Notes under the pieces: generated by a model
The model's input: the letters and a program-made list of their open reading frames with translations, nothing else
Told to the model about the DNA's origin: nothing
Databases searched by the model: none
Assembly (NCBI GenBank): GCA_016209535.1
Contig: JACQVW010000755.1
Coordinates: 1-38,675, forward strand
Direction: 5' to 3'
From: Planctomycetota bacterium
Lineage (GTDB): Bacteria; Planctomycetota; UBA8108; SXIK01
Length of the DNA: 38,675 nucleotides
Made by a program: the position numbers and the translations under genes
Shown: in pieces, positions 1 to 38,675 of the stretch
Position numbering within the stretch: the first letter of the stretch is position 1
Layout: every line of letters starts with the position of its first letter

Positions 1-616
1 CGAAGAAAAGCGGGTCGGAGCGGTACCGCTCGCGCGGGCGGACGAGGACGCAGGGCTCCCCGAGGAGCTCCGCCGTGCACTGCTCGAAGGCCCGCGCGAA
101 GCACTCCGGCGCCGACGCGAAGTAGGCCCAGGAGACGCGCCCTTTCCGGCCCGAGAACCGGGCATCGGTTGGGGCGGCGGCCCGCATGCGGCGGCGCATC
201 GCCTCGAGGAACGGACCGAAGGCCTCGCCGGAGCTCGGCCCCATCGACGCCTCGGCGCCCCCCAGCGCCCGGGAGCACGTGTAGTCCAGGAGGTGCCCGA
301 TCTCGTGGGCGAAGCTCGACGGGCCCCGGTGGTCGAGGACGATGATCGGCGGCTCGGGGTAGAAGAGCCCCTCGGCCTTGTGCTGGCCGAGGCGCCGCAG
401 CTTGATCTCGACGCCTTCGCCCCAGCCCGGAGGGACCTCCCACGCGTTGAGGAAGCGGAGGGCGTCAGCGAAGAACGTCCCCACCAAGCCGGGGTCCACG
501 CTGTCGTCCAGCTCGACGCCGCCCGTGAAGAAGCCGCGGAGGCTCGAGCGCCCCTCCGCCTCGAGGACGCGGTGCGATCGCCCCCGCTTGCGCTCGTAAG
601 CCCTTGCCCTGGACAT
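1..616 (-). CDS. HExxH zincin-like metalloprotease domain protein (C-terminus beyond window)
   Basis: The visible part is 205 codons read leftwards from an ATG at 616; the 3' end lies outside the window. An HEIGH motif at residues 104-108 follows a hydrophobic strand (IIVLDHRGPSSFA), giving the zinc-binding helix of a zincin. About 60 residues later, APECFARAFEQ could supply the third zinc ligand (Glu). This order (helical N-terminus, strand, HExxH helix, late ExFAxAFE helix) resembles zincin domains found in large polyvalent proteins of phages and conjugative elements. That is a resemblance, not a firm family call. An in-frame stop lies upstream and no earlier ATG is seen. An AGGTGG-like ribosome site sits about 10 nt before the ATG, and a promoter is visible at 686-713. 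The substrate is unknown. Confidence 0.7.
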   Translation of the reverse strand, partial: MSRARAYERKRGRSHRVLEAEGRSSLRGFFTGGVELDDSVDPGLVGTFFADALRFLNAWEVPPGWGEGVEIKLRRLGQHKAEGLFYPEPPIIVLDHRGPSSFAHEIGHLLDYTCSRALGGAEASMGPSSGEAFGPFLEAMRRRMRAAAPTDARFSGRKGRVSWAYFASAPECFARAFEQCTAELLGEPCVLVRPRERYRSDPLFF

Positions 617-685
617 GCCTCGGCACCACCTTGGAGTCGTGCGGGAGGCACCCTCTGCGGGCGGCGAGGCAGGCAGGAGTCAGGG

Positions 686-713
686 ATTGTATCGGCTCAC
701 CGGAAGATTCCAA
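686..713 (-). promoter_or_regulatory. Sigma-70-type promoter for the zincin gene
   Basis: On the minus strand TTGGAA (713-708) and TACAAT (691-686) are separated by 16 bp. Transcription would start near 679, giving a leader of about 60 nt before the ATG at 616. This suggests the zincin gene need not be co-transcribed with the lipoprotein gene upstream. Confidence 0.5.
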
Positions 714-732
714 GGATCTTCCTCGGCGCAGC

Positions 733-1149
733 TCACTGGCGCCCGGCCCGGCGCCCGGCCCGGCGCAGCCCCGCGCCGGCGCCCGCGGCGGCACCGGCGG
801 CTGGCTGCCCCGCCGGGCCCTGGCGGACCATCTCCCTCTCTTCGCGCGGCGGCACGTAGATCAGGAGGCGGTTCGTGTGGACGTGGGGCACCACACGCAC
901 GCCGGGGCCGTACATCGCCACGAGGAGGGGCTCGAGGGTGACCGCCAGGTCCTCGGCCCGGCCGTGGCGCACGGGATAGACCAGCGTGCGGTTGACGCGG
1001 ACCGCGGGCTCCTGCGAGGCCTCGGCAGACGCTCGCGGGGCTGCGGCGCGCTCAAGGCGCCGGGCGGCCGCCTCCTCGCTGCGCGGCGGCGCTCGGCAGG
1101 CCGCAGAAGAAACCGCGAGGATGAGGGCCGAGAGCTGAACGGCACGCAT
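733..1149 (-). CDS. Small lipoprotein with secretin-N-like segment
   Basis: This 138-residue protein starts with a lipoprotein signal: a hydrophobic stretch ending in SSAAC with Cys18 as the likely lipidated residue. After an Ala/Arg/Glu-rich linker comes one compact segment (about residues 55-100) with VYPVRHGRAEDLA, then VRVVPHVHTNRLLIYV. That matches the beta-alpha-beta pattern of secretin N1/NolW-type domains (xYxLxyaxAxxLaxxLxxll...DxxTNxLiI). Only one such domain is present, and no pore-forming secretin core. The C-terminus is a low-complexity Ala/Gly/Arg tail. A TACCAT -10 box lies 7 nt before the start. It could be an outer-membrane-associated partner or a shortened relative of a secretin. 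The domain call is moderate and the function unknown. Confidence 0.7.
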   Translation of the reverse strand: MRAVQLSALILAVSSAACRAPPRSEEAAARRLERAAAPRASAEASQEPAVRVNRTLVYPVRHGRAEDLAVTLEPLLVAMYGPGVRVVPHVHTNRLLIYVPPREEREMVRQGPAGQPAAGAAAGAGAGLRRAGRRAGRQ

Positions 1150-1156
1150 GGCCGCG

Positions 1157-1162
1157 ATGGTA
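1157..1162 (-). promoter_or_regulatory. -10 box TACCAT directly before the lipoprotein start
   Basis: The minus strand reads TACCAT, then exactly 7 nt, then the ATG at 1149. The -35 match 17 bp upstream (TCGTAA) is weak. The geometry predicts an mRNA that begins at or next to the start codon. Confidence 0.4.
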
Positions 1163-1199
1163 CCGCGAGCGCGTGCGGATTACGAGCCCACCTCCCTTC

Positions 1200-1228
1200 T
1201 TGGCAAGCGCCGCGCGGCGCACTATCCT
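1200..1228 (+). promoter_or_regulatory. Promoter for the Kef antiporter, probably leaderless
   Basis: TTGGCA (1200-1205) and TATCCT (1223-1228) are spaced by exactly 17 bp, and the ATG at 1236 follows 7 nt after the -10 box. Transcription should begin at about the A of the ATG. No Shine-Dalgarno sequence is present. This promoter also argues against the earlier in-frame ATG at 1173, which lies upstream of it. Confidence 0.6.
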
Positions 1229-1235
1229 CGCGCCC

Positions 1236-3254
1236 ATGCCGCCCATGCACGGCCCGGGCTTCTTCCTCAGGGACCTCGTCGTCCTCTTCGCGATCGCCAT
1301 CGTCGTGGTCGTCGCATGCGTCCGCGTGCGGGTCCCGCCCATCGTCGGGTTCCTGATCACCGGCGTCCTCGCCGGCCCCTCGGCCCTCGGGCTCATCGAC
1401 GACGTCCGCTCGGTCGAGGTCCTCGCCGAGGTCGGCGTCGTCCTCCTCCTCTTCTCGATCGGCCTCGAGTTCTCCCTCGAGAGCCTGCTCCGGCTGCGCT
1501 CCGTCCTCCTCGCCGGCGGCGGGCTCCAGGTCGCCGTCACGGCGGCCCTCTCGGCGGCCGCGGCGGCCCTCTACTTCGACCTCGGCGTCCGCCAGGCGGC
1601 GTTCCTCGGCATCCTCGTCGCCCTCAGCTCCACGGCCATCGTCCTCAAGCTGCTGAGCGACAAGGCGGAGGTGGACAGCCCTCAAGGCCGCGTGTCCCTC
1701 GGGATCTTGATCTTCCAGGACCTCTGCGTCGTCCCGATCGTCATCGTCATGCCCATCCTCGCCGGGAAAGGCGGCGGCGCGACGGACATGGCCGCGAAGG
1801 TCGGCATCGCGTTCCTGGCCGTGGCCGGCGCGGTCCTCGGAGGGCGCTACGCCGTGCCCTGGATCCTCGGGCAGGTCGTCCGCACGAGGAGCCGCGAGAC
1901 GTTCCTCCTCGTGATCATCATCCTCTGCCTCGGGGCGGCGTGGCTCAGCTCGCTCGCGGGCCTGTCCCTCGCCCTGGGAGCGTTCCTGGCGGGACTCATC
2001 ATCTCCCAGTCCGAGTACAGCCACCAGGCCCTCGGCGAGATCGTCCCCTTCCGCGACGCCTTCAACAGCCTCTTCCTCATCTCCATGGGCATGCTGCTCG
2101 ACGTGGGGGTCTTCGCCCGGGCGTGGCCCCTCCTCCTCGGCGTGGCGGCGATCGTTGGGGTGAAGGCCCTCGTGAGCTGGGGCGTGACCATCGTCCTGGG
2201 CTATCCGTTCCGGGTGGCCGTGATCGTGGGCCTCTGCCTCGCCCAGATCGGCGAGTTCTCCTTCGTCCTGGCGAAGCAGGGCCGGGGCGAAGGGCTCCTG
2301 AGCGACCAGGTCTACCAGCTCTTCCTCGCGGCGGCGGTCATCACCATGGTCCTCACGCCCCTCCTGAAGGGCATCGCCCCGCGGCTGGCGGACCTGCTGG
2401 CTCCCCTGGTCCCGCGCCGCGGCGCGAAGACCAAGGCCCTGGCCGAGGCGCCCGGGGCCGCAAAGGACCTGCACCCTCACGTGCTCATCATCGGCTTCGG
2501 CCTGAACGGCCGGAACCTGGCCCACGCCCTCCAGCGCGTCTCGATCCCCTATGCCGTGATCGAGATGAACCCCGAGACGGTGCGCGCCGAGCGCAAGAAG
2601 GGAGAGCCGATCTTCTACGGCGACGCGTCGAGCCCCGAGGTCCTCGAGCACGCCGGGATCGGCCGCGCCAGGGTCCTGGTGATCGCCGTCTCGGACCCGA
2701 CGGTCATCCGCCGCGCCACGGAGCTGGCCCGGAGGCTGCACCCGGGGCTCCACATCATCGTCCGCACGCGCTACCTGCAGGAGATGGCGCCCTTGATCGA
2801 GCTCGGAGCCGACGAGGTCGTGCCCGAGGAGTTCGAGACGGCCCTCGAGATCTTCTCGCGCACCTTGAGGAAGCTCCTCGTGCCCCGCGACCTGGTCGAC
2901 CGGTTCGTGCGGGAGGCCCGCGTGAACGGCTACGGCGTGCTCCGGGGCTCCAAGCGCGAGCCCCAGCCCGAGGGCGGCGCGGGCGGCTTCATGGCGGGCG
3001 CGGACCTCGAGGTCCTCCGCATCGAGGCGGGCTCGCCGCTCGCCGGGAAGACGCTCGCCGAGTCGAGCCTCCGCAGCCTCACCGGCGCCACGGTCCTCGC
3101 TCTGCGCGACGGGAACGAGCTCGTGACGAGCCCGTCGCCCGCGGCGCCGCTCAAGCCCGGCACGGTGGCGATCGTCTTCGGCACCCCCGAGCAGGTGGCG
3201 CGGGCGGCGGCGATGTTCCGGGGTGGCGAGGACGGCCCGGCGGGGCGGGCCTGA
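1236..3254 (+). CDS. Kef-type monovalent cation:proton antiporter with RCK/TrkA domains
   Basis: This 672-residue inner-membrane protein belongs to the CPA2 family (KefB/KefC-like), which exchanges K+ or Na+ for H+. Residues 1 to about 390 are a run of hydrophobic helices with family-typical segments such as VGFLITGVLAGPSALGLI and LALGAFLAGLIISQSEYSHQ. Next comes a cytoplasmic Rossmann/TrkA-N (RCK) domain opening with VLIIGFGLNGRNLA, the GxGxxG-like nucleotide loop. It ends with a TrkA-C-type domain containing SPLAGKTLAES. Length and order are normal for the family. The start at 1236 fits the promoter 7 nt upstream; ATG 1245 is an alternative. It is divergent from the lipoprotein gene and convergent with the 3269 gene, 14 bp away. 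The transported ion cannot be read from sequence. Confidence 0.93.
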   Translation: MPPMHGPGFFLRDLVVLFAIAIVVVVACVRVRVPPIVGFLITGVLAGPSALGLIDDVRSVEVLAEVGVVLLLFSIGLEFSLESLLRLRSVLLAGGGLQVAVTAALSAAAAALYFDLGVRQAAFLGILVALSSTAIVLKLLSDKAEVDSPQGRVSLGILIFQDLCVVPIVIVMPILAGKGGGATDMAAKVGIAFLAVAGAVLGGRYAVPWILGQVVRTRSRETFLLVIIILCLGAAWLSSLAGLSLALGAFLAGLIISQSEYSHQALGEIVPFRDAFNSLFLISMGMLLDVGVFARAWPLLLGVAAIVGVKALVSWGVTIVLGYPFRVAVIVGLCLAQIGEFSFVLAKQGRGEGLLSDQVYQLFLAAAVITMVLTPLLKGIAPRLADLLAPLVPRRGAKTKALAEAPGAAKDLHPHVLIIGFGLNGRNLAHALQRVSIPYAVIEMNPETVRAERKKGEPIFYGDASSPEVLEHAGIGRARVLVIAVSDPTVIRRATELARRLHPGLHIIVRTRYLQEMAPLIELGADEVVPEEFETALEIFSRTLRKLLVPRDLVDRFVREARVNGYGVLRGSKREPQPEGGAGGFMAGADLEVLRIEAGSPLAGKTLAESSLRSLTGATVLALRDGNELVTSPSPAAPLKPGTVAIVFGTPEQVARAAAMFRGGEDGPAGRA

Positions 3255-3268
3255 CAAGCGCGCGGCCC

Positions 3269-5419
3269 TCAGAACCTCACCACAGCCTCCCGCTCCACCT
3301 CGAAGCGCCTCCCGCCGAGCTCGAGGTGCTTCGGGCCGAAGCCGTGGTAGATCCGCACGCTCTCGGCGCGGAGGATCATCTTGCCCTCGAGCGACCTCAA
3401 GGCGAAGAAGGCGGAGCGCTCGTACTCGACGTCGCCGGCGCGCGTGGCGTGGAAGGCCCGCAGGAACGGGTGGCGCACGAAGAACCCGAAGGCAGGCAGG
3501 CGCACGCCGTCCTCCGGATCCTCGTACTCGCCGGGGCCGAAGTTGACGAGGATCCTGAGGTCCGGGCCGAAGAAGGTCTCCCGCACGGAGCCGTCGGGCG
3601 CGAGGACCCTGTGGAAGAGGAACGGCTCGCGGAAGCGAATGCGGGCCACGTGGGAGAGCACCTCGAAGGTGTTCTTGAGGAAGACCTCGTGCGCCGAGAG
3701 CCCCTTGCCCGCGGCCCAGCCGCCCTCGCCGCGGGCGAAGCACCACCGTGGATCGTCCTCCGGCGCGGGCCTCGAGGCCTCGGGACCCGGCGCGGGCAGC
3801 TCGTAGACGGGCACCTCGCCCACGACGAGGTGCGCCAGGAGGCCGGCCGGGTCGTCGGGCCGCAGCGCGCGGCCCGGGCTCGTCGTGATGCGGGCGAACT
3901 GGCCGAAGACGGCCGTGAAGACGGGCCAGGCCCGGGCCGACACGGGTCTCTCGACGACCCCGTCGAGGAGCCCCTCGAGGACCGCCGCGTGCTGGACGTC
4001 CGCCTCCGAGCCTCCCGCGACCGCCACGAGGCCGAAGGTCTCCCGCAGGTAGGCCAGGAACGCCGTGCGGTCCGCGTCCGCGGCGAGGGCGCCGGGCGGC
4101 GCCTCGCGGAGCAAGATGAGCTGCGGCGCGCAGCGCTCGAGGAGGGCGGGGAAGCCCCCGGGCCTCCTGCCCTCCTCGAGGAGGGCCTTCCAGTCGGGCG
4201 GGGCGTCCCCTCCCCCGGCCACGGCGTGCTCGAGGCCGAAGACGTAGCCCTGCTCCTTCACCCGCCGCCCGCAGGCGGCGAGGGCCGCCGGGTCCGCGTC
4301 CTTCCAGCCCCCGAGCACGAAGGCCGCCTCGTCGACCTCGAGGTCGCGCCGGAGCCGTTCGGCGAGCCGCCCCACGCCGTCGAGGCCGGGGCTCCGGCTC
4401 ACGTCGGGCCGGAAGATGGCGGCCCCCACGAGCGCCCGCAGCTCGGGCCGGAGCCCCGTCTTGAGCCGCAGGCTCGACTCGGCGAGCGCCGCCCCGAGGA
4501 GCTGGCGGTACGCGCGCGCCGCGTCGACCACGCCGAGCTCCTCCTTCCCGAGGGCCACGAGCTCGACCTTGCCCGAGGCGCCCCGGATCTCCACGGTGAC
4601 TGCGAGGGCATCGCGGCCCGGGAAGGCGTCCCCGCCGACGCGCCGGCGCTCGACCTCCACCGCGGCGAGCGGGTCGAGCCAGCGAAGGAGGCAGACGTTC
4701 TCGGACTTCGCGAGGGCGAGGAAGGAGGCCGTCGGGGGCTCGGCGCCGGGCCCGTGCCCGAGCCGGATCCGCTCCTCGCCGGGCCCATCCGACGCGAGCC
4801 ACTCGCCGAGGCCCCGGGGCAGCGCGATCCCGCCGGGCTCCGCGTCGGGGATCCAGAGGCCGCCGTCGAGGAGCCGCACGGCCTCGACGCGAGCGGGGAC
4901 GCGGTCCTCGGCCACCTCGAAGCGGAGCGAGACGCCCGCCCCGCCCTGCATCTCCTCGATGTCGATGCGCACCGGCGGGGCGTCGCCGCGGCTCGACCTG
5001 GCGCGGAAGCGCATCTTCTTCTCGCTCGAGCCCAGGGCCTCCACGCGGTCGAGCGGGAGCCACGGCGGAGGCTCCGCGCCTTCCCGCGCCTCGCCCCCGG
5101 CCTTGAGCCGCACCGACGCGAACCCCCGGCGGCCCCAGGCCGAGAGCCACTTCACGCCCGTGCGCCGGTCCTGGAAGAAGAAGCTCCCGTCGCGCCGGTC
5201 GAGGTGAAACAGGAAGGCCCTCCCCTCGATGGCCACGGGCTCGTGCGTCCAGGCCCCGAGGGCCTCCCGGCGCTTCGAGAGCTCCTCCTCGGAGAGCCCC
5301 GAAGGGTTGGGCCCCGCGGCCGCGGCGCCCTCCTGAGCGCCGGCCGGGGCCGGGACGCTCCCCCAGGAGACCGCCCCGGCGAGGCCCAGGCTCGCGAGGG
5401 CACGGCGGAGCCAGCGCAT
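3269..5419 (-). CDS. Secreted DUF5696-like protein, possible glycoside-hydrolase-type fold
   Basis: This 716-residue protein has a signal peptide (RRALASLGLAGAVSW... ending PAGAQE). The N-terminal part contains FLFHLDRRDGSFFFQDRRTG followed by a WLS segment. It resembles the beta-sandwich start of DUF5696 proteins, where a conserved 'D..TGk.W' strand occurs. The middle part alternates helices and strands with acidic residues (for example QLILLREAPPG and FGQFARITTSPGRALRPDD), as expected of a TIM-barrel-like enzyme, but no catalytic pair can be assigned with confidence. The C-terminus (RIYHGFGPKHLELGGRRFEV) looks like a closing beta domain. The ATG overlaps the previous gene's stop as TGATG, so translation is probably coupled. 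It is the last gene of the TIGR03546/03545 operon. Confidence 0.75.
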   Translation of the reverse strand: MRWLRRALASLGLAGAVSWGSVPAPAGAQEGAAAAGPNPSGLSEEELSKRREALGAWTHEPVAIEGRAFLFHLDRRDGSFFFQDRRTGVKWLSAWGRRGFASVRLKAGGEAREGAEPPPWLPLDRVEALGSSEKKMRFRARSSRGDAPPVRIDIEEMQGGAGVSLRFEVAEDRVPARVEAVRLLDGGLWIPDAEPGGIALPRGLGEWLASDGPGEERIRLGHGPGAEPPTASFLALAKSENVCLLRWLDPLAAVEVERRRVGGDAFPGRDALAVTVEIRGASGKVELVALGKEELGVVDAARAYRQLLGAALAESSLRLKTGLRPELRALVGAAIFRPDVSRSPGLDGVGRLAERLRRDLEVDEAAFVLGGWKDADPAALAACGRRVKEQGYVFGLEHAVAGGGDAPPDWKALLEEGRRPGGFPALLERCAPQLILLREAPPGALAADADRTAFLAYLRETFGLVAVAGGSEADVQHAAVLEGLLDGVVERPVSARAWPVFTAVFGQFARITTSPGRALRPDDPAGLLAHLVVGEVPVYELPAPGPEASRPAPEDDPRWCFARGEGGWAAGKGLSAHEVFLKNTFEVLSHVARIRFREPFLFHRVLAPDGSVRETFFGPDLRILVNFGPGEYEDPEDGVRLPAFGFFVRHPFLRAFHATRAGDVEYERSAFFALRSLEGKMILRAESVRIYHGFGPKHLELGGRRFEVEREAVVRF

Positions 5420-5943
5420 CAGGGCTCCTTGCCGGGGTCCGCGCCCAGCTCCGGGAGGAACCGCAGCCTCCGGTGCTCCCGGAGCTGCGCCTCCACCTCG
5501 CGGCGGAGGACCGCATCGACCTCGTGGAAGGCGTCGCAGAGGACCTGGGCCGCCCGTCCGCCCGAGGGCCCGGCCGGCGAGCCTTCGCCGGCGGCGCCCC
5601 CGGCGCCGTTCGTCGCCCGGCGCCCCCGCTCCCGCTCGAGGCCCTCGACGACCGGGGCGAGCCTCGCGTGGACCTCGGGCCGCAAGACCCAGCCCGTCAC
5701 GCGGAACTCCCGGCAGAAGGCCGCGACGCTGTGCCACGCCTGCTCGACGACCTGGGGATCGCCCCCGGCTCCCTCGAAGGCCTTCTCGAGGTCGCCTAGG
5801 CACTCCCGGTACTCGAGGCAGGCCCTCAGGCGCCGCTCGATCAGGTCCCGGTCCGCCCGCCGCTGGAAGGAGTGGAGCAGGATGGCCGTCGCCACGAGCG
5901 CCCCGACCGCGACCCCCGCCAGTCCAGCGAGCAGGAGATCCAT
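5419..5943 (-). CDS. Single-pass membrane protein, function unknown
   Basis: A 174-residue protein with one N-terminal membrane helix (about residues 3-24, LLLAGLAGVAVGALVATAIL). A mostly helical, charged region follows, then a Gly/Ala/Ser/Pro-rich low-complexity stretch (about residues 110-130) and a final helical segment (VDAVLRREVEAQLREHRRL). No known family is recognised. It lies 6 nt after the TIGR03545 gene and shares TGATG with the next gene, so it belongs to the same operon. The single anchor and coiled-coil-like tail suggest a scaffold or accessory role at the inner membrane, but that is only inference. Confidence 0.7.
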   Translation of the reverse strand: MDLLLAGLAGVAVGALVATAILLHSFQRRADRDLIERRLRACLEYRECLGDLEKAFEGAGGDPQVVEQAWHSVAAFCREFRVTGWVLRPEVHARLAPVVEGLERERGRRATNGAGGAAGEGSPAGPSGGRAAQVLCDAFHEVDAVLRREVEAQLREHRRLRFLPELGADPGKEP

Positions 5944-5949
5944 GGGACG

Positions 5950-7428
5950 TCACTTCTTCCCGCCGGGCTCGTCGCCCGCGGGCTTCTCCTTCTTCTCTTT
6001 CTTCTCCTTCGACCCGCCCAGGATGCCCTTCAGGCCCTCGCCGAGCGCCGGGAGGCCCTTCGCGGGGAGCCCCTCGAGGACATCCTTCACCTTCTCCTTG
6101 ACCTCGGCGGAGACGGGGGCCTTCTCGAGCTCCTTCCGGAGGACCTCCGTCCCCTTCTCGATCTCCTTGGAGAACTGCCGCCTCGCGAAGGCCTTCCCGC
6201 CCGAGACGACGAGGTTCTTCACCGTGTCGCCCCACTCGAGGCGCGGGGACGCGAGGGAGCCCGTGATCTTCAGGTCCGCGATCTCGAGCTCCGGCATCTC
6301 CTGCATCGCCTCGTTGAATGCCGCGGCGAGCTCCGCCGCCGGCAGCCCCGCGATCTTGCCCGCGGGGTCCCGGGGCTCGAGGCGGACTCCCTTGAAGGCG
6401 AGCCTCGGCGCCACCTCGAGGGCCTCCGCGCCGTCGAGGGAGAGTCTGTCGAAGCTCACCCTCACGGTGCCGCCGGACAGCTTCACCGGGAGCGAGGCCC
6501 CCACGAACGCATCGACGACGCTCGCGGGCAGGTCCCCGGTGTCGCACCGCTCGAGCTTGAGCTCCGACTTCCCGCCGCGGAGGTCGAGGCTGCCCTGGAC
6601 CTCGAGCTTCGCCCCAGCGATCTGCCCCGACACCGCGAAGGAGGTCGCCTCCGACTGCACGCCGGGGCTGCTCGTCACCTCCTTCACGGTGACGGTCCCG
6701 TTCTCGAGGGGCGGGATCGGTGAGCGCCGCGCCTCGTCCCGGAACGTGACCTGGAAGCCCGTCGCCGTGATCTCCCGGACCGCGTAGGTGGGCCGCCCCT
6801 CGAAGGGGTACGCGGCGCCCCGCGTGTAGTCCGCCCCGTAGCCCGGCTCCCGCGGGGCCCTCTTCCGCTCGGGGAGCTTCTTCCGGGCCTCCCGGGCCTT
6901 CTGGAGGCGCTCGTACCAGCGCTTCGCCGTCTCGTACCAGTCCTTGAGCTCGCCGGGAGAGGGCGGCGCCGCGCCGGGCTCGGGCTCGCCGAAGTCCTCG
7001 ATGTCGATGGTCCCGTCCTCGCGGCGCGTGACCGCCACCTTGGGCGCGTCGATCGCGACCCGGTCCACGACGTACCTCCGCGCGAGGAGCTCGGTCATGG
7101 AGAGGTCGACGTGGACGCCGGCCGCCTCGAACACATCGTCCCCGGCGCCCGCGGCGCCCCCGGCGTCTCCGGCCTTCCCGCGAGCGACGTCTCCGGGAGG
7201 AGCCGCGCGCCGGTCCGGCGCGTCCACCATGAGGTCCGTGAGCCTCGCGTTCCCGCCGAGGATCCCGAGGGCCAGGTCGCTCGCGGACCAGCGGGCCGCC
7301 TTCGACTCGCTGCCGGCGGAGTTGAGCTCCTTCAAGGCGACCTTGTCGAGGCCGAGGAAGTAGACGGCCGCGCCCAGGACGGCGAGGATGGCGACGACCT
7401 TCCAGCGCACCCAGCGGAGAGGGTTCAT
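5950..7428 (-). CDS. TIGR03545 family protein (AsmA-like, membrane anchored)
   Basis: This 492-residue protein starts with MNPLRWVRWKVVAILAVL, a short cytoplasmic segment and one membrane helix. Beta-rich, AsmA-like repeats follow (AARWSASDLALGILGGNARL, VDRVAIDAPKVAVTRREDGT, SLDLRGGKSELKLERC), then a Lys/Glu-rich C-terminus with helical segments (KEIEKGTEVLRKELEKAPV). This architecture and its position directly after a TIGR03546 gene match the known TIGR03546-TIGR03545 pair. AAGGAG lies over the preceding stop codon, 6 nt before the ATG. Biochemical role is not established; related AsmA-like proteins act in envelope lipid transport or homeostasis. It appears somewhat shorter than relatives I know of, but I cannot align it here. 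Confidence 0.85.
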   Translation of the reverse strand: MNPLRWVRWKVVAILAVLGAAVYFLGLDKVALKELNSAGSESKAARWSASDLALGILGGNARLTDLMVDAPDRRAAPPGDVARGKAGDAGGAAGAGDDVFEAAGVHVDLSMTELLARRYVVDRVAIDAPKVAVTRREDGTIDIEDFGEPEPGAAPPSPGELKDWYETAKRWYERLQKAREARKKLPERKRAPREPGYGADYTRGAAYPFEGRPTYAVREITATGFQVTFRDEARRSPIPPLENGTVTVKEVTSSPGVQSEATSFAVSGQIAGAKLEVQGSLDLRGGKSELKLERCDTGDLPASVVDAFVGASLPVKLSGGTVRVSFDRLSLDGAEALEVAPRLAFKGVRLEPRDPAGKIAGLPAAELAAAFNEAMQEMPELEIADLKITGSLASPRLEWGDTVKNLVVSGGKAFARRQFSKEIEKGTEVLRKELEKAPVSAEVKEKVKDVLEGLPAKGLPALGEGLKGILGGSKEKKEKKEKPAGDEPGGKK

Positions 7429-7438
7429 GGGGAGCTCC

Positions 7439-7969
7439 TTAGCCCACTCCCGCCCCGACGAAGATGAACCGGAGGATCTTGATGACCCAGAAGCTCGTCA
7501 GCCACTGGAAGAAGCGGTTCTTCGAGACCTTCTCGTGGGCCCACCGCCGGTACGCAGCCACGGTCCAGCGCACGGGCAGGAAGAGGGCCGCGCCGAGGAG
7601 GAGGCCCACGACGGCCCCGCCGCAGATCGCGTAGGTGTCGAGGCCGAACCAGGCGAGCCCCTTGGCGTTCGAGGCCCAGGTCCAGAACGGCTTGAGCGGC
7701 TCCGCCTCGAGAAGAGACTCCCCCAGCCCCTCGAAGACCCGCGCCAGCCCGGCCACCACCGCGAGCCGCGTGAGGCCCCAGGCGAGGAGGGCGGCCGCGA
7801 CCTGGACTCGGAAGACCAGGACCAGGAGGAGCATGAAGAGGGCGAGGCCCGAGAGGACCGGCACGCAGCCCGCCAGGACCCCGAAGGCCACGGCGAAGGC
7901 GATGGCCGATGGAGATGTGTCGGAGCTGAGGACCTTGTAAAGCTTTCGGGTGAGGGTGAGGACGAACAT
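7439..7969 (-). CDS. TIGR03546 family membrane protein (DUF2062-like)
   Basis: A 176-residue integral membrane protein. After a short N-terminus (MFVLTLTRKLYKVLSSDTSP) it has hydrophobic segments around GVLAGCVPVLSGLALFMLLL, VQVAAALLAWGLTRLAVVAG and ICGGAVVGLLLGAALFLPV, and an amphipathic C-terminal segment near WAHEKVSKNRFFQWL. The early 'SP.aiA.afafGvlaG..P..g' pattern is that of the DUF2062/TIGR03546 group. It is the first gene of the operon running to 3269 and has its own promoter at 7997-8024. Function is unknown; the constant pairing with TIGR03545 suggests a joint envelope role. Confidence 0.87.
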   Translation of the reverse strand: MFVLTLTRKLYKVLSSDTSPSAIAFAVAFGVLAGCVPVLSGLALFMLLLVLVFRVQVAAALLAWGLTRLAVVAGLARVFEGLGESLLEAEPLKPFWTWASNAKGLAWFGLDTYAICGGAVVGLLLGAALFLPVRWTVAAYRRWAHEKVSKNRFFQWLTSFWVIKILRFIFVGAGVG

Positions 7970-7971
7970 GG

Positions 7972-8001
7972 TTGCCAGCGCCGGAAAACGGACCGTATTG
8001 T
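7972..8001 (+). promoter_or_regulatory. Possible promoter for the DJ-1/PfpI gene
   Basis: TTGCCA (7972-7977) and TATTGT (7996-8001) are 18 bp apart and point towards the ATG at 8070. The -10 box shares bases 7997-8001 with the -10 box of the opposite promoter, so the two could not be used at the same time. Confidence 0.35.
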
Positions 8002-8024
8002 AGGAGCCACGAACTGCGCGTCAA
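7997..8024 (-). promoter_or_regulatory. Promoter for the TIGR03546/03545 operon
   Basis: The minus strand reads TTGACG (8024-8019), 16 bp, TACAAT (8002-7997). The -35 matches consensus at five of six positions. Transcription would start near 7990, about 20 nt before the ATG at 7969. Confidence 0.55.
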
Positions 8025-8069
8025 GGAAGCCACGAGCGGCCGATCGGCCCACCCCACGGAGACCCTGTC

Positions 8070-8600
8070 ATGAGCAACGCGTGCACCGCGCGAAGAGCCT
8101 GCGTCCTCGTCGAGGACAAGTACGAGAACCTCGAGCTCTGGTACCCCACCCTGAGGCTCAAGGAGCTGGGCCTCGAGGTGGACCTCGTGGGGCCCGAGCC
8201 GGGCAGGACCTACGGATCGAAGGAGGGGTACCCGGCCGCCTCCGACACGCCCGTCGGCGAGGCCCTCGCGAGGAGGTACGCCGCGATCGTGGTGCCTGGA
8301 GGCTGGGCCCCGGACAGGCTCCGGCGCCACCCGGACGTCCTCCGGCTGGTGAAGAAGGTCCACGACGAGGGCGGGGTCGTGGCGAGCATCTGCCACGGCC
8401 CGTGGGTCCTCGTCTCGGCGAAGATCTTGAAGGGCCGCCGCGTCACCTGCGTCGCTGCGATCGTGGACGACGTGATCAACGCCGGCGCCGAGTACCTCGA
8501 TCAGGAGGTGGTCGTCGACGGCAACATCGTGACGAGCCGGACGCCGAAGGACATCCCGGCCTGGTCGAGGGCGATGGTGAGGATGGTCGGCGAACGCTGA
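8070..8600 (+). CDS. DJ-1/PfpI family protein
   Basis: A 176-residue single-domain protein of the PfpI branch of the DJ-1 superfamily, whose members have been described as proteases, glyoxalases or deglycases. The class I amidotransferase-like fold is visible: VEDKYENLELWYP (an acidic residue near the N-terminus, as in PfpI), VVPGGWAPDRLRR, and the nucleophile elbow ASICHGPW with Cys108-His109. The C-terminal half carries VVVDGNIVTSRTPKDIPAW, which is typical of PfpI. Length is normal for the family. A GGAGA sequence lies upstream of the ATG. It is divergent from the TIGR03546 operon and ends 19 bp from the toxin remnant at 8620. The exact substrate is not predictable. Confidence 0.92.
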   Translation: MSNACTARRACVLVEDKYENLELWYPTLRLKELGLEVDLVGPEPGRTYGSKEGYPAASDTPVGEALARRYAAIVVPGGWAPDRLRRHPDVLRLVKKVHDEGGVVASICHGPWVLVSAKILKGRRVTCVAAIVDDVINAGAEYLDQEVVVDGNIVTSRTPKDIPAWSRAMVRMVGER

Positions 8601-8619
8601 GCGGCGCCCCGCTAGGATC

Positions 8620-8670
8620 TCACATCTCGAAGCCGCGGATCGAACTGAAGATGCGCCAGGCCCTGACCAC
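8620..8670 (-). pseudogene. Truncated RES-domain toxin, first 16 codons only
   Basis: Directly after the Xre-type antitoxin stop codon, overlapping it as TAGTG, a GTG opens a frame reading MVRAWRIFSSIRGFEM and then stops (TGA, 8622-8620). 'VRAWRI' is how RES-domain toxins usually begin (v.vwRi...), and an antitoxin-then-toxin order with a short overlap is the normal RES/Xre operon layout. The remaining 130 or so residues of a RES toxin, including its conserved Arg, Glu and Ser, are missing; the DJ-1 gene lies just beyond. The call rests on position plus a short match, so it is likely but not proven. Confidence 0.6.
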
Positions 8671-9167
8671 TACGAGGGTATCCCGTGCTCCAACCGTCCG
8701 ATCAACGCCTCGACTTGCCGGACACCCACCTCTGTTCTCGCCAGCTCGAGCGGTGTCTCCCGCCCCAATCCGGGCTGGCGAGCCGAGAGCCAGCCCCGCG
8801 CGGCGTCAAGGTCTCCTTCGAACAGCGCGATCGCTCTTGCAAAGAGGCGAGATGCGCGAAGGAGCCGATCGGACTCATCCGCCTGCAACCGTCCCTCGGC
8901 CTTGCGGCGCATCAGGGTCCGGACCTGGACGTGAATGAGCCTCGCCAGCTCGCCGAGCGTGAGGTCAACGTTCCTCTGAAACCGCCTTAGCGCTTCGAAG
9001 GGGAGGCCCCTGCTGACGAGCTGAACCAGGGCCATGGGATCGCGCTCCTTCAATCCTAGGAGCGCCGCGTACGCGTGCTCGGCTGCCGACCCGGCTTCGA
9101 GGCTCCTTCTAAAGAGGTCCAGATCGGATGGCGCGCGCGAGCGCTTGGCTGCTGCGGTTCGGCTCAT
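8670..9167 (-). CDS. Xre/MbcA/ParS-type antitoxin of a RES toxin-antitoxin system
   Basis: A 165-residue protein with the two parts of RES-associated antitoxins. The first is an Xre-like helix-turn-helix region (about residues 60-110), with FQRNVDLTLGELARLIHVQV and RTLMRRKAEGRLQADESDRL. The second is a C-terminal DUF2384-type toxin-binding region (about 115-162), with DLDAARGWLSARQPGLGRET and RTEVGVRQVEALIGRLEHGI. In intact systems it binds and blocks an NAD-degrading RES toxin and represses its own operon. Here the toxin is reduced to a stub (8620-8670), so this is an orphan. A promoter is visible at 9197-9225. The gene is less GC-rich than its neighbours, as expected of an acquired module. 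Confidence 0.85.
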   Translation of the reverse strand: MSRTAAAKRSRAPSDLDLFRRSLEAGSAAEHAYAALLGLKERDPMALVQLVSRGLPFEALRRFQRNVDLTLGELARLIHVQVRTLMRRKAEGRLQADESDRLLRASRLFARAIALFEGDLDAARGWLSARQPGLGRETPLELARTEVGVRQVEALIGRLEHGIPS

Positions 9168-9196
9168 GGGCTTCGCCCCTGATAGGATCCTCGCAC

Positions 9197-9225
9197 ACTG
9201 TAGCGCCGTCTCGCGCAGGGATCAA
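9197..9225 (-). promoter_or_regulatory. Promoter of the antitoxin gene
   Basis: TTGATC (9225-9220), 17 bp, TACAGT (9202-9197) on the minus strand. The predicted start of transcription is near 9190, about 23 nt before the ATG at 9167, with an AGGGG sequence in between. Confidence 0.5.
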
Positions 9226-9245
9226 CAGGAGCGGAGCGGTGGAGC

Positions 9246-9264
9246 GGCGGAGCGGCGCTCCGCC
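9246..9264 (-). terminator. Hairpin just after the WD40 gene
   Basis: A perfect inverted repeat, GGCGGAGCG / CGCTCCGCC with one central base, lies 3 bp past the TAG of the WD40 gene. No T-run follows, so it could be a Rho-independent-like stop, an mRNA-protecting hairpin, or only a compositional effect. Short direct repeats of GGAGCGG surround it. Confidence 0.4.
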
Positions 9265-9267
9265 TCG

Positions 9268-12200
9268 CTACGCCCGTGCCTCCTGCGCCCCCCGCACCGG
9301 CCGCAGCCTGGACGCCTCCGGCTCCACGGCGAGGAGGAGGACCTCGCCGCTCGAGAGGCCGGCCGCGACGAAGGGGAGGCCCGGGACGCACGCGACGGCG
9401 GCCACGGCGCAGGGGGCCGCGAAGCTCAGGACCGCGCCCGCATCGGGGCTCCAGACCCGGATCGTGCCGTCGTCGCCCCCGCTCGCGACGCGCCCGTCGA
9501 AGAGCGCCGCCACGGAGAGCACGGGGCCCTTGTGCTCCGCCATGGTCTTCGCCTCGCCGGTCGCCGGGTCCCAGACCTTCACGGCGCCGTCGAAGCCGGC
9601 CGAGGCCACGCGGCCGTCCGGCAGGACGGCGACGGAGCGCACGAGTCCGCCATGCTCCTCCAGGACCTTCACGTCTCCCGTGTCCGGGTTCCAGACGCGG
9701 ACCGTCCGGTCGACGCTCCCGGAGGCCACCCCTCCGTCGGGCAGCACGGCCAGGCACCATATCCAGCCCGCGTGCATGTCCATGACCTTCACCTCGCCGC
9801 TTCGCGGGTCCCAGACGCGCACGGTGCGGTCCACGCTCCCCGAGGCGACGCGCCCGTCGGGGAGGGCGGCCACGGGCCACACGGGCCCCTTGTGCTCCGA
9901 CATCGTCTTCACGCCCTTTCCCGCGGGGCCCCAGAGCCTCACCGTCCCCTCGATGCCGCCCGACGCCACGCTCCCGTCGGCGAGCACGGCGACGGACCAG
10001 ACCTTGTCGGGGTGCTCGCCAAGGCGGACCGAGCGGGCGGCCCCGGGGTCCCACACCCGGACGGCCCGGTCCGCTCCGGCCGAGACGATCCGGCCGTCGG
10101 GGAAGGCCGCGAGCGCGTTGACCCCGCCGGCATGGCGCTGCACGCCCATGACCTTGCTCGTCCTCGGGACCCAGAGCCTCACCGTACCGTCGGCACCGCC
10201 AGATACCACGCGGCCGTCGGCGAGGGCCAGCACGGCCTGCACCGGCTGGGGCCGCCCCGGACCGCCCGGCGTGGGCCCCGGGTCCGGGTCCCAGACCTTC
10301 ACCGTCCGGTCCGCGCTCGCCGAGGCGACGCAGCCGCCGGGCACGACGACCACGGCCTGGACACCTGCCGAGTGCTCGTCCATCACGCGCACCTCGCCGC
10401 TCGAAGGGTCCCACACGCGGACCTCGTGCTCGTCGTTCCCCACGGCGACCTTGCCGTCCGGCAAGGCCGCGAGCGCCCGCACGCCGCCCATGCGCTGCGC
10501 CGCCGCCCTCACGTTGCCGGTCGCCGGGTCGATGAGCACGACGGCGCCATCGGCGTTTCCGGCCGCCACGAGCCCGGACGGGACGGCCGCGAGGGCGCGC
10601 AGGGTGCCCAGAGGCTTCGTGGCCGCCTGGACCTTGCCGGTGGCAGGGCTCCAGACCTGCACCTTGCGGTCGTCGCCGCTCGAGGCGATGCCGCCGCCGG
10701 GCAGGACGATTGCGGAGCGCACCGCGCCCTCGTGCGACAGGATCACGGAGGACTTCCCTCGAGCCGGATCCCAGAGCCTCACCAGACCGTCGGCACCCCC
10801 CGAGGCGACCGCGCCGCCGGGCAGCGCCGCGACGGCCCAGACCACGCCAGCGTGCTCCGAGACGACGCTCGAGGTGCCGCTCGCGATGTCCCAGAGCCGC
10901 ACGGTTCGGTCCGCGCTCGAGGAGACGATGCGGCCATCCCCCGCGGCCGCCAGGACCCCCACGGGCCCCGCATGCCCCACGAGCGTCACGACGGCGCCCG
11001 AGCCCGGGTCCCAAACCTTCACGGTCCCGTCGTGGCTGCCCGAGGCGATCCGGCCTCCGGGCAAGACGGCGAGCGAGCGGACGGTCCCGCCGTGCTCCGT
11101 CATGGCCAGGACCTCGCCCGTCCGCGGGTCCCAGAGGCGCACCGCGTCGTCCTCCCCGGCCGAGATGATCCGGCCATCGGGCAGAGCGGCGAGGCACCAG
11201 ACCTCGCGCGCGTGCTCGGCCATGGTCTGGACCGCCGTGGGCCGGGCGCCGAAGACGCGCCGCAGCCAGGGCTCCCCCCCCGACGCCTTCCTCTGGGAGA
11301 TCCGGCGCGCGGCCTGCCGGCAAGGTCCGGGCATGGCCTCGCACCAGCTCAGGTGGTACCCGCACTCCTCGAGCAGGTCGCGGGAGGCGGGGGCCGCCCG
11401 TCGCGAGGCGACGAGCTCCGACAGCTCGACGAGCACCGGCGAGCGGTGCCTGGCGAGCCCCCGCCCGCGCGCGAGGCACGCGAGGAAGCGGCGCAGGCTG
11501 CCCTCCGCGCACTCGAGGACGGCCGCGACCGCGAGGTCGTCCGCCTCGGGCCCGTCGAGCGCGCCGCCGAGGAATTCCAGCGGCCGGTCCCAGGCCTCGG
11601 GCTCGGCGCCCGTGCGCGCGATGACCTCCGCATGCCAGCCCGCGGCGAGCGGCGGCGGGTCCAGCCGCCCCTCCGGAGAGAAGCGCGCCCCGCCGGGGAA
11701 GCGGAGGGCGATGGCTCCGACGAGGAAGTCGGCGAGGGATCGGTGGACGAAGCGTACGCCGTCCCCGTCGCGGAGGAGGAGGCGCGATGCCAGGACGCGC
11801 TCGGCTTCGTCCCCCGCGAACGGGTGCGAGTGGCACGGCGCGGCGTGCCACCACGCGCTGTCGGGCCACCACCGGCCGGCTCCGGCGAGCCCGGAGCTCC
11901 CCGTCTCCGGCCTCGAGAGGGCATCCCTCGCCTCGGCGAGGCTCAGCCGCCTCGAGGGGCGGCCTCGCCCATGCAGCACGAGGGCGAGGCGCACCAGGCC
12001 GTCGAGCGTCCGCGCCGGGCCCGCGGCATCGCCCCCGTGACTCGCCTCGGCCGCCCCCGGCCCAGCGGGGCCCGCGAGCGAGGCCTCCAGGAGCCTCCGG
12101 AAGACGCCCGCGAGCGAGTCGGCTTCGCCCCACCGCTCCGCCGGCACGAGGCTCAGCCAGTGAGCCACGATGGGCGTGAAGGTCATGGCCCCTCCGTCCT

Positions 12201-13320
12201 TCCAGCGTCCCCCGAGGAGCCCCTCGAGCTTGAGGCACTCCGCGATGACGTCCCGGCGGGGTCGAGGGAGCCCCAGGCCTTCGAACACCTTGGCCTCGAA
12301 GAGGCGGAGGTTCCGGAAGTGCTCGACCATCTCGGCCGCCCCCAGCGGCTCCAGCTCGTAGACATCGAAGGCCTTCGATCCTTCGAACGCGGCCAGGGCC
12401 GGGTCGCTCGGCTCGAGCTGCCTGCACTCGACCACGACCCTGTGCCCCCGGGCCGCGTGCTCCTCCTGGAAGAGAGTCAAGGCCCTCGCGAGGATCCGGC
12501 GCTCGTCGGGCGCCGAGGAGCCCAGGTCGATGAAGAGGAGGATGCCCGTCGACCTCTCGAGCCATCTCGCGAGGTTCGTCGGCATCGCCGTCGTGAGGCC
12601 GTCCGACCTGCCGATGAGCTCGAGGACGAGGCCGCTCGTAACCTCCTGGAGCGCGCTCTCCAGGGAGCCGCAGGCGCGGGCGGCCTTCAGGATCCTCCGG
12701 ATCCCGGGCGCGCCCCCGTCGGCCTTCACGCGCACCGGCAGGCGGCCCGCGAGGCGCGGGGAGCCCCGCGGGCCTCCTTGCGGCGCAGGCGCGCCCGCCG
12801 GCGCGCCCGCCGGCGCACCCGCCGGCGCGCCCGCCGGGCTGCCGGGGCCGCGCCGCGGGCCGGGACCCCTCAGGCAGTCGAAGAAGGCCTTGCGCCCCGC
12901 GGTGGTCGCGCCCGCGCCGCTCGCGGCCACGAGCACGATCCCCGGCGGCTCCGCACGCAGGGCGATGAGCTCCGTCAGGTCGCGGTAGGCGACCTGGGGA
13001 TCCCGCACGGACCGCACCGCGACGGGCGCATGGACCGCGCCGGCCGGGTGCAACCCGTAGAAGAAGTCCTCGGGCCTGCAAGCCTCGCGGAAGAGGCCAT
13101 CGAAGGACTCGAGGTCCTGGGCCTCCGGGCGCCGGCCTCGCTTCGCGGCGAAGGCCTCGACCCAGGCGTGCAGGGCGCTCTCCCGGATGGCCTCGACGGC
13201 GAGGATGCCGCCGGAGCGCTGGAGCTCGAGCTCGATGTGGCGGCCCGCGATGGTGCTCGCGGGGTCGACCGCGCGCGCCTTCCCTCGGGAGACGACCGCC
13301 TCTGCCTCGGAAGCCCCCAT
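9268..13320 (-). CDS. STAND/NACHT-like protein with a C-terminal array of about 16 WD40 repeats
   Basis: This 1350-residue protein has a P-loop-like segment at about 129-143 (IVLVAASGAGATTAGRK). The canonical Lys is replaced: GAGATT stands where GxGKT/S is expected. A Walker-B-like strand (GILLFIDLG) lies at 259-267. YELEPLGAAEMVEHFR (about 321-336) and FVHRSLADFLVGAIAL (524-539) match the post-ATPase 'L.PL...E' and 'F.H.s..efl.a' motifs of NACHT-type STAND proteins. Between the P-loop and Walker B is a PAGA repeat (about 162-179). From about 700 to 1330 there are 15 clear WD40 blades and one degenerate blade, each ending in variants of TVRVWDPRSG. STAND proteins with WD40 sensors act in signalling, cell-death control or phage defence. 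No effector domain is recognised at the N-terminus. ATG 13320 is the chosen start; no good ribosome site is seen. Confidence 0.85.
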   Translation of the reverse strand: MGASEAEAVVSRGKARAVDPASTIAGRHIELELQRSGGILAVEAIRESALHAWVEAFAAKRGRRPEAQDLESFDGLFREACRPEDFFYGLHPAGAVHAPVAVRSVRDPQVAYRDLTELIALRAEPPGIVLVAASGAGATTAGRKAFFDCLRGPGPRRGPGSPAGAPAGAPAGAPAGAPAPQGGPRGSPRLAGRLPVRVKADGGAPGIRRILKAARACGSLESALQEVTSGLVLELIGRSDGLTTAMPTNLARWLERSTGILLFIDLGSSAPDERRILARALTLFQEEHAARGHRVVVECRQLEPSDPALAAFEGSKAFDVYELEPLGAAEMVEHFRNLRLFEAKVFEGLGLPRPRRDVIAECLKLEGLLGGRWKDGGAMTFTPIVAHWLSLVPAERWGEADSLAGVFRRLLEASLAGPAGPGAAEASHGGDAAGPARTLDGLVRLALVLHGRGRPSRRLSLAEARDALSRPETGSSGLAGAGRWWPDSAWWHAAPCHSHPFAGDEAERVLASRLLLRDGDGVRFVHRSLADFLVGAIALRFPGGARFSPEGRLDPPPLAAGWHAEVIARTGAEPEAWDRPLEFLGGALDGPEADDLAVAAVLECAEGSLRRFLACLARGRGLARHRSPVLVELSELVASRRAAPASRDLLEECGYHLSWCEAMPGPCRQAARRISQRKASGGEPWLRRVFGARPTAVQTMAEHAREVWCLAALPDGRIISAGEDDAVRLWDPRTGEVLAMTEHGGTVRSLAVLPGGRIASGSHDGTVKVWDPGSGAVVTLVGHAGPVGVLAAAGDGRIVSSSADRTVRLWDIASGTSSVVSEHAGVVWAVAALPGGAVASGGADGLVRLWDPARGKSSVILSHEGAVRSAIVLPGGGIASSGDDRKVQVWSPATGKVQAATKPLGTLRALAAVPSGLVAAGNADGAVVLIDPATGNVRAAAQRMGGVRALAALPDGKVAVGNDEHEVRVWDPSSGEVRVMDEHSAGVQAVVVVPGGCVASASADRTVKVWDPDPGPTPGGPGRPQPVQAVLALADGRVVSGGADGTVRLWVPRTSKVMGVQRHAGGVNALAAFPDGRIVSAGADRAVRVWDPGAARSVRLGEHPDKVWSVAVLADGSVASGGIEGTVRLWGPAGKGVKTMSEHKGPVWPVAALPDGRVASGSVDRTVRVWDPRSGEVKVMDMHAGWIWCLAVLPDGGVASGSVDRTVRVWNPDTGDVKVLEEHGGLVRSVAVLPDGRVASAGFDGAVKVWDPATGEAKTMAEHKGPVLSVAALFDGRVASGGDDGTIRVWSPDAGAVLSFAAPCAVAAVACVPGLPFVAAGLSSGEVLLLAVEPEASRLRPVRGAQEARA
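9300..11240 (-). repeat. Tandem coding repeats (about 16 WD40 units of roughly 120-126 bp)
   Basis: The 3' half of the gene is an array of similar units. Each encodes an ALPDGRVASG-like strand, a DRTVRVWDP-like strand and a spacer containing a conserved His. The units vary in sequence, so the array is old rather than freshly amplified. The last unit is degenerate. Confidence 0.8.
12789..12840 (-). repeat. 12-bp tandem repeat encoding PAGA units
   Basis: About four near-identical copies of a GCGCCCGCCGGC unit encode a Pro-Ala-Gly-Ala linker between the P-loop and Walker B regions of the STAND-like protein. Copy number could vary by slippage without breaking the frame. Confidence 0.75.
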
Positions 13321-13383
13321 GGTTGACTAAGCGCCGTCCTCCTCGGTCTGCCGGGCCTCGCGGCCCCCTTGTTCCGGTAAGTT

Positions 13384-13408
13384 CTCGCCGGTCCTGCGGA
13401 CCGCCGAG
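13384..13408. other. Imperfect hairpin in the intergenic region 13321-13559
   Basis: CTCGCCGGTCC-TGC-GGACCGCCGAG forms a stem of about ten pairs with one mismatch and a 3-nt loop. It lies upstream of both the WD40 gene (minus) and the 13560 gene (plus). No T-run follows on either strand. It might be a 5' leader hairpin of the WD40 mRNA; its role is unknown. Confidence 0.3.
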
Positions 13409-13519
13409 AGAAGAGTGCCGGAGGGACGCGGGATCGGCAACCCGGGCGGTGTTACCGGCGGTGCGGCGCGGGGTCCGGACACATCTTGAGGAGGCTGGCG
13501 GGCGCCCCCCGATCGGCTC

Positions 13520-13550
13520 TTGACACCCCCGAGTCCTGGCTGCCTAATGC
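13520..13550 (+). promoter_or_regulatory. Promoter candidate before the 13560 gene
   Basis: A perfect -35 TTGACA (13520-13525) is followed 19 bp later by TAATGC (13545-13550), a weak -10. The ATG at 13560 comes 9 nt after it, so the mRNA would be leaderless or nearly so. Confidence 0.4.
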
Positions 13551-13559
13551 AGTCTCGCG

Positions 13560-13790
13560 ATGCGTCCAGATCCGGTGCAAATCTCGATCTACAGACGGAT
13601 GCGGTCCTCCGAACGAATCGCGGCCGCGTGCGCACTCCACGACTTCGCGCACCAGAGACTCCTGTTGCTCCTTCGACACGCCTTCCCTGAGAAGCCTGAG
13701 CTTGAGATCCGCATAGAGGTGGCATCGAGGTTCTTGGGTGAATCAGCAAGAGTTCTTCGAGAGACTCCTCCAGGCGCTCGCCCGGCTTGA
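13560..13790 (+). CDS. Small helical protein paired with a nucleotidyltransferase
   Basis: A 76-residue, mainly helical protein. The segment YRRMRSSERIAAACALHDFA and a later RLLLLLRHAFPEKPE resemble short proteins I recall often lying directly upstream of nucleotidyltransferase genes of this type ('R.msp.eRl..a..l'). It overlaps the downstream gene by 53 nt, so the two are probably made together. Whether the pair is a toxin-antitoxin module or a regulatory subunit plus enzyme cannot be told from sequence. No ribosome site is evident, in line with the promoter close to the ATG. Confidence 0.6.
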   Translation: MRPDPVQISIYRRMRSSERIAAACALHDFAHQRLLLLLRHAFPEKPELEIRIEVASRFLGESARVLRETPPGARPA

Positions 13791-14316
13791 GATCCCTTAC
13801 ATGATCACGGGGTCCGTGGGAGCCTTCGCGTACGGCGAGCCACGCATGACGAACGATATGGACGTCGTGGTTGAGCTCCCGGCGCAGAAGGTCGATGCGT
13901 TGGCCCAAGAGTTTCCCCCCGGTGCCTTCTACTTTCCTCCCCGGGACTCCATCCTGGCCGAGATAAGGACGCGCGGCCAGTTCAACGTCATCCATGTGGA
14001 GAGCGGCTCGAAGGTCGATGTGATTTTGAGGAAGGATACGGTGTTCGCGCGCATCGAGTTCGGTCGAAAACGCAGCCTGCCTTTCTCGCGGGGTTTCGCC
14101 GCGGACACGGCCTCGGCGGAGGACATCATCCTCTCCAAACTGGACTTCTATCGGAAAGGTGGCTCCGAGAAGCACATGACGGACATCCTCGGCATGCTCC
14201 GCGTGTCCGGGGCCACCTTGGACCTGGAATACCTCAGGGAATGGTCACAAGCCCTCGGACTCGAAGACCTCTGGCGCAGCGTCCAGGCCAGGCTTCGATC
14301 GGAGCCCAGCCCGTGA
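13738..14316 (+). CDS. Nucleotidyltransferase-fold protein (DUF6036/AbiEii-like)
   Basis: A 192-residue protein with the minimal nucleotidyltransferase signature: YMITGSVGAFAYGEPRMTND gives the GS motif, and the following DMDVVVEL gives the two metal-binding Asp residues. The C-terminal half has SAEDIILSKLDFYRKGG, typical of stand-alone nucleotidyltransferases such as DUF6036 and AbiEii relatives ('ed.i..Kl....g..kd..Di..ll'). Such proteins transfer a nucleotide to protein or RNA, often as toxins or antitoxins. The GTG start at 13738 has GAGG 7 nt upstream; ATG 13801 would remove the first strand. It lies inside the end of the 13560 gene. The pair is less GC-rich than flanking genes, which suggests transfer. 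Confidence 0.82.
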   Translation: MNQQEFFERLLQALARLEIPYMITGSVGAFAYGEPRMTNDMDVVVELPAQKVDALAQEFPPGAFYFPPRDSILAEIRTRGQFNVIHVESGSKVDVILRKDTVFARIEFGRKRSLPFSRGFAADTASAEDIILSKLDFYRKGGSEKHMTDILGMLRVSGATLDLEYLREWSQALGLEDLWRSVQARLRSEPSP

Positions 14317-14345
14317 TCGTGATGCGGTAGCGCCGGCGCGGTGTC

Positions 14346-14359
14346 CGCGGGATCCCGCG
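14346..14359. terminator. 14-bp palindrome between convergent genes
   Basis: CGCGGGATCCCGCG is a perfect palindrome (5-bp stem with a 4-nt loop) in the 57-bp gap between the nucleotidyltransferase and DUF1501 stops. GCGCCGGCGC at 14330-14339 is a second short palindrome. Together they could end transcription from both sides, though no T-runs are present. Confidence 0.35.
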
Positions 14360-14373
14360 ACCAGACGGTCCCC

Positions 14374-15885
14374 TCACGAGACGATCTCGAGGATCGGCTG
14401 CCCGCGGTCGATGTCGAGCCGCCGGCGACTCGGCACCTCGAGCCGCAGGGGATCGAGCCCCAGGAGGCGGAGGACCGTGGCGTGGATGTCCGTCACGTAG
14501 CGGCGGTCCCTCACCGCATGGAAGCCGAGCTCGTCCGTGGCCCCGTGGACGACGCCGCCCTTCACCCCGCCGCCGGCGAGCCAGGCGCAGAAGCCCTGGG
14601 GATGGTGGTCGCGGCCGTCGCCCTCGGCGCCCGGCGTGCGCCCGAACTCGGTGCCCCACACGACGATCGTCTCCTCGAGCAGGCCGCGGCGCTTCAGGTC
14701 CGCGAGGAGGCCCCCGATGGGCAGGTCGACCTGCGCCGCGAGGTCCGTGTGGTTCACCTTGATCGCCGAGTGCGCGTCCCAGGCACCTCCTCCTCCGCCC
14801 CCGTGGAAGACCTGCACGAACCTCACGCCGCGCTCGACAAGCCGCCGCGCCGCTAGGCAGAGCTGGCCGAAGGGCCGCGTCGCGTCCCGGTCGAGGCCGT
14901 AGAGCCCCCGCGTCTCCTCGGGCTCCCGATCGAGGTCCATGGCCTCGGGCACGGCCGCCTGCATGGCGAAGGCGAGCTCGTAGGACTTGATCCGCGCCCG
15001 CAGCTCCTGGTCGTCGGGGTAGTCGATCCCCGCGAGGTGGTTCAGCCTTCCGAGGAAGCTCAGCTCGGCGGCTTGCTCCTCGGGCGAGATGCCCCCCGCG
15101 GGCCGGATGAAGGGCAGCGGGTCCCGCGGGTCGGCCTTGAGGCGCACGCCGGCGTGCTCGGGCCCGAGGTAACCGGCGCCGTGGGTCCACGCGCCGCCGC
15201 AGCAGTCGCCCGTCGGCTCCCCGAGCACGACGTACTCGGGCAGGTCCTGGTTCCCCGATCCGAGGCCGTAGCTCACCCACGAGCCAATCGTGGGGAAGGC
15301 CCCCTCGCGCGGGTGGCGCCCCGTGTGCCAGGTGAGCTGCGTCCCGTGGTCGTTGTGGATCGTCCAGAGGGAGCGCACCACCGCCAGGTCATCCGCGTGC
15401 TCGCCGACGTGCCGGAACCAGTCCGAGACCTCGAGGCCGCTCTCGCCGTATCGCCGGAAGCCCGTCTGCAAGGGCAGGATGACCTTCCGGTTGCCGTGGG
15501 CCGGGTTGATGTCGACCAAGTTCTCGAGGACCTTCCCCGGCTCGAGGACTTCCTTGTACGGCGTCTCGTCGATCGACTTCCCCGCGTACTTGTTCAGGGC
15601 GGGCTTGGGGTCGAAGCTCTCGACGTGGCTCACGCCGCCGCAGAGGAAGATCCAGATCACGCTCCGGGCTCGCGGCTCCCGATGCGGGCCGCTCTCTGGT
15701 CCGGCCGCCGGCCCCCTGCCGCCCGCCGGAGGCTCCGCGGCCCCGGCGCGCCGGCCGATGCCGTCTCGGGAGAGCATGGCCGAGAGGGCGAGGCCCGTGA
15801 AGCCCATGCCCGTGTCGAGGAGGAACGAGCGGCGCGTGATGCCGCGGCAGCGGCCGGGCCGCGTCGGGTCGTGGCTTGGGTCCAT
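14374..15885 (-). CDS. DUF1501 family Tat-exported protein
   Basis: A 503-residue protein with a twin-arginine signal (ITRRSFLLDTGMGFTGLAL). The DUF1501 core belongs to the alkaline phosphatase/sulfatase-like superfamily. Family motifs include IWIFLCGGVSHVESFDPKP near the start, VVWGTEFGRTPGAEGDGRDH with HHPQGFCAWLAGGGVKGG after it, and a C-terminal TDIHATVLRLLGLDP. In planctomycetes these proteins are almost always encoded next to DUF1549/DUF1553 cytochrome-like proteins, as here. They are assumed to act in the periplasm, but no reaction is established. ATG 15885 has AGGTG about 8 nt upstream. A GTG at 15897 would overlap the previous stop as GTGA but has no ribosome site. Confidence 0.93.
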   Translation of the reverse strand: MDPSHDPTRPGRCRGITRRSFLLDTGMGFTGLALSAMLSRDGIGRRAGAAEPPAGGRGPAAGPESGPHREPRARSVIWIFLCGGVSHVESFDPKPALNKYAGKSIDETPYKEVLEPGKVLENLVDINPAHGNRKVILPLQTGFRRYGESGLEVSDWFRHVGEHADDLAVVRSLWTIHNDHGTQLTWHTGRHPREGAFPTIGSWVSYGLGSGNQDLPEYVVLGEPTGDCCGGAWTHGAGYLGPEHAGVRLKADPRDPLPFIRPAGGISPEEQAAELSFLGRLNHLAGIDYPDDQELRARIKSYELAFAMQAAVPEAMDLDREPEETRGLYGLDRDATRPFGQLCLAARRLVERGVRFVQVFHGGGGGGAWDAHSAIKVNHTDLAAQVDLPIGGLLADLKRRGLLEETIVVWGTEFGRTPGAEGDGRDHHPQGFCAWLAGGGVKGGVVHGATDELGFHAVRDRRYVTDIHATVLRLLGLDPLRLEVPSRRRLDIDRGQPILEIVS

Positions 15886-15893
15886 GGCGCGCT

Positions 15894-18662
15894 TCACCTC
15901 ACCGTGACGAAGTCGTTGTGGTTCAGGAGGGCGTGGACGAGGGCCTCCCGCCGGCGCGGCAGCCCATCGCCCTCGCCGAGGAAGTCCAGCGACGCCTCGA
16001 CCTCGGCCTCGGTTGCCTCCCTCGCGAGGACGCGCACGAAGGCGGCCCTCGCGAAGGCGGCGCGGTCGGTGCAGGCCCCGGCGAGCTCCCCCGCGAGGCG
16101 CCGCGAGGCGAGGACCGACATCTCGCTGTTCCCCAGAGCCAGCGCCTGCTGGGGGATGACGCTCGTCTTGCGCTCGTAGCACTCGGTGACCGACGCGGCA
16201 TCGAAGACCTTGAGGAGCTCAGCCTGCTTCTCCGCGGCGTGGCGGTAGTAGAGGCTGCGGCGCCGGGTCGACAGGATCCGCTGGTGGTCGAGCTCGGGGC
16301 CGCCGCGCGTCTCGTCGAGGTCTTCCGCCGCGGCCAGGACGTTGTCGCGGACCGCCTCCGCCTCGAGGCGCCGCGAGGGCATGCGCCAGAGGTGGCGGTC
16401 CTCGGGGTCGGCGGCGAGGCATCGCTCGTCCGGGGTGGAGGCCATCCGGTACGTCGCCGAGGTGACGATGCTCCGGTGGATGCGCTTCATCGACCAGGGC
16501 GCTCCGGCCGCCTCCCCGCTCGGCTCCATCAGCTCCACCGCGAGCCAGTCGAGGAGCTCCGGGTGCGTGGGCGGCTGGCCGTTCGCGCCGAGGTCCGCGG
16601 GGCTCGCGGCGATGCCCCGGCCGAAATGGCGGAGCCAGATGTGGTTCGCCGCGACGCGAGCCGCGAGCGGGTTCCGGCGGTCGGCGATCCATCGCGCGAA
16701 GGCGAGGCGCCGCCCCGTGCTCGCGGCGGGGTAGGCCTTGACCTCGCGCCGAGCGTACTCCGTCGAGGGGGCGAGGAGAGTCTCGGCCTTGGCCTTCTCG
16801 AGGGCCTTCTCCGCCTCGGCGAGCTTCGCCTTCGTGCCGTCGAGCTCCTTCGCGGCCTTCTCCGCGCCGGCTGCCTGCGCCGCGTCCGCCGCACGCGCCG
16901 CGGCCTGCGCGTCGGCCAGGGCAAAGCCCGCGGCCAGCGCGCCCCGCCGCGCCTCGAGGAGCCGCGCCCAGCGCTGCGTCCTCGAAGCCTCGGTGGCCGC
17001 CGCAGCCCACGCCTCGGGCGCCCGATCCCTCGCGCCCGAGTCCTCGAGACCCTCGACCTCCAGGGTGGCCGCGAGCGCCGCGTGCTTCGCCTCGGCGAGC
17101 TGGACCGCCATCTCCGCGAGCCGCGCCTCGCGCTCGGCCTTCGAGTCGGCGGCGCCGCCGGCCTCGGGCTTTGCGGCCACGAGGACCGCGGCCTCGAAGG
17201 CTGCCTTGGCATCCCGCAGGGCCTTCGCGCTCGCCTCGCGGGTCTCGCGGACGACGTGCTCTTCCTTCTCCGGCACTCGCGCCGTGAGGGGCAGGCTCAC
17301 GGGCTGGGGCCTCAGCTCGAGGCTCTCGAGACCGCAGAGGGCGGCGGGCACGCCCGGCTCCACGGCGTGATCCTTGTCGGGCCTCCTGTCGTCCCCCCGG
17401 AAGTAGACGAAGGTCTTCGCCTCGGGGGCCGCGTCGAAGGCCCTCGCGAGCCCGTCCTTCCTCACGTCCGGCTCGCCCGGCAGGCGGTCCAGGCGCACGT
17501 TGTAGGGCTCGAAGACGGCGCGCATCTCGTAGTACTCCCGCTGCGAGATGGGGTCGTACATGTGGTCGTGACAGCGGGCGCACCCGAGGGTCACGCCGAG
17601 GAAACCCTGCGCGGCGTGGTCCACGGCCTCCTGCATCCAGGCCTCGCGGCTCAGGAGCTTGAAGCTGCGCGCGAGGTAGCCCGTCGCGCGGAGCACGCCC
17701 TTGTCCCGCGGGGCGAGCTCGTCGCCCGCGAGCATCTCGAGCACCATGCGGTCGTAGCCCGCGTCCGCGTCGAGGCTCTCGACGATCCAGTCGCGCCAGC
17801 GCCAGATGTGGGGCTGGCTGTCGCGGACCTGCTCGCCCCAGCCGGCCCAGTCGCTGTAGCGCCACACGTCCATCCAGTGCCGCGCCCAGCGCTCGCCGTG
17901 GCGCGGGCTCGCGAGGAGGCGGTCGACGACCCTCTCGTAGGCGTCCGGCGAGTCGTCCTCGAGGAAGTCGCGCAGGTCCGCCGGCGCCGGCGCGAGGCCC
18001 GTCAGAGCCAGGTGGGCGCGCCGGAGGAGGACGTGCCGCGGCGCCTCGGGGCGCGGGACGAGGCCGCGCTCCTCGTGCCCGCGGGCGATGAAGCGGTCGA
18101 TGGGGCTCCGCGCCCAGGCCGCGTCCTCGACCGCCGGCGCCGGAGGCCGCACGACCGGCTGGAACGGCTCCCAGGCCCGGCGCGTCGCCTCGCGCTCGCG
18201 GGAACGCTGCCGCTCGATGGCGGCCTCGAGGGCCTGGCCCGAGGGCCGGTCCGCCGGGTCTCCGGGCGCGCACCCCGCGAGGATCTCGACCTCGTTCTCG
18301 ACGCCGTCGGAGTCCGAGTCCTCGTGCGCCGCGGCACGCAGCCGCGCCGCGAGGCTCCAGGCCCCGCCCCGCGCCTCGAGCTCGACCCCGATCGCCTTCA
18401 AGCGCGCGCCGAAGGGGTTGTGGGGCGGCGCCTGGACCGGCGCCGGGCCCGGCGAGGCCAGCGGGTCGGCGGCCCTTGCCCCCGGCAGGTGGCACGTCGT
18501 GCAGGCGTGGAGCCGGGGCGCGAGCGCCTCCCCGTAGAACGCCTTGAGGTTGTGCCGGTAGCGCGGGCGGGCGTGGGCCGCCGGTACGAAGAGCCACGAG
18601 GCGGCGATGACGAGCGACGCCGCCCGGATGGCGCTCACGTGGCCAGGGGCGCTCCCTTTCAT
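15894..18662 (-). CDS. DUF1549/DUF1553 (PSCyt1) cytochrome-c-like exported protein
   Basis: A 922-residue planctomycete-type protein. An N-terminal signal peptide ends near AAHARP, followed by a heme-binding CTTCH motif (residues 54-58) and an EF-hand-like DSDSDGVENE segment. DUF1549 spans about 180-400 with family motifs RSPIDRFIARG, LTGLAPAPADLRDFLEDD, RHGERWARHWMDVWRYSDW and a second CARCH heme motif. A long Ala/Glu/Lys coiled coil fills about 460-620, and DUF1553 lies at about 640-900 with RIHRSIVTSATYRMAS. The enzyme activity is unknown; a periplasmic redox role with the DUF1501 partner is inferred. The coiled-coil insert is common in longer members. A promoter is visible at 18678-18706. 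The downstream DUF1501 gene starts 8 nt after its stop. Confidence 0.93.
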   Translation of the reverse strand: MKGSAPGHVSAIRAASLVIAASWLFVPAAHARPRYRHNLKAFYGEALAPRLHACTTCHLPGARAADPLASPGPAPVQAPPHNPFGARLKAIGVELEARGGAWSLAARLRAAAHEDSDSDGVENEVEILAGCAPGDPADRPSGQALEAAIERQRSREREATRRAWEPFQPVVRPPAPAVEDAAWARSPIDRFIARGHEERGLVPRPEAPRHVLLRRAHLALTGLAPAPADLRDFLEDDSPDAYERVVDRLLASPRHGERWARHWMDVWRYSDWAGWGEQVRDSQPHIWRWRDWIVESLDADAGYDRMVLEMLAGDELAPRDKGVLRATGYLARSFKLLSREAWMQEAVDHAAQGFLGVTLGCARCHDHMYDPISQREYYEMRAVFEPYNVRLDRLPGEPDVRKDGLARAFDAAPEAKTFVYFRGDDRRPDKDHAVEPGVPAALCGLESLELRPQPVSLPLTARVPEKEEHVVRETREASAKALRDAKAAFEAAVLVAAKPEAGGAADSKAEREARLAEMAVQLAEAKHAALAATLEVEGLEDSGARDRAPEAWAAAATEASRTQRWARLLEARRGALAAGFALADAQAAARAADAAQAAGAEKAAKELDGTKAKLAEAEKALEKAKAETLLAPSTEYARREVKAYPAASTGRRLAFARWIADRRNPLAARVAANHIWLRHFGRGIAASPADLGANGQPPTHPELLDWLAVELMEPSGEAAGAPWSMKRIHRSIVTSATYRMASTPDERCLAADPEDRHLWRMPSRRLEAEAVRDNVLAAAEDLDETRGGPELDHQRILSTRRRSLYYRHAAEKQAELLKVFDAASVTECYERKTSVIPQQALALGNSEMSVLASRRLAGELAGACTDRAAFARAAFVRVLAREATEAEVEASLDFLGEGDGLPRRREALVHALLNHNDFVTVR

Positions 18663-18677
18663 GGAACCTGGCGGCCC

Positions 18678-18706
18678 AGGCTAACCGAGCGGACGCGGGA
18701 TCTCAA
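18678..18706 (-). promoter_or_regulatory. Promoter of the DUF1553-DUF1501 operon
   Basis: TTGAGA (18706-18701), 17 bp, TAGCCT (18683-18678) on the minus strand. The ATG at 18662 is only 15 nt past the -10 box, so the leader would be about 8 nt. Confidence 0.45.
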
Positions 18707-18728
18707 CTGCCGCGGCGGGGACTACCGC

Positions 18729-18938
18729 TCAGAGGGCCTCGAGGACTCGGTCTAGAATACGTTCTGTGAGCCTCTCGATCTTCTGCTCGAGCGCTGGCTC
18801 CTTGAGCTTGCGAGAAGCCACCTCGTCGACCTTCGTGGCGATATTCTCGGTCACCGTGGAGGCGAGTCTCTCCACGATCGCCCGCTCGATCGTCTTCTGA
18901 AGCTTGTGATCGCTCTTGTGGTTGGTTCTCTTTGACAC
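18729..18938 (-). CDS. Small charged coiled-coil protein, function unknown
   Basis: A 69-residue protein, almost entirely predicted helix, with heptad-like spacing in KLQKTIERAIVERLASTVTE and EQKIERLTERILDRVLEAL. No family is recognised and no membrane segment or signal is present. The start is GTG 18938, placed 7 nt after a TACCAT -10 box (promoter 18946-18975). It is less GC-rich than its neighbours. It might be a partner or antitoxin-like peptide, but nothing next to it supports a toxin. Confidence 0.6.
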   Translation of the reverse strand: MSKRTNHKSDHKLQKTIERAIVERLASTVTENIATKVDEVASRKLKEPALEQKIERLTERILDRVLEAL

Positions 18939-18945
18939 GACCCAG

Positions 18946-18975
18946 ATGGTACTCCTGCAACCGACATCCCGTCAA
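18946..18975 (-). promoter_or_regulatory. Promoter directly before the coiled-coil gene
   Basis: TTGACG (18975-18970), 18 bp, TACCAT (18951-18946), then 7 nt, then GTG 18938. There is no room for a ribosome-binding site, so a leaderless mRNA with a GTG start is predicted. Confidence 0.55.
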
Positions 18976-18991
18976 AGCGCATGTCGGCGAC

Positions 18992-20141
18992 TCAGCGGCT
19001 TTCGGCGCGGCTCGAGTACCGCAGCGCCGTCTCCCGCGTGATCTCCCCGCCCTCCACGAGGTCCTCCAGGTGCCGCTCGAGGGTGATCAGGCCCTCCTTC
19101 CTCTGCGTCTGCATCTGCGTGTAGATCTGGTGCCAGTTCCCCGTCCGGATCAAGTTGGCGACGGAGGGCAGGTTCTTGAAGACCTCCATCGCCACTCGAC
19201 GGCCCGGCCCGCCGGCGCGGGGGACGAGCTTCTGCGCCAGGACCTGGGTGAGGCTGAAGGAGAGCTGCGTGCAAAGCTCCTTCGCCCGCTCCGGAGGGAA
19301 CAGATCCACGATCCTCGAGAGCACCCCCACGGAGTCCTTCGTGTGGAGCGTCGAGAAGACGAGGTGTCCCGTCTCCGCCGCAGTGAGGGCGAGCGATGTC
19401 GTCTCGGGGTCGCGCATCTCCCCCACGAAAATGATGTCGGGATCCTCCCTCAGCGCGCTCCGCAGCCCGGAATGGAAGGAGGGCACGTGCCTCCCGACCT
19501 CCCTCTGCGAGATGAGAGCCTTCGAGCCCTCGAAGACGTACTCGATGGGATCCTCGAGGGTGATGATCCGGACCTTCTGCGTCTGGTCGATGCGCTGGAG
19601 GAGGCTCGCCACCGTCGTGGACTTGCCGCTCCCCGTGATGCCGGTGACGATGACGAGACCTTGCTCGAGGCCCACGACGTCCTTCCAGACCCGCTCCGTG
19701 GGGAAGCCGATGGACTCCACATCGGGGATCGCCCTGGGCAGGACGCGGAGCGCGCAAGCCATGCCGCGCCTGTCGCGGAAGACGTTGATGCGGAAGCTGA
19801 GGCGCTCCTCCTGCCACTCGAAGCCGGCGTCCGCGTCCTGGGCCGCGCCGGATCGGAGCTTCTCCACGACGGCGGGGGCGAGCAAAGGGAACACGAGGTC
19901 CTCGATGGCCGTGGGTGAGTGGCTCCGCTCCGGGGAGCCTCTCGAGCTCGGCGTCGAGCCGGTAGGTCGGCGGCTCCCCCACGACGAGGTGCAGGTCGGA
20001 GAGGCCGGAGATGCCGTTCCGGACGTAGCGCGTATCGGTGAAGCGGCGAAGGAGATCGAAGATGCCCGCGCCGATGCCGACCCCGTCGCGTGAGGAAGGG
20101 AGGCTGCTTGGCGGCGATCCGGTAGGCTGGGGTGTGTCCAT
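18992..20141 (-). pseudogene. pilT: PilT-like type IV pilus retraction ATPase, split by a frameshift
   Basis: Homologous sequence runs from ATG 20141 to the stop at 18992, but in two frames. The first frame carries GLSDLHLVVGEPPTYRLD..ELERLPGAEP, the PilT N-terminal domain. The second carries TAIEDLVFPLL onward: Walker A GITGSGKST, the Asp box with EDPIEYVFEG, Walker B DPDIIFVGEMRDPE, and the His box ETGHLVFSTLHT. The change falls at about 19908-19921, in the tract that reads ACTCACCCACGGCC on the coding strand. Two lost bases would restore EPLTPTAIEDL exactly; one extra base is equally possible. All catalytic motifs are intact, so this may be a recent mutation, an assembly error or, less likely, recoding. 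No other pilus gene is in the window. GGAGG lies 10 nt before the start. Confidence 0.85.
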
Positions 20142-20250
20142 GAAGGGCTTGCCTCCGCGGCTGCATCTGGGGCTGGAGAAGCACGGTCCTGCCATGGTAC
20201 CCGCGCCACCGCGGCTCTGCGCCGATCGGCCGACGACGGGAACCGAATCC

Positions 20251-21648
20251 CTACCCGCACGCCCCAGGAGCCTCGCAGCCCTGCCCGTCCTCCGTCGGGT
20301 CCTCGCCGCACCCTGGATACGGAGCCGGCGGCGCGCGCCCGCCCTGGAAGAGGAAGCCCAGCACGTAGACCGCGGCCGAGAGCGTGAGCTGCCCCTCGTC
20401 GGCCGCGTCGGCCCCATCGAGGCACGGCGGCGCCGCGGCGCCGAGGAAGAGGAACTCGAGGGTGCGCACGGCGTCGGAGATGTCCAGGGCGCCGTCCGCG
20501 TTCGAGTCCCCGCGAAGGAAGCGCGGCCCCCTCGAACGGTCCTGCACGACGCGGAGGACCACAAACTCGGCAGGCCGGATCGGCGCTGTGCCCACAACGA
20601 TCACCGTGCGGCCTTGGTCCAGGTCGTCCTGGGTCATGGTCGTCCGGTCGGCCCTGACGAAGAACGCCTCGTCAGGCGCAGCGCCCTGCAGGGCGCCCTC
20701 GCGCCAGAGGCCCAGGAGGAAGTCCGCCACGCTGGCCCTCAGCCGGGCCCACAGGGGCTCGTCGTTCGGCTCGAAGACCGCCCACTCCGTCCCGTCGTGG
20801 ATCGACTCCTCGAGGAAGAGGAAGAAGCGCCGCACGTTGACGTACTTCCACTCGCGGTCGCTCGAGACGGTCCTCGCGCCCCAGACCAGGACTCCCCTGT
20901 CGGCGATCCAACGCAGGACGCTGATCCCCGCGCCCATGAGGGAATCCTGCTCGGCCGTGGAGAGCCGCCGGCTCACGTCCGCGGCGCCGAGGACCTCGCC
21001 CGTGGGGGCGCGCCAAACGCCCTGCTCGCGGTCCGTCCGCGCACAGACGCCGGCGACGAAGCCGCTCGGGGGCAAGGCCAGCCCAGCGGCCGCCGCCGGC
21101 GGCCGGACCCAGGGGTAGTAGAGGGCCGCGAAGCCGCCGTCGGACCGGAGCCTCTCGCGCTGGGCCCGCACGGCGGCGGGGTCGGCCTCGGGGTCCGGGT
21201 CCAGGAGCGCGATGCGGTCCCCCAGGGCCTCGCAGTGGGCGATCATGGCGGCCTGGACCGCGGGCAGGGTCACGCCGGGGAGGCAGAGGATGCTGACCTC
21301 GTCCACCGAGCGGAGGGCCTCGAGGCCCTCCGCGTGATCCTTGGTCGGGTCCGCGACGCGGACGACGTGGCAGCGCGTCCCGCCGTTCTCGAAGAAGGCC
21401 CTCACCGAGTAGGCCAGGAACGCGTGCTTCTCCGAGACGGGGAGGGGACTCCCGAAGACCCTCTCGAACTCCGCGAAGGACGTGAGGAGGACCGGAGCGT
21501 AGAGCTTCCCTCGCTCCGCCCTGCCGACGAAGGCCGCGGTGCTCGTGGGCAGCCGCTCGATCTCCTGAGCCGCGGCGCGGGAGCAAGGAAGGACGCTGAG
21601 CAGAAGGACGCAGAGCAGGAAGAGCAACGCCAGGCGCTGTCTCGTCAT
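20251..21648 (-). CDS. Contractile-tail (eCIS-type) sheath protein with signal peptide and C-terminal dockerin-like cassette
   Basis: A 465-residue protein in three parts. (1) Residues 1 to about 26 look like a cleavable signal peptide (MTRQRLALLFLLCVLLLSVL, then SRAAAQ). (2) About 29-375 is a phage/eCIS tail sheath: LPTSTAAFVGRAERGKLYAP, FFENGGTRCHVVRV, VWGARTVSSDREWKYVNVRR, TEWAVFEPNDEPLWARLR, TTMTQDDLDQGRTVIVVGTA, RPAEFVVLRV. These are hallmark sheath motifs, including the C-terminal domain that interlocks in the sheath. (3) About 378-465 is a planctomycete dockerin-like cassette: DSNADGALDISDAVRTLEFL, then a second, degenerate loop (DAADEGQLTLS), ending in a Cys/Gly-rich tail. Sheaths normally assemble in the cytoplasm, so export is unexpected. 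No tube, baseplate or ATPase gene is nearby. ATG 21648 was chosen because it begins the signal peptide. Confidence 0.85.
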   Translation of the reverse strand: MTRQRLALLFLLCVLLLSVLPCSRAAAQEIERLPTSTAAFVGRAERGKLYAPVLLTSFAEFERVFGSPLPVSEKHAFLAYSVRAFFENGGTRCHVVRVADPTKDHAEGLEALRSVDEVSILCLPGVTLPAVQAAMIAHCEALGDRIALLDPDPEADPAAVRAQRERLRSDGGFAALYYPWVRPPAAAAGLALPPSGFVAGVCARTDREQGVWRAPTGEVLGAADVSRRLSTAEQDSLMGAGISVLRWIADRGVLVWGARTVSSDREWKYVNVRRFFLFLEESIHDGTEWAVFEPNDEPLWARLRASVADFLLGLWREGALQGAAPDEAFFVRADRTTMTQDDLDQGRTVIVVGTAPIRPAEFVVLRVVQDRSRGPRFLRGDSNADGALDISDAVRTLEFLFLGAAAPPCLDGADAADEGQLTLSAAVYVLGFLFQGGRAPPAPYPGCGEDPTEDGQGCEAPGACG

Positions 21649-21719
21649 CGGCAACGGGCTCCAAGAAGGACGATTCCCAACCACGGAGGCCCTTCCAGTG
21701 TACCCGACGCGCGGACACA

Positions 21720-22316
21720 ATGGGGGCCATGCCCCCCTCCCCCGAAGGGTCCACCTGGAGCGCCCGCGCCACGGTCGAGCTCGTCCTCGAGGCGAAGAAG
21801 AAGAGCCCCAAGGCCTGGGGCGCTCTCTTCAAGCGCTGCGAGACGGACATGGCGAACTTCTGCCGGCACTTCATGGGGCCCAACGACCCGCTGCGGCGCA
21901 TTTGCGAGACCCAGGACATCCTCCACGAGGCGTTCGTGCAGGCCATGGAGAAGATCGACTGCCTGGAGAACGACGCGGCGTTCTACGCCTGGATCCGAAC
22001 CATCATCCGGCGGAAGATCTCCCTCAAGCGCCGCGACGACCTCCGCGACCGCCTGGGGGCCGAGGCCATGGACCGCGGGGCCCTCGACACCTTCGAGAAG
22101 GACCTGGCCACGAGCGATGAGGCCGTGAGGGTCCTCGACGCGATCCTCGAGCTCTTCCCCGAGCACCCCGAGCCCATGACGGTCTTCTCGCTCCTCCAGC
22201 TCGAGAAGGGCTCCACGCCGGAGACCCTCGTCGACTCCCTCGGCATGTCCCGCCGCACGGTCTACCGGAGGCTCGAGGAGGGGGCGAAGCTGCTGCGGAA
22301 GAGGCTGGAGGGATAG
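21720..22316 (+). CDS. ECF-like RNA polymerase sigma factor
   Basis: A 198-residue protein with sigma-70 region 2 in the N-terminal half (AWGALFKRCETDMANFCRHF, then RICETQDILHEAFVQAMEKI and AAFYAWIRTIIRRKISLKRR) and region 4 at the C-terminus (GSTPETLVDSLGMSRRTVYR, a helix-turn-helix). It should direct RNA polymerase to a specific promoter set. No anti-sigma gene is adjacent. It is divergent from the sheath gene with 71 bp between starts, so a link to its expression is possible but unproven. ATG 21720 is used here; ATG 21729 is equally likely. Confidence 0.88.
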   Translation: MGAMPPSPEGSTWSARATVELVLEAKKKSPKAWGALFKRCETDMANFCRHFMGPNDPLRRICETQDILHEAFVQAMEKIDCLENDAAFYAWIRTIIRRKISLKRRDDLRDRLGAEAMDRGALDTFEKDLATSDEAVRVLDAILELFPEHPEPMTVFSLLQLEKGSTPETLVDSLGMSRRTVYRRLEEGAKLLRKRLEG

Positions 22317-22399
22317 GAGCGCCCGGCGCGCAAGGCACGGCCTTTGTCAAGTGCGAGCTGGGTGAGCGCGGCTCAAGACTCCGAGAATGAGAGGACTCA

Positions 22400-22891
22400 G
22401 TGCCAAAGCATCAGCCTCGACCGATCTCGGCCGCCGAGCAAGACGCACGCTTGCGTCGGGCGGCGGGAATCGCTCAGCGCCTGGGCTTCCAGGGTCGTGT
22501 TGAGTACAGGCATGTGTTCAGCACTGTAGGTGGCGCGCAGTACGGGATCGGCCCAATCCCAGCGATGGATCTCCTGATCCTCTACGCGGACGCCTTCGAG
22601 CGCGATGCTGACCCGGATGACTTCACTCTGGAGGCGATCATCGCCCATGAGCGAGGGCACCAGCTCCTGAATCGTCACCCAAAGCTGCAAACCATCCTCG
22701 CGGGCCGGCAGTCGGCCGTCTCCGAGGAGACGCTCGCGTCCCTCATCGGAGCCCTCATCGTCCAGTCGGCGGCCGACCGACATTCGCTCGTGCTCAAGGC
22801 GCTGGCCGATGCGGTACAATGCGGTATGCAGACAGAGGAAGCCGCCCGAGTCGTGGCGCAGCTCACTAGTTATCTGGAGACCCTCCTATGA
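22400..22891 (+). CDS. HExxH putative zinc peptidase, first gene of a two-gene module
   Basis: A 163-residue protein. FTLEAIIAHERGHQLLNRHP contains HERGH at residues 83-87, a zinc-peptidase signature. A later conserved-looking block (SEETLASLIGALIVQSAADR) offers Glu residues as a third ligand. The preceding region (YGIGPIPAMDLLILYADAFE) is beta/alpha, as in small zincins of the ImmA/IrrE or M48 type, but the family is not certain. The GTG start follows AGAGGA by 4 nt. The stop overlaps the next start as ATGA. It is visibly less GC-rich than its flanks. It might act on a regulator in a toxin-antitoxin-like or stress-response manner; that is speculation. Confidence 0.7.
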   Translation: MPKHQPRPISAAEQDARLRRAAGIAQRLGFQGRVEYRHVFSTVGGAQYGIGPIPAMDLLILYADAFERDADPDDFTLEAIIAHERGHQLLNRHPKLQTILAGRQSAVSEETLASLIGALIVQSAADRHSLVLKALADAVQCGMQTEEAARVVAQLTSYLETLL

Positions 22892-23103
22892 TGGGCAAGA
22901 AGAAGCTCAGCGCGATCCGCGCGGACTTGCGCCGGGCGTTCGCGAAGCGTGGCGGGGACGCGGGGAAAGCCATCGAGCGGCTGATCCGGGAGGCGAGGGC
23001 CGAGCCCGTGCCCGACGAGCGGGAGATCGACGCCCTGAGGACGATCCGCGACGCGCTGGCAAGGCACGCGCGCAAGCGACGAGGCCTCACCGCCCGGACC
23101 TGA
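22888..23103 (+). CDS. Small basic protein coupled to the HExxH gene
   Basis: A 71-residue, Arg/Lys-rich helical protein (KKKLSAIRADLRRAFAKRGG, then KAIERLIREARAEP). The ATG at 22888 overlaps the previous stop (ATGA), so translation is coupled; a second ATG follows at 22891. Its basic charge would suit nucleic-acid or partner binding. No family is recognised. It is convergent with the 23176 gene. Confidence 0.6.
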   Translation: MMGKKKLSAIRADLRRAFAKRGGDAGKAIERLIREARAEPVPDEREIDALRTIRDALARHARKRRGLTART

Positions 23104-23175
23104 CGTCCCGAGAGGCAGGCCGCAGAGGAAGACGGCGAGAAGGGCACCTGGCCCCTCCCGCGCCCGCCCCCTCCC

Positions 23176-25626
23176 TCACGGGCACTTCCCGTACGCCGCG
23201 CACCCCAGCGTGTCCTGGCCGCCCGTGGTGGGGTCGGTGCCGCAGTCGGGGCCCGGGGCCGGCGGGGCCGGGCCGCCGAGGAAGTGGTACGCCAAGGTGT
23301 GGATGGGGTCCGAGATGTCGTAGAGCCCGTCGTCGTTCGAGTCCGCGGCGTCGAGGCAGGCCGGCGGGGCGCCGCTGACGAAGAGGTAGGAGAGGCTCCA
23401 GACCGCGTCGGAGATGTCGAGCTTGCCGTCGCCGTTCGAGTCGGAGCGGAGGAACTCGACGAGAGGCGGGAGGGGCGGGAGGCTCACGCTCTTCACGCTC
23501 ACGGCGGACCGCTCGTGCCCGCGGATCGGGATCTGGTTCGCCGTCAGCGCCGCGATGAGCTCGAACTGCTGGCTCTCGTCGTAGGTGACGCGGAGGACCT
23601 TCTGGCAGTCGTCGCCGGGGGGCTCGGCCGCCTGGGAGATGATCGCTCCCAGCGGCGCGGTGAGGCTCCAGACGTGCGGCCGCAGGAGCCCGCAGGCCGG
23701 CACCTCGTCGGCGCCGCCGCCACCCGTGTCGAACCCGGAGCGCGCCGACCTCCCGTCGAGGTCGATGCGGCCGATCTCGCGCGGATCGGGGCAGATGTCG
23801 GCGATGGGGGCCGGCACAGCCTCCGGCTCCGGCACCTCGGGGCCGAGCTCGAAGAGGACCGCGATCGCGTCGGACCCGAGGGCGTCGGGGTAGAAGGCCG
23901 ACAGGTGGACGTCCCCCGTGAAGGGCCGCGAGCGGCCGGGGCTGTTCCCGATGTGGAGCGGCAGGTCCAGGTCCCAGGCGCTCAGGTCGCCGGCCTGCGA
24001 GTCGCTCGCCGCCTCCTGGCCGTCCACGTAGAAGCGGTGGGTCGCCCCCTCGCGCACGAAGGCGAGCTGGTGCAGCCGATCCTCGGCGAAGCTCGGCGCC
24101 GTCACGCGGAAGGTCACGAGGCCCGCCGAGGTGTCCACCTGGGCGACGTAGGCGCGAGCGCCCTCGGCGCCGAGCATCCAGTTGAGGTCGATGCCGACTT
24201 GCGTCTCGCGCGACGACGAGAAGATGAAGGCCGGAGAGCCCGGTGACGCGAGCTGCTCGTCGGGCACGTTCGAGAGCCAGACCTCGATGGTGAAGCGGTC
24301 GATGACCTGGGAATTCACCTTGGCGCCTCCCGAGGCCGACGAGTAGACCCGGCTCGGGACGCCGGTGAACTCCGGGTCGCAGTCGGGGTCGAAGCGCACC
24401 GCCGACGGGAGCTGCCCCCCGGTGACCGACCGGGCCGCGCAGGGCGCCCCCGGCGGCTGGAGATCGAGGTCCAGCGGCGGCTCGACGGGCGAGGAGTCGG
24501 GGAAGGGCGTGAAGGGGTCGCCGATCTCGAGGCCGCCGCCCGCGCCGTCCCCGCCTCTCCCGCCTCCTCCCCCGCCCGCCACACCGCCCGGCGCCCGGTA
24601 GAGCGCCGCGGGGTGGGCCGGGTCGATCACGGTGATCCTGAGCTCGAGCTCACCGGATCCGCTGTCGTTCTCGGCCCGGACGATCACCGTGTGCTGGCCG
24701 AGCTCGGGGATCCCCGGAGACCAGGCGATGAGCCCCGTCCCGGAATCGATCGCGAGCCCGGCGGGCACCGTGGCGGCCCTCCCCTGCCCCGCGGCCAGGC
24801 TGAAGGCCGGCGGCGGCGAGCCCGCCGAGAGCGTGACGGGCAGGCGGAAGGGTCGCCCCGCGAGCGCCACCGCCAGCGCCGGGTCCACGGGCAGGATCGC
24901 CGGCGCCGACGGGGCGACGCCGGGCCCGCCCACGACGGAGACCCCGACCTCGGCATGCCCGCAGCGTTCATCGCTCGGCCCGATGGCCGGGTCGACGATC
25001 GCCCGGCTCACGTCCAGCTTCACCTTGTAGGACCCGAGCGCAGGGAAGCGCACCAGGGTGAGGCCGTCGTGGGGCCGGAGCACGGCAGCGCTGGCGCCCT
25101 CCACGGCCCACGTGAAGCGCGGCGCTGGCCCCCCGGCGCGCCCCTTCGAGGCGCGGCCGTCGTAGACCGCGAGGACCGGCCCGCCGGGCCAGGCGATGGT
25201 CCTGGGGCCGCTGATCGCGGCCGAGGGCGGCGTGCAGTCCGGCGGCGCGGCGCCGCAGAAGCCCGACGGGTACGCCCTGCAGTCGAGCATGTCGACGGGC
25301 GGCACGGGGTCGGGCCCGCAGAAGTCGGGCCCAGGAGGCGGCGGCGCGTCCACCGCAGAGCCCGCCGCGTAGCGGAAGACGAGGAGCGCGTCCTGGAGCT
25401 CGACGATGCCGTTGTCGTCCGCGTCGAGAGCGTCGAGGCACGCGGGGGGCTCGGCGCCGCCAAAGAGGTGGAGCATGATGAGCTCCGCGTCCTCGCAGTT
25501 CACGCAGCCGCTCTGGTCCGCGTCGCCCCGCTTGAAGAGGGCCTGGGCGCGGAGGGCCCGCGTGGGCCCGAGGCCCGCGGCCGCGGCGAGAAGCAAGATG
25601 GGGATGATGGTCCTTCGCGGCGACAT
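23176..25626 (-). CDS. Secreted multidomain protein: two dockerin-like cassettes, Ig-like domain, LamG-like domain
   Basis: An 816-residue exported protein. The signal peptide is RRTIIPILLLAAAAGLGPTR. A first EF-hand pair lies at about 32-86 (GDADQSGCVNCEDAELIMLH, then DADDNGIVELQDALLVF). A He_PIG/cadherin-like beta domain is at about 255-330 (GLAIDSGTGLIAWSPGIPEL), and a Gly-rich linker at about 345-365. A LamG/concanavalin-like domain spans about 438-595 (IDRFTIEVWLSNVPD, THRFYVDGQEA). A last EF-hand pair is at about 725-816 (DSNGDGKLDISDAVWSLSYL, DSNDDGLYDISDPIHTLAYH), with canonical calcium ligands in both loops. The protein is probably surface bound or extracellular and carbohydrate or matrix binding; no catalytic site is seen. 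ATG 25626 begins the signal peptide; a GTG at 25701 would add a 25-residue lysine-rich leader. Confidence 0.85.
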   Translation of the reverse strand: MSPRRTIIPILLLAAAAGLGPTRALRAQALFKRGDADQSGCVNCEDAELIMLHLFGGAEPPACLDALDADDNGIVELQDALLVFRYAAGSAVDAPPPPGPDFCGPDPVPPVDMLDCRAYPSGFCGAAPPDCTPPSAAISGPRTIAWPGGPVLAVYDGRASKGRAGGPAPRFTWAVEGASAAVLRPHDGLTLVRFPALGSYKVKLDVSRAIVDPAIGPSDERCGHAEVGVSVVGGPGVAPSAPAILPVDPALAVALAGRPFRLPVTLSAGSPPPAFSLAAGQGRAATVPAGLAIDSGTGLIAWSPGIPELGQHTVIVRAENDSGSGELELRITVIDPAHPAALYRAPGGVAGGGGGGRGGDGAGGGLEIGDPFTPFPDSSPVEPPLDLDLQPPGAPCAARSVTGGQLPSAVRFDPDCDPEFTGVPSRVYSSASGGAKVNSQVIDRFTIEVWLSNVPDEQLASPGSPAFIFSSSRETQVGIDLNWMLGAEGARAYVAQVDTSAGLVTFRVTAPSFAEDRLHQLAFVREGATHRFYVDGQEAASDSQAGDLSAWDLDLPLHIGNSPGRSRPFTGDVHLSAFYPDALGSDAIAVLFELGPEVPEPEAVPAPIADICPDPREIGRIDLDGRSARSGFDTGGGGADEVPACGLLRPHVWSLTAPLGAIISQAAEPPGDDCQKVLRVTYDESQQFELIAALTANQIPIRGHERSAVSVKSVSLPPLPPLVEFLRSDSNGDGKLDISDAVWSLSYLFVSGAPPACLDAADSNDDGLYDISDPIHTLAYHFLGGPAPPAPGPDCGTDPTTGGQDTLGCAAYGKCP

Positions 25627-25669
25627 CTTCGCTGGCTTCGCTGACTTCGCGTCCTTCGCTCGATTCGCT
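25627..25669 (-). repeat. Imperfect 9-bp tandem repeat just upstream of the start
   Basis: Four to five copies of a GCGAAGNNN unit run up to the ATG at 25626. If translated they would read AKDAKSAKPAK. Placed between promoter and start, they could lie in the 5' leader. They are probably non-coding, because the signal peptide begins after them. Confidence 0.5.
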
Positions 25670-25818
25670 CCTGGCGGTCGACCCGCCGCCAGCCCAGACA
25701 CGTGTCAAGGCCCAATTGTGCCAGGAAATCCGCGGGCTGTCCTGGTTTTTCGAGGCCGCGGAGCGCGGGGCGCGGGACGCGGGGGCTTGGCGCCGGGCGC
25801 CGGGCGCCGGGGGCGCCG

Positions 25819-25836
25819 CCGGCCGGGCCCGGCCGG
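25819..25836. repeat. 18-bp perfect GC palindrome
   Basis: CCGGCCGGGCCCGGCCGG reads the same on both strands and directly follows the GGCGCCG repeats. It could form a strong hairpin or bind a dimeric protein, but it is all G and C, so chance is more plausible than usual. Confidence 0.4.
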
Positions 25837-25901
25837 GCGGGCTCGGGTCGGACCGACGGGTTCTAACAGGAATCCAACATGCGCCGGGTACCTTGAGGCC
25901 G

Positions 25902-25930
25902 TCGAACGGCAGGACTCGAACCGCTACACT
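25902..25930 (+). promoter_or_regulatory. Promoter candidate for the HEAT-kinase-regulator operon
   Basis: TACACT (25925-25930) is a good -10 box; TCGAAC 17 bp upstream is a weak -35. A clear GGAGG (25946-25950) follows before ATG 25957, so this gene has a normal leader. Confidence 0.4.
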
Positions 25931-25956
25931 CGTACCCACGTCCCCGGAGGTGCCCC

Positions 25957-28779
25957 ATGCGTGCCGGTCCCGTGATCGCCTGCGTCCTCTTCTCGGTCGT
26001 CCCGCGGCTCGCCACGACCCAGGAGCTCGCTTCGCCTCAGGAGAGCGGGGCCAAGCCGCCCGAGGATCGCCTCCTCGAGGCGGAGGTCCTCGAGGTGGCC
26101 TCGGGCGAGGTCCAGCGGGCCATGGCCGTCTACCGCGCCCTGGCCGACGACGAGAAGACCCCCGAGCCGGCCCGCGCCCGGGCGCTCCTCTGCCTGGCGC
26201 GCTGCCAGCGGAAGCTCGGCGAGGTGGAGTCGGCGCGGAAGACCCTCGAGGCCCTGGTCAAGAGCCACGCCCAGGAGCGCGACGTGATCCGGCAGGCGCG
26301 GAGCTTCCTCCGGGAGCTCGAGTCGGGCCGCGCCGCGAACCCCGCCTTCGACTGGCTCGCGGAGCTCGAGAGGAGCCCCGAGATCCAGGCGCGGGTCTTC
26401 GACCTGGCCATGGACCTCGCCGGCCCGGCGGACAACCCTCCCATGCAAAACGCCCAGCGCCAGCTCCGCGCCCTGGGCGCGGTCGCGGCCCCGGTCCTCG
26501 AACGCGTCCTCGAGGTCACGCGCGACGCGCGCCACCGCCGCCGCCTGGCGCTCCTCCTCGTGGAGTCGGGGCGCCCCCGGCACATCGGGGCGGCGCTCGA
26601 CCCCGCGGCGCCCCTCGAGGCCGACGAGGCGGCGATGCTCGAGCGGGTCCTCAAGGGCTTGCCGGCGCTCGGCGAGGAGGCGCGCCGCGAGCTCCTCGCG
26701 GCCCTCGAGCGGTCGCCCGCCGACCCGCGCCACAAGGCCCTCGTGCGCGCCTGGGCCAGGGCCTGGAAGGACCTCGGCGAGGAGGCCCGGAGCCTCGAGG
26801 CTCTGCGCACCCACGGGCTGGGCAGGGACGCGCTCCAGTCCATCGTCGAGGCGGACCCGCAAGCCGCGGTCCCGGTCCTCCTGGAGCGCATCGCGGACCC
26901 CGCGTGCCCCTTCGAGGTCCAGAGGGACCACGTGGAGCTCCTCTGGCGCCACGCGCCCGAGAGGCTCGGGGCCGAGCCGCTCGCGGCCCACATCGAGCGG
27001 GCGGCCGCCGAGGCCGGGAAGGACCCCTCGCCCCCGGCGCCGTCGAGGGAGCTGGCGGTCCTGGGCTGGCTCGAGCGGCTCGAGGAGAAGGAGCGCTTCG
27101 ACGTCCTCCTGCGACTGGCCGCGGGGCCGGAGAAGGACCTCCTGGAGACGCGCTTCTGGAGGCGTTACATCCAGAGCGGCCCGAAGCCGCGGCTCCGCGA
27201 AGCCTCCGAGCGCTGGGCCAAGGTCCTGCGGGCGGCCCGAGCCTCGAAGGCCCTCCACCTCCTCGCCGAGGTCAACGACGCTGTGGTGCCGGAGCTCAAG
27301 GGCTTCCTGGCCCGCCGCGCCGAGGAGGACCCCGCGTACGCGGGCTCGGGCCCAGGCTTCGCTGCGCACTGGAGCGGCAAGGAGCCCGACTGGAAGCCCT
27401 CGCCGGCCTACCTCGAGGCCATGGTGTCCCTCCTCGACTCGAAGGACCCGGTGACCCTGGCCATCGCGCTCGAGAGCCTCGCCCTCGCGCCCGAGAGGAA
27501 CCTGGGGGGCCTCCTCGAGCGCTTCGAGGCCCTGGCCCGCGACGCGGCCGACGACCACGTGCGCGAGTTCGCGCTCCACGCCCTCCTCCAGGGCTTCGGC
27601 GCGGACCCGGAGGCGGCGCCGAGGGTGGTGGCCGCCCTCCAGCGCGAGCACGAGCGGCGATCGGTCCTCGGGCAGGCGCCCGAGGGCTACCTTGCGTCGC
27701 CGCTCGCGGAAGTGAGCCTGCTCGGGGCCGTGCAGCGGCCGCCACCGGTCTCGGGGCCCGGGCCGCGAGGCGTCCAGGTCATGAGAGGGAGAATCCCTCA
27801 GCTCCGCAAGGGGCCGGGCCTGCTCTTCGGGGAAACCTTGATCTGGATACTCCAGAGGAACTCGCAGGAAGCCCGGGCCGCGCTCTACCCCCATGTCCTC
27901 GCGGCCTCGGACTCCGAGGCCGGGGTGCGGTTCCACGAGTGGTTCGACCGGTGGGCGCAGGCCGAGAACCACACCCAGGTGTTCCTGGAGAAGCTGCCTT
28001 CTTTCCGCAGCCGGGAGCTGCGGGCGAAAGCGGTGGAGAAGCTCGGCCAGGGCCCGGGCCGCAACTGGCTGGGCCGCGAGCCCACCCCGGAGGAGGCGGC
28101 TCGCATCCGCGAGCTCTTGAAGGCCGTGGCCACCGATCGGGACATGCCCCTCGAGAGGCGCAGCCAGGCCTGCATGGTGGACCTCAAGAGCTTCTTCGCC
28201 TGGTTCGACTGGCCGAGCTTCCTCAGGAGCGACGACGCCCTGGCCGCTCAGATCGTCAGCGGCCTGGCGGATACGCTCTGGCAGAGTGCCGGCGCCCTTC
28301 CCGACCCCGAGAAGGCCGCCTTCTTCGCCGCAGCCCTCGCGAGCCCCCAGGAGGGCGTCCGCAAGACCGCCATCGAGTTCTACCCCGAGGACCTCCCCGA
28401 CGCCCCCGAGGTCCTCCGCAAGGCGCTCAAGGACCCGAGCCTCGGCGTCGCCTCGGCCGCCGCCAAGCGCCTCGTCCAGGGCTCCCGCGCCGACCTCGCG
28501 CCGGTGCTCGTCGAGATGCTGGGCCACCCGGACGCCTCGATCCGAGGGAGCGCGATCGGGGCGCTGCCGCGCTTCGCGAGCCCCGAGGCCATCGAGCCCC
28601 TGGTCAAGCTCCTCGACGACCCCGACGTGAACGTGCGCGCGAAGGCCCTCGAGAGCCTGAAGCAGGTGCGGGCGGCCCTCGAGGAGAAGCAGGCGTGGCG
28701 GGACCTGGTGAGGGTGCTCAAGCTCAAGGCCGAGGTCCCCGTGGGAGGAGCCGCGAAGAAGGACCCGAAGAAGGACTGA
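25957..28779 (+). CDS. Exported HEAT-repeat protein with N-terminal TPR-like region
   Basis: A 940-residue protein with a signal peptide (VIACVLFSVVPRLATTQ). Residues about 50-125 form a TPR-like helical region (AVYRALADDEKTPEPARARA, then CLARCQRKLGEVESARKTLE). Long helical repeats follow. The C-terminal part has clear HEAT repeats (APVLVEMLGHPDASIRGSAI, EPLVKLLDDPDVNVRAKALE), and the tail is Lys-rich. Such repeats act as protein-binding scaffolds, here on the outer side of the inner membrane. GGAGG precedes the ATG. It is co-transcribed with the sensor kinase 6 nt downstream, so it may present a signal to, or be controlled by, that kinase. Confidence 0.87.
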   Translation: MRAGPVIACVLFSVVPRLATTQELASPQESGAKPPEDRLLEAEVLEVASGEVQRAMAVYRALADDEKTPEPARARALLCLARCQRKLGEVESARKTLEALVKSHAQERDVIRQARSFLRELESGRAANPAFDWLAELERSPEIQARVFDLAMDLAGPADNPPMQNAQRQLRALGAVAAPVLERVLEVTRDARHRRRLALLLVESGRPRHIGAALDPAAPLEADEAAMLERVLKGLPALGEEARRELLAALERSPADPRHKALVRAWARAWKDLGEEARSLEALRTHGLGRDALQSIVEADPQAAVPVLLERIADPACPFEVQRDHVELLWRHAPERLGAEPLAAHIERAAAEAGKDPSPPAPSRELAVLGWLERLEEKERFDVLLRLAAGPEKDLLETRFWRRYIQSGPKPRLREASERWAKVLRAARASKALHLLAEVNDAVVPELKGFLARRAEEDPAYAGSGPGFAAHWSGKEPDWKPSPAYLEAMVSLLDSKDPVTLAIALESLALAPERNLGGLLERFEALARDAADDHVREFALHALLQGFGADPEAAPRVVAALQREHERRSVLGQAPEGYLASPLAEVSLLGAVQRPPPVSGPGPRGVQVMRGRIPQLRKGPGLLFGETLIWILQRNSQEARAALYPHVLAASDSEAGVRFHEWFDRWAQAENHTQVFLEKLPSFRSRELRAKAVEKLGQGPGRNWLGREPTPEEAARIRELLKAVATDRDMPLERRSQACMVDLKSFFAWFDWPSFLRSDDALAAQIVSGLADTLWQSAGALPDPEKAAFFAAALASPQEGVRKTAIEFYPEDLPDAPEVLRKALKDPSLGVASAAAKRLVQGSRADLAPVLVEMLGHPDASIRGSAIGALPRFASPEAIEPLVKLLDDPDVNVRAKALESLKQVRAALEEKQAWRDLVRVLKLKAEVPVGGAAKKDPKKD

Positions 28780-28785
28780 CCCCCC

Positions 28786-30798
28786 ATGGCCCGCGCCGTC
28801 ATCGCCTACCTGCTCCTCGTCCTCGCGCCCTCCGCGGTCCTGGCCGGGCTCGCCTTCCGGGCGGCCGGGTGGGACCGCGAGCGGGGGCTCGAGGAGCTCG
28901 CGGCGCGGGCCCGCAACGAGGCCGAGGCGCTCGCGCGACGCGTCGAGGCGGCCCTCGGGGACGCGGCCCGCCGAGCGCGGGAAGACCCGGTCTCGGGCTA
29001 CGCGCAGGACGGCCGCTGGCTGGGCTGGTCCCTCGACCCTCCGCCGCCCGACGACGAGGCCGTCGCCTCGAGCGCCGAGGAGCTGCGCCTCTTCCGGCTC
29101 TCGCTCCGCGGCGGGGAGAGCTACGAGGCCCTCGGCGACCCGGCCCGGGCCCTGGACGCCTTCTCGTTCTACCTCGCCCGCATCCGGTCGCCGGTCCTCC
29201 GGGCCCGCTTGACCTTCGCCGCCGGCCGCGCGGCCCTTGCGGCCGGGAGCGAGGCGCTGGGCCGGGCGCTCCTCGAGCGCGTCCTCGGCGAGGCCCCGCC
29301 GGAAGCCTGCGAGGACGGCTTGCCCGTCGGCCTCCTCGCCGCCCTGAGGCTCCTCGAGGGGCCGGCGGCCGGCGGCGGGGAGCAGGGGCGGCTCCGCGCC
29401 GAGGCGCGCGAGCGGCTCGCCGCCTGGGCCCCGCGCCTCGAGACCGGCCTCCTCGAACGCCTCGGCCGCTCCATCGCGCCCGGGGACCGGGAGCTCGCCG
29501 AGCTCATCGCCCGCCGGCGCGCCCTCGAGGCGGCCGCCGCCCTGCGGCCCGAGGTCCTCGCGTCCGCGCCCGCGGCCCTCGCGGGCGACGCGCTCCTCCT
29601 CGCGGAGCCTGTCCCCGAGGGCCTCGCGGGCCCCGCGCGCGGCGCGCGCTCGATCCGGTGCGCCCGCGTCGCGCTCCCGCCCCTCGAGGCGGGCGGGCTC
29701 GCGGCGCGGCTCGAGCCCGGCCCCGCGGCCGCCGAGGCCTCGACGGGTCGGGCGGGCTCGCCTGGCCCGGAGGACTCGCCCGGCCGAGCGGCTTGCCCCG
29801 TGCGCCTCGGCCCCGAGGGGCCGGCGGTGGCTCGCGTCCTCGTGGAGGACCCGGCCTTCGCGGCCCAGCTCGAGGCCCTCGACCGGCGGCGGGCGCTCCT
29901 CGCGTCGCTCGTGGGCCTCCTCCTCCTCGGCACGCTGGCGGGCGGCGCGGCCCTCGCCGCGTACCTCGCGCGCGAGCGGGCCCTCGGCCGGCTCCGGGTA
30001 CGCCTCCTCGCGAACGTCTCCCACGAGATCAAGACGCCGGTGACGGCGATCCGCATGCTCTCGGAGGTCCTGGCCCACGACGCGCCCGACGCGGCCAAGG
30101 CGAGCCGGTACGCCCGGCTCCTCGCCGCCGAGAGCGGCCGCCTGAGCCAGCTCGTCGAGAACCTCCTCGACCTCTCGCGGCCCGCCCGCGCCGGGGAGGC
30201 GCTCGCCCTCGAGCCCGTCGACCTCGCGGCCGTCGCCCGCCGGGTGGCCGAGGGCGCGGCCGCCATCGCCCGCGAGGAGGGCGTCGCCTTCCGCCTCGAG
30301 GGCGTGCCGCCCGAGGGCGGGGACGGGAGCGCGGTCGAGGCGGTCGTTGCGGTCGCGGACCCGGCCGCGGTCGAGCGGATCCTCTCGAACCTCCTCGACA
30401 ACGCGATCAAGTACCGGCGCGCGGAGGGGCCCGAGGTCGTCCTCTCCCTGGCCGCGGGGCCCGGCGAGGCGCGCATCGCCGTCCGCGACAACGGGGTCGG
30501 CATCCCCCGGCGCGACCGCGAGCGCGTCTTCGAGGAGCTCTACCGCGTCCGCTACGACGACTACGCCGTCAAGGGCTCGGGCCTCGGCCTCGCGATCGCG
30601 AGGCGCCTCGCCCGCAAGCTCGGGGGCGACATCGAGCTCGAGAGCCGCGAGGGCGAGGGGAGCACCTTCACGCTGCGGCTGCCCCGCGAGGCGCGCCGGG
30701 AGGCTGCCCTTGAGGCCCCCCCTGAGGCGCCCGGCGAGGCGCCCGGCGAACCGCCCCGCCCGACGGGGGCGGCCAGGGGCGAGGGAGGATCGCCGTGA
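28786..30798 (+). CDS. Membrane sensor histidine kinase
   Basis: A 670-residue kinase. Membrane helix 1 lies at about 4-24 (AYLLLVLAPSAVLAGLAF). A large extracytoplasmic region (about 30-365) is helical and Ala/Glu/Arg-rich with no recognised sensor fold. Helix 2 is at about 372-395 (LLASLVGLLLLGTLAGGAAL). HisKA has His413 in LLANVSHEIKTPVTAIRMLS. The ATPase domain shows the N box ERILSNLLDNAIKYRR, G1 DNGVGIP, and G2 GSGLGLAIARRLARKLGGD. No HAMP domain is seen between helix 2 and HisKA. The C-terminal tail (about 640-670) is Pro/Glu/Ala-rich and unusual. The stop overlaps the regulator's start as GTGA. It should phosphorylate the regulator at 30795. Confidence 0.93.
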   Translation: MARAVIAYLLLVLAPSAVLAGLAFRAAGWDRERGLEELAARARNEAEALARRVEAALGDAARRAREDPVSGYAQDGRWLGWSLDPPPPDDEAVASSAEELRLFRLSLRGGESYEALGDPARALDAFSFYLARIRSPVLRARLTFAAGRAALAAGSEALGRALLERVLGEAPPEACEDGLPVGLLAALRLLEGPAAGGGEQGRLRAEARERLAAWAPRLETGLLERLGRSIAPGDRELAELIARRRALEAAAALRPEVLASAPAALAGDALLLAEPVPEGLAGPARGARSIRCARVALPPLEAGGLAARLEPGPAAAEASTGRAGSPGPEDSPGRAACPVRLGPEGPAVARVLVEDPAFAAQLEALDRRRALLASLVGLLLLGTLAGGAALAAYLARERALGRLRVRLLANVSHEIKTPVTAIRMLSEVLAHDAPDAAKASRYARLLAAESGRLSQLVENLLDLSRPARAGEALALEPVDLAAVARRVAEGAAAIAREEGVAFRLEGVPPEGGDGSAVEAVVAVADPAAVERILSNLLDNAIKYRRAEGPEVVLSLAAGPGEARIAVRDNGVGIPRRDRERVFEELYRVRYDDYAVKGSGLGLAIARRLARKLGGDIELESREGEGSTFTLRLPREARREAALEAPPEAPGEAPGEPPRPTGAARGEGGSP

Positions 30799-31478
30799 GC
30801 CGCGCGCGCATCCTCGTCGTCGAGGACGACCCCACGATCCTCCTCGCCCTGGCGGAGAAGCTCGAGAGCGAGGGCTACGACGCCGCCAGGGCGGCCGACG
30901 GCGAGGAGGCGAGGCGCCGGATCGAGGACGAGGCCTTCGACCTCGTGGTCCTCGACATCATGCTCCCCAGGCTCGACGGGCTGGCCCTCCTCCGGTGGCT
31001 GCGGCGGACGGGCTCGAGGCTCCCGGTGCTCGCCCTCAGCGCCAAGGGCCTCGAGGAGGAGAAGGTGGAGGGGCTCAAGGCCGGCGCCGACGACTACATA
31101 GCGAAGCCCTTCGGCCTGAAGGAGCTCCTGGCGCGCGTCGAGGCCCTCCTCCGGCGCGCCCACGGGCCGGCGACGCGACTCGCGATCGGTGGGCTCACCC
31201 TCGACCTCGAGCGCCGCGCGCTCTTCCGCGGCGAGGAGGAGGTGCCGCTCTCGCGCAAGGAGGCGGACCTCCTGGTCTACCTGGCGCGCCACCGGGACCG
31301 CCCCGTGAGCCGCGACGAGATCCTCGACGCCGTCTGGGGCCACTTCGCCTCGAGCGCCGAGCGCGCCGTCGACTTCCACGTCCTCCGGCTCCGCCGCAAG
31401 CTCGAGCCCGACCCCTCGAGCCCCCGCCACATCGTCACGCGCCACGGCCGGGGGTATCAGCTCGTGCCGTCCCCGTGA
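30795..31478 (+). CDS. OmpR/PhoB-family response regulator
   Basis: A 227-residue regulator. The receiver domain has the acidic pair in ILVVEDD, the phospho-acceptor Asp54 in VVLDIMLP, a Ser in LALSAK at the Thr/Ser position, and the invariant Lys in YIAKPFG. A winged-helix DNA-binding domain of the OmpR type follows (about 125-225), with RKEADLLVYLARHRDRPVSR, VDFHVLRLRRKLEPDP and TRHGRGYQLV. The GTG start lies within the kinase's stop. It is the third gene of the HEAT-kinase-regulator operon and probably controls transcription in answer to an envelope signal. Confidence 0.95.
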   Translation: MSRARILVVEDDPTILLALAEKLESEGYDAARAADGEEARRRIEDEAFDLVVLDIMLPRLDGLALLRWLRRTGSRLPVLALSAKGLEEEKVEGLKAGADDYIAKPFGLKELLARVEALLRRAHGPATRLAIGGLTLDLERRALFRGEEEVPLSRKEADLLVYLARHRDRPVSRDEILDAVWGHFASSAERAVDFHVLRLRRKLEPDPSSPRHIVTRHGRGYQLVPSP

Positions 31479-31554
31479 GGCGCAGATCCCTGAGGCGCCG
31501 AGATCGAGGACGGCGGCGGAGCCGCGGGCGCCGGCGCTCCCCCCTCGCTCCCCC

Positions 31555-31583
31555 CTGGCTCGCGGGCTCGCCTGTGCTATGCT
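31555..31583 (+). promoter_or_regulatory. Promoter before the SEC-C gene
   Basis: CTGGCT (31555-31560, weak -35), 17 bp, TATGCT (31578-31583), then 9 nt to ATG 31593. The leader would be a few bases at most. Confidence 0.4.
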
Positions 31584-31592
31584 GCCCGGGCC

Positions 31593-33761
31593 ATGATCCA
31601 GGCCCTCCTCCAGCGCGCCGGCGCGTGCAGGCTGTGCCGCGACGACCTGCGGGCTCTCGCCACCGAGTTGCCCGGCGACGACCCGGCCCTCGACCGCCTC
31701 CTCTCCGAGGCGGCATCGGCGAGCGACGCCCACGCCTTCACCCACACGCTGCTCTCGGCCCTGAGCGCTGGCCGGCGCGTCGACGCGCGCCACCTCGTCG
31801 ACGGCGCGGCCCTCCTCCTGGATCCCGGCTGGCTCGCGGTCGCCGCCATGCACTCGAGCGGCGAGGTGGCGGCGGCGCTCGTGGCCGCCGTCCAGACGCG
31901 CCGGATGCCGTGGGAGCGCGAGGCGGCGGCCCTCTTTCTCGCCGGGGAGTGGTGCCGCGAGCGGCGTTCCGGCGTCTTCCCGGCGGAGCTCATCGCCTGC
32001 GCCCGCACCTCGGCCCGGCGCCGCGGTCTCGATCCGACGGCCCACGTGCTTCTCGTGGCCCTGTCGGACATCCTCCACGACGGCGACCTGGCCTCCATCC
32101 TCGGCGCCGGCGAGCTGGGGCCCCTGCGCGGCGTCGCGCACCGGATGGGGGAGGACCTCCTCGCCCTGGCCAGGAGGCCGGTGATCGAGACCCTCCCCGA
32201 GGAGCCGCCGCCGGCGGCGCTCGACGGCCCGATCCGGCGGGCCGCCCCACGAGTCGGCCGCAACGAGCCTTGCCCCTGCGGCAGCGGAAGGAAGTACAAG
32301 CACTGTTGCCTGGAGAGGGACCAGAAACGCCTCGAGCGCTCTTCGACCGTGCCGGGTCTCACGGTCGAGGAGCTGCGGGAGCGCCCCGAGGCCGGGGTCA
32401 CCCGGGAGCGCCTGCGGGAGATGCAGCCCCACGAGCTCGGGCGTCTCGACGCGGCGAAGCTCGAGCCCGACCTGCACCCCGTCCTGGTCAACCGCCTCCT
32501 CCTCTTCGGGGAGGTCGACGGCGCGATCCGTGTGCTCGAGAGGGCCGGCCTCCACCAGTCCCTCGCCGAGCACTGGTTGGACGCGGTCGATGCCGCCACG
32601 GCGCAGCGCCGGGGCGAAGCGATCGAGCGCCTCCTCGCCCTGCGGCCGGACAGGGAAGCGGCCGAGGGGAAGCTGGACCTCGGCGCGAGGCTGCTCCTCC
32701 TCGCGGGGCAAGGCAAGGAGCCGCCCCTCGCCACGGTCGAATCGGAGGCCCACCGCTGCCTGCGCCTCGAGCCGGAGACGACCGACCTCGTCGACCTGGC
32801 GTACATGCTCCTCGACAGCCACTTCCCGGCGCTGGGGATCCTGGTGGCGAGGGGCGCGGTCCCCGTGACGAACGGCATGGACGCCGAGTCGCTCCACGAG
32901 GCGCTCCTCGAGGCCCGCGACCGGCTCCAGCTCCCGGCCCGCGACCTCATCGACCCCGTGTACGAGCAGGTCTTCCGCGAGGACGCGGAGGAAGGGGACG
33001 GCGGGAACCGCGAGGCCCTCGAGGAGGCCCGGCGGCGCATCCAGGCCAAGGACACCGAGGTCCACAGGCTCCGCGAGGAGCTGGGGGCGCTCGTGAAGCG
33101 GATCGCGGCGGCCCCGGGACGGCCGGCGCAGCCCGCCCGGGCCGCGCCCGGGCCGGCTCCGGCTCCGGCTCCGCCACCGGCTCCGGCACCGGCTCCGGCA
33201 CCGGCTCCGGCGCCCGCCGCGCCGCCGAAGGTGGAGCCGGCTCCGGACCCGGCGGCGCTCGAGCTGCGCAAGCGCGTCGCGCGCCTGGAGGCGGAGCTCA
33301 AGGAGCGGCATTCGGAGCGCAACCAGCTCCGGCGAGAGCTGCGCGAGACCGCGAGGAGCATGGAGGCGCTCCGGGCGAAGGCCGCTCCGGCGGCGCCGGC
33401 CGCCGCCGAGGCCGCCGCTGCTGCCGCCGCCGAGGAGGAAAGCCTCCTCGCCGAGGGGGACGTCGACGCGCTCCACCCGCCGCGCGTGCCGGTCTTCTCG
33501 CCGCGGTTCCGCCAGGACTGCGCGGCCATCCCGCGGCACGTGGTGCGCGCGGCCTTGCGCGCCGCCGGCCGGCTATCCGCCGGCGACGCGGCCGCCTTCC
33601 GCGACTCGAAGCGCCTCGAGGGCTGCCGCGACGTCCTGCGCGCGAGGGTCGGGATCAGCTACCGGCTGCTCTTCCGCCTGGGGGACGATACCTTGGACGT
33701 GCTGACCCTGGTGAGCCGGGAAGACATGATGAAGACGATCCGGACGCTGGTGAAGGGGTGA
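31593..33761 (+). CDS. SEC-C motif protein with coiled coil and C-terminal RelE/ParE-like domain
   Basis: A 722-residue protein. The N-terminal region (1-215) is helical, with an early CRLC pair. At about 222-240 sits a SEC-C zinc motif ([17 protein letters not shown]), the type that binds zinc and ribosomes or SecB in SecA. A helical, TPR-like middle follows. At about 508-548 is a Pro-Ala repeat linker, then a charged coiled coil ([20 protein letters not shown]). The last 90 residues, [19 protein letters not shown] to [19 protein letters not shown] with [20 protein letters not shown], match the RelE/ParE toxin fold, including the basic strand and the YRLLFR segment. An mRNA or ribosome link is plausible. 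Whether the domain cleaves RNA is unknown. Confidence 0.8.
33153..33214 (+). repeat. 6-bp tandem repeat encoding the Pro-Ala linker
   Basis: About ten CCGGCT/CCGGCA units encode alternating Pro and Ala between the middle region and the coiled coil of the SEC-C protein. Slippage would change linker length by two residues per unit without shifting the frame. Confidence 0.75.
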
Positions 33762-33980
33762 ATGGCCCACGAGCCGCCTCCCTGCCGGCTCCACGTGGTG
33801 CCCGCCACCGAGGCGCCCGTCGCCGTCGTGCTCCGGCGCGGCCCCAGCGAGGCGGGCTGGTGTTGCGGTTACACGGCCCTCACCACAACGGCTCCTCGCT
33901 GTAATCGGGGACCGCCGCGAATCCCGCGGCCAGGTTCTCCGCGGCGTAGAGGATGCTCAACTCCGCTGCGTCGCGGATGA
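33762..33980 (+). pseudogene. Truncated gene whose first ~30 codons look like an HVIPA..VIRRGPS family
   Basis: An ATG abuts the SEC-C stop (TGAATG). The first codons read LHVVPATEAPVAVVLRRGPS, which I recognise as the opening of a family of roughly 200-300-residue proteins beginning 'H.iPA..a..aviRRGPS'. Members then continue with a conserved 'W...GWD' stretch that is absent here. After about residue 30 the frame becomes Arg/Pro-rich and stops at 33980, antisense to the 33880 gene. It looks like a 3' truncation at about 33850. The family's function is not known to me. Confidence 0.5.
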
Positions 33981-35067
33981 AAGGGATCTCTTCCATGGGG
34001 ATGGCGTCGCTGGACAAGGCGTGATAGAGGCGCACGGCGGCCTGGGGCTCCGGGTTCCTCGCGTACTTCGAGCTGAGGGTGAGCGTCCAGCCGAGCCTGT
34101 CGAGGAGGCGCCCCCGGACCGGCACGTAGAACGCGCGCACGAAGGCATCGACGTCGCGTTTCTGCGGCGCCGCGCGGCGGGCCAGGGGGATCTCACGCAC
34201 GAAGTCGTACCCCTTCGGCGACTGGAGCCACCACTGGTCGTAGGGTTTCCTCAGGAGCAGCGTCTCGGTCCCGCGGACATCGCAGGCCTCAGGTCTGTAG
34301 GCCGACAGATCGGGAACGAACCGCACGGGGGTCGCATCCAGATCGCCGAGGAGGGCCCGCCGGGCCGAGAAATCCATGGACAGGGTCTTGCGGCCCCCCC
34401 GGGCGACCCAGAGCGCATGACGCAGCAGTCGCTCCAGGCATTCCACGTCGATCGGGATCAAGTCCACCTCCTGCCCACCGAATTCCTCGATCTCTCGGTA
34501 CTCGCTCCGCGTGATCCCTTCCCCACCGAAGCAATCCTTGACGCCCACCTGATCGTTGAGGAGCAGGCTCACCATGCGGATCGTGTCGGGGCCCTCCGGC
34601 ATCGTGACCCGCACCGCGAGGCTTCCGCGTCCGTCCGCATGGGATGCCTCGATCCGCCATTCGCGAGGGACCGGCACCTCCGGGCACGCGACGCGCCGTC
34701 TTCGGAGCGATGCAAGGGCCTTGTGGATCGAAGGGAGGTTGCGCCAGGCGTACCGGGCCATGCCCTCGAGAAACCAGCGGGCCATGGGCTCGCCGGACCG
34801 CCCGAGCGCCTCCACAGCAGCCCGCCCTGTCGGCGCATGGGGATGCTCGGCCAGGAACGCGAGGGCGAAGGCGACGGCGCGCCCCTCCTTTCCAGCCAGC
34901 TCCTCCACGACGTCCGTGAGGATCGCCGGACCGGTCCTGTCCAGCGTCTCCTCGAACGCCTCGACGATGCCCAGATCGGACATCTCCGCGGCGAAGCGAA
35001 AGACATCGGTCTCGTTCCCCCCGACCACGTCGCGATGCAGCTCGGGGCGTCTCCTCGGCTTCTTCAC
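33880..35067 (-). CDS. Unrecognised 395-residue protein
   Basis: The N-terminal half is helical with HEAT-like character (VEELAGKEGRAVAFALAFLA, then AAVEALGRSGEPMARWFLEG). The middle has beta strands and a distinctive block, LLLNDQVGVKDCFGGEGITR. The C-terminus is mixed and Tyr/Trp-richer than neighbouring proteins. No known domain, signal peptide or membrane helix is seen. The GTG start at 35067 has GGGAGG 6 nt upstream, and a promoter lies at 35137-35165. Base composition is clearly less GC-rich than the flanks, and the gene sits against a truncated neighbour (33762), so it may have arrived by transfer. Confidence 0.75.
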   Translation of the reverse strand: MKKPRRRPELHRDVVGGNETDVFRFAAEMSDLGIVEAFEETLDRTGPAILTDVVEELAGKEGRAVAFALAFLAEHPHAPTGRAAVEALGRSGEPMARWFLEGMARYAWRNLPSIHKALASLRRRRVACPEVPVPREWRIEASHADGRGSLAVRVTMPEGPDTIRMVSLLLNDQVGVKDCFGGEGITRSEYREIEEFGGQEVDLIPIDVECLERLLRHALWVARGGRKTLSMDFSARRALLGDLDATPVRFVPDLSAYRPEACDVRGTETLLLRKPYDQWWLQSPKGYDFVREIPLARRAAPQKRDVDAFVRAFYVPVRGRLLDRLGWTLTLSSKYARNPEPQAAVRLYHALSSDAIPMEEIPFIRDAAELSILYAAENLAAGFAAVPDYSEEPLW

Positions 35068-35136
35068 GTGTTCCTCCCGCCCACTCCTATGCGATGAAGA
35101 GTACGTCGATGGATCACCGTTCACTCCACGGCGACA

Positions 35137-35165
35137 ACGATACAAGTGGGCGAGGAGCACGACAA
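35137..35165 (-). promoter_or_regulatory. Promoter of the 33880-35067 gene
   Basis: TTGTCG (35165-35160), 17 bp, TATCGT (35142-35137) on the minus strand. The leader would be about 60 nt before the GTG at 35067. Confidence 0.5.
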
Positions 35166-35270
35166 GGGGCCGATCTGGCCGGCGCGGAGGACGACTTCCG
35201 ACTTCCCCGATGGGCGACGATGTTCTCCCCGCGGGCCGGCGCGAGGGTGCGGCGGGGGATCGTTCTCGTC

Positions 35271-35299
35271 TCGCCGGAGACCGCCCCTTCGGGTAAGGT
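35271..35299 (+). promoter_or_regulatory. Promoter candidate of the alpha/beta hydrolase gene
   Basis: TCGCCG (35271-35276, weak), 17 bp, TAAGGT (35294-35299), then exactly 7 nt to ATG 35307. The -10 box is also weak in its middle, but the spacing matches other leaderless candidates in the window. Confidence 0.35.
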
Positions 35300-35306
35300 G
35301 CTTGGC

Positions 35307-37322
35307 ATGCTGACCCCGAACGCGCTCGCGCTGGTCTTCACCTCCGCGGCCCTCGCCGGGCCCGCCGATGCCGGAGGCCCGGCGCGGCCCGAGGTCATCC
35401 CCGAGCTCTTCGAGTCGGAGGCCGCGGTCCACTCGACCCTCCGCCAGGACCTCCCGGGGGCGCACCTCGCGCCGGCCGAGCTCAAGGAGCGCCTCGTCGC
35501 GCGCCACGCGCTGGCCCTCGGGGTGCCCCTCGAGCACGCTCCCTCCCCCGTCTCCTGGAAGACCGTGGCGACCCTGGAGCGGAAGGGCTACACGCTCCGC
35601 AAGGTCCTCTTCGAAAGCCGGCCGGGCGTGCCGGTCCCGGCGCTCCTCTACACGCCGGCGGGTCTCCGGGGGCGCGCGCCGGCCGTCCTCAACGTCCACG
35701 GCCACTGGAAGGAGTCCAAGCGCGCGCCGCAGGTGCACTCCCGCTGCGTCTTCCTGGCGCGCCGCGGCTTCGTGGCCCTCGCCCTCGACGCCATCGGCGC
35801 CGGGGAGCGCGCCTACCAGGGGATCGCGTACCACGGGAGGCAGCTCGGCTACCAGGTCCTGCCGTCGGGCCTCACCCTCGCCGGCCTCCAGGTCCTCGAC
35901 AACCGCCGCGCCATCGACCTCCTCGTCTCGCTCCCCGAGGTCAACCCCGGGCGGATCGGCGTCACGGGCGCCTCGGGCGGCGGGAACCAGACGTTCCACA
36001 TCGCGATCCTCGACCCGCGCGTGAAGGCCGCGGCCGGGGTCTGCTTCTACGGCTCCTTCGACGGCTACGTGCGCGGGGCCCACTGCGCCTGCGAGCTCGT
36101 CCCCGGCGCCCTGCGCTACGCCGACGAGGGCGCGCTGGCCGGGTGCGTCGCGCCCCGGGCGCTCATGCTCATCGCGGCCCGGGAGGACCAGGGCGCGGCG
36201 TTCCGGATCGAGGACGCGCGCAGGAACGCCGCCGTCGCCTCGCCCATGCACCGGTCCCTCGGCGGCTCCTTCGAGCTCCGCGAGCTCGAAGGCGGCCACG
36301 ACTACTCGAAAGCCATGCGCGAGATCATGGTCGCGTTCTTCGAGCGCCACCTCGTGGGGAAGCCCCCGGCGGAGCGCGTGGACGAGCCCGATCTCGACCT
36401 CCTCGGGCCCGAGGAGCTCCGGGTGCTCGACGGCCCGCTGCCCGAGGGCACGCTGTACGTGCCCCACCTCGCGGCCGAGCGGGCGCGGGCCGCCGCCGCG
36501 GCCTTCGCGGCCTCGGGGAGGACGTGGCGCGACGCGCCGGCACGCGACGGGCTCCGGGCGGGCCTCGAGGAGACGCTCGGAGGCTTCCCGCGGGGCGCGC
36601 CGCTCCTCGAGCGCGACGGTCGCCTCGCGACCGAGCCCGGCGTGGAGCTCGACGTGAAGGTGCTCGAGGCGCCGGACGCCGGCGAGCCCGAGGGTGTGCT
36701 CGTCCTCCTGGGCCCGCCTCCGGCGGGCTTCCCCGGCCCCGCGGAGCGCTCGAGGCCCTGGAAGATCGTCTCCCTCGAGCCCCGCGGCATGGGCGCGACG
36801 CGCTGGCCCGCCGCGAGCACCGTGGGCTGCGAGGACTACCTCCTCGCGCAGGGCTCGGCGGTCCTCGGCCGGCCGATCCTCGGCCAGTGGGCCTGGGACG
36901 CGATGCGCGCCGCGGAGCACCTCGCGCGCAAGCACCCGCGCGCCCGCGTGGCCCTCGCCGGCGAGCGGGAGATGGCCCTCGCGGCGCTCCTCGCCGCGGC
37001 CCTCGACGACCGCATCGCCGCCGCCGGCTGCGCCGAGCTCCTCGCGAGCTACGCCTGGCCCGACCGCTTCGCCGACCGCTGGGGGCTCGCGATCTTCGTC
37101 CCGGGCCTCCTGCGCCACGGCGACGTGGCGGACCTCTGCGGCGCCATCGAGGGCCGCGGGCTCGTCCTCGGCCGCCTCCTCGACGGCGGGGGGACGGTGC
37201 TGGGGCGCGAGGCCGCCGAGGCCTTCGCCCGCAGGGCCGGCGGGCCAGCCCCGTGGATCGCGGTCGAGCCGGAGGGGGGGCTGGCGGATGTGGCGAGGAG
37301 GATCCTGGAGGTGGGGCCGTGA
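35307..37322 (+). CDS. Secreted alpha/beta hydrolase, acetyl-xylan-esterase-like
   Basis: A 671-residue exported protein (signal ALALVFTSAALAGPADAG). The first half is an alpha/beta hydrolase: oxyanion-side VLNVHGHW, nucleophile Ser223 in GVTGASGGGNQ, acid Asp294 in LIAAREDQG, and His331 in EGGHDYSK. Cys-containing insertions (GAHCACEL) are notable. This architecture is common in planctomycete esterases and peptidases grouped with acetyl xylan esterases. The second half (about 370-671) resembles a second hydrolase-like domain (VLVLLGPP, ARVALAGEREMALAALLAAA), where GEREM replaces the GxSxG elbow, so it is probably inactive. ATG 35307 is used because it begins the signal peptide; the frame is open back to 35094. 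Confidence 0.85.
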   Translation: MLTPNALALVFTSAALAGPADAGGPARPEVIPELFESEAAVHSTLRQDLPGAHLAPAELKERLVARHALALGVPLEHAPSPVSWKTVATLERKGYTLRKVLFESRPGVPVPALLYTPAGLRGRAPAVLNVHGHWKESKRAPQVHSRCVFLARRGFVALALDAIGAGERAYQGIAYHGRQLGYQVLPSGLTLAGLQVLDNRRAIDLLVSLPEVNPGRIGVTGASGGGNQTFHIAILDPRVKAAAGVCFYGSFDGYVRGAHCACELVPGALRYADEGALAGCVAPRALMLIAAREDQGAAFRIEDARRNAAVASPMHRSLGGSFELRELEGGHDYSKAMREIMVAFFERHLVGKPPAERVDEPDLDLLGPEELRVLDGPLPEGTLYVPHLAAERARAAAAAFAASGRTWRDAPARDGLRAGLEETLGGFPRGAPLLERDGRLATEPGVELDVKVLEAPDAGEPEGVLVLLGPPPAGFPGPAERSRPWKIVSLEPRGMGATRWPAASTVGCEDYLLAQGSAVLGRPILGQWAWDAMRAAEHLARKHPRARVALAGEREMALAALLAAALDDRIAAAGCAELLASYAWPDRFADRWGLAIFVPGLLRHGDVADLCGAIEGRGLVLGRLLDGGGTVLGREAAEAFARRAGGPAPWIAVEPEGGLADVARRILEVGP

Positions 37323-38660
37323 TCACCTCGCCCCACGTGCCTTCCTCTCCTTCGCGAGAGAAAGCGCTGCGTTCACCAGGTCGTCGAGCGTGAAGGCCCT
37401 CCCGGCCTGCCGCAGGGCCTCGAGCGCCGCCCCCACGGCTTCCACGGCAGCCTGGCGCGGCATGCCGCACCACTCGACGAGCGCGAGCACGGCGTCCTCG
37501 ACGTGCTTGGCGCGCTCGCCGTCCGTCGCGTTCAGAATCTGAACGCTCTCCGGCGCAGCGGGAGCCTTGAGGAGATCCAGGAGCCGCGTCTCCCAGGGGA
37601 CCTCCACCCCCTCGCCCTTCGTCCGCCACCGTACCTCACCCGAGCGGTCCACGAAGACGTCGAGCAGGCCCTGGTGGACGAGGCTGTGGCAGGTCGGACA
37701 CAGGGCCAGGAGGTTCTCGGGCGCCGTCGCCCCGCCCTCCGAGCGCGGCCGGATGTGGTGGCAGTGCAGGCCGAGGCGCCTGCCGCAGCCGGGCCTGGCG
37801 CAGCGGTGCCCGTGTGCGGCGAGCACCTTCCTCCGGAGCGCCTCCGAGGCCTGGGGCGAAGCCCCGGCAGGCTCGGCCTCCCCCTCCAGGCGCGAGATCA
37901 CCTCCGGGCGCACCTCCACCGGGCCCTCGGGCGTCTTCAGGTGCGCGCGCTTGCAGCTCGGGCAGGAGGCGTAGACCAGGGTGTAGATCGACGCGTCCCG
38001 CTCCGTCCGCCCCCGGGGCGTGCCCTCCGGGTCGGTCTCGAGCATCCTCCGGGCGAGGTAGAGCAGGGCGTCCTTCTCGCTCACCGGGCCCCCCTCGAGC
38101 CGCTCCCCGAGCTCGCGGCGCGCCTTCGCGAGCGCCGTGCGCAGGAGCTCCTGCTCCTCCCGCGTCATCTCCAGGATCCAGCGCACCGGGAGGTTCGGCA
38201 GGCCGCCGCCCGCCTTGCGCGGGAGCGCCCGGCCCTTCGCCAGGGCGTCCCGGACCTCGAGGTCCACGGACTTGATCGAGGAGGCCCGGGCGAACTGGAG
38301 CCACTCGGCCTGGGTCTCCTTCGTCGCGATGCGGGTGACCGCCTGGAGCTTCGAGTAGGGGAGGTCCCCCTTGTCGAAGGCTCCGGCGAGCTCACCGAGC
38401 TCCCGCAGAGCCCTCCCCACCCGCAGGAGCTCGGCGGTGGCGGTCCGGCGGTAGCCGAAGAACCTGGCGGAGTACTCGTAGATGTGGCTCGAGCCCATCT
38501 CGCGGTACGCTCTCTTCTCCTCGAGGACGAGGAGGGCCTCCATGAAGGTCCTGCGGGCGGCGCAGTGGACCCGGTGGAGCTTCAAGAGGAGGACGTGGAG
38601 GTCCTGGGCCGAGAGCTGGAGAAGGCCTTCCGGTGGGACGATGGTGTTCGTGGTGCACAT
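37323..38660 (-). CDS. HNH endonuclease family protein
   Basis: A 445-residue protein. The N-terminal helical region (about 20-190, with SSHIYEYSARFFGYRRTATA) is of the kind found before HNH domains in DUF222-like proteins. A CPSC zinc-knuckle-like pair is at about 230. The HNH nuclease domain (about 282-323) contains CARPGCGRRLGLHCHHIRPR and LLALCPTCHSLVHQG, with four zinc Cys and the catalytic His. The C-terminus (about 390-440, VEDAVLALVEWCGMPRQAAV) resembles the small RuvA C-terminal helical domain. Such genes are often multicopy in planctomycetes; the natural target is unknown. AGGAG lies 6 nt before ATG 38660. Its stop abuts the hydrolase stop as TGATCA. Confidence 0.9.
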   Translation of the reverse strand: MCTTNTIVPPEGLLQLSAQDLHVLLLKLHRVHCAARRTFMEALLVLEEKRAYREMGSSHIYEYSARFFGYRRTATAELLRVGRALRELGELAGAFDKGDLPYSKLQAVTRIATKETQAEWLQFARASSIKSVDLEVRDALAKGRALPRKAGGGLPNLPVRWILEMTREEQELLRTALAKARRELGERLEGGPVSEKDALLYLARRMLETDPEGTPRGRTERDASIYTLVYASCPSCKRAHLKTPEGPVEVRPEVISRLEGEAEPAGASPQASEALRRKVLAAHGHRCARPGCGRRLGLHCHHIRPRSEGGATAPENLLALCPTCHSLVHQGLLDVFVDRSGEVRWRTKGEGVEVPWETRLLDLLKAPAAPESVQILNATDGERAKHVEDAVLALVEWCGMPRQAAVEAVGAALEALRQAGRAFTLDDLVNAALSLAKERKARGAR

Positions 38661-38675
38661 GGGGATCTCCTGGAC

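Follow-up and report, generated by a model that had tools for sequence, protein, structure and literature searches.

Introduction

Sheath proteins are usually treated as cytoplasmic parts that are meaningful only inside a contractile machine. In the solved machines, neighbouring sheath subunits of a ring are joined N-terminus to C-terminus, and the 'handshake' sheet so formed docks onto the subunit underneath (PMC10457771); the same handshake between N- and C-terminus is present in AlgoCIS (PMC8894135). Lengthening the N-terminal linker of a T6SS sheath protein alone alters contraction (PMC5797969). For other planctomycetes, a cohesin/dockerin 'planctosome' has been proposed (PMC6461901).

The protein described here has the complete core fold, the motifs and the C-terminal strand of minimal one-domain CIS sheaths such as Afp2 and Pvc2, and of the related sheaths 8bky and 9ezm. 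Unlike these sheaths, it has no N-terminal arm, begins with a predicted signal peptide, carries a 93-amino-acid C-terminal domain and lacks adjoining tube and baseplate genes. The nearest sheath found (L113) is 51% identical to its core. With the dockerin/cohesin proteins of the planctosome it shares a signal peptide and an EF-hand-type dockerin-like cassette, and cohesin-like domains, which belong to the planctosome proposal, likewise occur in its genome; its partner domain, in contrast, is a tail sheath, neither peptidase nor adhesin.

Layout of the gene and its neighbourhood

The sheath gene occupies positions 20251-21648 on the minus strand of the window, that is, the whole stretch of 38,675 nucleotides analysed here. 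It starts with ATG and forms one uninterrupted frame of 465 amino acids, in which a predicted signal peptide (residues 1-28), a minimal eCIS sheath core (29-372) and a dockerin-like tail (373-465) follow one another.

20251..21648, minus strand: whole gene, predicted signal peptide plus eCIS-type sheath core plus dockerin-like tail (single frame; Pfam, PHROG, PDB and fold matches)
21565..21648, minus strand: predicted signal peptide (residues 1-28), standing where sheaths have their N-terminal arm (MTRQRLALLFLLCVLLLSVLPCSRAAAQ)
20533..21564, minus strand: sheath core (residues 29-372) with PAEFVVLRVV as its C-terminal strand (sequence, fold, 57 of 61 near-invariant positions)
20254..20532, minus strand: dockerin-like C-terminal cassette, residues 373-465 (tblastn-type matches genome-wide; alignment of 72 tagged ORFs)
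20473..20508, minus strand: canonical EF-hand-type calcium loop DSNADGALDISD, residues 381-392 (sequence)
21720..22316, plus strand: ECF-type sigma factor, 198 amino acids (Pfam PF07638, E 1.4e-10; PF04542, E 1.3e-7)
18992..20141, minus strand: downstream PilT-type ATPase gene (Pfam T2SSE, E 4.5e-47) with a frame break near 19920, either an assembly error or real

The divergent sigma factor gene named in the original prediction is of the ECF type, and its start codon lies 71 bp from that of the sheath gene. That prediction also stated that tube, baseplate, cap and ATPase genes were missing nearby, and in the window neither these nor a CIS AAA+ gene could be recognised; the ATPase downstream of the sheath gene is of the PilT type and not a CIS ATPase. 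Contractile sheaths are encoded with tube and baseplate, an arrangement absent from the window. The closest homologue of the PilT-type gene in the order (G004, 64%) stands in different surroundings on a short contig, with no sheath gene adjoining. PADLOC gave no defence-system match for the sheath gene or its close neighbours, no RNA element or tRNA was found near it, and a promoter and terminator scan around it gave nothing above chance. Elsewhere in the window, a 722-amino-acid ORF (31593-33761, plus strand) has a SEC-C motif and matches a ParE-like toxin domain.

Erroneous joining of the signal peptide or the tail to the sheath during assembly is a very improbable reading of the three-part layout. 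The source is a single draft genome of 906 contigs (G000), and the frame break in the next gene can be taken to mean that this contig is not error-free; against this, both junctions are in frame, base composition is that of coding DNA throughout, and signal peptide plus cassette is precisely the combination that many other proteins of the genome carry.

Identity, fold and constraint of the sheath core

The eCIS/phage sheath motifs quoted in the original prediction are present, and Pfam, PHROG, PDB and fold matches concur. Pfam analysis of the 465-amino-acid protein identified Phage_sheath_1 at residues 104-260 (E 5e-21) and Phage_sheath_1C at residues 262-368 (E 1.4e-13). The core matches a PHROG profile annotated 'tail sheath' (E 3e-55) and the solved eCIS sheaths 9ezm of Halogeometricum borinquense (E 3e-90) and 8bky of the Streptomyces coelicolor CIS (E 2e-87). 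An AlphaFold model, built from 34 sequences, reached pLDDT of at least 90 over 270 residues, and the structural comparison suggested earlier retrieved the same sheaths by fold, with 9gts as the best Foldseek match (E 1e-33, TM 0.84 by target length). By Pfam, PDB, model and Foldseek alike, the protein thus has a sheath core with the sheath fold. In the model the C-terminal strand spans residues 362-369 and is followed by the 93-amino-acid cassette.

At least 90% of homologues agree at 61 alignment columns; the window core departs from them at four of these, other sheaths at 0-10. The gene resembles its neighbours in codon usage and third-position G+C. Since the core keeps 57 of the 61 near-invariant positions and codon usage is native, the gene is, judged by its sequence, no obvious pseudogene. 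The tree places the core among main-sheath sequences (L113 and L032, for example), on a branch of length 1.23 against a median of 0.15. Native codon usage and retained core constraint suggest that the gene has long been resident and that its product probably still folds; it appears to be an old, fast-diverging resident in which the fold-defining positions were kept. A phage origin of the core was considered and rejected, as phage sheaths reach at most about 31% identity among the matches listed and eCIS sheaths up to 51%.

A signal peptide in place of the N-terminal arm

As originally predicted, the protein begins with a signal peptide, MTRQR-LALLFLLCVLLLSVLP-CSRAAAQ, which has a strong n/h/c pattern with a mean h-region hydropathy of 3.6 and AAA before the likely cleavage point. 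The same signal-peptide test was passed by only 8 of 1820 ATG starts with at least 50 open codons in stretches of the source genome. Cytoplasmic sheaths carry no export signal, and this protein has a strong predicted one. Its N-terminus is modelled with low confidence by AlphaFold. A lipoprotein reading was rejected, since VLPC, with proline before cysteine, is no acceptable lipobox.

The comparison drew on 80 genome contigs as well as 29 loci of the phylum, which together gave about 110 sheath reading frames. All complete canonical frames among them start with the arm (consensus MPxYLxPGVYVEEV) and end 2-19 amino acids past the C-terminal strand; a few frames are cut at their 5' ends, and the arm was judged only where the N-terminus was readable. 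With 47 viral-contig loci added, none of the roughly 150 compared frames has a signal peptide or a tail. It had been proposed that a signal peptide absent from homologues would prove an annotation artefact. The absence is real, but the artefact reading is not borne out, because the window protein is a fusion and not a mis-annotation. Its homology to sheaths begins at the PIEGV/EIERL position, directly past the arm, and no arm is found in frame upstream of the gene. A hidden upstream arm was also looked for in every frame; all that turned up was 'APGV', a chance occurrence that is out of frame and has no further arm-like sequence with it.

The protein thus lacks the N-terminal handshake arm and does not end with the C-terminal strand, which is followed by the cassette. 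Because the signal peptide replaces the arm that forms the handshake, canonical polymerisation or self-assembly is unlikely on anatomical grounds. This bears on the view, put forward originally, that the exported sheath forms an extracellular fibre or tube by self-assembly. Retention of the core fold, of the near-invariant residues and of the C-terminal strand speaks for such a fibre; the missing arm speaks against it, as do a 93-amino-acid domain past the strand, where normal sheaths have 2-19 amino acids, and the altered T6SS contraction that follows mere linker lengthening (PMC5797969). Taken together, we consider a self-assembling fibre improbable.

The dockerin-like tail and the cassettes of the genome

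The tail had been likened to an EF-hand cassette of the secreted protein at 23176, and alignment identified two copies of the cassette there.

23176..25701, minus strand: separate exported protein with two cassettes, Laminin_G_3 and a putative Ig domain (Pfam, cassette alignment)

The tail of the window protein has one canonical calcium loop and one degraded loop, and Pfam Dockerin_1 gave no match in the protein at E 0.01; in both respects it differs from planctosome dockerins. Dockerin_1 matches 7 of 34 tagged proteins of the genome.

A tblastn-type search revealed cassette matches in at least 150 other places of the genome, mostly at 43-66% identity; this figure counts scored places out of several hundred candidates, with more left unscored. 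A set of 72 tagged ORFs was drawn from 60 stretches of the genome and the window. Scored with the same loop pattern as the window tail, 34 of the 72 sampled ORFs have exactly two calcium loops. In 46 ORFs no more than 15 amino acids separate the cassette from the C-terminus; many others have it directly behind a signal peptide. A simple signal-peptide test was passed by 37 of the 72, many others being cut by contig ends or uncertain in their start. Partner domains of the cassette include FG-GAP, TIG, lamin-tail, CotH, PKD, subtilase and cohesin. Such domains are typical of surface or secreted proteins. Sequence comparison indicates that the window tail is a generic cassette of this genome, present on unrelated proteins, many of them with signal peptides.

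Eight matches to cohesin-like domains were found in the genome, most of them weak (best E 4e-9); contigs C896, C129 and C517 carry such domains. With its 150 or more copies on varied exported proteins, the cassette is a candidate docking, sorting or stability module.

Tail genes elsewhere in the genome and in the order

No other sheath and no gp25 was recognised by Pfam in the genome of the window. Its sole recognised tube domain is on contig C226, inside an Rhs protein (Phage_T4_gp19, E 1.4e-29). The corresponding Rhs/YD-repeat ORF (L149:3-5222) exceeds 1700 amino acids and carries the tube domain, of eCIS type and truncated, at its C-terminal end. All nine other genomes of the order examined have at least two tube domains, mostly side by side. 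In another genome (G003, contig C153), a lone tube-family protein (L160:8342-8890) has a hydrophobic signal or anchor at its N-terminus and belongs to no tail cluster seen on the contig.

Analysis of relatives revealed an eCIS-like cluster of the order composed of FHA coiled-coil, DUF4255-like, short sheath-like, two tube, baseplate and PP2C phosphatase genes; those outside the Pfam scan were assigned by eye. Each of the eight clusters read has, before its tubes, a short sheath-like gene without a tag.

L157:11618-12586: degenerate cluster sheath
L158:10287-11396: degenerate cluster sheath
L159:13919-15046: degenerate cluster sheath
L161:7978-8919: degenerate cluster sheath
L162:1868-2959: degenerate cluster sheath
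L163:7506-8447: degenerate cluster sheath
L164:7884-8861: degenerate cluster sheath
L165:7912-8859: degenerate cluster sheath
L171:7463-9922 (contig C4 of the window's genome): end of the order's tail cluster, with baseplate fragment, gpI-like gene and PP2C phosphatase

Pfam gave no match for the two cluster sheath-like genes submitted to it, and hhalign placed the set with sheaths (probability 99.4, E 8.6e-22). Like the window protein, these are sheath homologues without the N-terminal arm (alignment A3). They differ from it in lacking also the GART block and the C-terminal strand, in being untagged and without evident signal peptide, and in their location in the cluster before the tubes. The order-wide cluster with its degenerate sheath is possibly a non-contractile, injection-like machine.

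The fragment on contig C4 keeps one end of the cluster, the rest being cut by the contig end. The original prediction had named a tail cluster elsewhere with matching dockerin-tagged parts as an outcome that would overturn it; a cluster does exist on C4, but its readable parts are untagged. Because the window's genome keeps this cluster end on C4 and the clusters of relatives have their own degenerate sheath, the exported sheath is separate from the tail cluster. That the window protein is nevertheless the sheath of the C4 cluster, encoded apart from it, is very improbable. The expected sheath-gene part of that cluster lies beyond the contig end, which leaves room for such a role; set against it are the short untagged sheath-like genes before the tubes in the eight clusters of relatives, a signal peptide that would part the protein from cytoplasmic assembly, and the missing arm.

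Occurrence of the architecture

Search with the whole protein returned cassettes only, hence the core alone was used as query. In 392 genomes of the phylum, core matches were found in 41, and besides the window gene none was closer than 51%; the loci listed were inspected individually. The search for the same architecture in planctomycetes, suggested originally, thus left a singleton in the 392 genomes, which are a sample of the phylum and not exhaustive. Phage_sheath_1C was found in no other gene among 29 genomes of the class. Among phages and plasmids, no record covering 80% of the window protein was found, and a plasmid-borne copy was rejected, no record having the full architecture. No paper in the literature searched joins 'tail sheath' and 'dockerin'.

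The main rival to a captured, exported module is a neutral chimera, in which recombination, in a genome rich in cassettes and signal peptides, fused a stray sheath gene into an exported form without selected function. The singleton architecture, the long branch and the degraded calcium loop are in keeping with it, and the Rhs-tube fusion in the same genome suggests a break-up of tail genes. The intact 465-codon frame with native codon usage, and a core that despite its long branch keeps the near-invariant positions as well as working sheaths do, argue in the other direction; overall we regard neutrality as possible and rather unlikely.

Proposed origin and role

On balance, our analysis leans towards a captured sheath fold that serves as an exported, cassette-docked module and neither contracts nor forms fibres. 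In this reading the host export repertoire would have captured a canonical minimal eCIS sheath gene; recombination would have substituted a Sec-type signal peptide for the N-terminal arm and joined the common dockerin-like cassette of the genome to the C-terminus. The product is predicted to be exported and, according to the model, to fold as a sheath domain; with the arm absent, it would be incapable of the normal handshake between N-terminal arm and C-terminal strand. The tail may display or dock it outside the cytoplasm, plausibly on the cohesin-like partners of the same genome, where, monomeric or as a small oligomer, it could serve as a folded module with a binding or structural role. We infer export, docking, monomeric state and function from these features. 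Occurrence in one genome only, the long branch, the degraded loop and the weak cohesin matches weigh against the captured-module reading.

The original proposal of sheath re-use is upheld as far as exported re-use is concerned, because a real sheath core, a signal peptide and a shared tail are combined with no local tail cluster; its self-assembling fibre or tube is not supported, the handshake arm being missing. A further reading is that parts of the tail machine became extracellular building blocks, the exported sheath domain still binding sheath or tube domains in a surface structure docked by calcium cassettes. The tube domain on the Rhs protein of the same genome and the lone tube with signal or anchor in G003 can be cited for it; we hold this reading to be highly doubtful.

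If the captured-module reading is true, this is the first case found of a sheath fold used as an exported module, in which the arm gave way to an export signal and a docking cassette was added. It would mean that the cassette-rich planctomycete secretome is able to absorb even phage-tail parts. The order-wide eCIS-like cluster with its degenerate sheath invites a testable question, namely whether it is an injection-like machine that does not contract, and may perhaps be of more interest to specialists than the exported sheath itself.
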